Virus record (IMG/VR): IMGVR_UViG_3300033153_005692
Coordinates: 1-33,106 of that record
DNA length: 33,106 nt
Reading direction: 5' to 3' (one strand)
Source of the DNA: a virus
In this document: piece by piece, positions 1 through 33,106 of the stretch
How positions within the stretch are numbered: the stretch's first letter is position 1
Layout of the letters: each line of letters starts with the position of its first letter
Translations under genes and position numbers: made by a program
Notes under the pieces: generated by a model
Databases searched by the model: none
Told to the model about the DNA's origin: nothing
Seen by the model: only the letters and a program-made list of their open reading frames with translations

Positions 1-114
1 TCTAATGCTCCCATAGTGATAAGCTTTAGCGTTTGTCCAAAGAAGCCTGTAACAGTTCTAAAGTGTAAAGATGCCATAAGAGCTAAGAATATCCAAAGCC
101 ATTCGCCCATATCA
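1..114. repeat. Left copy of 114-bp terminal direct repeat
   Basis: The first 114 bases are identical to 32993-33106. A membrane-protein reading frame continues without a break from position 1 into 32992, which supports a circular molecule written with an overlap. A genuine short direct terminal repeat of a packaged linear genome is possible but not shown. Confidence 0.97.
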
Positions 115-336
115 TAATAAGGGTTTACGCCGTTTATTCCTGAGTAGAACACCACTCCTGCTGTCGATATACTCATAGGGATTATAAAGAACAGTTCAGC
201 CATTACCCTAAGCGTAGTTGTTTTTACAGTTAAATGAGTTACCTCTTTAAAGAAAAAAGCTATACCCCCAACAACCCCCACAAGTAAAACCATTTGTAAG
301 TTAGCGTCTGTCGCTGCTATTTTCGATAGTCACCAT
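1..336 (-). CDS. Putative three-TM holin-like membrane protein, 5' part (runs over the circle junction; A-run frameshift near the start)
   Basis: The frame continues past position 1 to a stop at 32959-32961. The uninterrupted part starts at ATG 291-293 and gives 108 residues with three hydrophobic segments (about 2-15, 34-50 and 64-78) and a basic GGKK tail. No good ribosome site precedes that ATG. A better start at 334-336 has an AAGGG site (about 343-348), but its frame stops after 11 codons. Removing one A from the AAAA run at about 319-323 fuses the two into a 122-residue protein, so I infer an indel there. It lies between the outer-membrane-like gene and a 38-residue TM gene in the lysis block. 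Three TM segments, size and position suggest a holin or antiholin; I do not recognise a family firmly. Confidence 0.6.
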
Positions 337-359
337 TATGTTTTCCCTTATTTATTAAT

Positions 360-749
360 TTAAAATCTGAACACTACATTCAAAAACGGTGCTTCTGTAG
401 AGTGTTTATACCCAACCTCAAATGATGTTTTGTTGACCGTGAAGCCTGTACCGAAGATAAAGCCGTTATACTCATTAACTGCATCAATAGACTTCTCAAT
501 CCCAATCAACCCATAAAAGTTATCACCGACTTTCATTTTCCCGTAAATGCCTATGTCCTGGGTGTCGCCACGCATTATATGAGAGTACCTAAGTTCTACT
601 GCTCCATTATCACTAACAGGAATACCAACCAAAACTATACCATACGCTCTGCAATCTTCTTGTTTGTCTGTAAATGTTCCACCGAAACCGAAGTAAGGAT
701 TAGCCATTAGCCCTGCTGTTAATACTATAAATAACAAAAACTTTTTCAT
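360..749 (-). CDS. Secreted outer-membrane beta-barrel-like protein (Lom-like position)
   Basis: 129 residues. The N-terminus is a clear signal peptide (MKK then FLLFIVLTAGLMA, cleavage likely before NPYFGF). The mature part is a series of short amphipathic strands with alternating hydrophobic residues, such as AYGIVLVGIPV, AVELRYSHIM, NFYGLIGIE, YNGFIFGTGFTV and TSFEVGYKH. It ends in VVFRF, the terminal aromatic typical of barrels folded by the BAM machinery. Known parallel: lambda Lom, an OmpX-like protein encoded near the tail genes and placed in the host outer membrane. Here the gene lies between tail-fibre and lysis genes. A role in superinfection exclusion or host-surface change is inference. 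The start has an AAAGGAG site. Confidence 0.6.
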   Translation of the reverse strand: MKKFLLFIVLTAGLMANPYFGFGGTFTDKQEDCRAYGIVLVGIPVSDNGAVELRYSHIMRGDTQDIGIYGKMKVGDNFYGLIGIEKSIDAVNEYNGFIFGTGFTVNKTSFEVGYKHSTEAPFLNVVFRF

Positions 750-750
750 T

Positions 751-1167
751 TTATTCTCCTTTTATATTGTGTGGTGTAACTTCCAACCACTCTTTTAGTT
801 CAAGCTCATTAGCCACCCAATACTTATCCATAGCATCATCGTCAAGTTCTTTCCCTATCTTTAGCCCTGCATCACCCATGATAGTTTTAAGGGCTACTTG
901 TGCATCTTTCATGAAGCCCATCATGACACCAAAGAAACAATATTTCCCATCTGCTGTGTATATGACTTTTCTATTTGGATTAATTAGAATATGCTCATTG
1001 ATTGAGTTCCCGCCTATAATAGCTTTGTTCTCGTCATAAACCAAATAATGAGGAAAAGCCAAAGGGTTTGAACTGTCATAGATTGGTGTATCTAGTGCAG
1101 TTGTGGGGACTATCAGAAATGCGTTGCTGTGTAGGTTTGTTCCTAAATTGTCTAAATTTGTACTCAT
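751..1167 (-). CDS. Hypothetical protein at the end of the tail-fibre block
   Basis: 138 residues, start supported by AAGGAG 5 bases upstream of ATG 1167. I recognise no family. The N-terminal half is polar with a beta-rich look (YLVYDENKAIIGG, INPNRKVIYTADGKY); the C-terminal half is helical and acidic and contains KEWLEV. Directly downstream of the CBM-like tail protein and one base from the outer-membrane-like gene, it may be a tail-fibre accessory or assembly protein; that is inferred from position only. Confidence 0.6.
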   Translation of the reverse strand: MSTNLDNLGTNLHSNAFLIVPTTALDTPIYDSSNPLAFPHYLVYDENKAIIGGNSINEHILINPNRKVIYTADGKYCFFGVMMGFMKDAQVALKTIMGDAGLKIGKELDDDAMDKYWVANELELKEWLEVTPHNIKGE

Positions 1168-1176
1168 ATTATCTCC

Positions 1177-2541
1177 TTATGATATTTCAGTATATCTATC
1201 TGATTGGTTGTAGCTTGTGTATCCGTCACCCGTCCACCACATAAAGTGACTAAGCGTATAAGTCGTATATGGGTCTGCGGTTACTTTAGGATAAACACCT
1301 TTACCCTGTAGATAGTCTGCATTTTCTGGACTGTGAGCACCTGCCCCACCCGAAGAGTTGTCTGTATAGGTTGTGAGGTTTGTTCCGTCAAACTTGTGCT
1401 GATAAACTACTCCGTCAATAATCTCTTCTAGCCACCATTCACTAGCGTCTGATGACGGGTTGAATTGAGTATTTCCAAAGCCTTTACTGTAGAATTTTGA
1501 CTCATCATAAACCATGGCCGTGGTTCTACCGGTAGCATCAATATCAAGCATTGTTGTTTGAACCCCTGCTTTATTAAAGTCTACATTCTCGTACATTGAG
1601 TCTAGGTAGTTTGGTATTTCTAGGCCTGGTAGCTTAACAAGTGAAATATTATCAGCTTGAAAATATTTATTATCTTCGGTACATAGAAATCCTACATACA
1701 TAGTAGACGCACCACCTTGAAAAATAATAGAGTAACCAGTTTTATCTTCTATTAATCCATAATCAACATACTCGTTTGTTAGGTTCGAGCCTATACTAGC
1801 CCTAAGATATACATAAGTAGTATCCCCTTGCCAAAAGTCTAGTATAAGTTTATACCACTTATCTGCATCAAGTCCAGTTATCTCATAGGATGCTCCAAAT
1901 GAACTTGTACCATCTGCTTGTACATTAAGCCTATTATTGACTACTGATAGCGTTGATGAGTCTCTTGCCTCAGCCCATCCCGTTGTATCCGTATCAAAAA
2001 TACCATTAGTAATTAGTTCTGTGCTGGGTGCAGTTAAATCAAGTAAAAACCCACCCTGTAAGATATTAGGATTATACAAATGCTGTATATCTGCCTTAAC
2101 AATACTCGTAAGATTAGTTGTTTTTTCATCCCATAGGTTGAGTATCTGCCAAGGTTCAGCGTCAAGTCTTGTTTTGTCGGCTGCATCTGGCTCAGTTTTT
2201 AATGTAGCTATTACCCCTATTGTGTCCTGGGGCATGGTATATGATGGAGAAGATATAGAAGTAACATATGTCATTATTTTTGCCGTGATGCTGTGATACA
2301 TCACACAAGCACTATCAGCTTCTACAAGCACATCGAACTCCTGCCCTGCTGATACCTCTATCGGTTCACCTGTGTTTAGGAGTAGGTCGTTTGTTGCTCC
2401 TGATGAGCCTTTGTTGTCTATAATGACTTCATCTGAGCCGTTGAGTGCGTAGCTGTCTGCGCTCCAAGTGTATTCTATGAGGGCTTGTGTTGCTGCTATA
2501 GATATTCTTCTATGCACCATCCCCATTATAAGAGGACTCAT
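1177..2541 (-). CDS. Tail/receptor-binding protein with carbohydrate-binding-like domain
   Basis: 454 residues from ATG 2539-2541, whose ATGA overlaps the stop of the fibre gene; a longer in-frame start at 2601 would lie inside that gene and is less likely. Around residues 175-310 there is a segment that begins NGIFDTDTTGWAEA and ends QADNISLVKL. That is the typical frame of a jelly-roll carbohydrate-binding module as found in phage tail proteins. The C-terminal part is rich in Tyr, Thr and Asn and ends with short beta-like stretches. It likely sits at the tail tip and contacts host surface sugars (inference from domain type and position). Confidence 0.65.
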   Translation of the reverse strand: MSPLIMGMVHRRISIAATQALIEYTWSADSYALNGSDEVIIDNKGSSGATNDLLLNTGEPIEVSAGQEFDVLVEADSACVMYHSITAKIMTYVTSISSPSYTMPQDTIGVIATLKTEPDAADKTRLDAEPWQILNLWDEKTTNLTSIVKADIQHLYNPNILQGGFLLDLTAPSTELITNGIFDTDTTGWAEARDSSTLSVVNNRLNVQADGTSSFGASYEITGLDADKWYKLILDFWQGDTTYVYLRASIGSNLTNEYVDYGLIEDKTGYSIIFQGGASTMYVGFLCTEDNKYFQADNISLVKLPGLEIPNYLDSMYENVDFNKAGVQTTMLDIDATGRTTAMVYDESKFYSKGFGNTQFNPSSDASEWWLEEIIDGVVYQHKFDGTNLTTYTDNSSGGAGAHSPENADYLQGKGVYPKVTADPYTTYTLSHFMWWTGDGYTSYNQSDRYTEIS

Positions 2542-3974
2542 GATAGAGCCTCTGAATAGCTTATATATACATTTGTACCATCTGAATGGTAAGACAACCA
2601 ATACACACCAGCTGATGTTACATCTGTAAGAAAATCACTTCCAGCTTTAACCATAGAGCCTTTGGTTATAGTCTCCCCCCCGCTATTATCTAAGATGATA
2701 TTTCCACTTTGTGTTGCTAAGTCCGTAAAGGTTAATTGTGTTGCTGCTGATGGCGTGACTTTAAAGTGGTTTGTACTTGCTAAAGACAGTGACCCGTCAT
2801 TATCTGTGGTGATCGCGCCTCTTTGTGAAGCTGTAAATGTTTGTGCTACATCTGTTTTTGCTGTGTCTGCATCATAGGCTTGTATTTCTGTACCTATTGC
2901 TAAGATACTATAAGTACCTGCACCAGTTCTATTAAGCACACCGTTTGAGGTAAAATCACCATCTACTACTACATCACTATGGCTTGTTTCGTTTGATGAT
3001 GTATTGTCGGCATTTGTAGGGGCGTGTGCGGCTTGACTGTGGTCGTATGCCGTTTTGCCTCTATCTCCACGATATGCTGTTGATGATGTTTCACCAAGTG
3101 CCAACGATGCGGATATTTCTGTATAAGCAGAGCCCGACCATCTATAGGTTTTATTATCATCAAGCGTTACATATATTTTGCCTGTCTCTCCTGTTCCTGG
3201 CAAAGAGGCAAAATCTGCATACTCCACAACATCATCAACATAGGCGGGGAGTTGTGCAGCGGGAACTAAGCCAGAAGCGTCGAGTTCAGCATAACCATTT
3301 ACATTACCTTTATTCGCACTATCTTCGGGGGTAAACCCAAGCACGGGCTCATAAATTCCACTGTGATTGTGTGTTGTTGGCGATTTTAAATCTAACTCGT
3401 CTTTAACGCTTTTAGTCGCATCATATCTAACATCGTCGGCATCTTGTTTTGGATATGCAGCTAATACTTGAATATCTCCGTTTATTGCGTGCGCTCTTAA
3501 TACTCTTGCGATAGGCTGGGCATAACCAGTTGTTGGCTCAATGTTGGTTAAGTCTCCGCTTCCATTGACAAAAAGAAGGTCGTTAATAGCCCAGCTTTCT
3601 CCACCTCCTGTAGTGTCTATATCTTCAACCGCACCAGTAGTAACAATCCCCCCGTATTCCCCGTTGGCTAGAGTACTATTTGCTATACCTATTGATACTT
3701 CTGTAGAACTATCAGCCAAAACAACTTCAACAGCGTTTTCTCCGTCATTCCACCCTGTTTGTTTAACGGCTTTACCTTTTGCAATTCCGCCCACTTCGAC
3801 ACACTTGATCTTATGATGTACTACGTTGGCGTGAATATTATTAGTAAAATCATCTAATGTTTTATTAGTCAGCGTTTGTTCTGCTGCTGGAAGCCCTGAA
3901 ATATCGTTTGTGTTTTTGTTTACTGCGGTTATAATTGCGCTTCCTGTTGAAGTACCGCAAACTAGGTCTGCCAT
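2538..3974 (-). CDS. Tail fibre protein
   Basis: 478 residues. It has typical modular fibre features: low-complexity Ser/Thr/Asp/Gly-rich repeats, TTHNHSGIYEPVLGFTPED and GYAELDASGLVPAAQLPAYV linkers found in many phage fibres, then a KIYVTLDDNKTYRWSGSAY module. The C-terminal third is beta-rich (NDGSLSLASTNHFKVTP, TITKGSMVKAG) and ends in a segment likely exposed for receptor contact. It is trimeric in related proteins (family knowledge). It is followed by the CBM-like protein in an ATGA overlap, suggesting translational coupling. Confidence 0.75.
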   Translation of the reverse strand: MADLVCGTSTGSAIITAVNKNTNDISGLPAAEQTLTNKTLDDFTNNIHANVVHHKIKCVEVGGIAKGKAVKQTGWNDGENAVEVVLADSSTEVSIGIANSTLANGEYGGIVTTGAVEDIDTTGGGESWAINDLLFVNGSGDLTNIEPTTGYAQPIARVLRAHAINGDIQVLAAYPKQDADDVRYDATKSVKDELDLKSPTTHNHSGIYEPVLGFTPEDSANKGNVNGYAELDASGLVPAAQLPAYVDDVVEYADFASLPGTGETGKIYVTLDDNKTYRWSGSAYTEISASLALGETSSTAYRGDRGKTAYDHSQAAHAPTNADNTSSNETSHSDVVVDGDFTSNGVLNRTGAGTYSILAIGTEIQAYDADTAKTDVAQTFTASQRGAITTDNDGSLSLASTNHFKVTPSAATQLTFTDLATQSGNIILDNSGGETITKGSMVKAGSDFLTDVTSAGVYWLSYHSDGTNVYISYSEALS

Positions 3975-4030
3975 GATGTATCCTTTATTTTATCTTTTAT
4001 TGTAACAAGTGGCAATTATTATAATGTGTT

Positions 4031-4636
4031 TTATGCCGTATCTGTTATACTTAATACTGTAGGGACTCTTGAACCGACTACAGTATCATTTGTACCGCCA
4101 TTTTCAATGTATAGTTTTACTATGGAGTTTGCTGGTATAGTTGTTGTCAATGCGGAGTTAAATGATAGTATTGTGTATTGGCTCGTAGGGCATAATACAT
4201 CTATTGTGTCAAGTGTTGTTGACCCCACCATAACTTTCATTGTAATAGTTGTTTGTGTCACCTTCCAATACGCTACTCTTGCATATAGAGTATATGATGT
4301 AAGTTCATCAACGATAGGAATTTCACACAACACAGAAAAGCCAGATGTTGCATAAATAGCATTATCGGTTCTAACATCTGCATAATATGTGGTTGGTGGA
4401 AGTTCTGCGTCTGCCTCTGGGTATGAGTACATTATCGTAGTATCTCTATCGAAAATATAATCCACATCTTGTTTGATAATAAACTCTGCCCCAGCATTAA
4501 CAGATATGAACGGGTTATGATCTACGCCAATTCTGCAAGTCTCTGTTGTCTTGAAGCTGTAAACTGTCGCGTCCGTCCACTCTTTCGCTACACCACGACT
4601 TATGTCTAGTGAACCCGAATAACTAAAAGCTGCCAT
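4031..4636 (-). CDS. Hypothetical tail-tip/baseplate protein
   Basis: 201 residues, beta-rich and Thr/Tyr-rich (DATVYSFKTTETCRIGVDHN, VDYIFDRDTTIMYSYP, TYYADVRT, TYTLYARVAYWKVT). It abuts the preceding gene (TAAATG) with GGAG upstream, so it is probably expressed with it. No family recognised; its place between a tail-tip protein and the fibre suggests a structural component of the distal tail. Confidence 0.6.
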   Translation of the reverse strand: MAAFSYSGSLDISRGVAKEWTDATVYSFKTTETCRIGVDHNPFISVNAGAEFIIKQDVDYIFDRDTTIMYSYPEADAELPPTTYYADVRTDNAIYATSGFSVLCEIPIVDELTSYTLYARVAYWKVTQTTITMKVMVGSTTLDTIDVLCPTSQYTILSFNSALTTTIPANSIVKLYIENGGTNDTVVGSRVPTVLSITDTA

Positions 4637-5515
4637 TTATGTAGTCTCCTTTATCTCTATTGAAACAAATGTTTTGATAGGGTTTTTGAGTACCATTGTA
4701 AAATCATCTAAATATCCAATGACTGCCAAGCCCTCGTAAATAGTGTTAGTAGTATCATCGTCTAAAATCCACCCACATGGTACACCTCTCAATGCTTTAG
4801 AGTTTCGTATCATTGTAATAGTATCGTCTGCATCAAAAGCGATGTCAACCGTTGTGCTGTCTTGTTCATCTTCTAGTTCTATATCTATAATGTCGCTTGG
4901 GTCTCTAGTTACTTTTACCTCTCCATTAAACTCTAAACTAGGGTTGTATATCGTATCCCCAAACGACTGTGTAGAGCCACCGATTAAAGCCCCCAGTGAC
5001 GAATAGCCACCCGTTGTAAGTTCCGTTACCGTTATAAATGCCTTAGTGACTGTCGGCGATAACTCTAGCACTAGATTAATGCTTGGGTTTTCTTGTGTTT
5101 CGTCTATCGTTTTATTGGTTGTTTCAATCGTGGCATCACTTACATTCTTTTCTACTATTTCAAGTGCAGAGCCTACAGCGTTTCCTATGATCAGCGTATC
5201 CATGCCCGTTACATCAACTTCAATAGTCAAGTCATAATCAGAGCCACTTGTTATCGTATCAACGTTACAAACCGTAGCCGTTTCTGATTGTAAGTCTAGG
5301 AGTGCGAATTGATTGGCGACCTCCCAAAGCAACCACTTACCCTCATTCTCTGATGGTGTATTGTCTAAATTGCTGTCTATAACTGACATATAGTGATTTG
5401 TTTCATAAAGCCTTTTATCTAAAGCTGAATAAGTGGCTACATCACTCCATGTCGCATAATCTGGGTCTATATTAATGCTTGTTAATGATGATATGCCCTG
5501 TTTTAAAAATCTCAT
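4637..5515 (-). CDS. Tail-tip structural protein (gp53-like tail module)
   Basis: 292 residues. The N-terminal part (about 20-75) has the pattern ATYSALDKRLYETNHYMSV ... GKWLLWEVANQFALLD, which resembles a module common in phage tail and baseplate proteins (usually ...W...TNRWAMFD). The rest is beta-rich with acidic stretches (DIIDIELEDEQDSTTVDIAF). The gene follows the tape measure gene in a 4-base ATGA overlap, the usual place for distal tail proteins. The exact role (distal tail hub versus adhesin anchor) is not resolved. Confidence 0.6.
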   Translation of the reverse strand: MRFLKQGISSLTSINIDPDYATWSDVATYSALDKRLYETNHYMSVIDSNLDNTPSENEGKWLLWEVANQFALLDLQSETATVCNVDTITSGSDYDLTIEVDVTGMDTLIIGNAVGSALEIVEKNVSDATIETTNKTIDETQENPSINLVLELSPTVTKAFITVTELTTGGYSSLGALIGGSTQSFGDTIYNPSLEFNGEVKVTRDPSDIIDIELEDEQDSTTVDIAFDADDTITMIRNSKALRGVPCGWILDDDTTNTIYEGLAVIGYLDDFTMVLKNPIKTFVSIEIKETT

Positions 5516-7296
5516 ACAGCCAACCTCTCTTCTAATAATGTATATGTGTTTTTGTCTATCGTTAAAATACGCTTCAATGTTTTGTTAATCTCATAAAGGT
5601 TTGCAAGTTGGTCTAGTTTCCCGTCCATAGACTCAAAAATCCCACCACTCCCATTAAGCCCTAGATCAGATGTTGTTTGCGCATCTACTATATACTCTTG
5701 ACCGTGAACAACTCCCGCTATCTCTGATGTACTCATGTCCCCCGTGTAGCCACCTGTCGCATATCCTCTGTACTCTGGGTTTGTGTAATAATCTGCTGGT
5801 AATTCCCAACCCATGTCATAGTAATCTTGTGGGGAAGCCCTATAGGTGCTTGACGTAATTATGCTTGATGAAGCGCCCAGAACAGAATTGTTTGCCCTAT
5901 CAACTGCGTTAGAATAGTCATCTATGGACTGTGAAGCATCATCGTAGTAACCCACGCTTTCACCTAGTGCCGTATTGACCTTTGCAAGCTCATTACCGAA
6001 TTTGTCTAACCCTATGGCTGCCAATTCATCTGCATAGATTTTTTCAAGTTCTACCTCTGTGGCTTGACCGATTAGCTCTACCTCTTTTTCAATCCTTGCG
6101 TTTAGTATCTCTTGTGTGTCTGCTTGCGATATGTTTGCTTTTGACGCGTTTTGGGAAACTATAATACTTGTTATAAGTGCTTGCTCTGACTTTTTAAGTG
6201 TTGCGATAAATGCTGCACGACCTGCGATATTATCTTTCGTCTTTTGTATCATTCTTTCGAGTGCTGCTGTTTCTGCATCATTTAGGAATAATCCATTTTC
6301 TATCCTAAACGCGGCTTCTGCAATTCTAGCACCAAGACTTTCAAATCCATCCGCTAAAAATACTACACCCTGTGCCATGCTAGTTAATGCAGAGAGCATA
6401 GCTATTGCCATTCCATTAAATGACTCTCTTATGTTTTTGATATCCTCGTCATTCATACTTTTTAAGAGTGTGCTTATATCATTAAGCCCGTCTTTTGAGC
6501 CTTTAAAAATATCTTGTGTTAGTTCCCCTGCTAGTTCACCCCAAGCGTTAGCAAGATTACTTGTAGCTGTAGTGATGGTGTCTAGCTGCCTAAAGTCTTT
6601 CATGCTTTCATTTAAAAGCTTGACAACATCATCTGACTCTTTAAGTGCCTGGTTAGTGAGCCCTAGTGAGCCCAAGAAGCGTCCTAAATCACTATTAGCT
6701 AAGACTGTACCCGTTGCTAGTCCATCCACTCCTGCAAGTAATGAGTTAAATTCTATCCCCGCTGCTCCTGCTGCAACTGATAGTTTTTGAGTAAGATTTA
6801 TAATTTCCTGGCTTGATGCACCAACGTTCTTCATTGATACATACATAGCTTTATAGATTTTGTTTGTTTGATCTAGTGTGTGTGGAGTAAGTGCGTTTAT
6901 TTTTTGAAGTTCTTTAAGCGTGACTATCGCTTCTTTATTCGCGCCAATCATTCTCTCTGTGAGAGGTAAAGCTTTGTCTTGCATAACCAATGCTAAGGCA
7001 TTAAGCCCTGCTTTGGACTCCTCTATTTGCTTGTTCCATGCGAAGCCGTCAGCCACTATTTTAGAGGTTATATCATAGAGTGCTTGGAACGCTTTAGCAA
7101 CTGCGTAAATGCTTGCTACCACACCTACAAACTTACCAATATCGGTTTTTAAGTCTTTATAAGAATTGCTTAACGCTTTATTGGTTTGTTTAAGTTTAGA
7201 GGTTTCTTTTTCAGCATTTTTGGCACTCTTTGTTACTTTGTTTATCTGAACAGAGCCATCGTCTTTAACTTGGATGTCAATATTTAGAATTGCCAT
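5512..7296 (-). CDS. Tape measure protein
   Basis: 594 residues. The N-terminal part is coiled-coil-rich (Lys/Glu/Asn, about 15-50). A hydrophobic stretch follows (FVGVVASIYAVAKAFQALY, about 53-72), then long helices, further hydrophobic Ala/Leu segments near 290-320, and a Tyr/Asp-rich C-terminal region with a Gly-rich GYATGGYTG motif. This pattern and the place directly after the G/GT chaperone genes fit a siphovirus tape measure. At the usual 1.5 angstrom per residue it predicts a tail near 90 nm, on the short side for a siphovirus (inference). Confidence 0.85.
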   Translation of the reverse strand: MAILNIDIQVKDDGSVQINKVTKSAKNAEKETSKLKQTNKALSNSYKDLKTDIGKFVGVVASIYAVAKAFQALYDITSKIVADGFAWNKQIEESKAGLNALALVMQDKALPLTERMIGANKEAIVTLKELQKINALTPHTLDQTNKIYKAMYVSMKNVGASSQEIINLTQKLSVAAGAAGIEFNSLLAGVDGLATGTVLANSDLGRFLGSLGLTNQALKESDDVVKLLNESMKDFRQLDTITTATSNLANAWGELAGELTQDIFKGSKDGLNDISTLLKSMNDEDIKNIRESFNGMAIAMLSALTSMAQGVVFLADGFESLGARIAEAAFRIENGLFLNDAETAALERMIQKTKDNIAGRAAFIATLKKSEQALITSIIVSQNASKANISQADTQEILNARIEKEVELIGQATEVELEKIYADELAAIGLDKFGNELAKVNTALGESVGYYDDASQSIDDYSNAVDRANNSVLGASSSIITSSTYRASPQDYYDMGWELPADYYTNPEYRGYATGGYTGDMSTSEIAGVVHGQEYIVDAQTTSDLGLNGSGGIFESMDGKLDQLANLYEINKTLKRILTIDKNTYTLLEERLAV

Positions 7297-7338
7297 GAAG
7301 TGCCTTTTATTTATTTATATAAATATTAACACACTTCT

Positions 7339-8171
7339 TTAGCTCTTTTGTGTTTTTGATATGGCTACAACATGGTTTGCAATACCCGTCAAAATAGGTA
7401 TATATGTTTTGTGAAGTTCGTCAACATCATACCCTTTTGGGCTGCTCCACCGTATAAAATCTTTCATCGCTTCATAGTTAAGACTAGCTCCGCCCATGCC
7501 GACGTTTATAGGTGTTTTAATAAAGACGGACAGAATAGAAATAGAGTATCTGTCCTCTAAAAATACGATACTAGAGTCGGGATTATCTTTTAGTGATTGT
7601 TTCTGTTTGTCGCTTAGATGATTTTCCCCGACCTTTTTTACGTCTTGCTTTAGCCAGAGTTTGAGGTTATCTAAGCGTTCTGCTTTCCCTCTTTAATAGC
7701 CTCTTGAATAACATCGAATACAGGTTTATACCCTATCTCTTCTGCTATTTTAAGGATTATATCTTTGTCTTTGCCGTCTAATGACATATTAAATCTAAGT
7801 TTGATGGCTTCATCTTGTAGCTGATATGGATTATTTTCTTTGCTTATATCTCTTATCTTTTGAGACAGTTTTTTGTTTCTATACATAAAATAATTTATTA
7901 CCACAAATAGGATTGGACGGAACGCTAATATTATAAGTCTAATAAGCTTAAATCCCTGTATATCTTTACCTCTAAGATATAGAATTATTTTCTTGTTGTC
8001 TGTTATGTTTTTATATAATTTATTTACTATAGTTGCTAAATCAATACTTTTTTGCGTGAGTGTTTCAAGCTCTGTTTTTTGCTTGATGGTTAAATCTGCA
8101 AAAGTGCCTGAAAGCTCTTGATCGTTTGAAGTTTTGAATGTGAATGGGTTTGTAAGGTCTAATTGTATCAT
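7339..8171 (-). CDS. Tail assembly chaperone fusion (G-T type) made by -1 ribosomal frameshift
   Basis: Reading 8171 down to 7683 in the G frame, slipping -1 at GGGAAAG (7689-7683) and continuing to the stop at 7339-7341 gives a product of about 277 residues. The extension (about 114 residues, beginning AERLDNLKLWLKQDVKKVG) has no start codon of its own and would otherwise be an unexplained gap before the tape measure gene. Known parallel: lambda gpG and gpGT, where the same heptamer is used and the T part binds the tail tube protein while G coats the tape measure. Both heptamer phase and order agree with that model. Confidence 0.8.
7671..8171 (-). CDS. Tail assembly chaperone (G-like, zero-frame product)
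   Basis: 166 residues, starting MIQLDLTNPFTFKT. It lies directly between tail tube and tape measure genes, as lambda G does. Helical, charged, with a hydrophobic stretch near 75-95 (LIRLIILAFRPILFVVINYF) that is unusual for a soluble chaperone. The C-terminal residues EAIKEGKQNA contain the slippery site. Most ribosomes should terminate at the TAG at 7671-7673. Confidence 0.75.
   Translation of the reverse strand: MIQLDLTNPFTFKTSNDQELSGTFADLTIKQKTELETLTQKSIDLATIVNKLYKNITDNKKIILYLRGKDIQGFKLIRLIILAFRPILFVVINYFMYRNKKLSQKIRDISKENNPYQLQDEAIKLRFNMSLDGKDKDIILKIAEEIGYKPVFDVIQEAIKEGKQNA
7683..7689 (-). promoter_or_regulatory. Programmed -1 frameshift site GGGAAAG
   Basis: The heptamer is in the correct phase (codons G GGA AAG, X-XXY-YYZ) and lies four codons before the TAG of the G-like frame. 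It is the same heptamer as in lambda G/T. Slipping opens the downstream frame ending at 7339. Confidence 0.8.
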
Positions 8172-8246
8172 GTGGGTTCCTTGTGTTCCTTGCTGTAACT
8201 AAGTGGCTACCTCCACAAGGAGAGAGATAACCACGATTTGACTATA

Positions 8247-9185
8247 TTAAGCCATCGTACCATAGGTGATGAGCCATTGATCGTCCCCGCCACTATCTCC
8301 ATTTAGGGAGAATGTAACAGTGACTGCCTCTTTACCATCTATTGAGCTTTCAACTAAGTCCTGAACAACTGCCACTGGTGCTGTGAATTTCATAGCCTTA
8401 CCATTTGTTGTTCCTGCCTGGATAACAATAGTGTGACTTGTTCCGTCTGCAAAGTCTCCATAAATATCCTCATCCTCTTTGAAGTATGTAACCTCTAAAA
8501 GTGAGTCAAAATCAAATCTCTCAAACTGTTTAGTTCCGATACCGTATATCTTAGATATTTCGTTACCTTGGGTAAACGTGAAAGTTTGACCTTTGTATGC
8601 CGTTGATGTGAAAGTCATCGTATCGGTTGACTTAAGTACTAAAAGCAAATCTTCATCAATACAAGACGCTGTAGGATTTGAGTCTGCCGAGCCCTCGATA
8701 GTCGTAAAGCCAGAAAGTTCAACCGTTTGCATAAGTGGTTCGCCGATAGTACCATTTATTGTGTAAGTGCCAACAACACCCGTTGCGACTCTCTTTGTTC
8801 CATCACGCCAAATAGCCACCTCTGATGCTGTAGAAACTGCTGCTTGTGAAGGCTCATAAGTTACTGAAACACCAGAGTCTACTGTTTCTGTCATTCCACA
8901 AATCTCGTACAACTCAGCCCAGTCTGGAAGGTCTGAAAGGGATGCTCCCGTAGAGTCGTTACCGGTCAAGAAGGAAGTTACCGCGGCAGCCGATACTGTC
9001 ACATCATTATCGTTAGTCCATACGGTTTTGTTGCCTAGTTTTCCATTCAGGCATTTATGCTCACCTTTTCCCATTACAGGCTGGAGTCTTACATCTTCAT
9101 TTGAAATAGCGACTGCATCTGTACCAGCCACCGAGCCACCATATTTAGCCGCAACTACTACGAGTCTGCTATCTTTTAAAGCCAT
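8247..9185 (-). CDS. Major tail tube protein
   Basis: 312 residues, Thr/Gly/Asp-rich, all-beta in character, without signal peptide or coiled coil. The size, the position just before the G/GT chaperone, and the alternating strands (KRVATGVVGTYTINGTIGEP, TMTFTSTAYKGQTFTFTQG) fit a siphovirus tail tube protein, perhaps with an extra C-terminal domain (about 240-312, TAPVAVVQDLVESSIDGKEA). The assignment rests mainly on context. Confidence 0.7.
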   Translation of the reverse strand: MALKDSRLVVVAAKYGGSVAGTDAVAISNEDVRLQPVMGKGEHKCLNGKLGNKTVWTNDNDVTVSAAAVTSFLTGNDSTGASLSDLPDWAELYEICGMTETVDSGVSVTYEPSQAAVSTASEVAIWRDGTKRVATGVVGTYTINGTIGEPLMQTVELSGFTTIEGSADSNPTASCIDEDLLLVLKSTDTMTFTSTAYKGQTFTFTQGNEISKIYGIGTKQFERFDFDSLLEVTYFKEDEDIYGDFADGTSHTIVIQAGTTNGKAMKFTAPVAVVQDLVESSIDGKEAVTVTFSLNGDSGGDDQWLITYGTMA

Positions 9186-9245
9186 TTTTTATCCTTTATG
9201 CTTTTAATGTGTAAATCATACCATTTATGACTATCTCGGTTGTGT

Positions 9246-9728
9246 TTAACATGCTAGAACTTCGTCACAACCTAGAATATCACTACAGCCCAGTATATAC
9301 CCAACTGCTGCACATTCCCAATGGTCGAAATCAATGTCAACTATTGTTTCATAATGTGTTGAACTTGCGAACTTGTTGCCACGCTGGAAAGTACTGCAAA
9401 CGCCGAGATCAATTAAGTAGCTATCCTCTATCCTCTCCTCATCAAGAAGAGAAGCCAAATAATCTACTATCATATCCCCAAATATCGGAGAAAGTGAATG
9501 AACATGGAAGCGGTAGTATCCTGAGTGGTGTTTCGCTCCTATTGAAACTCTTTTGGTATCAATAGGAACTATTTTCAAGTTTACAAAAGAGTCTGATGCC
9601 GTTATCGTTTGTCCCTCAAACCAAATATAAACACTTTGCCCATTAATGGTTAAATAATACTTATCCCCATCGGTGGTGCATTGGTCTATAAGCCATTGTT
9701 CAAAGTCGCTTTTAATTTCTGCTCTCAT
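9246..9728 (-). CDS. Tail terminator/completion protein (probable)
   Basis: 160 residues starting MRAEIKSDFEQWLIDQC. A short N-terminal helix is followed by beta strands (KYYLTINGQSVYIWFEG, NLKIVPIDTKRVSIG, GYYRFHVHSLSP) and a Cys-containing C-terminus ending GCDEVLAC. It lies between the HK97 gp10-like protein and the tail tube gene, the usual place of the tail terminator that caps the tube and joins it to the head. It overlaps its upstream neighbour by 4 bases. Confidence 0.55.
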   Translation of the reverse strand: MRAEIKSDFEQWLIDQCTTDGDKYYLTINGQSVYIWFEGQTITASDSFVNLKIVPIDTKRVSIGAKHHSGYYRFHVHSLSPIFGDMIVDYLASLLDEERIEDSYLIDLGVCSTFQRGNKFASSTHYETIVDIDFDHWECAAVGYILGCSDILGCDEVLAC

Positions 9729-10069
9729 ATTCTATCAAGCTCCTTTTGTATGTGTTTTTCTACTCTTTTTATAACTGGGCTATATCCGTCTGGGAGCTGC
9801 TCTGAGCCACCCATCTTCATACCATTTTTATAAGGGATTAATCTACGCCCCCCGTCAATAACGATTGAATGGGGAGCAAAATTCCCAACACGCCACACAT
9901 TGAGTTTAATCTTTTTGGGTAATTCCCAAGATGCTTTTAGTTCTCCCTCATCTACAGGTGAAGCCTTGACTACTGCCGAATACATATCTAAAGCACCCGC
10001 AGCCCCTACATCGTTACGCTTGGACAATATAGCGTTGAACTCACTATCTATATCATCTGCGAAAGCCAT
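9725..10069 (-). CDS. HK97 gp10-like head-tail/tail completion protein
   Basis: 114 residues. The stretch MYSAVVKASPVDEGELKASW is the hallmark of HK97 gp10-like proteins (amphipathic helix, then SPVDxGxLxxSW), followed by basic beta strands (KKIKLNVWRVGNFAPHS) and a charged C-terminal helix. It is a small neck protein in related phages. Its start overlaps the stop of the upstream connector gene by one base. Confidence 0.75.
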   Translation of the reverse strand: MAFADDIDSEFNAILSKRNDVGAAGALDMYSAVVKASPVDEGELKASWELPKKIKLNVWRVGNFAPHSIVIDGGRRLIPYKNGMKMGGSEQLPDGYSPVIKRVEKHIQKELDRI

Positions 10070-10416
10070 TATAGCGCCCTTACATTAGCCACATGCAAAA
10101 CAGTAGACTCGTTTACCCCATATTTTGTGACACTTATAATGGCGTATTTTTTACTGTCATATTCGACGGTATCATCTTTGTCTATTGCTGAAATTGTATA
10201 TAGAGGAGCATCACCGATCTCAATCAATCCATCTTTGATGTCTCTTGTTTTATATGTCCCCTCATACACTTTAATGGTGGATTGCACTACTGTTTTGCCA
10301 AGTGCTATGCTGGTTGGGTCGTATGCTCCCTCTGTGGTCGTGTTGAGCGTAGCATCACGTCCAAATTGAGTAATCAGCTTTAAGGCAATATTGGTTAAGG
10401 CTGTATTTAACCCCAT
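10069..10416 (-). CDS. Head-tail connector (stopper-like) protein
   Basis: 115 residues. The N-terminal helix (TALTNIALKLITQFGRDATL) and beta-rich body (VVQSTIKVYEGTYKTRDIKDG, DDTVEYDSKKYAIISVTKYG) match the general look of small head-closure or stopper proteins that follow the adaptor in head-to-tail gene order. Assignment is by order and size. Confidence 0.6.
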   Translation of the reverse strand: MGLNTALTNIALKLITQFGRDATLNTTTEGAYDPTSIALGKTVVQSTIKVYEGTYKTRDIKDGLIEIGDAPLYTISAIDKDDTVEYDSKKYAIISVTKYGVNESTVLHVANVRAL

Positions 10417-10417
10417 T

Positions 10418-10888
10418 TTAGCCCTTTACCAATAGAGTAGAGGATATGACAAAAGGAGATAAAAGGTCATTAACCAAAGGTGGTAAAGTCTTAACCGTTG
10501 ACGAGTTGCTGCCACTAACCTCGACTTCCAATTCACCAATTTTAACACGGTCATACTCTGCCATATCATTAGGTGCTGTGTAGTCTGATTGTAAAAGATA
10601 GATAGCTAATTCACAAGTAGCATCAAGCACCCGTTGAGGTGTTGTCGACGAGGGTAGAAGTATCCCGTCCACATAAAGGTCATATCGTGGAAATGCAAGA
10701 GCCTGTGTTGTATCTGTTCGTGAACCTGTATATCTTCCATTATCTATAAGTGTGGTCGCTTGGATGAGTGCTTTATTCTTATTAGCATCTGTATCAGCGT
10801 CCCATGCAGTCACATTTAGTCTATCGGTTGTATATGTTTCTGCATCCGCTAAAGAGATATAAGAGTTTATATTTACTGTAAGTGCCAT
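10418..10888 (-). CDS. Head-tail adaptor (DnaT-like/gp6-like family)
   Basis: 156 residues. The N-terminal SYISLADAETYTTDRLNVTAW, then NKALIQATTLIDNGRYTG and RVLDATCELAIYLLQ, form the all-helical pattern of the phage family annotated as DnaT-like single-strand binding protein. In this genomic position that family acts as the portal adaptor. It follows the coat gene region and precedes the stopper, in standard order. Confidence 0.7.
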   Translation of the reverse strand: MALTVNINSYISLADAETYTTDRLNVTAWDADTDANKNKALIQATTLIDNGRYTGSRTDTTQALAFPRYDLYVDGILLPSSTTPQRVLDATCELAIYLLQSDYTAPNDMAEYDRVKIGELEVEVSGSNSSTVKTLPPLVNDLLSPFVISSTLLVKG

Positions 10889-10890
10889 TT

Positions 10891-11028
10891 TTACTCACTT
10901 TTCTTTTTTCTAGGAGTACGCTTTTTAACTATTTTAAATTCTTTGTGAACATCGGGGTCAAAATCTGATTTGTTTATGATTTTATAGCCTCGTGGATGGT
11001 CAATTACAACCTTAATAGTTTCTTGCAT
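10891..11028 (-). CDS. Small basic protein after the coat gene
   Basis: 45 residues from ATG 11026-11028, with AAAGGA just upstream. The first part reads TIKVVIDHPRGYKIINKSDFDP, and the C-terminus is very basic (KIVKKRTPRKKKSE). Small proteins with a HP-G--VIN--DFDP motif often follow coat genes in phages; their role is not known to me. It ends two bases before the adaptor start. Confidence 0.7.
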   Translation of the reverse strand: MQETIKVVIDHPRGYKIINKSDFDPDVHKEFKIVKKRTPRKKKSE

Positions 11029-11084
11029 AGTAATCCTTTGTTTTAGTATTTAATTGTAACAAAGGTAAATAGTGAAAGTGTGTT

Positions 11085-11126
11085 AAATAAAGTAGAGAAG
11101 AAGGAGGGAAGCCAAAAAAGGCTTCC
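11085..11126 (-). terminator. Hairpin after the coat gene (attenuator or partial terminator)
   Basis: On the minus strand a perfect 7-bp stem (GGAAGCC / GGCTTCC, 11107-11126) with a six-T loop follows the coat stop by 15 bases. A pyrimidine-rich run (about 11106-11085) comes next. Because the next gene is co-directional, it may lower expression of connector genes relative to coat, or protect the coat mRNA 3' end. Confidence 0.5.
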
Positions 11127-11141
11127 GTTGGTTGAATGGGA

Positions 11142-12293
11142 TTAACCCAAAAGGATAGCTGTATGTTCTGGCTTGATGTTTTCAACCCCCCAAGCAATAG
11201 AAAGCTCATAACGAACTTTTTTATACCCTAGGTAGATTGCGACCTCAAACGCTAAACCTGAAACAGGGTCAGTAATGATAGTTCTATCAATAGCCGCATC
11301 ACCCTCTTTTGGAAGTGCTGGTGCTCTTGTTACGAGCTGGATAGCTTCACGGTCAAATGCCATGTTCATAGTAGCAACTGCACCTAATGACATAGCTACG
11401 CCGTCTGCTAGTGTTTGCTGTAGCCCTGGAGCTGCAATAACAACGTCCATATCACCGTCACCCGCGAAACCTGTAGTTACTACATACTTGTTATCGTCAC
11501 CTGCAAAAGTGATAATATCACCCGCTAGAACTGTTCCTGTACCTGTGTCTACATGAATTGTAGTTGTGCCGGCAGGATAAGTTGCGCCTGTGTCTGTTAC
11601 ATAGTTTGCCGCTGTACCAATTGCGGTAGTTGTCTCAACTTTCGCCGACTCTCTAAGAGCGAACCCATGAATATCCAAAAGTACACCTTGTCTAAGTAAA
11701 TCAGTGCCACCAGCTTCATTTGCTTTAGTGAGTTGTGTCAATGTTCTCATTTTCACACCAGCAGTTGAGTCTATAACACAGTTAAGGTCTGCAAGAGGAG
11801 CACCATTATCTCCTAGTATTTTTCTAACATTTGCCAACTCGCCTAAGTTTGATGCGAAAGGAGTTGTTCCAGCCGTACCGAAAGCTCTTGATGTAGCCAA
11901 ATAAGTAGCAGCGATGTCTGTCTCGACTTCGTTTGTCAATGCTCTCATAGCTTGTGCAATCATGCCCGCTTGTACTGAAAGATAACCGCCACCATTATCA
12001 AGACCTTTTTGTTCTTCTCCTGCGAAACCGAACTCTGCCACTCTTGATTTAGTGATAGTAATATTGGCGTTTGTAACCGTTTGACCTGTTGGGTCTGGAA
12101 CTACCATAGCTGGTGTTACGTCACCTACATTTGCCGTACCCGCGATTGGTATTCTTAGCGTTTCACCTACCGCAACTCTTTCAGCGCCTGAGTTTCTACC
12201 TACAGAGGGGATAAACCCTACCTGTTCTCTTGATACTTTGTCTAGTGCCGCGTATAAGTCGGGCATTAAGTCTGTTAGTGTATTTGCTGCCAT
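11142..12293 (-). CDS. Major capsid protein, P22 coat family
   Basis: 383 residues. The N-terminal TLTDLMPDLYAALDKVSREQVGFIPSV, then GEEQKGLDNG, FAQAM-like AQAMRALTNEVETDIAATY, SRAFGTAGTTPFAS, RKILGDNGAPLADL, LTQLTKANEAGGTDLLRQG and LLDIHGFALRESA, follow the P22-type coat proteins closely. The insertion around 225-300 corresponds to the I-domain region. It builds the icosahedral shell on the scaffold encoded just upstream. The pairing of a P22-type coat with a long-tail module is seen in other phages and is not itself odd. Confidence 0.85.
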   Translation of the reverse strand: MAANTLTDLMPDLYAALDKVSREQVGFIPSVGRNSGAERVAVGETLRIPIAGTANVGDVTPAMVVPDPTGQTVTNANITITKSRVAEFGFAGEEQKGLDNGGGYLSVQAGMIAQAMRALTNEVETDIAATYLATSRAFGTAGTTPFASNLGELANVRKILGDNGAPLADLNCVIDSTAGVKMRTLTQLTKANEAGGTDLLRQGVLLDIHGFALRESAKVETTTAIGTAANYVTDTGATYPAGTTTIHVDTGTGTVLAGDIITFAGDDNKYVVTTGFAGDGDMDVVIAAPGLQQTLADGVAMSLGAVATMNMAFDREAIQLVTRAPALPKEGDAAIDRTIITDPVSGLAFEVAIYLGYKKVRYELSIAWGVENIKPEHTAILLG

Positions 12294-12303
12294 TTTGTTT
12301 TCC

Positions 12304-13035
12304 TTAGTTTAGTTTCCCACCGTCTGCCATGAATTTGGCTTTTTGTGATGGGTTCATGTTGTCGAAATCTTTTCTATCCATAGCTTTACCACCATTAGAT
12401 TGTGATGGACTTGAACCACCACCACCGTTAGAAGTTGCTTTAAATAGATAAGCGTTATCTGCATCACCCTGAAATGATGCCATTCTGTCTGCAACCGTTT
12501 CTGGTTGTCCTGTTGTGCCGAGCTGAGTCGCACCATTTCCATCGAGATATACAATCACCCCGCTTTCATTAATACTTGCACCATTTTTAAGGGAGTCGAT
12601 TACCGTTCCCAAAGCTCTACTATTTACCACATTTGAAGAAAGCCCTATCTTGGCGATCTCATTCTCAATCATCTTAGAAGTGAACTTTTTATTAGCTTCA
12701 TCAAGCTGTCCTGTATAACTCGTGTTCATTTCGTCGATTTTGTCTTTGAGAGAAGTTATCTCCGCCGTATATGTATCATCGTTCTTACCTTTTTTGATAA
12801 GTTCTGATACGCTTTCCGATGTCATATCCTCTACACCCATTCCAAGTGCAGTCGCTACTGTTGTTAGGTTTGATTTGTACTTTTCGCGTTTTGTAACGCT
12901 GTCATTAAATCTGCCCTCCATCGTTTGTAGGTTTTTAGCCGTTTCTGTGAAGTTGCCTTGTAGTGCTTCTGCTGTTGCTTTTGCACTGTCAACATCTCCA
13001 CTTTCCATCTGTTGTAGTAATAGTTCAAATGACAT
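12304..13035 (-). CDS. Capsid scaffolding protein
   Basis: 243 residues, acidic and helical, with predicted coiled coils at about 35-60 and 90-125 (TAEITSLKDKIDEMNTSYTG). A Gly/Ser linker near 200-215 (SNGGGGSSPSQSNGG) is followed by a C-terminal helix RKDFDNMNPSQKAKFMADGG. This architecture directly before the coat gene is that of phage scaffold proteins, where the C-terminal helix binds coat. It is the first gene after the opposite-strand cassette and needs its own promoter. Confidence 0.75.
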   Translation of the reverse strand: MSFELLLQQMESGDVDSAKATAEALQGNFTETAKNLQTMEGRFNDSVTKREKYKSNLTTVATALGMGVEDMTSESVSELIKKGKNDDTYTAEITSLKDKIDEMNTSYTGQLDEANKKFTSKMIENEIAKIGLSSNVVNSRALGTVIDSLKNGASINESGVIVYLDGNGATQLGTTGQPETVADRMASFQGDADNAYLFKATSNGGGGSSPSQSNGGKAMDRKDFDNMNPSQKAKFMADGGKLN

Positions 13036-13077
13036 TCCATCATCCTTGTTTTAAATTACGCTTTCCACGTTATTTAT

Positions 13078-13083
13078 ATTATA
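13078..13083 (-). promoter_or_regulatory. Candidate late promoter -10 element for the scaffold/coat operon
   Basis: TATAAT on the minus strand about 42 bases upstream of the scaffold start, in very AT-rich DNA, with no clear -35. A new promoter is expected here because the upstream cassette is on the other strand. The call rests on one hexamer. Confidence 0.4.
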
Positions 13084-13111
13084 TTTAATGTATTTAACGT
13101 GTGTGTGTATT

Positions 13112-13151
13112 TTAATCAAGTGACTGCTTAATTTTTAATCAGTAATTGACT
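13112..13151. repeat. Imperfect direct repeat upstream of the cassette promoter
   Basis: TTTAATCA followed within 2-5 bases by TGACT occurs twice about 22 bases apart, just upstream of the + promoter at 13173. It may be a pair of regulator sites shared by the divergent promoters. Confidence 0.4.
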
Positions 13152-13172
13152 AAAGGCTATACAGTAAAACTC

Positions 13173-13201
13173 TTGACTATTTTCACACTACTTGTTATAA
13201 T
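13173..13201 (+). promoter_or_regulatory. Strong sigma70-type promoter for the + cassette
   Basis: TTGACT (13173-13178), 17-base spacer and perfect TATAAT (13196-13201). Transcription should start near 13208, giving a leader of about 68 nt before the YopX gene. Confidence 0.75.
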
Positions 13202-13220
13202 CTTTGAAAGCCCTTCGGCG

Positions 13221-13250
13221 AGAACAAGCATACGCAACTGTAGTTGTTCT
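13221..13250 (+). other. Inverted repeat in the cassette leader (operator or hairpin)
   Basis: AGAACAA (13221-13227) and TTGTTCT (13244-13250) pair perfectly, and CAACT-GT-AGTTG (13235-13246) forms a second, competing small dyad. The site lies just downstream of the expected start of transcription, where it could be an operator or an RNA hairpin. Confidence 0.4.
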
Positions 13251-13275
13251 TTGAGAAACAAAACAAGGAGTAAAG

Positions 13276-13656
13276 ATGGAAAATTCTCGATTTAAATTTA
13301 GAGCGTGGGAGGGGAGAGTAATGAGAACATTCGATAAATATGAAAACACTAGAGAGTTTCCTAACGAATGTTTATCTGATTTTTTTGATGATAATTTTGG
13401 ATGCCAGGTTATGCAATACACAGGACTCAAAGACAAAAACGATGTAGAGATTTATGAGGGAGATATTTTAAGCAACAATGGAGATATTCACACAGTAGGT
13501 TTCCAAGACGGTTGTTTTTTAATGATTGAGGAAACAATACATAATGCAGAAATAGAGCCATTATACAAGTTCTTTTTTGAAGAGTATGAGGGTACAGACT
13601 TGGAAGTAGTCGGAAATATATACGAAAACAAAGAGCTTTTGTCTAATAAAGCATAG
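13276..13656 (+). CDS. YopX-family protein (copy 1)
   Basis: 126 residues. It has the family signature: N-terminal FKFRAWEGRVM, central MQYTGLKDKNDVEIYEGDIL, and C-terminal EVVGNIYENKELL. The biochemical role of YopX phage proteins is unknown. The gene starts after an AAGGAG site and opens a cassette transcribed against the surrounding late genes. A 57-base stretch of it (13411-13467) is nearly identical, in inverted orientation, to the second YopX gene at 22553. Confidence 0.85.
   Translation: MENSRFKFRAWEGRVMRTFDKYENTREFPNECLSDFFDDNFGCQVMQYTGLKDKNDVEIYEGDILSNNGDIHTVGFQDGCFLMIEETIHNAEIEPLYKFFFEEYEGTDLEVVGNIYENKELLSNKA
13411..13467 (+). repeat. 57-bp near-identical inverted copy of 22730-22786
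   Basis: This stretch matches the reverse complement of 22730-22786 at 54 of 57 bases by hand alignment. Both encode the YopX core (MQYTGLKDKN...IYEGDI). It is long enough for homologous recombination, which in this orientation would invert the 9.3 kb between the copies. Confidence 0.85.
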
Positions 13657-13668
13657 ATTAGCTATAAT
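13639..13668 (+). promoter_or_regulatory. Possible second cassette promoter
   Basis: TTGTCT (13639-13644), 18-base spacer and perfect TATAAT (13663-13668), overlapping the end of the YopX gene and about 100 bases upstream of the next gene. The two small downstream genes could therefore be expressed apart from YopX. Confidence 0.45.
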
Positions 13669-13700
13669 GTCTAACGAGGGTTAAAATACTCAACTACCAA

Positions 13701-13736
13701 CCGAGATGAAAACTCTCGGAACTTCCCACATTTTTT
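13701..13736 (+). terminator. Hairpin in the YopX-88 aa intergenic leader
   Basis: Perfect 6-bp stem CCGAGA / TCTCGG with a 7-base loop (13701-13719); a run of six T follows only 11 bases later (13731-13736), so it is not a standard terminator. It may be an attenuator or a 5' UTR structure. Confidence 0.35.
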
Positions 13737-13769
13737 CGGAATAACCAAATTATCCACAAAGGGTGACAA

Positions 13770-14036
13770 ATGTATAAGATTACAATAGAGAAGATTGACA
13801 AAACAAATAAAATGGTACAAGGTGAATGGGGCGTGATTGACAAAAGACCATACACAGAAGAAGAAGCCAAAAAAGCCTATGAGTTTAAAGAGTTCAAGGG
13901 TGAACTAAAAGAGGTTAGGGGGTATAGGCCTAATGTAGAGAAAACCATAGAAACAGAAACCACAATACTTACCCAAACTATTGATGAATTAGATTTAGTT
14001 TCGGTTATCAAGGCTATAAACAAGATAGAAAGATAA
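13770..14036 (+). CDS. Hypothetical small protein of the + cassette
   Basis: 88 residues, Lys/Glu-rich, mostly helical. It opens KITIEKIDKTNKMVQGEWGVID, with a central EEEAKKAYEFKEFKGELKEV and a C-terminal LDLVSVIKAINKIER. No family recognised. It is followed after 12 bases by the next cassette gene and has a separate candidate promoter upstream. Confidence 0.65.
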   Translation: MYKITIEKIDKTNKMVQGEWGVIDKRPYTEEEAKKAYEFKEFKGELKEVRGYRPNVEKTIETETTILTQTIDELDLVSVIKAINKIER

Positions 14037-14048
14037 AAAGGAGATAAA

Positions 14049-14258
14049 ATGATAACTATAAAAGACGCTAATGGAAATTATGTTCCAATAGAGGCAGAGG
14101 AGCTAAGCAAGGTTGTTGTAGATAATTTGTCTACTCTATTTGGGATGGATGTTGCTGCCATTATTGAGTTTAGAAAGATTATGATGCTGGAAGGGTTCAG
14201 CCCTGATGTATCCGCTAAAGATGTAAAGGATTTCTATGATAGAACCAAAAAGACATAA
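14049..14258 (+). CDS. Hypothetical small protein of the + cassette
   Basis: 69 residues with AAAGGAG at the right distance. It starts ITIKDANGNYVPIEAEELSK, and the C-terminal half is amphipathic and helical (DVAAIIEFRKIMMLEGFSPD). No family recognised. Its stop lies 30 bases from the convergent stop of the MuF gene, with only an AT-only dyad between, so read-through into MuF antisense is possible. Confidence 0.65.
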   Translation: MITIKDANGNYVPIEAEELSKVVVDNLSTLFGMDVAAIIEFRKIMMLEGFSPDVSAKDVKDFYDRTKKT

Positions 14259-14288
14259 CATGTTTAGTGTTGTTGTAAATATAGATTT

Positions 14289-15290
14289 TTAAATCATCTC
14301 TTTTAACTCTTGGATAGTAAAGACCTCGCCACTTTTCACATCAACAAAGCTGTTTATCTCAAATTTACCTTTTTTGTATAGGTTGTATCTGCCTTGACCT
14401 AAATAGCTTTTCTGAAACTTGCTTGACTGTGAGCCAAACCAATCTTTAAACTTAATCTTATCGCTGATTTGACCTTTTTTGTCTCCACTTGCTGAGCGTG
14501 TGTTGTCTATCTTTGAACCCGTTATTGATACAAGCACTGATCTGCAACGAAAATGCCTGGGCGGTTTGTTCGGTATATTCTCCCACTCGTAGCCTCGACT
14601 CTTAAAGTATCGCTTTCCATCAAGTGAAGCACATATCAAAGTAGTACGACTATCCAACACCGCTACACTTTCCCATCCTTTAACCAAATCACCAAACCTA
14701 GCATAGGCTTTACCATCTGCCTTGCTCCTGGCTGAACTGATAGCAGTATGTACCACGGCTTGCATTTCCTTAAACGATGTACCGTTAGCGTTCCTTAAAT
14801 TGCGTGTAATTTCACTATACCCAACGTTGGCAGCAAGTCCGCCCGTGATGATCTGTTTATATCTCTCTATTTGATTAAGTGTTGAGGCATGGAGCAAATC
14901 GTTTAAATTTACCGCCCTATCACCCATTAGGATAATCGAGTCCATATTTATTATCTCTTTTATAAGCGACTTAGGAAGTGAGGCATAAGCGTAACCTACC
15001 CCGAGCTCGGTATTCAATGCACCGAAAAGCGTATCGTATGATAGATGTGCGAATTGAGTCATATCCTCAGACAATGGGTCAATTACCCCACTATACAAAG
15101 CGTGTACCTCTTGCTCTATAAGTGCTTTGATTGCTTTAAGTCGTTTCTTTTGTAGAGAGTCGTCGGTCTTAATTATTTTCGCCATGATTGTACTCATCGC
15201 ATCATCTAAAGCTTTGACAAAATACACCTCTGTATCACTCTTGAAACGCTCTTGGAGTGCTTGGAGTTTTATCGCTGTGTTTATAGGCAT
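14289..15290 (-). CDS. MuF-like head morphogenesis protein
   Basis: 333 residues. The C-terminal half carries the phage Mu protein F domain: SSARSKADGKAYARFGDL, then VAVLDSRTTLICASLDGKRY and KPPRHFRCRSVLVSI (about 185-260), with its conserved Asp, Arg, Cys and His-x-Arg-Cys. The N-terminal half is helical. In relatives it is a minor capsid protein injected or bound near the portal. It follows the portal gene by one base and ends the first part of the late operon, before the opposite-strand cassette. Confidence 0.85.
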   Translation of the reverse strand: MPINTAIKLQALQERFKSDTEVYFVKALDDAMSTIMAKIIKTDDSLQKKRLKAIKALIEQEVHALYSGVIDPLSEDMTQFAHLSYDTLFGALNTELGVGYAYASLPKSLIKEIINMDSIILMGDRAVNLNDLLHASTLNQIERYKQIITGGLAANVGYSEITRNLRNANGTSFKEMQAVVHTAISSARSKADGKAYARFGDLVKGWESVAVLDSRTTLICASLDGKRYFKSRGYEWENIPNKPPRHFRCRSVLVSITGSKIDNTRSASGDKKGQISDKIKFKDWFGSQSSKFQKSYLGQGRYNLYKKGKFEINSFVDVKSGEVFTIQELKEMI

Positions 15291-15291
15291 A

Positions 15292-16626
15292 TTAAATACT
15301 TACGTTTTGATTTTCTGCTTCGAGTAGTGCCTTTGCCTCTTCCCGGTCAAATTTTGAGATAAAGTCACCTTTTTGTAGTTCATCCCAAAGTCCATCTAGG
15401 GTTAAAGTGCCTTGTGCATACATATCAAGATATTTAGCCGCTTGTTCTGGAGTGAGTGCAATACCGATAAAGTCTTTGTTTGTTTCTATCGTACCTTTTG
15501 CATCACGGTTCATCATATCGCACCAATACACATAAGCGGTCATTAAAGACTGTTCTGTGCTTATCGCGATAGTTGATAGCTCTGATGTATCACTTGACGC
15601 TTCTATAGCCACTTCTGTCGCTGTGCGGTCTGTATTGCTGTCCGTTAGGATAGATAGCCCCATTGTAGCCATACGCTTTTCGATACGCTCTATTTCACCT
15701 TGTAACTTATCTACGGAGGTGCCTTTGAACTCTTCCCATTGGAAGTCGCCAGTGTCTTTATCGGTAAATCGTATAGCATAATCAACGCCTATGACCACAT
15801 TGTCACCGTCTGTTTTTGCTCCCCACATTTTAGGGATAGGGTTAGCAGCTATAAACAATGTCTTATCAAGTTGAGATTGAAAATTAAAATGTTTTAAGTT
15901 GAGGTCTGCAATTTCTAAGAATGGTGGCTCTGCTTGGAGATAGCCCGTTCTGTTTGTGTAGACGGGCACTAATGGGATATAAGACAAGCCTGTCAAGCCC
16001 TCTTCCCCTGCTATTTTAGCTCCATTTTCATCGAATACTTCCCACGCTCCAACAGTTAAAACCCTATGTTGTTTTGATGTTTTCTCTGCAAAGCGTCCAT
16101 CTTTGACTTTTATATTCTCTTCGATAGTCACTTGGGTCAATACATTGTTTTCTATCGTTCTATTAATGATCTGTGACGCATCTATTTTTGTAAAATATGG
16201 GATTATACCTAACTCTAATTGCTGCTTAAGTGATGATAGCTTCACATCATTTTTAGGCATATCGACCAGTATATAAGATATTCCATCCCACAAAGCAGAA
16301 TTAACAGTATCTTTCATAAATGTATTTAGGCTTGACTGTGCGTTGTCGATATTAGAGGTTTTATCCATAAAGAGATCGTCTAAATCAGATAGCATGATAG
16401 GCTTTCTAAACAACATACCATTAGCCGTTGTAATGGTTTTCTTTGTAGAGTTGAATAACGTTGCGTTGGTTTGACGTGACTCGTAACCTTTTTTGCTTTC
16501 CATTTCCCACTTAGATAAACGATTGACTACTTTTTTAAGACCTGCTTTAAAGTCTTGCATCTTTGTTATGTCTGCGATGGAGTTTGTATAAATTGCGTCT
16601 TGGTAGCTTGGTACATCAATAGACAT
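15292..16626 (-). CDS. Portal protein (DUF4055 type)
   Basis: 444 residues. Features include SIDVPSYQDA at the N-terminus, FRKPI near 95, WDGISYILVDMP (about 113-124), YIPLVPVYTNRTGYLQAEPPFLEIADLN (about 218-245), and SQLDKTLFIAANPIPKMWG. A long helix follows, and a C-terminal segment VAIEASSDTSELSTIAISTEQ. These match the DUF4055 portals, the dodecamer through which DNA enters. Its place between TerL and MuF agrees. Confidence 0.8.
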   Translation of the reverse strand: MSIDVPSYQDAIYTNSIADITKMQDFKAGLKKVVNRLSKWEMESKKGYESRQTNATLFNSTKKTITTANGMLFRKPIMLSDLDDLFMDKTSNIDNAQSSLNTFMKDTVNSALWDGISYILVDMPKNDVKLSSLKQQLELGIIPYFTKIDASQIINRTIENNVLTQVTIEENIKVKDGRFAEKTSKQHRVLTVGAWEVFDENGAKIAGEEGLTGLSYIPLVPVYTNRTGYLQAEPPFLEIADLNLKHFNFQSQLDKTLFIAANPIPKMWGAKTDGDNVVIGVDYAIRFTDKDTGDFQWEEFKGTSVDKLQGEIERIEKRMATMGLSILTDSNTDRTATEVAIEASSDTSELSTIAISTEQSLMTAYVYWCDMMNRDAKGTIETNKDFIGIALTPEQAAKYLDMYAQGTLTLDGLWDELQKGDFISKFDREEAKALLEAENQNVSI

Positions 16627-16683
16627 AGAGAGCCTTTTTTGTTTATATTATAATAAAGCTCTTAGTCTATGGTGTGTTAAATA

Positions 16684-18024
16684 CTACCTCATGGCGAAAG
16701 GGACTGCTTCGATTTTGCCGTGAGTTATGCCAAACTCTCTCACGACAAAATATCCTGTCCCATCGTTGAAGTCATCAACTGCCCCACCTTTATGTTCGTT
16801 TGACTTCTCTGGCTTCCCATCTTTCCCCCACCCCTGCACAGCCAAGGCATTTGATAGCTTAGGACACTTTGCGTAATTTACTAAGTATCTGCCTTTAGAT
16901 ATAAGATTGTTCATACTGTTTACTCTGTCTCTAATCGCTCCGTTTACTCTTGGGTATACAAGTAAGGGCTCATTTGGTGTTCTAATGTTGTCACGCAATA
17001 TATGTAAATCAGATTTACTAGCATTTGAGCTTTCGTTATCCCCTGAACTATCGGGATAAATATAAATAATGTGATTTGGATATCGCTTGTTTATCTCAAT
17101 ACAAATAGCATAAGTGTTTTTTGGTGCAAATTCATCAACTGCATGAACCGTATTGCCGTCTATCACATGAACAACACAAGCACAACCACCAACGTTAAAA
17201 TCTATCCCTATAAGCAGTTTGTCTGTGGGCTTTATTGTTCTAAGAGATTGGTGAAGTATCTTATGATAGAAGTGATACACTTTATCTTGTGTGAGCGATA
17301 CCATTTTACCACGGGTAAAGAGATTGGCTAAAATGGGGTCATACATCTCTAAAATATCATCTAAATACTCTTCTGGGAGGAATGGGTTATCTTTTGTTTG
17401 GGCTTCTATTAGATGATAATCTCCAACTATCCCACCATCCAATAAATCATAGTTACCGAACCCGTCCATTGTAGTCTTGTCAATACACTTGTTATACAGT
17501 TCCCAAACAAAGCCCTCTGTCCCATAGTCGGGGGTTGTTATTATCCCAATAGTATTTAGTGCTCCGTCTGGCTTTTTCTGTCTGTTTCTTTCTCTTATTT
17601 TCTTATAGACAAACTTTGCCTTTTGTGGTTTTAATGTATCAAGTTCATCTATAATACTATCTGCCACCTCATAGGCGATTATCTTCTCTGGTGCATCCAT
17701 TGAGCGAAAGTAAATAGAGCCTTTATCGTGTAATGTGATAATTTTATCGGTCTTATTAAGTGTGTGTGGTTGTCCTATCTTGATAAGTTCAGCTACAACC
17801 CCGCTCATCCCCCTATCTCGTATAAGATTATAGTCTGGCATATAGTAAGCCACATTAAGAGTAGGGTACTCATATTTTAGTTTTAGTATCCTTGCTATGC
17901 CACCGTCTGTCTTTCCACTTCCTAACCCGCCTATAAGTGCAGGATATTTGGCTTTACTTAATGCAAAACTTGTTTGATGTTTTAATGTTAGCTTTTCGAC
18001 TTCAACTTTTAATGGTTCTGACAT
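16684..18024 (-). CDS. Terminase large subunit
   Basis: 446 residues. ATPase: Walker A GGLGSGKT (32-39) and Walker B IIDELD (124-129, with catalytic Glu). RNase-H-like nuclease: Asp275 in IGIDFNVGG, Asp325 in IYIYPDSSGD, and Asp417/418 in HKGGAVDDFNDGTGY, the three expected acidic positions. It packages DNA together with the small subunit encoded upstream, whose stop it overlaps by 23 bases. All expected catalytic residues are present. Confidence 0.95.
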   Translation of the reverse strand: MSEPLKVEVEKLTLKHQTSFALSKAKYPALIGGLGSGKTDGGIARILKLKYEYPTLNVAYYMPDYNLIRDRGMSGVVAELIKIGQPHTLNKTDKIITLHDKGSIYFRSMDAPEKIIAYEVADSIIDELDTLKPQKAKFVYKKIRERNRQKKPDGALNTIGIITTPDYGTEGFVWELYNKCIDKTTMDGFGNYDLLDGGIVGDYHLIEAQTKDNPFLPEEYLDDILEMYDPILANLFTRGKMVSLTQDKVYHFYHKILHQSLRTIKPTDKLLIGIDFNVGGCACVVHVIDGNTVHAVDEFAPKNTYAICIEINKRYPNHIIYIYPDSSGDNESSNASKSDLHILRDNIRTPNEPLLVYPRVNGAIRDRVNSMNNLISKGRYLVNYAKCPKLSNALAVQGWGKDGKPEKSNEHKGGAVDDFNDGTGYFVVREFGITHGKIEAVPFAMR

Positions 18025-18562
18025 TGTAGCCTACTATTTCATTATTATTTTGTTGTGCATTAGTGTTAGTAATTATAGCATTTGAGTGACGCTTGTTTAC
18101 TTTGAGTGTTAATGATGCCTTGTCTATACCGTCATCTATCGCTTTTAAATCATCTGGGCTTAGTACTACAGACATAATCTCATGGCTCTCTTCTCTTTTC
18201 CCGTCTGCATTGTAATTAATATTTTTAACTATCGCCTCTTTTCTATTTTCACTAAGTAGTTCGGTTTTTCTTATTAGCGATAATTGTGCAGCGTTTTCTA
18301 CCAACCCTTTATTTAGTAATTCATCTTTCGCAGTGTTCACTATTGCGTTCATTTGTTCATCTGAAATTAAAGCTTTTGCCGACAATAGCGACACTTGTGC
18401 GTTCACTAAGTGTTCATTTTGTGGTTTTACTTCTTTTGTTATCTTGTTGACTGTACCTATTGATACAGCATGTTTTTTTGATAATGATCTTTGTGAGTAC
18501 TTGTTTGTATGATAATCTGCAAGTATTTCTTTTTTAATCTTCTCTGAGACTCCCTTAGCCAT
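18002..18562 (-). CDS. Terminase small subunit (probable)
   Basis: 186 residues from ATG 18560-18562 (an upstream in-frame ATG at 18574 lies inside the previous gene). The N-terminal helix-turn-helix (IKKEILADYHTNKYSQRSLSKKHAVSIGTVNKI) is the DNA-binding fold of small terminases, followed by a helical oligomerisation region and a polar C-terminus rich in Asn. It is directly upstream of TerL and overlaps it. The assignment rests on the HTH and position. Confidence 0.75.
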   Translation of the reverse strand: MAKGVSEKIKKEILADYHTNKYSQRSLSKKHAVSIGTVNKITKEVKPQNEHLVNAQVSLLSAKALISDEQMNAIVNTAKDELLNKGLVENAAQLSLIRKTELLSENRKEAIVKNINYNADGKREESHEIMSVVLSPDDLKAIDDGIDKASLTLKVNKRHSNAIITNTNAQQNNNEIVGYNVRTIKS

Positions 18563-18992
18563 CTTCACCACCAAACAAAGTCGTTTCTTTTTTTGGCTTC
18601 TTGAGTTTCTTCATTTTCCCCGCTATCTTCAAAAGCATATCCCCAGACCTTTTAGCCTTTGACGCGTGGACATTCATTTGTGTTTGGTTGAAGTCTGCAT
18701 CTTGTATCTTCTCAAATATGATAGTAACCTTTTTTAGTATAGTAGACAGATCAACCGATGAAGCTATCAAGGAGGATAAGGAGTCATCTTCCATATTCAC
18801 TATCAAAGTCAACTCTCTCTCGTATGGCTCATAATGAGATATAGATAAATTATGTTCTACCCGTTCCCTCTCTGCTCTGCCATAAAATGCTTTTTTAAGA
18901 TATGTAATACAACCTACGAGAAAATCCTCTGCTACATCTATGTCGTCATCTATGCGTTCGATACACAGAAAGTAAAGTTTCTCTGCGTTCAT
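18555..18992 (-). CDS. Hypothetical protein before the terminase
   Basis: 145 residues from ATG 18990-18992, whose ATGA overlaps the lipoprotein stop. Helical and acidic in the first half (ERIDDDIDVAEDFLVGCITY); basic near the end (KAKRSGDMLLKIAGKMKKLKKPKKE). No family recognised. It is translationally coupled to its neighbours on both sides, so it is likely co-produced with the terminase. Confidence 0.6.
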   Translation of the reverse strand: MNAEKLYFLCIERIDDDIDVAEDFLVGCITYLKKAFYGRAERERVEHNLSISHYEPYERELTLIVNMEDDSLSSLIASSVDLSTILKKVTIIFEKIQDADFNQTQMNVHASKAKRSGDMLLKIAGKMKKLKKPKKETTLFGGEDG

Positions 18993-19222
18993 GTTTGGCA
19001 CTCACATTCTGTAGTGTCGCCACTATTGTTAAAAACAGGTGTTATAGTAGTGTGATCATCTTGCGGCTTGATGTATTCGTGCATAAAGAAGCCCGTGTCG
19101 GTATCGCAGTAATATCTATCTTCTGCGCCGTAAGTATCTAAAAAGTCTATGTATGCTGGAGTGTACTTATCTAATTCACACCCGCCTAGTAAAAACGCTA
19201 GAAGTATTAAAAGTTTACCCAT
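18989..19222 (-). CDS. Phage-encoded lipoprotein
   Basis: 77 residues: MGKLLILLAFLLGGC is a short lipoprotein signal with lipobox LGGC (Cys15). The residue after it is Glu, not Asp, so outer-membrane sorting is expected by the usual +2 rule. The mature part is about 63 residues, acidic, with further Cys residues (YYCDTDTG, TECECQT) that could form disulfides. Start supported by AAGGGG. It sits between a zinc-finger gene and the terminase block rather than with the lysis genes, so a superinfection-exclusion role is as likely as an outer spanin. Confidence 0.65.
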   Translation of the reverse strand: MGKLLILLAFLLGGCELDKYTPAYIDFLDTYGAEDRYYCDTDTGFFMHEYIKPQDDHTTITPVFNNSGDTTECECQT

Positions 19223-19223
19223 G

Positions 19224-19412
19224 TTATCCCCTTGTTTCGGTAACAGGTCGATGCCCTTTGTTGATTTCCCTTGCCCTTATCTTACTACGAAATAGTCTAA
19301 CACGCTCGCACGACTCATTACAAGTTGAGCGTCTTGCTCTTTTCGGGTCAAGTATCGCCTTTTCACACACTGTACATATTCTTAGGCTAATCGCTACCAT
19401 ATTGTACCACAT
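19224..19412 (-). CDS. Small zinc-finger protein
   Basis: 62 residues. ICTVCEKAILDPKRARRSTCNESC provides a C-x2-C ... C-x3-C zinc site followed by a basic helix (ERVRLFRSKIRAREI), a typical small nucleic-acid-binding knuckle. It overlaps the end of NinG by 26 bases (14 if the ATG at 19400 is used); no strong ribosome site decides the start. Role unknown. Confidence 0.6.
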   Translation of the reverse strand: MWYNMVAISLRICTVCEKAILDPKRARRSTCNESCERVRLFRSKIRAREINKGHRPVTETRG

Positions 19413-19968
19413 CTTTAAATTTTTTCTTATATGTGTCTATAATCTCTTTTAGTTCTTCAACTGCATAACTCTTTGTCTCATTATTTGCTTCCAACGCTTC
19501 TACCTTGTCAAGCCCTATCTTCTCTATAAGTGCCACCCTGTATGGTACCAGGTTGCCAGATAAGTGGTTGTTACATATACTGCATTGGGAATGAGCATTA
19601 TCTTCGTTAAATCGTAGTTGATGATTTCTGCCAGTAGGTCTAAAGTGTCCTGCGTGCCTTTGTCTATTCCCTGTGTGATTACAAGAGATACAAGGTAAAT
19701 GCTCATCTCTCTTTCGTATGTACCTGTTAAAGACTTGTTGCGCTACTTTGGTTAAGTGTGGTATGTCACCCTCTTTAAACTCTCTAAGGGCTTTTCTGTT
19801 CTCTTTTAGTTTGCGTTTGGCTACGACTTCTTTTTGGTAGTCTATCGCACATCTCCACCCACAAGTTTTATGCCATCCGTTTTGAGGTATAAAAGTATTA
19901 TCACACTTGGAGTGGGCACAAGTTTTTTCTTTGAGTTGTTTCTTTTTGGTTTGCTGTGCTTTAGTCAT
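19387..19968 (-). CDS. ninG: NinG-family recombination protein (lambda Rap-like)
   Basis: 193 residues. N-terminal zinc cluster CAHSKCDNTFIPQNGWHKTC (16-36), then LTKVAQQVFNRYIRKRDEHLPCISC, AGHFRPTGRNHQLRFNEDN, HSQCSICNNHLSGNLVPYR and LIEKIGLDKVEALEA, which is the NinG signature in order. In lambda NinG (Rap) is a structure-specific endonuclease acting on recombination intermediates and works with Red. Here the partner would be the ERF annealing protein. Start has AAGGGA upstream. Confidence 0.85.
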   Translation of the reverse strand: MTKAQQTKKKQLKEKTCAHSKCDNTFIPQNGWHKTCGWRCAIDYQKEVVAKRKLKENRKALREFKEGDIPHLTKVAQQVFNRYIRKRDEHLPCISCNHTGNRQRHAGHFRPTGRNHQLRFNEDNAHSQCSICNNHLSGNLVPYRVALIEKIGLDKVEALEANNETKSYAVEELKEIIDTYKKKFKDVVQYGSD

Positions 19969-20008
19969 GAACTATCCCTTCGCTTTCTAGTGCAAACGAT
20001 ACTGTCAT

Positions 20009-20227
20009 TTATATTTCCCTTATTGTTTTTGAGTTAAATATTCTGCGTATCATGTATGCTCTTGCATAAGATGCTCCAAAAAACATCACAGACGATACTG
20101 AAGCTTGTTCTGCGGTTGCCACGATACCCATTAAGGGAAACGCGAAAAAGACTAAGCACCACCCAATTATGATGCCTGTAATCTGATTTATTATAATTTC
20201 ATAATGACTGTGTTTTTTAGATTGCAT
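20009..20227 (-). CDS. Small two-TM membrane protein (DUF7220-like)
   Basis: 72 residues with two hydrophobic segments (about 15-36 and 42-58) and a C-terminal RRIF motif. The pattern IIIGWCLVFFAFPLMGI ... ASYARAYMIRRIFN resembles the DUF7220 phage family. Its start overlaps the methyltransferase stop (TAATG). Function unknown. Confidence 0.65.
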   Translation of the reverse strand: MQSKKHSHYEIIINQITGIIIGWCLVFFAFPLMGIVATAEQASVSSVMFFGASYARAYMIRRIFNSKTIREI

Positions 20228-20916
20228 TAGAATAAGCTCCCTTGTACTTTTTCTAGTCTTTTATTTGCTATCTCTACATAGTCGGCTTCTAGTTCGCATC
20301 CACACCAATCTAAACCTAAGCTTTTACAGGCTATTGCTGTTGTTCCTGAACCCATGAATGGGTCAAAAATCTTGTGGTTTTCTTCTGTAAAGTTTCTTAA
20401 AATATCGCTAAACAATTTTAAAGGCTTTTGTGTTGGATGCACACTTCCATCAACTTGTATTTCCACTCTATTAAAAGTGATTATTCTTGTAGCACACTGA
20501 TAGCTAGAATATGCTAGTTCGCAATCACTCATAGTTAGTCCCCTCTGCCCTTTATCCCAAATAATCCAACCTTTTGTATTCTTCTCCAGCTTATTTACAA
20601 AATAGTTAGCACCCCATATAACCTGATTTTTACTTATTCTGAATATCTCATCAAATAATTCCTTGCTTGGTGTTGTGCTGTCCCATCCTTTAAAGCTATG
20701 TGCTTTTCGATTTGCTTTTGGATTGTTTTTGTTTATTGATTTTTTTTGCCCATCAATTCCTATCCCATAAGGCGGGTCAGTCAGAACCAAATCAAAATAA
20801 TCATCTGGTACTTGCTTCATGAATTCAAGACAGTCAATGTGGTGGATTTTGTTCATTTTCTCACTCATGTCAAACTCTGCAACTTCGGCTTCCATTTCTT
20901 TTAGTGTTAAGCTCAT
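20227..20916 (-). CDS. DNA adenine/cytosine-N4 methyltransferase, beta class
   Basis: 229 residues. The catalytic motif IV DPPY (47-50) precedes the SAM-binding motif I FDPFMGSGTT (184-193), the order of beta-class amino methyltransferases. HPTQKP (160-165) is also typical. The target-recognition region lies between them (about 55-155). It methylates the exocyclic amino group of A or C in double-stranded DNA; the recognition sequence cannot be read from the gene. No cognate nuclease is adjacent, so it is probably an orphan enzyme that guards the phage DNA. Start overlaps the preceding stop (ATGA). Confidence 0.9.
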   Translation of the reverse strand: MSLTLKEMEAEVAEFDMSEKMNKIHHIDCLEFMKQVPDDYFDLVLTDPPYGIGIDGQKKSINKNNPKANRKAHSFKGWDSTTPSKELFDEIFRISKNQVIWGANYFVNKLEKNTKGWIIWDKGQRGLTMSDCELAYSSYQCATRIITFNRVEIQVDGSVHPTQKPLKLFSDILRNFTEENHKIFDPFMGSGTTAIACKSLGLDWCGCELEADYVEIANKRLEKVQGSLF

Positions 20917-21545
20917 GCGTTCACACTTATTGAGTCTGCTCTATTACTATTAGATATAAGCCCTCTGACTAAAAATCTATGTGGGAGTACAAACTCTTTA
21001 GGCTTCCCAACCCCTCTCACTTTCTTTTCTTCATTGATAGTCTTTAGGTTAGCTTTCTCTTTGATCGCATTCTCTCTCCATGCTCTCCTATTCTTCTCTG
21101 CTCTGCACTCATCGGAACAGTATCGAGTTAAGGACTTTCTTTTCTCTACTTCAAAGGTTTTATCGCATCCATCAAGTTTGCATACTCTGTAAGTCGGCTT
21201 GTGTTCTTTCTTGTTTGCTTCTCTGTGTTTTTTTGCTTCGAGTTGGTTCATTTTATATGCGCAGTCAGTCCCTTGACAGTATTTCTTTGTAGCGTGAGCG
21301 TCTTTTGGGAGTAGTTTTCTACAATGGGTATATTTACAAAATCTAGGCATCTGAGCATCTTTCTCTTTTTGCCTTTTAAGTCTTACCTGTTCTTTGTGGT
21401 ATTTATCAGAACATCCCTCATTGCAGAACTTTGACCGGTGATAGGGTAGTATTTCGGTACATTGTACGCATCGCTTTACCCCTCTTTTGTTTTTAGTCCA
21501 TTCTCTTTGAAACGCTCTTTTATGCTCTGGGTTAGCGTACGGCAT
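20913..21545 (-). CDS. Protein with three tandem zinc-knuckle repeats
   Basis: 210 residues from ATG 21543-21545 (MPYANPEHKRAFQREW). It has three similar Cys modules: CVQCTEILPYHRSKFCNEGC, CKYTHCRKLLPKDAHATKKYC (with CAYKM) and CKLDGCDKTFEVEKRKSLTRYC (with CSDEC). Each is followed by a Lys/Arg-rich helix. Each module resembles the N-terminal zinc cluster of NinG. The layout suggests a nucleic-acid-binding protein; no catalytic HNH core is seen. No family name is given. Confidence 0.65.
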   Translation of the reverse strand: MPYANPEHKRAFQREWTKNKRGVKRCVQCTEILPYHRSKFCNEGCSDKYHKEQVRLKRQKEKDAQMPRFCKYTHCRKLLPKDAHATKKYCQGTDCAYKMNQLEAKKHREANKKEHKPTYRVCKLDGCDKTFEVEKRKSLTRYCSDECRAEKNRRAWRENAIKEKANLKTINEEKKVRGVGKPKEFVLPHRFLVRGLISNSNRADSISVNA

Positions 21546-21951
21546 TTGTAGCCTTTGTATAAAATACGCAAAACTCATCAATCATGGCTTTGCTTTTAAT
21601 GAATATCGTGTGACTAAAAAACCCTTCTCTCACAGTAAACAAAACTCCTGCTATTGTGGTGGTAAATCCGTTCCAATTATTGTAATATCCTTTTTTATTT
21701 AGGTGTTTACTGAACTGACTCACTAGGGATAAATCACTTAGTAGGTAGTATATGTCTGTTAATCGTGCTTTTGTCTCATCTTGCTCTTTTGTGTACTTAT
21801 GATAGCTGTCAAATAGATTTGTATCTAGGCTTGACATGTATTTGAAGGCTTCTTTGTTTGTGTTTTTTAAAAGTGCAAAGTAGTTTTGGTTTATGTTGAG
21901 TTCTCTTGCTACTTGTCTCATGCTTGTTTGATGTGCTATTGGGCTACTCAT
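21532..21951 (-). CDS. Hypothetical protein with N-terminal HTH-like segment
   Basis: 139 residues from ATG 21949-21951, overlapping the preceding stop. The first 40 residues (TSMRQVARELNINQNYFALLKNTN) look like a Rha- or XRE-like helix-turn-helix; the rest is helical with Tyr/Trp-rich YYNNWNGF. It may be a regulator. Family not recognised. Confidence 0.55.
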   Translation of the reverse strand: MSSPIAHQTSMRQVARELNINQNYFALLKNTNKEAFKYMSSLDTNLFDSYHKYTKEQDETKARLTDIYYLLSDLSLVSQFSKHLNKKGYYNNWNGFTTTIAGVLFTVREGFFSHTIFIKSKAMIDEFCVFYTKATNAVR

Positions 21952-22123
21952 CTTCTGCCCTTTCAACTACAAAGCCTATCTCTTGTTTCTCTTCTGTGGC
22001 TACAACCATATCATGTACGAGTCCACAGTCACAACACTTGAATTTAAAGACCTCGTTTGACATCATTGTTATAGGTTCGCCGTCTATTAGTTGCTCAAAG
22101 CCGTCCTCTCTTTTGTGGCTCAT
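21944..22123 (-). CDS. Small zinc-ribbon-like protein
   Basis: 59 residues from ATG 22121-22123 (ATGA overlap). The middle reads EVFKFKCCDCGLVHDMVVATEE: a C-x2-C knuckle in the style of phage CxxCGxxH proteins. A second Cys pair is absent, so zinc binding would need dimerisation or the single His. Role unknown. Confidence 0.6.
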   Translation of the reverse strand: MSHKREDGFEQLIDGEPITMMSNEVFKFKCCDCGLVHDMVVATEEKQEIGFVVERAEDE

Positions 22124-22377
22124 TTGGTAGCCTTTCTCTCGAATTTCGTACATGTCTCGTCTCTCTCTAAAGCATACTCATAGGTGTATAAAATACTTTT
22201 CACGTTACTACAACTCCAATCTTCAAGAGTATGTATGTAGTATTCGCAGTTCTCACAAGTTCGGCTTTCGAAATCATCGTAGATTTTATCAATTATCATA
22301 GCTAACGATTTTTTATCAAATGGATATAGCCTCTCCTCTAGCTTAAATGCGTACTCTTTCGCTTCCTCTCTATTCAT
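22120..22377 (-). CDS. Small cysteine-motif protein
   Basis: 85 residues. CENCEYYIHTLEDWSCSN ... CTKFE gives four to five Cys in the arrangement of small phage CxxCxYY...C...CxxFE proteins thought to bind zinc. N-terminal half helical (EEAKEYAFKLEERLYPF). Coupled to both neighbours by ATGA overlaps. Confidence 0.6.
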   Translation of the reverse strand: MNREEAKEYAFKLEERLYPFDKKSLAMIIDKIYDDFESRTCENCEYYIHTLEDWSCSNVKSILYTYEYALERDETCTKFERKATK

Positions 22378-22556
22378 CCCTCTACCTCAATTCTCGTCAC
22401 CCTTTCATCATGCAAACGCTTATCGCTGTAGACTGTGACTTTCTTGTTATGGATGTAGGTGTAGTCCAATCTATTGTGCATCATATTTTTAACTTCTTTG
22501 ATGATATTTTCATCTTCTATAAACATTCCGTCAACGGTCATAATAGTGTGTTTCAT
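22374..22556 (-). CDS. Hypothetical small protein
   Basis: 60 residues from ATG 22554-22556, overlapping the YopX stop (ATGA). Basic, beta-like (KHTIMTVDGMFIEDENI, KKVTVYSDKRLHDERVTRI). No family recognised. Confidence 0.55.
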   Translation of the reverse strand: MKHTIMTVDGMFIEDENIIKEVKNMMHNRLDYTYIHNKKVTVYSDKRLHDERVTRIEVEG

Positions 22557-22900
22557 GTTGTCTCCAGTAGTTTTGGATTTTCGTATATGTTTCCGATTAC
22601 TTCGCATTCATCCATGTTGTCGTGATATTCTAACTCCCCAGCACATCTCTTGAAGTAAAATCCGCTATGGTTGCCTCCTCCTCCATCAAATCCTATATTC
22701 TCACACCATTCAATTACGCCAAAATTTGTAATATCCCCTTCATAAATCTCTACACCGTTTTTGTCTTTGAGTCCTGTGTATTGCATGAGTATCCCACCTC
22801 TATCAATTTCTATTCCTGGTAGTTGCATATCCCAAACATTGAAACTATCTGACATTATTTTCACTTTTTGATGCCACGCTCTAAATTTAATATCTCTCAT
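22553..22900 (-). CDS. YopX-family protein (copy 2)
   Basis: 115 residues: IKFRAWHQKVKIM, MQYTGLKDKNGVEIYEGDI and CEVIGNIYENPKLL are the YopX signature. An excellent AGGAGGAGG ribosome site precedes it. A 57-base core is nearly identical, in inverted orientation, to copy 1. Function unknown; its place in the SSB operon suggests an early/middle role. Confidence 0.85.
   Translation of the reverse strand: MRDIKFRAWHQKVKIMSDSFNVWDMQLPGIEIDRGGILMQYTGLKDKNGVEIYEGDITNFGVIEWCENIGFDGGGGNHSGFYFKRCAGELEYHDNMDECEVIGNIYENPKLLETT
22730..22786 (-). repeat. 57-bp near-identical inverted copy of 13411-13467
   Basis: Matches 13411-13467 on the opposite strand at 54 of 57 positions; see the other copy. Confidence 0.85.
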
Positions 22901-22909
22901 ATCCTCCTC

Positions 22910-23344
22910 CTAAAACGGTATTTCATCTTCGTTGATGTCAATTTCTGGGATGTTAGATGCCTGTGCTTGTTGTGGTGGTGCTTGGTATCCGCTTTGTGGT
23001 TGGTTGGGCTGTTGTGGTGCATCTGCTTTTCTGTCTATGAAGTCGAAACTATGTAGCTTTATGCCTACCTTGCTTCGCTTCTGACCGTCTTTCTCCCAAC
23101 TTTGGTAGTCGAGTTCGCCATCAATCAATATACGGCTTCCTTTGTGAAAGAATTTCTGCAAGTTCTCAGCTGTTTTGCCAAATGCTGTTACGTCAAAGAA
23201 TGAAGCTTTTTCTACATACTGCCCTGACTGATCTTTGTATTTTGAATTGTATACAACGCTGAATGATGCGATACAAGTTCCGCTTTGAGCATATTTTAAC
23301 TCGATGTCTTTCGTAATTGTTGCTAGTAATTGTAGTTTGTTCAT
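22910..23344 (-). CDS. ssb: Single-stranded DNA-binding protein
   Basis: 144 residues. OB fold: MNKLQLLATITKDIELKYAQSGTCIASFSV, then FFDVTAFGKTAENLQKFFHKGSRILIDGELDY and DGQKRSKVGIKLHSFDFID. A Gln/Pro-rich linker (about 112-132) follows, with the acidic tip DINEDEIPF that recruits partner proteins. This is a complete bacterial-type SSB, coating single strands during replication and ERF-driven annealing. It is the second gene behind a leader that may act as a translational switch. Start overlaps the previous stop (TAATG). Confidence 0.95.
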   Translation of the reverse strand: MNKLQLLATITKDIELKYAQSGTCIASFSVVYNSKYKDQSGQYVEKASFFDVTAFGKTAENLQKFFHKGSRILIDGELDYQSWEKDGQKRSKVGIKLHSFDFIDRKADAPQQPNQPQSGYQAPPQQAQASNIPEIDINEDEIPF

Positions 23345-23628
23345 TATGCGTCCTTTTCAATACTGTCTGATTTAAGCGTTTTTATTGTCGCGTCCATACT
23401 CTTTACTATCTCTAGTATGTTTTCGAGACTCAAATGAACAGCGGAGCTCTTAAGCGCATAGTTTAAACTTCTAGTAAGTGCTACTCTTGCATCTCCAAAG
23501 TAGCCTAATATATTTTCACCCTCTTTAAGTACAAGATTATTGCTATCTAGTCTTTCAAGATATATTGTAGCATCCACTTCTACGTCTTTTTTATTTGTTC
23601 TAGTTGTTGTTGGTGTTAGTTGTATCAT
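23344..23628 (-). CDS. Hypothetical first gene of the SSB operon
   Basis: 94 residues; start has a strong AGGAGG site, but that site is inside a 10-bp stem with an upstream anti-Shine-Dalgarno. Sequence: beta-like first half (DVEVDATIYLERLDSNNLVLKEG) and helical second half (LENILEIVKSMDATIKTLK). No family recognised. Being translated just before SSB and under the structured leader, it may be involved in replication or recombination. Confidence 0.65.
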   Translation of the reverse strand: MIQLTPTTTRTNKKDVEVDATIYLERLDSNNLVLKEGENILGYFGDARVALTRSLNYALKSSAVHLSLENILEIVKSMDATIKTLKSDSIEKDA

Positions 23629-23635
23629 GTAGTGA

Positions 23636-23704
23636 CCTCCTAAAGTCTTATGCCTCTTAAAGATGATGTTGTCCTGCTTTAGGAGGAAGAAACAACATCT
23701 TTAA
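23636..23704 (-). promoter_or_regulatory. Pseudoknot-capable leader over the SSB-operon ribosome site
   Basis: Reading 5' to 3' on the minus strand: arm A (23704-23692), arm B (23686-23677, CCTCCTAAAG), arm C (23672-23657), arm D (23645-23636, CTTTAGGAGG). A pairs with C (8 + 5 bp around a 3-base bulge), and B pairs with D perfectly over 10 bp. The order A-B-C-D makes an H-type pseudoknot or two alternative hairpins. D contains the Shine-Dalgarno AGGAGG of the gene starting at 23628, so B-D pairing would hide it. Phage T4 gene 32 (also an SSB) has a pseudoknot in its leader used for autogenous control. Confidence 0.7.
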
Positions 23705-23736
23705 AAGTTCTTTTCGAGATAGTATTTCAACTATCG

Positions 23737-23765
23737 CTTATTGTATTGTACTCTTTTTATGTCAA
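23737..23765 (-). promoter_or_regulatory. Candidate promoter of the SSB operon
   Basis: Perfect -35 TTGACA (23765-23760), 17-base spacer, weak -10 AATAAG (23742-23737). Start of transcription would be near 23730, producing a leader of about 100 nt that begins with a 6-bp hairpin (GATAGT / ACTATC) and holds the pseudoknot. Confidence 0.5.
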
Positions 23766-23823
23766 CATCCCCAACTAATCCACGTTATTTGTGCTTGTTT
23801 GTTGGGAGTGTGTGGATATGTAA

Positions 23824-24615
23824 CTACCCCCTAAAACAGAAACAATTTTTTAACGGCTCTGATGATAGATCAAACAACCCATCTGCTGTATGGTTAAATT
23901 TAAACTCCATGTCTTTCGTAGTTAAATAGTCCATAAAGAAATGTTTGTTTACTATCTTTTCGCCACTATCTTCAAGCCTTTGCAATTCAGCCTCAATCAT
24001 TTTGACCCATTCCCACACTTTCGGATAGTTGTCATAAATAGTTTTCCAAGACTCTTCTGGCTGATAAGGACAATTCATGCACCCAAGCCTAGTAAACTCT
24101 CGATACAATTCATTTTCCATCTCATGCTCTTTTAAGTATATAAGACAATCTGTTTCTGTCATTCCATACTCTTTGAGTGGGTATTTATATTTAAAAAGTT
24201 TGGTGTCTGCTATTGATCTATCTTCACCTTTTGCAAACCCGATATGAAAAGTTACCTCTTGGTTTGGATAGTTTTCTTTTACCCACTCTTCTGCTGGCTT
24301 CTGTTTTGACTCTCGTTTCCAATAGCAGGGGATTGTTATAAGTGGTAGCCCCCTTATCCACCCTTTCCTATCTCCTCTTGTTATCCTTCCAAAAATCCAA
24401 TCTTCAAAAGTTGTGGATGGCTTTAAAGTAATAACCTCTACTCCATATCTATTTTCTAAATATTCATTATAAACTTTTCTATATTTGTGTAGTTTTGGAA
24501 ACTCCCATAGAGTATCACAGAAAATAATATGCGTTATGTTTCTACCATCTCTAATCATCTTGTCAAGCATTACTGTGCTATCTTTGCCGTATGATAGCAT
24601 TACTATATCAATCAT
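23824..24615 (-). CDS. PP-loop ATP pyrophosphatase, phage PAPS reductase-like/DndC-like
   Basis: 263 residues from ATG 24613-24615, preceded by GGAGG (an upstream in-frame ATG at 24630 lacks it). N-terminal PP-loop VMLSYGKDSTVMLDKM (SxGKDS type) binds ATP; THIIFCDTLWEFP is the second strand with Asp. CYWKRESKQKP and GCMNCPYQPEE hold Cys residues (about 120, 190, 193) that could bind zinc or an Fe-S cluster. The FCDT...EFP and CP-containing C-terminus place it with phage phosphoadenosine phosphosulfate reductase-like proteins. Substrate unknown; its neighbour genes suggest DNA modification or sulfur transfer (inference). Confidence 0.75.
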   Translation of the reverse strand: MIDIVMLSYGKDSTVMLDKMIRDGRNITHIIFCDTLWEFPKLHKYRKVYNEYLENRYGVEVITLKPSTTFEDWIFGRITRGDRKGWIRGLPLITIPCYWKRESKQKPAEEWVKENYPNQEVTFHIGFAKGEDRSIADTKLFKYKYPLKEYGMTETDCLIYLKEHEMENELYREFTRLGCMNCPYQPEESWKTIYDNYPKVWEWVKMIEAELQRLEDSGEKIVNKHFFMDYLTTKDMEFKFNHTADGLFDLSSEPLKNCFCFRG

Positions 24616-24695
24616 CTTTGGCCTCCGCACTTCTCACACCAAACATCATCCTTATGATTTCCCTTGTGGAAACATTTGTAACAAGTCCATTTCAT
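24612..24695 (-). CDS. 27-residue zinc-ribbon microprotein
   Basis: MKWTCYKCFHKGNHKDDVWC then EKCGGQR: two C-x2-C knuckles 11 residues apart, a complete tiny zinc ribbon. Start ATG 24693-24695 overlaps the upstream stop (ATGA), and its own stop overlaps the PP-loop start (ATGA). The double coupling argues that it is real and co-produced with the PP-loop protein, which it might assist. Not found as an obvious gene by length cut-offs. Confidence 0.7.
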   Translation of the reverse strand: MKWTCYKCFHKGNHKDDVWCEKCGGQR

Positions 24696-25139
24696 CCCAT
24701 CCCCTTCACTAATCTCTTCACTTTCTTTTGACCACTTGATAACGTGGCATACTTGCTCTTGGCTACATACTTACTCAAAAACAACTGCATCAAACTCTCT
24801 CCAAGTTTATGCTGCTCCGACAACTCAACAATAACCGAACTTCTACCAAGCCCCGAAAGTGCTTTGATCTCTTTATCCGTGAAATACGAATGACCGTCCA
24901 CCACCAAAGATGAAAAAGGCTTTTCGTTCCCAAGTTCGATTTGGTTCTTTATGAATGTCCGGGCTTGTTCCACTTTGTGCGTGAGTTGTTTCGTATTCGA
25001 TACTGTTCTTTTTATCTTCTAGGAATTGATAGAACGCTTCGGTATCTTCTGCGCCTATAAGTGCTTCATCTATTGCTACGGAATGTTGAGCTGAGTTTAG
25101 GTCTAAGCCCATTAGGTTTGCTATTCTAAGTTGTATCAT
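24692..25139 (-). CDS. Hypothetical protein, split by a one-base frameshift
   Basis: ATG 25137-25139 (overlapping the Mom stop) opens a frame that reads MIQLRIANLMGLDLNSAQHS ... EAFYQFLEDKK, then drifts into an unlikely tail (ends 24873). A second frame, open to 24692 and without a good start, reads naturally (TKQLTHKVEQARTFIKNQIE, LSGLGRSSVIVELSEQHKL). Removing one A from the AAAAA run near 25012-25016 joins them into one 148-residue protein whose length is a multiple of three. I take this as one gene with an indel (sequencing, assembly or real). Family not recognised; charged, helical. Confidence 0.6.
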
Positions 25140-25798
25140 TATATAAACTCCATTAGTGTTGTTTTGGTTGGAATGTCTATGCACTCATATCGTCTTGCTT
25201 CACCTTTTGGATATTCCTGTATCTTGTATCTGAATGAGGATAATGCTTCTTTTTTAAATCTTCTTGTACCTGAAATAAATACATACCTATGTTTTCTAGG
25301 TCTATCTTCAAAATACAATCTATCCCCGTATTCTTCTTTTAGCTGAGCGTTTGTTTTCCCGTTCCCATATGTCGCGTGGTGTTGATGTTCAAGTCCTTTT
25401 ACCTTAGGGTCTTTGAATTTAGAACTTAATCCCGTATAGTGAAAATTGCACGCTTGATATATATACCCTATGTGTCCTTGGCTTGTATCTGCATAAGAGA
25501 CTATGATCTTGTCTCCAAGTAATGACATTGAATTTCCAACCAAAAAAGAGGCACTGTTTTTTGTTGCGTTACTATTTATGACAAGCCTATTTAATTCTAC
25601 AACATTGCTTGCAAATTGTTCACCACAAACACCCCTTAAGAGTGTTGAGCTTGCGGGGGTACCATAGGTAACTATACCTATCATTCCCTCATCTGTAAAC
25701 AATCCGAAGGCATAACTTATTGACGGCATACGCTTTGCATAATGCTTTTTAAGAATGAATGGCTTTGCTTTGTCCGTTTTAATTTGTTCAACTTTCAT
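25139..25798 (-). CDS. Mom-family adenine modification protein
   Basis: 219 residues. It opens KPFILKKHYAKRMPSISYAFGLF, followed by TYGTPASSTLLRGVCGEQFASNVVELNRLVI, IIVSYADTSQGHIGYIYQACNFHYTGLSSK, HATYGNGKTNAQLKEEYGD and RPRKHRYVFISGTRRFKKE. This is the pattern of the Mu Mom family (GNAT-like fold), which adds a bulky carbamoyl/acetamido-type group to N6 of adenine and shields phage DNA from many restriction enzymes. No second Com-like activator is obvious, but zinc-knuckle proteins flank it on both sides. It is in the same co-directional run as the PP-loop protein. Confidence 0.85.
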   Translation of the reverse strand: MKVEQIKTDKAKPFILKKHYAKRMPSISYAFGLFTDEGMIGIVTYGTPASSTLLRGVCGEQFASNVVELNRLVINSNATKNSASFLVGNSMSLLGDKIIVSYADTSQGHIGYIYQACNFHYTGLSSKFKDPKVKGLEHQHHATYGNGKTNAQLKEEYGDRLYFEDRPRKHRYVFISGTRRFKKEALSSFRYKIQEYPKGEARRYECIDIPTKTTLMEFI

Positions 25799-25801
25799 TT
25801 T

Positions 25802-25996
25802 TCATTCTTTCTTAAAGCAAACAGGATAATAATTCTCGCCGTTACTATATCCATCTTCATATCCCTGAATATATCTTATCATGCCCAATCTTGTATTTAT
25901 CCTTGATCCACACCTCTCGCATTGTTTTCCGTCTGTATCTTTAACCCATTTATGGCGATGTCGCATAGGCTTATTTTGGCTATGTATTGACTTCAT
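25802..25996 (-). CDS. Small zinc-ribbon protein next to Mom
   Basis: 64 residues, start fixed by a near-perfect GGAGGTGAT ribosome site. HRHKWVKDTDGKQCERCGSRI gives a C-x2-C knuckle with His, and a later Cys (YPVCFKKE) completes a possible site. It overlaps the initiator gene by 17 bases and ends 3 bases before mom. In Mu the zinc protein Com lies directly upstream of mom and controls its translation; this gene has the same place, but no sequence likeness is claimed. Confidence 0.6.
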   Translation of the reverse strand: MKSIHSQNKPMRHRHKWVKDTDGKQCERCGSRINTRLGMIRYIQGYEDGYSNGENYYPVCFKKE

Positions 25997-26657
25997 CTAT
26001 CACCTCCACATCTATTTCATTTTGTTGTTGTTGCATTCTCCATGCGTATGAGCCTACTTCTGGCTCTTTGCCTTTAAATGTCTGTTTTTTGGGTTCAAAA
26101 AAATCTTTCCAATTTGAATTAATTGCATTTTCTATTACCTGCTGATTTCGTCCAAACCTAAAATACTTTTCAAGTAGTCTATTATGTATTGAATTTGTAG
26201 TCTGTATTTTTAATAGTTTTCTGAGTGAAATATATTCAAGATATAAGCTCTCTTCTTTTTGGCTCAACTCTTTATATAAATGATGGTTAAGTAAATAAAC
26301 TGATGGTTTAGGTTCAGCCGTTGAACTTTGGGCTACCTTTTGTGGTTCAGCCGTTGAACTTTGGGGTGTTAGTTCAGCCGTTGAACTTTGGGCTACTAAA
26401 TCAATAGTGTAAATAGTTGTTTTTCTCCCACCTTCTGCTTGATTTCTAAGTACTTTTTTTACTAGATTTTTTGCTTCTAGTCTCTTTAGATTTGCACTAA
26501 CCGTAGCCCTTGCAAAACTACACTTTATTTGCAGTTTGTCATAGGATGGATAGCATACTCCATCATCATTTGCATGATCGCATAATGCAAGTAATAACAT
26601 TTTTTCGTTTGTTGGTAAATCAAGTTCCCATGTTTTTGACATTAGTCTTATACTCAT
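25980..26657 (-). CDS. Replication initiator-like protein (winged HTH, iterons inside gene)
   Basis: 225 residues. The N-terminal region (about 1-80) is a winged helix typical of phage replication proteins: LPTNEKMLLLALCDHANDDGVCYPSYDKL, SFARATVSANLKRLEAKNLV, then a wing KKVLRNQAEGGRKTT. A linker (about 85-120) has three repeats of the QSSTAE peptide, encoded by the DNA iterons at 26311-26396. The C-terminal half is helical and ends acidic (EIDVEVIDEVNT), with RNQQVIENAINSNWKDFFEP as in DnaT/O-like proteins. Lambda O has the same plan: binding domain, origin inside the gene, and helicase-recruiting end. Confidence 0.75.
   Translation of the reverse strand: MSIRLMSKTWELDLPTNEKMLLLALCDHANDDGVCYPSYDKLQIKCSFARATVSANLKRLEAKNLVKKVLRNQAEGGRKTTIYTIDLVAQSSTAELTPQSSTAEPQKVAQSSTAEPKPSVYLLNHHLYKELSQKEESLYLEYISLRKLLKIQTTNSIHNRLLEKYFRFGRNQQVIENAINSNWKDFFEPKKQTFKGKEPEVGSYAWRMQQQQNEIDVEVIDEVNT
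26311..26396. repeat. Three iterons, candidate origin of replication
   Basis: A 21-base core is repeated exactly at 26312-26332, 26345-26365 and 26372-26392 (starts 33 and 27 bases apart). Each core begins with the dyad GTTCA-gccgt-TGAAC and ends CTTTGGG on the + strand. To the left (about 26195-26310) the DNA is very AT-rich. Iterons with dyad symmetry inside the initiator gene, next to AT-rich DNA, are the lambda ori arrangement. Confidence 0.75.
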
Positions 26658-27265
26658 AACAACTCTCCTACTTCTGAAAACTCTTGAATTTCATTAAGAG
26701 AGATAGCTTCTCTTATGAGCTTGTGTGTTTTTTTGCTTATTTTCTTGGTGTAGTCAAGATAGTCAATACTTGTTGCTATATTGTCTATTGCGAATGAGTA
26801 TGAGTCTGTAATTGTTAGCACACCAGGTCTTATAGAGAAGGTGATATTTGAACTATCGTTTACATCTATATTTGGTTGCATATCTTCTTTAATTTCTTTA
26901 TCCATATTTATGAGTAAGTTATCAATAGGCTTCAATATAGTCATAAGAAATTGCTCACAATTATTAAGAATATTTTTGCGAGACTCACTTCCTCTGTCTA
27001 AAAAATCACTAAACCCTATTTCTTTTACATCCCATATATATATAGATGTGGCTTTTTTATATTTACCTCTTAGGTGTGTTGCTATTCTACTTGCAATATT
27101 TTTAGATTGACCAACATACAGACAGGTATTCTCATTATATATAGCATATACGCCACTTATTTTTTCATTCATGCCGTTATCTGTTTCTAAACTTAGGGCA
27201 TTTGTCAACTTAAAATATAACGCACCTTGTTCGATGTCTTCATAGTTATGTATTTCAATATACAC
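26654..27265 (-). CDS. GIY-YIG domain protein
   Basis: 203 residues. GVYAIYNENTCLYVGQSKNIASRI (about 38-61) is the GIY-YIG core with the catalytic Tyr pair, Arg60 and following His; the metal-binding Glu is probably in SRKNILNNCEQFL (near 103). The C-terminal half (about 120-203) is unlike known DNA-binding parts of homing enzymes. It may be a free-standing nuclease or a repurposed domain. It overlaps the initiator gene by 4 bases. Confidence 0.75.
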   Translation of the reverse strand: MYIEIHNYEDIEQGALYFKLTNALSLETDNGMNEKISGVYAIYNENTCLYVGQSKNIASRIATHLRGKYKKATSIYIWDVKEIGFSDFLDRGSESRKNILNNCEQFLMTILKPIDNLLINMDKEIKEDMQPNIDVNDSSNITFSIRPGVLTITDSYSFAIDNIATSIDYLDYTKKISKKTHKLIREAISLNEIQEFSEVGELL

Positions 27266-27332
27266 TTTGCATCCTTTAACAATAATAATTAAATGGGAGT
27301 ATTACAAAAGTGAGTGCCAACTCTTTATACCC

Positions 27333-27376
27333 AAATGTAAAGCCTAGTCGGTTGGCGGAACTAGGACTTACATTTA
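27333..27376. other. Long imperfect hairpin, candidate structured RNA or operator
   Basis: Arms 27333-27348 and 27361-27376 pair at 14 of 16 positions with a 12-base loop. The loop GGCGG (27354-27358) is complementary to CCGCC in the first arm of the next hairpin (27419-27423). There is no gene in 27266-27452. It could be a small RNA with the terminator below, or an mRNA control element before the GIY-YIG gene. Confidence 0.55.
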
Positions 27377-27418
27377 GTTATTCTGTATTATACCATACTT
27401 TACATAAAATATAGTTAC

Positions 27419-27455
27419 CGCCTAATGGTGAGTTAGGCGGCGGGGTTTTCTTTTA
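27419..27455 (+). terminator. Rho-independent terminator-like hairpin
   Basis: Perfect 8-bp stem CCGCCTAA / TTAGGCGG (27419-27441) with a 7-base loop, followed on the + strand by CGGGGTTTTCTTTT. On the minus strand it lies directly after the 63-residue gene and is followed by weaker U-rich DNA, so it may serve both directions. No + gene lies just upstream, which is why a + small RNA is considered. Confidence 0.65.
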
Positions 27456-27644
27456 GCCTTTTGCATCTTTTTTGTTTATATCATCTATTGCAGTTACTTT
27501 TGCAGAACCATCTTTGTTCATGCTTAAGCTTAATCCGTCACCCAAAAAGTCCTTATCATCTATAAACGCGTATATCGCTTGTTCAACTTCTCCAGGACTT
27601 AATTCAAATTCTCTTGAGTGTGTCTCTATGTAGTACTTTTTCAT
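27453..27644 (-). CDS. Hypothetical small protein
   Basis: 63 residues: MKKYYIETHSREFELSPGEVEQAIYAFIDD then KDGSAKVTAIDDIN. Short beta-alpha-beta character, acidic. Ribosome site AAAGGAGAAGTA precedes it. No family recognised; last gene before the hairpins at 27333-27441. Confidence 0.6.
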   Translation of the reverse strand: MKKYYIETHSREFELSPGEVEQAIYAFIDDKDFLGDGLSLSMNKDGSAKVTAIDDINKKDAKG

Positions 27645-27654
27645 TACTTCTCCT

Positions 27655-28359
27655 TTAGGTCATTCTTGACAATATTTCTATTCTTTTGTCAAGCTGTGTA
27701 TTTATTTGCTTATCTATCTTTCTCTTTATTTTCCAGACTGCAAGAGAGCCTATTTTTAGTTTTTTTGATATTTCTCTTACTGTCGCACCAAAAGAAAGCA
27801 TATTTTCTATCTTCTCTCTATGTTGTGCTTTTCTTAGCTCTCTGTTACCTTTTTTTGTTCCAACTACATCATTTGTAAAATATGGATATTTGTATTCAAG
27901 GTTGTTTTCCAGGCAAAATACCATTATGTTTCTCTCAACTCTCGCCTGCTCAATATTGTCAAAAGTTGCGTGCATACTTATATGGTTTGTCCTTCTGTTT
28001 TTATTTATTACCACCATAAATTTGCCATTATCCATATATATAATATGTTTATCCTTTTCTTTTCTGTGTGAAAATCTATCTTGTCTTATCACTTGTTCAT
28101 GCTGTGTTATCCATTGGCAATTAGATGGTTCATAGTTTCCATATCTATCTTTCCTGTCTATAGTCAAGTTATCAGCATATCCATTTTGATTAGCCCATAT
28201 GAAAAATGTATCAAAAGTATTCCACTCTTCACATACACTTATGCCAGCACCACCATAATATTTATACCCTGCTATTTTTGTATCTACACATCTTTGAACC
28301 ATCGCTCTGTATATGCCATATATTCTTGTGCCAGATTGTCCATGAGTTGTTTTTCCCAT
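27655..28359 (-). CDS. HNH/AP2-type endonuclease-like protein
   Basis: 234 residues. The N-terminal part (about 8-95) follows the phage HNH family with TRIYGIYRAMVQRCVD, YKYYGGAGISVCEEW, FFIWANQNGYADNLTIDR and GNYEPSNCQWIT. The middle (about 105-145) looks like an AP2 DNA-binding module (HIIYMDNGKFMVVINKNRR). The C-terminal ENMLSFGATVREISKKLKIGSLAVWKIKRK is a resolvase-type helix-turn-helix. Such genes are often mobile homing enzymes; here it is second in the early leftward operon, one base after the HTH gene. Confidence 0.75.
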   Translation of the reverse strand: MGKTTHGQSGTRIYGIYRAMVQRCVDTKIAGYKYYGGAGISVCEEWNTFDTFFIWANQNGYADNLTIDRKDRYGNYEPSNCQWITQHEQVIRQDRFSHRKEKDKHIIYMDNGKFMVVINKNRRTNHISMHATFDNIEQARVERNIMVFCLENNLEYKYPYFTNDVVGTKKGNRELRKAQHREKIENMLSFGATVREISKKLKIGSLAVWKIKRKIDKQINTQLDKRIEILSRMT

Positions 28360-28360
28360 C

Positions 28361-28522
28361 TTAAAAATGCTCCTCTCTTTTTTCGGTATGATCTTCTCTC
28401 TCTAGCTTCTCTTTCATAAACACATAAAGTTTGCGTCTCCAATTACTAGGCTCTTGTTTTTTCCAATTAGCTAAAGTCCTAATCGGCATCTTAAATCGCT
28501 CTGCTATTTTTACATCTGTCAT
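28361..28522 (-). CDS. Small helix-turn-helix regulator
   Basis: 53 residues: MTDVKIAERFKMPIRTLANW then KKQEPSNWRRKLYVFMKEKL. This is a compact HTH of the kind found in small phage regulators, with a charged C-terminus. It is the first gene of the leftward operon, 18-20 bases after the expected start of transcription. It lies beside a 19-bp palindrome, so it may be a Cro-like switch protein (inference). AAGGA site present. Confidence 0.65.
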   Translation of the reverse strand: MTDVKIAERFKMPIRTLANWKKQEPSNWRRKLYVFMKEKLEREDHTEKREEHF

Positions 28523-28547
28523 ATTGTTCCTTATGTTAATATAAGAA

Positions 28548-28577
28548 AGTATATCACAATAAATGCAACATTGTCAA
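28548..28577 (-). promoter_or_regulatory. Leftward early promoter
   Basis: TTGACA (28577-28572), 18-base spacer, TATACT (28553-28548) on the minus strand; 26 bases upstream of the HTH start codon. A small dyad ACAAT / ATTGT (about 28556-28574) covers the spacer. Confidence 0.7.
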
Positions 28578-28605
28578 GAAAATTACATTTATTTTCATAA
28601 AACCC

Positions 28606-28636
28606 TTGACATTTAAAATATTCTCTGGCAGAGAAT
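28606..28636 (+). promoter_or_regulatory. Rightward early promoter candidate
   Basis: Consensus -35 TTGACA (28606-28611). The best -10 at a tolerable distance is GAGAAT (28631-28636, spacer 19), overlapping the palindrome; an alternative is TAAAAT at 28614 without a -35. A rightward promoter is required here by gene layout. Confidence 0.45.
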
Positions 28637-28637
28637 A
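28619..28637. promoter_or_regulatory. Perfect 19-bp palindromic operator
   Basis: Two 9-base arms TATTCTCTG / CAGAGAATA around a central G, between the -35 and the transcribed region of the rightward promoter. The position and perfect symmetry are those of a dimeric repressor site. Confidence 0.7.
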
Positions 28638-28647
28638 GAAAAACGAA

Positions 28648-28920
28648 ACGCGATGGAAAGAAGTAAGTCAAACCTCTTCATTATTGAAACTCGTTTAATA
28701 CTTTAACTTACTCGCGTCACCACTTCACCGAGAGCTTTTACATGAGCCGTCAGTTTTGATTTAACTCCTCCTTTTTCAAAATATCCCTTTCTTTGACGGC
28801 TCTTGTGAGGGCTTTACCTCAAGGTGTGTGACCTTATCACATTAACCAAGCCTATAAATGAGGCTGCTGCTTACCCCCTTTCAAGTATGGGTAGCCTCTT
28901 CATTTATGGCATAAATCTTG
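28648..28920 (+). ncRNA. Long structured leader of the rightward early operon
   Basis: No gene is visible in this stretch of about 280 bases, but it is full of perfect inverted repeats. Stem 1: ACGCG and AGTAAGT (28648-28668) with ACTTACTCGCGT (28706-28717). Stem 2: 28740-28752 with 28794-28806, 12 of 13 bp (GAGCCGTCA / TGACGGCTC core). Small stems: GAGG/CCTC (28807-28820) and AAGGT/ACCTT (about 28821-28835). Stem 3: about 28854-28876 with 28889-28907 in three helices. It precedes the first + gene by about 12 bases. Similar early leaders with paired hairpins act as antitermination RNA in HK022 (put); no sequence likeness is claimed. Confidence 0.6.
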
Positions 28921-28932
28921 AAAGGATTAGAA

Positions 28933-29217
28933 ATGAAAAAAAGAAAGTTTAAAAAACTAATGAATGGTGTTAAAAAAATACAAACATCATTAAAGGTAGG
29001 GCAGACAGTAACAGTAGTCAGATGGAAAAATCCGCTTAGTGATGGAGTAACTTTTGATAAGTCTTGGATAGGAGATGAGCTTGAATTAATGGCTATTGAC
29101 TATCCTTTTGTGAAGGTTAAACTTTCAAGTGTTGGGCTAAAGGGGGATATTAAAACTCTAAGTATGGATCAAGTTGAGTTAAAAATCTTAAATAAAAATT
29201 TTGTGAATATAAAATAA
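28933..29217 (+). CDS. Hypothetical basic protein, first gene of the + early operon
   Basis: 94 residues from ATG 28933 with AAAGGA upstream (a TTG start at 28918 is less likely). N-terminus very basic (KKRKFKKLMNGVKK), then small beta barrel-like SLKVGQTVTVVRWKNPLSDG and ELELMAIDYPFVKVKLSSVG. No family recognised; perhaps nucleic-acid-binding, judging by charge. Confidence 0.65.
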   Translation: MKKRKFKKLMNGVKKIQTSLKVGQTVTVVRWKNPLSDGVTFDKSWIGDELELMAIDYPFVKVKLSSVGLKGDIKTLSMDQVELKILNKNFVNIK

Positions 29218-29227
29218 AGGACAGAAG

Positions 29228-29455
29228 ATGTTATTGAATGAACTAGAAGCTCCAAGCGAAACGATCAAAAAAGCAATTGCAGATGGCATAGAAACCGTAG
29301 CTCAGTATAATATATGGCTGCAAGGCTACATGATAGGGCATAAAGACGCGGGAGAGGTTGCACTTAAAGCGATTGGTGGCGATGATTTAGAATGGTTGGT
29401 AAATCCTGATTGGAAGCCTGATAGCGTAACACATCATACAAATAAGGAGGATTAA
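29228..29455 (+). CDS. Hypothetical small acidic protein
   Basis: 75 residues: LLNELEAPSETIKKAIADGI, then YNIWLQGYMIGHKDAGEVAL and DDLEWLVNPDWKPDS. Helical first half. No family recognised. Part of the tightly packed early operon. Confidence 0.6.
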   Translation: MLLNELEAPSETIKKAIADGIETVAQYNIWLQGYMIGHKDAGEVALKAIGGDDLEWLVNPDWKPDSVTHHTNKED

Positions 29456-29647
29456 ATGAGTGGATTACCAAAAGAAATTTATGTAGTGGTTGCAGAGAGT
29501 GATTATCCCATAAAAGATAAAAAAGGTGTACCTATTGCTTTTGAGTCAGAGGCATTAGATATTGAGAGTGCTAGGGCTTTTCAAAAAAGAATAGGAACAA
29601 AATATGGAAAGACAGCTATCTATAGAGCTGAGAGGACAAAATCATGA
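29456..29647 (+). CDS. Hypothetical small protein
   Basis: 63 residues after an AGGAGG site: KEIYVVVAESDYPIKDKKGV, IAFESEALDIESARAFQKRI, GKTAIYRAERTKS. The alpha/beta pattern is common to many phage early proteins of unknown role. Overlaps the ERF gene by 4 bases. Confidence 0.6.
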   Translation: MSGLPKEIYVVVAESDYPIKDKKGVPIAFESEALDIESARAFQKRIGTKYGKTAIYRAERTKS

Positions 29648-30210
29648 GCTTATCAAAAATACAAGTAGAGCTAAATGTTCCCAAAAACCAATACAATAAT
29701 TTTGGGAAATACAACTATAGATCACTAGAAGATATTACAGATGCGTTAAAACCCCATTTAAAGGCTTTTAACTACTCTTTAATAGTAAGTGACACCATAG
29801 AAGAGATTGCAGGCAGAATATACGTTAAGGCTACAGCAAACCTATATGATGAAACAATGAAGGTTATCGGAACTGCTACAGCGTTTGCAAGAGAGCCTTT
29901 GGGTAAAAAAGGCATGGATGAGGCACAAATAACAGGTGCCACCTCGTCATACGCTAGAAAATATTGCCTTAATGGATTATTTGCTATTGATGATACAAAA
30001 GACGCAGACAGCCACGACAATACTAAGATAGTTGCTACACCTAAAGCCACACAAGATGATGTGTTGACTATTCAAGGCTTAATCACTCAAACCAATTCAG
30101 ATATAGCGAAATTTCTATCTGTTTATAAAGTGAAAAAGATTGATGAGCTTGACAAAGTGCAAGTAGAGTCGGCAATAACGCTACTCACTAAAAAACTAAA
30201 GGCTTCGTGA
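29644..30210 (+). CDS. erf: ERF-family single-strand annealing recombinase
   Basis: 188 residues. QITGATSSYARKYCLNGLFA (95-114) is the ERF signature (xxTGAxxSYARRYxLxxLF), preceded by NFGKYNYRSLEDITDALKPHL at 19-39 and the beta region KATANLYDETMKVIGTATAFA. Like P22 Erf, it anneals single strands for circularisation or recombination of the genome. The C-terminal tail (about 140-188) is a helical variable domain. It likely works with SSB and NinG in the same genome. Confidence 0.9.
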   Translation: MSLSKIQVELNVPKNQYNNFGKYNYRSLEDITDALKPHLKAFNYSLIVSDTIEEIAGRIYVKATANLYDETMKVIGTATAFAREPLGKKGMDEAQITGATSSYARKYCLNGLFAIDDTKDADSHDNTKIVATPKATQDDVLTIQGLITQTNSDIAKFLSVYKVKKIDELDKVQVESAITLLTKKLKAS

Positions 30211-30566
30211 TGGTAAGGGCAAAATTACTTTCCAATATATATAAAGTGTCCGTGTATAGGGTAAGATATAGGAGTAATATGGTTATATATGATTATGAAG
30301 ACGGGATGCCATTAATGAACAGAACCAGCATTAACATCCACGAACTAGCTCATAAGTGTAAAGAGTGGGCTGTTCTTCAGGGATATATGATAGAAACTTG
30401 CGTAGGCTATTTCTCATCGGCAACTGTAGCTATTTGGGATATTGAAAATACTACTTGTGCAACAAGACTAGATACGGAACGCTATTCAAAAGAAAAATCT
30501 GAAAGATGGACAGAACCCGAAGCAATCTTCAAGGCGTGTGAATACATACTAAAGGAAACACTATGA
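30210..30566 (+). CDS. Hypothetical protein
   Basis: 118 residues from ATG 30210 (TGATG overlap with ERF; GTG 30207 is equally possible). A better ribosome site, AGGAG, precedes ATG 30279, giving 95 residues starting MVIYDYEDGMPLMN; the true start is undecided. INIHELAHKCKEWAVLQGYM is a helix; VGYFSSATVAIWD is beta. No family recognised. Confidence 0.55.
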   Translation: MVRAKLLSNIYKVSVYRVRYRSNMVIYDYEDGMPLMNRTSINIHELAHKCKEWAVLQGYMIETCVGYFSSATVAIWDIENTTCATRLDTERYSKEKSERWTEPEAIFKACEYILKETL

Positions 30567-30793
30567 GTGAAAGAGAAAACATAAAAAATATGGATGGCAA
30601 TCTTGAGAGTTTGAGACGGTATGAAAACCGTATTAGCTCAGGCGAAGAACAACTAGAGAAGATACAAGATGAGATGTTTGAGGATTTGGACGATTTAATC
30701 GAGGAGTTTTTAACCAATGTGAGGGATTATTCAAAGCGTGATGATTATGACCTTTACACAGAAGCTATCGAGTACGTGAAGGATAACTTGTGA
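30563..30793 (+). CDS. Hypothetical coiled-coil-like small protein
   Basis: 76 residues, highly acidic and helical (RRYENRISSGEEQLEKIQDE, FEDLDDLIEEFLTNVRDY), likely a short coiled coil. Coupled on both sides by 4-base overlaps. Function unknown. Confidence 0.6.
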   Translation: MSERENIKNMDGNLESLRRYENRISSGEEQLEKIQDEMFEDLDDLIEEFLTNVRDYSKRDDYDLYTEAIEYVKDNL

Positions 30794-30984
30794 AGAACTA
30801 TGACCCGATACAATGGTTCGTCATAAAGCGAATTGAAGCCGATAAAAGGCTAAAGCAGGCAAGAGTATTGGCAGAACGAGAAAAGCCGTTGAATGATAAG
30901 CTAGATAGCTTCTATCATGGTAAAAGTAGTTTTAGAGATGAGGTAGACACAAAAGAGTTAAATAGTTACATGGATTTATCTTGA
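30790..30984 (+). CDS. Hypothetical small protein, GTG start
   Basis: 64 residues from GTG 30790, in a GTGA overlap with the previous stop: KNYDPIQWFVIKRIEADKRL, then RVLAEREKPLNDKLDSFYHG. Charged helix. No family recognised. Confidence 0.5.
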   Translation: MKNYDPIQWFVIKRIEADKRLKQARVLAEREKPLNDKLDSFYHGKSSFRDEVDTKELNSYMDLS

Positions 30985-31349
30985 CTATCTCAAATCAATT
31001 CAATAAATATCTGCATGGTGTCGTATTAAAGCAAGTATTTGACAACTCCCGTCAAGTATCATTCCGTGAATGGCTAGACACTAACACGGGGGGATGCCTT
31101 ATCTTTTATAAAGGTGAGGACTACGACACAATGGATGAGTTGAAACAGTTATTTAAACTGATGAACCTTTACTATCCTATCGAAGAGGATGGAAAAGTAA
31201 GTACCCGTGATATAACAAGCAAAGAACTGTCAAGGCATATTGAATTTGTTTTGAAGATCATGGGGGAAAATGGAGTGCTACTTCCTTTTATTGAGGATGA
31301 GTGGCAAAGGCTTTTAGAACAGGCAGGAATAGAGAAGGAGAAACGATGA
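30981..31349 (+). CDS. Hypothetical protein, TTG start
   Basis: 122 residues if TTG 30981 is used (TTGA overlap). TISNQFNKYLHGVVLKQVFD, SFREWLDTNTGGCLIFYKG and SRHIEFVLKIMGENGVLLPF suggest a small alpha/beta protein. No family recognised. Its stop overlaps the next start (ATGA). Confidence 0.5.
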   Translation: MTISNQFNKYLHGVVLKQVFDNSRQVSFREWLDTNTGGCLIFYKGEDYDTMDELKQLFKLMNLYYPIEEDGKVSTRDITSKELSRHIEFVLKIMGENGVLLPFIEDEWQRLLEQAGIEKEKR

Positions 31350-31765
31350 CACAAATACCAATATACAGAGCAAAGAAGATAGATAGTGATGAGTGGGTAG
31401 AAGGAGATTTTGCTAAATCTAATTCTTATACAACGGAAAAGGGTTTGGCTATAGGGGAAGGTAATGAAATATGGAATAGAGACAACTCTGTTGATGTTGA
31501 TGAATTATCATATCCAATAGACACAAAAACCCTAGCAATCCACTTCCCAAACATGCTCGACAAAAACAAAAAGCGTATCTTTGCAAGTCTTAGTGAAGAT
31601 GGGGTTGGCGGGGATATATTCTATATAGGGGATAAAGATATACATGAGATAGCTATTATGCGACTCCATCAACTAATGGGCAAGGGCTTAACAAATAATA
31701 GCTTTATAGGGTGTGGATATGCGATGCCAAGAGAATGGACAGTAATAGGAATACATAAAGGATAA
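31346..31765 (+). CDS. YopX-like protein (divergent copy 3)
   Basis: 139 residues from ATG 31346. IPIYRAKKIDSDEWVEGDF at the N-terminus and TKTLAIHFPNMLDKNKKRIF, then EDGVGGDIFYIGD, follow the YopX plan (RAWxxxxxxWVEGD ... TGLxDKNxxxIFxGD) in divergent form. No close DNA likeness to the other two copies is visible. Function unknown. Confidence 0.6.
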   Translation: MTQIPIYRAKKIDSDEWVEGDFAKSNSYTTEKGLAIGEGNEIWNRDNSVDVDELSYPIDTKTLAIHFPNMLDKNKKRIFASLSEDGVGGDIFYIGDKDIHEIAIMRLHQLMGKGLTNNSFIGCGYAMPREWTVIGIHKG

Positions 31766-31768
31766 CAA

Positions 31769-31939
31769 ATGACATATATAAACAGATTAAACAATATCAT
31801 CTTTTTTCTATTGCTTCTCTCTTTGCTTGTGATAGCATCGAGGGCTGAGTGCGAAGTGTTGAATTTAGATACGATGAAGTGTGAGTTGATGAGCGAGCAG
31901 AATTTGACGCTCAATCCTAAATTTAAAGAATTTTACTAA
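31769..31939 (+). CDS. Small secreted or membrane-anchored protein
   Basis: 56 residues: MTYINRLNNIIFFLLLLSLL then VIASRAECEVLNLDTMKCEL. One hydrophobic segment (10-23) after a basic N-terminus, then a short periplasmic part with two Cys (28 and 38) and polar end. AAAGGA site at the right distance. Last gene of the + operon; its stop overlaps the convergent endolysin stop. It may be a spanin-like or exclusion factor; unproven. Confidence 0.6.
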   Translation: MTYINRLNNIIFFLLLLSLLVIASRAECEVLNLDTMKCELMSEQNLTLNPKFKEFY

Positions 31940-32439
31940 GTATGAATATTTCTAACTTTATTCATATTCATTAAGGGGCATGATTTATTTACGCCAGGGT
32001 ACTCATTATGCCCTAAAATGTCACTAGGTAACAGATTATACATCTTGTCTGAGATTAACAGCCTAGTGAGCTTCTGAATAGCTTTATACTGCTTTGGTGT
32101 TGCATCTTCTGTCGCAGTACCGTCTTTCCTCATTCCCCCTATCCTACAAATTCCTATAGTGTCTCTGTTGTGACCTTTTATATGTGAGCCTGCATAATCT
32201 ACCCATCTGCCCTTTTGGATAGTGCCATCTTCTAAGACTACATAGTGATAACCTATGCCGCTTCCCCATCGTTCTTTATGCCATTTATCTATAGCAAAAG
32301 CAGTATCACCGCGAAACTGAGGACTAAATGAACAATGTATAGCAATAGAAGTGATTTTCCTATTAGTCTTATATGTCTTTCCATTATTGATCTCTTCTGT
32401 AAGGTCTCTGCCGATTGATGAAAATTTCTCATGCCTCAT
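31936..32439 (-). CDS. Endolysin, N-acetylmuramoyl-L-alanine amidase (T7 lysozyme type)
   Basis: 167 residues from ATG 32437-32439, coupled to the holin stop (TAATG); an in-frame ATG at 32454 lies inside the holin gene. Zinc ligands by family pattern: His35 (IAIHCS), His144 (ILGHNEYPG) and Cys154 (KSCP), with Tyr64 (GIGYHYVV) and Lys152 as catalytic helpers. It cuts between the sugar and peptide of peptidoglycan. No signal peptide is present, so export through the holin is expected. Confidence 0.92.
   Translation of the reverse strand: MRHEKFSSIGRDLTEEINNGKTYKTNRKITSIAIHCSFSPQFRGDTAFAIDKWHKERWGSGIGYHYVVLEDGTIQKGRWVDYAGSHIKGHNRDTIGICRIGGMRKDGTATEDATPKQYKAIQKLTRLLISDKMYNLLPSDILGHNEYPGVNKSCPLMNMNKVRNIHT
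31941..31966. other. AT-rich inverted repeat at the convergent gene ends
   Basis: TATGAAT (31941-31947) and ATTCATA (31960-31966), perfect 7-bp arms with a 12-base loop, inside the end of the endolysin gene and just after the + stop. It could slow convergent transcription, but there is no U-tract and no G+C; weak. Confidence 0.3.
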
Positions 32440-32843
32440 TACTCGCCTTTCCAAACTTTAACCATTTTCTCACCTGAGCGACCTGCTATATACCCTCCGA
32501 TACCTAATTGTAAAAGAGTCCACATGTTGGGGGGTATGTCAAGAGTAGGCACTACATATCCCCATGATTGGAAGTATGGTGCTACGATGTAGTTATTCGC
32601 TATGATAGTTACAAAGGTTAACATAGTGATAGGTCTCCACGAAGCTACCACCCAATGTTCGCTGTTTGCCTCTGCTACAATAGTTTTAGCCTTGGCTTCC
32701 ATCATTTTACTTTCTGCATCTTGTATCGCATTAAGTAATTTAAGTTTCTCTGCGGGGTCTTTAATCCCCTCTCCTGTTATAGCTTCTCTTATGTCTTTAA
32801 ATATGTTTCCAATGTCACCTAATTTAAAATCAACTAACCCCAT
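32439..32843 (-). CDS. Holin of the 3-TM (GTA-release) family
   Basis: 134 residues. The soluble N-terminal helix (about 28-62, charged) is followed by WRPITMLTFVTIIANNYIVAPY (about 69-90), a short hydrophobic middle, and MWTLLQLGIGGYIAGRSGEK (about 107-126). The conserved NN near 83-84 and GGYxxGRSxEK motif are characteristic of the GTA_holin_3TM family. It opens the inner membrane for the endolysin encoded next. AAAGGA lies before its start, within the end of the 38-residue gene. Confidence 0.85.
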   Translation of the reverse strand: MGLVDFKLGDIGNIFKDIREAITGEGIKDPAEKLKLLNAIQDAESKMMEAKAKTIVAEANSEHWVVASWRPITMLTFVTIIANNYIVAPYFQSWGYVVPTLDIPPNMWTLLQLGIGGYIAGRSGEKMVKVWKGE

Positions 32844-32845
32844 AA

Positions 32846-32962
32846 TTATCCTTTCATATAATAATTAATACACCACAGAACACAAGCCACTACTGCCATG
32901 ATCGCAACTTCTTTAACTATAAGTGGGGTTCTTTGCCAGAGTGTTTTTTGCTCTACTTTCAT
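32846..32962 (-). CDS. 38-residue single-TM protein of the lysis cassette
   Basis: MKVEQKTLWQRTPLIVKEVA then IMAVVACVLWCINYYMKG. A charged N-terminus and one hydrophobic helix (about 19-35). Its ATG overlaps the stop of the 3-TM protein (ATGA), and it ends 2 bases before the holin start. Coupling on both sides argues that it is real; it may be an antiholin or lysis-timing peptide (inference). Confidence 0.65.
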   Translation of the reverse strand: MKVEQKTLWQRTPLIVKEVAIMAVVACVLWCINYYMKG

Positions 32963-33106
32963 TTCTTGCCCCCGAACTTTACTTTTAAAAAGTCTAATGC
33001 TCCCATAGTGATAAGCTTTAGCGTTTGTCCAAAGAAGCCTGTAACAGTTCTAAAGTGTAAAGATGCCATAAGAGCTAAGAATATCCAAAGCCATTCGCCC
33101 ATATCA
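32959..33106 (-). CDS. Putative three-TM holin-like membrane protein, 3' part
   Basis: The 3' end of the gene described at 1-336: from 32992 down to the TGA at 32959-32961 it encodes FLKVKFGGKK; 32993-33106 is the repeated overlap. A joined circle gives 108 residues from the ATG at 291-293. Confidence 0.6.
   Translation of the reverse strand, partial: DMGEWLWIFLALMASLHFRTVTGFFGQTLKLITMGALDFLKVKFGGKK
32993..33106. repeat. Right copy of 114-bp terminal direct repeat
   Basis: Identical to 1-114; see the left copy. Confidence 0.97.

Follow-up and report, generated by a model that had tools for sequence, protein, structure and literature searches.

The mRNA of the phage lambda cIII gene adopts two alternative conformers that control the access of the ribosome. 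The leader of T4 gene 32 combines an H-type pseudoknot with an unstructured stretch over the Shine-Dalgarno sequence, and in the SAM-III (SMK box) and preQ1-II riboswitches the Shine-Dalgarno strand pairs with an upstream anti-Shine-Dalgarno strand in the OFF state. The lambda N leader and the early RNase III sites of T7 consist of long bulged hairpins, cutting of which can change translation. Finally, a structured element of mobile elements, the STAXI motif (Weinberg et al. 2010, PMC2864571), is a tandemly repeated pseudoknot located close to ssb and to genes for DNA manipulation.

The DNA studied here, referred to as the window, is a viral stretch of 33,106 nucleotides (IMG/VR record IMGVR_UViG_3300033153_005692), for which an initial annotation had proposed a pseudoknot-like switch over the ribosome site of the ssb operon. 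Judged by sequence comparison, the element represents a conserved RNA family that Rfam does not contain, in viruses of deep-sea and sulfur-oxidising Campylobacterota. Located in the leaders of early operons of these phages (replication, recombination and ssb), it probably switches translation in cis between two states.

The leader of the ssb operon

On the minus strand, a PAPS-reductase-like gene and the ssb operon flank the leader, which reads, from 5' to 3', P0 hairpin, J, A, L1, B, L2, C, L3, D and ATG. The four arms (23707-23636) were found as the initial annotation had described them. Arm A (23690..23707, CTTTTAAAGATGTTGTTT) and arm C (23654..23674, GGACAACATCATCTTTAAGAG) form the 5' and 3' strands of helix P1, which counts 13 bp, or up to 18 when the ends and G-U pairs are included, around a 3-nt bulge in C. 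Arm B (23677..23686, CCTCCTAAAG), the anti-Shine-Dalgarno, pairs at 10 of 10 positions with arm D (23636..23645, CTTTAGGAGG) to form P2, and the linker L3 (23646..23653, GCATAAGA) connects C to D. D was indeed the Shine-Dalgarno of the first gene of the operon, which starts with the ATG at 23628, encodes 94 aa without a family match (23344..23628) and is followed by ssb (22910..23344; PF00436, phrog_44). That arms interleaved in this way are rare by chance also held: a scanner that looked for a bulged A:C helix and, interleaved with it, a B:D helix covering a Shine-Dalgarno scored the window element at 28.6, against at best 22.6 in 530 kb of first-order Markov sequence built from the window.

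Two further helices involve the same region. J (23708..23714), the 5' flank of A, pairs in P3 with L1 (23684..23691), which follows A and shares bases with the 3' end of A and the 5' end of B; in this leader P3 is weak (5 bp, AAGAA/TTCTT). The hairpin P4, GACTT[TAGG]AGGTC (23634..23647), forms a weak alternative cover of the Shine-Dalgarno. Upstream lies the 5' hairpin P0, GATAGT[TGAAAT]ACTATC (23718..23735), whose loop is shared with a relative (L002, see below) that has different arms (GTTGGC[TGAAAT]GCCAAC). P0 is present in most members but not in all, and the leader of the CII-like operon in phage SNW-1 seems to begin at J. Since GAAA-containing loops occur at this position in several members, P0 may be a fifth functional part of the leader. 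By consensus resemblance only, TTGACA (23760..23765) is a possible -35 box of a leader promoter, with two TACAAT boxes (23750-23745 and 23745-23740) as -10-like elements; the spacing to the second box, 14, is short.

Upstream of this promoter, a block of about 30 bases (AAGCACAAATAACGTGGATTAGTTGG, 23766-23797, minus strand) is near-identical in three other phages (L029, L017 and L032). Its sequence is better conserved than that of the RNA leader, and it is a possible regulator site. The ssb operon is adjoined by the PAPS-reductase-like gene (PF01507, 23824-24630) and a Mom-family DNA-modification gene (PF25680, 25139-25798), both on the minus strand. At 24692-25184 on that strand two overlapping frames (24873-25184 and 24692-24973) take the place of a gene of about 180 aa that is intact in L017 and L010, which looks like a frameshift.

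A second copy in the window

The interleaved-helix scanner identified a second leader on the plus strand (28852-28932), in front of an operon that encodes an ERF recombinase. Its parts are J (CCAAGC, 28846..28851), A (28852..28868), L1 (GCTTACCC, 28869..28876), which pairs with J, B (28877..28885), C with a 3-nt bulge (28890..28909), the Shine-Dalgarno arm D (28917..28925) and P4, AATCTT[GAA]AGGATT (28914..28928). The first gene of this operon again encodes 94 aa without a family match (28933..29217), and the ERF single-strand annealing protein (PF04404, phrog_155) is encoded at 29644..30210. This copy is near-identical to one of the two copies in L032.

A separate long hairpin is found between the divergent operons (28731-28813, plus strand; AGCTTTTACA..GAGCCGTCA / TGACGGCTC..TGTGAGGGCT), with the pyrimidine-rich loop TTTAACTCCTCCTTTTT. 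It seems to be carried, with a similar loop, on the minus strand of L031, L028 and L032, in two of which the inner stem differs (GGGGATAGC/GCTATCCCC and GACCCAAGC/GCTTGGGTC). This hairpin could be an origin, an antiterminator or another RNA.

Occurrence and gene context

The first relative, L002 (IMG/VR contig 3300028534_000010), was obtained with an exact pattern of B and D that did not demand a start codon, and shows the architecture of the window leader with compensating changes. Phage contigs that had been collected by means of the ssb, ERF and A1 proteins and two DNA patterns yielded further copies, as did the sequenced Sulfurimonas phage SNW-1. Altogether 22 leader copies were collected from 18 phages and prophages. 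The compensatory changes that the initial annotation had suggested looking for were thus found: the 17 phages and prophages other than the window have the same architecture with differing and compensating sequence. Four phages (the window, L032, L128 and SNW-1) carry two copies each, and L002, L005, L009, L010, L017, L029, L031, L074, L121, L138, L155, L166, L171 and L287 one each. The copy of L155 and the second copy of L128 are the weakest, and in three (the L032 ssb leader, L171 and L155) a 1x1 mismatch replaces the bulge. Both SNW-1 copies were found by a scan for P1 and P2 only, and carry a P3 of 7 and 6 bp. The phage ssb proteins are closest to those of Sulfurovum and its relatives; copies reside in a contig of a Sulfurovum MAG (L074) and in SNW-1, a prophage of Sulfurimonas indica.

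With P1 covariance models, at least one copy (the L128 element) was found in 397 Campylobacteria genomes and at least two clear copies, besides three weaker unconfirmed rows, among 175 Sulfurovaceae; both counts are lower bounds, because these models are narrow and miss divergent members. One model, R2, was trained partly on a few doubtful rows. An energy-only duplex scan proved unsuitable as a family finder, as it was swamped by GC-rich matches. The prophages of Helicobacter pullorum and the parts of the Nitratiruptor phages NrS-3 and NrS-4 that were searched gave no clear copy, and a search of the genome contigs with protein A1 gave no match. The first gene of the ssb operon (94 aa) likewise matched nothing when used as a query, because phages exchange the first gene but retain the leader.

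Which gene directly follows the leader varies between phages. An ssb gene is present in the downstream run of 11 of the 22 copies (the minus-strand copy of the window, the plus-strand copy of L128, and those of L032, L005, L010, L017, L029, L031, L074, L121 and L287). The leader precedes an ERF operon in the window (plus strand) and L032 (minus strand), and the gene directly after ssb in L002 and L009. In L138, L155, L166, L171, L128 (minus strand) and both SNW-1 copies it precedes replication operons with genes for CII-like, winged-helix, DnaB-like or replication proteins. Behind the L002 leader (10027-10300) a 42-aa open reading frame similar to the beginning of a helicase/methylase precedes an out-of-frame piece like a methylase C-terminus, an arrangement that looks like an internal deletion.

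This distribution bears on the proposal that SSB is the ligand. As a dedicated ligand SSB was rejected, since half of the copies have no ssb behind them and the leader also stands before ERF, DnaB and CII-like operons; SSB acting in trans stays one candidate. Autogenous control after the manner of T4 gene 32, in which SSB would bind its own leader as a P1+P2 pseudoknot and repress translation, agrees with the half of the copies that do precede ssb-containing operons, but not with the operons that lack the gene, nor with the leaders placed in front of the gene after ssb. Moreover, the leader of L287 is typical, although the SSB encoded behind it is far more distant.

The element is always found on the coding strand, D is the Shine-Dalgarno and the register to the start codon is near-constant, the start codon being required by the scanners but not by the pattern that retrieved L002. 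These properties, together with arms that covary rather than keep their sequence, make it hardly credible that a DNA-level feature (an operator, origin or recombination site) merely resembles RNA arms, despite the location in control regions near promoters. An upstream open reading frame starting at an ATG in arm A was discarded, as it is absent in L002.

Covariation of four helices

Across the members the structure is conserved while the sequence barely is. Besides P1 (A:C) and P2 (B:D), it comprises P3, between J (typically AAGAGU) and L1 (ACUCUU), where the apical loop begins, and P4, between the start of D and the spacer after the Shine-Dalgarno. P3 varies in a compensating manner, with AAGAGC/GCUCUU, CGAAGC/GCUUCG, UAAACC/GGUUUA, UCACUC/GAGUGA and UACCAAC/GUUGGUA, and so does P4 (AGUAUC[UGGA]GGUACU, AAAUCU..AGAUUU, AUAUCC..GGAUAU). 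P3 is weak in both window copies, L121 and L002, and poor in L155.

In 14 of the 16 P1 pairs both partners had changed, and 100% of the cells were paired against 35-58% in slid registers and with 0 of 500 shuffles as good, in N-padded rows of equal length that had been chosen for pairing. The same double change was seen in all six pairs of P3, with 84.7% paired in the best register, as chosen by eye, and 28-50% in slid ones (0 of 500 shuffles). When partners were swapped among 15 members, their own partners beat 20,000 of 20,000 permutations for each of the four helices; these members had been gathered on P1 and P2 (L287 also via a P3-based DNA pattern), and P4 had played no part in the gathering. 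P3 and P4 also exceeded those of 511 background matches (p = 1.5e-9 and 9e-5, respectively). A covariance model of P1 alone recovered the held-out L287 (E 1e-7), L009 (7e-6) and L074 (4e-3) in 1.07 Mb.

J and L1 abut both ends of A with almost no linker, and therefore P3 cannot coexist with A:C; likewise, P4 excludes B:D. As all four helices covary, selection maintains both the combination P1+P4 and the combination P3+P2, which describes a bistable element rather than a pseudoknot. Of the original proposal, the switch is thus supported, with four covarying helices over the ribosome site, whereas the pseudoknot is not supported as the working or sole fold. The dimensions point the same way: P1 measures 16-22 bp, about two turns, near the ribosome site in all members whose region energies were computed, and the C-D linker only 4-11 nt. 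Both the exclusivity, which puts P1 and P2 in different states, and these lengths also argue against the autogenous SSB model. In the window a P1 of as few as 13 bp and a linker of 11 nt do permit a pseudoknot, and one with frayed P1 ends may be sterically possible in the short-P1 members, the window ssb leader included. On balance we consider autogenous control unlikely.

A small-molecule riboswitch with an uncharacterised ligand would match the leader position, the sequestration of the Shine-Dalgarno and the alternative helices. However, the leader has hardly any conserved unpaired nucleotides and is attached to DNA-metabolism genes rather than to one metabolic pathway. Within the leader region (22900-24700) no Rfam family, known riboswitches included, matched even at E 5, and none matched at the gathering threshold in the window; ten member loci yielded one tRNA only. 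Such a riboswitch is therefore very improbable.

Two competing states

In the bistable reading, the state with P1 and P4 would place the Shine-Dalgarno in a small hairpin that ribosomes could open. Most members have this state as their energy minimum, and it is expected to form first in transcription; we infer that it is ON or leaky. In the alternative state P3 and P2 would hold A and C apart as loops and lock the Shine-Dalgarno in a helix of 6-13 bp, presumably the OFF state. On this sequence-based assignment the leader would control translation. A transcription attenuator was rejected, as a U-run is missing after P1.

With the helices enforced, most members have the P1 fold as their energy minimum and the P2 state about 1-10 kcal/mol higher; in L128 the P2 state is itself the minimum (P2 and P3 were scored jointly in all but two members). 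The P4-region folds range from -1.7 to -6.1 kcal/mol and the P2 hairpins from -8.6 to -21.6 kcal/mol. Hairpins of around -6 kcal/mol over a ribosome-binding site begin to impair initiation, and by this rule the P4 state would be leaky or open and the P2 state closed. The predicted unpaired fraction of the Shine-Dalgarno is 0.33-0.83 in the P1 state and 0 in the P2 state. Since it is partly paired in both states, ON may be merely "less OFF". In several members with a very stable P1 (L074, L166 and L010) the P2 state is predicted to hold hardly any molecules unless assisted. Folding predictions further indicate that in several members P3 can precede P1 during transcription, and that P1 displaces it once C has been made.

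Possible triggers

Pairing is kept while sequence is not, which makes a sequence-specific regulator or a small-molecule pocket unlikely and suggests that the trigger reads shape or strandedness, as SSB-like proteins, RNase III or folding kinetics would. It is a tentative possibility that a phage protein binding ssDNA or ssRNA, such as SSB, traps A and C; trapping of these loops by SSB or ERF would flip the RNA to P3+P2. In a still more doubtful extension, one structure-only RNA element would sense free SSB throughout a regulon: an excess of SSB or annealing protein would trap A and C and shut the ssb, recombination, DnaB and CII-like operons together. If so, early gene expression, and perhaps the choice between lysis and lysogeny, would depend on how much ssDNA is present.

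RNase III acting on P1 is a rather unlikely trigger. A cut in the P1 duplex (16-22 bp, with its asymmetric bulge or mismatch) would remove B from D, so that P2 could never form, the RNA would be locked open and translation irreversibly switched on. The conservation of a long duplex in length and shape but not in sequence fits such a site, as do the location before early operons of temperate phages and the asymmetric bulge, which is typical of single-strand RNase III cuts; cutting alone, taken as the whole explanation, leaves the covariation of P3 and P4 unexplained and is given the same low probability. The remaining probability goes to folding kinetics, temperature or another factor.

Comparison with known systems

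Full-text literature searches found no description of the leader element, and the paper on SNW-1 (PMC11290706) mentions neither leaders nor riboswitches. The family thus appears to be undescribed, with unusually clean covariation for two competing folds. It spans phages of Sulfurovum, Sulfurimonas and related Campylobacterota, in which post-transcriptional control is little known and several members of which lack Hfq, and it would tie separate operons (for ssb, recombinase, helicase and a CII-like regulator) to one mechanism. It can be tested directly in Sulfurimonas indica, whose completely sequenced prophage SNW-1 carries two copies.

STAXI is the nearest named element near ssb genes, but differs as a tandem pseudoknot, and had no Rfam match here. 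The SAM-III and preQ1-II riboswitches sequester the Shine-Dalgarno by a similar pairing, whereas the leader has no conserved ligand core or family match. Like the lambda N and early T7 sites, the leader presents a long bulged hairpin before early phage genes; it differs in its extra covarying alternative helices.

The T4 gene 32 leader also precedes the gene of an ssDNA-binding protein, and a response to SSB is possible in both. The Campylobacterota leader, however, uses alternative pairings in a structured region, its SSB is of the bacterial PF00436 type, and ssb is downstream of only 11 of 22 copies. By these comparisons it does not appear to be a leader of the T4 gene 32 type, and the separate origin that had been proposed is supported.

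The closest known kind appears to be the lambda cIII mRNA, which the leader resembles as a phage mRNA with two exclusive folds that differ in ribosome-site access (here P1/P3 and P2/P4, all covarying), and in its association with early regulatory genes of temperate phages. In cIII a single gene is concerned, and the fold involves the coding sequence and RNase III binding. The Campylobacterota leader, in contrast, lies wholly upstream of the start codon, consists of four defined helices and recurs in front of several operons.
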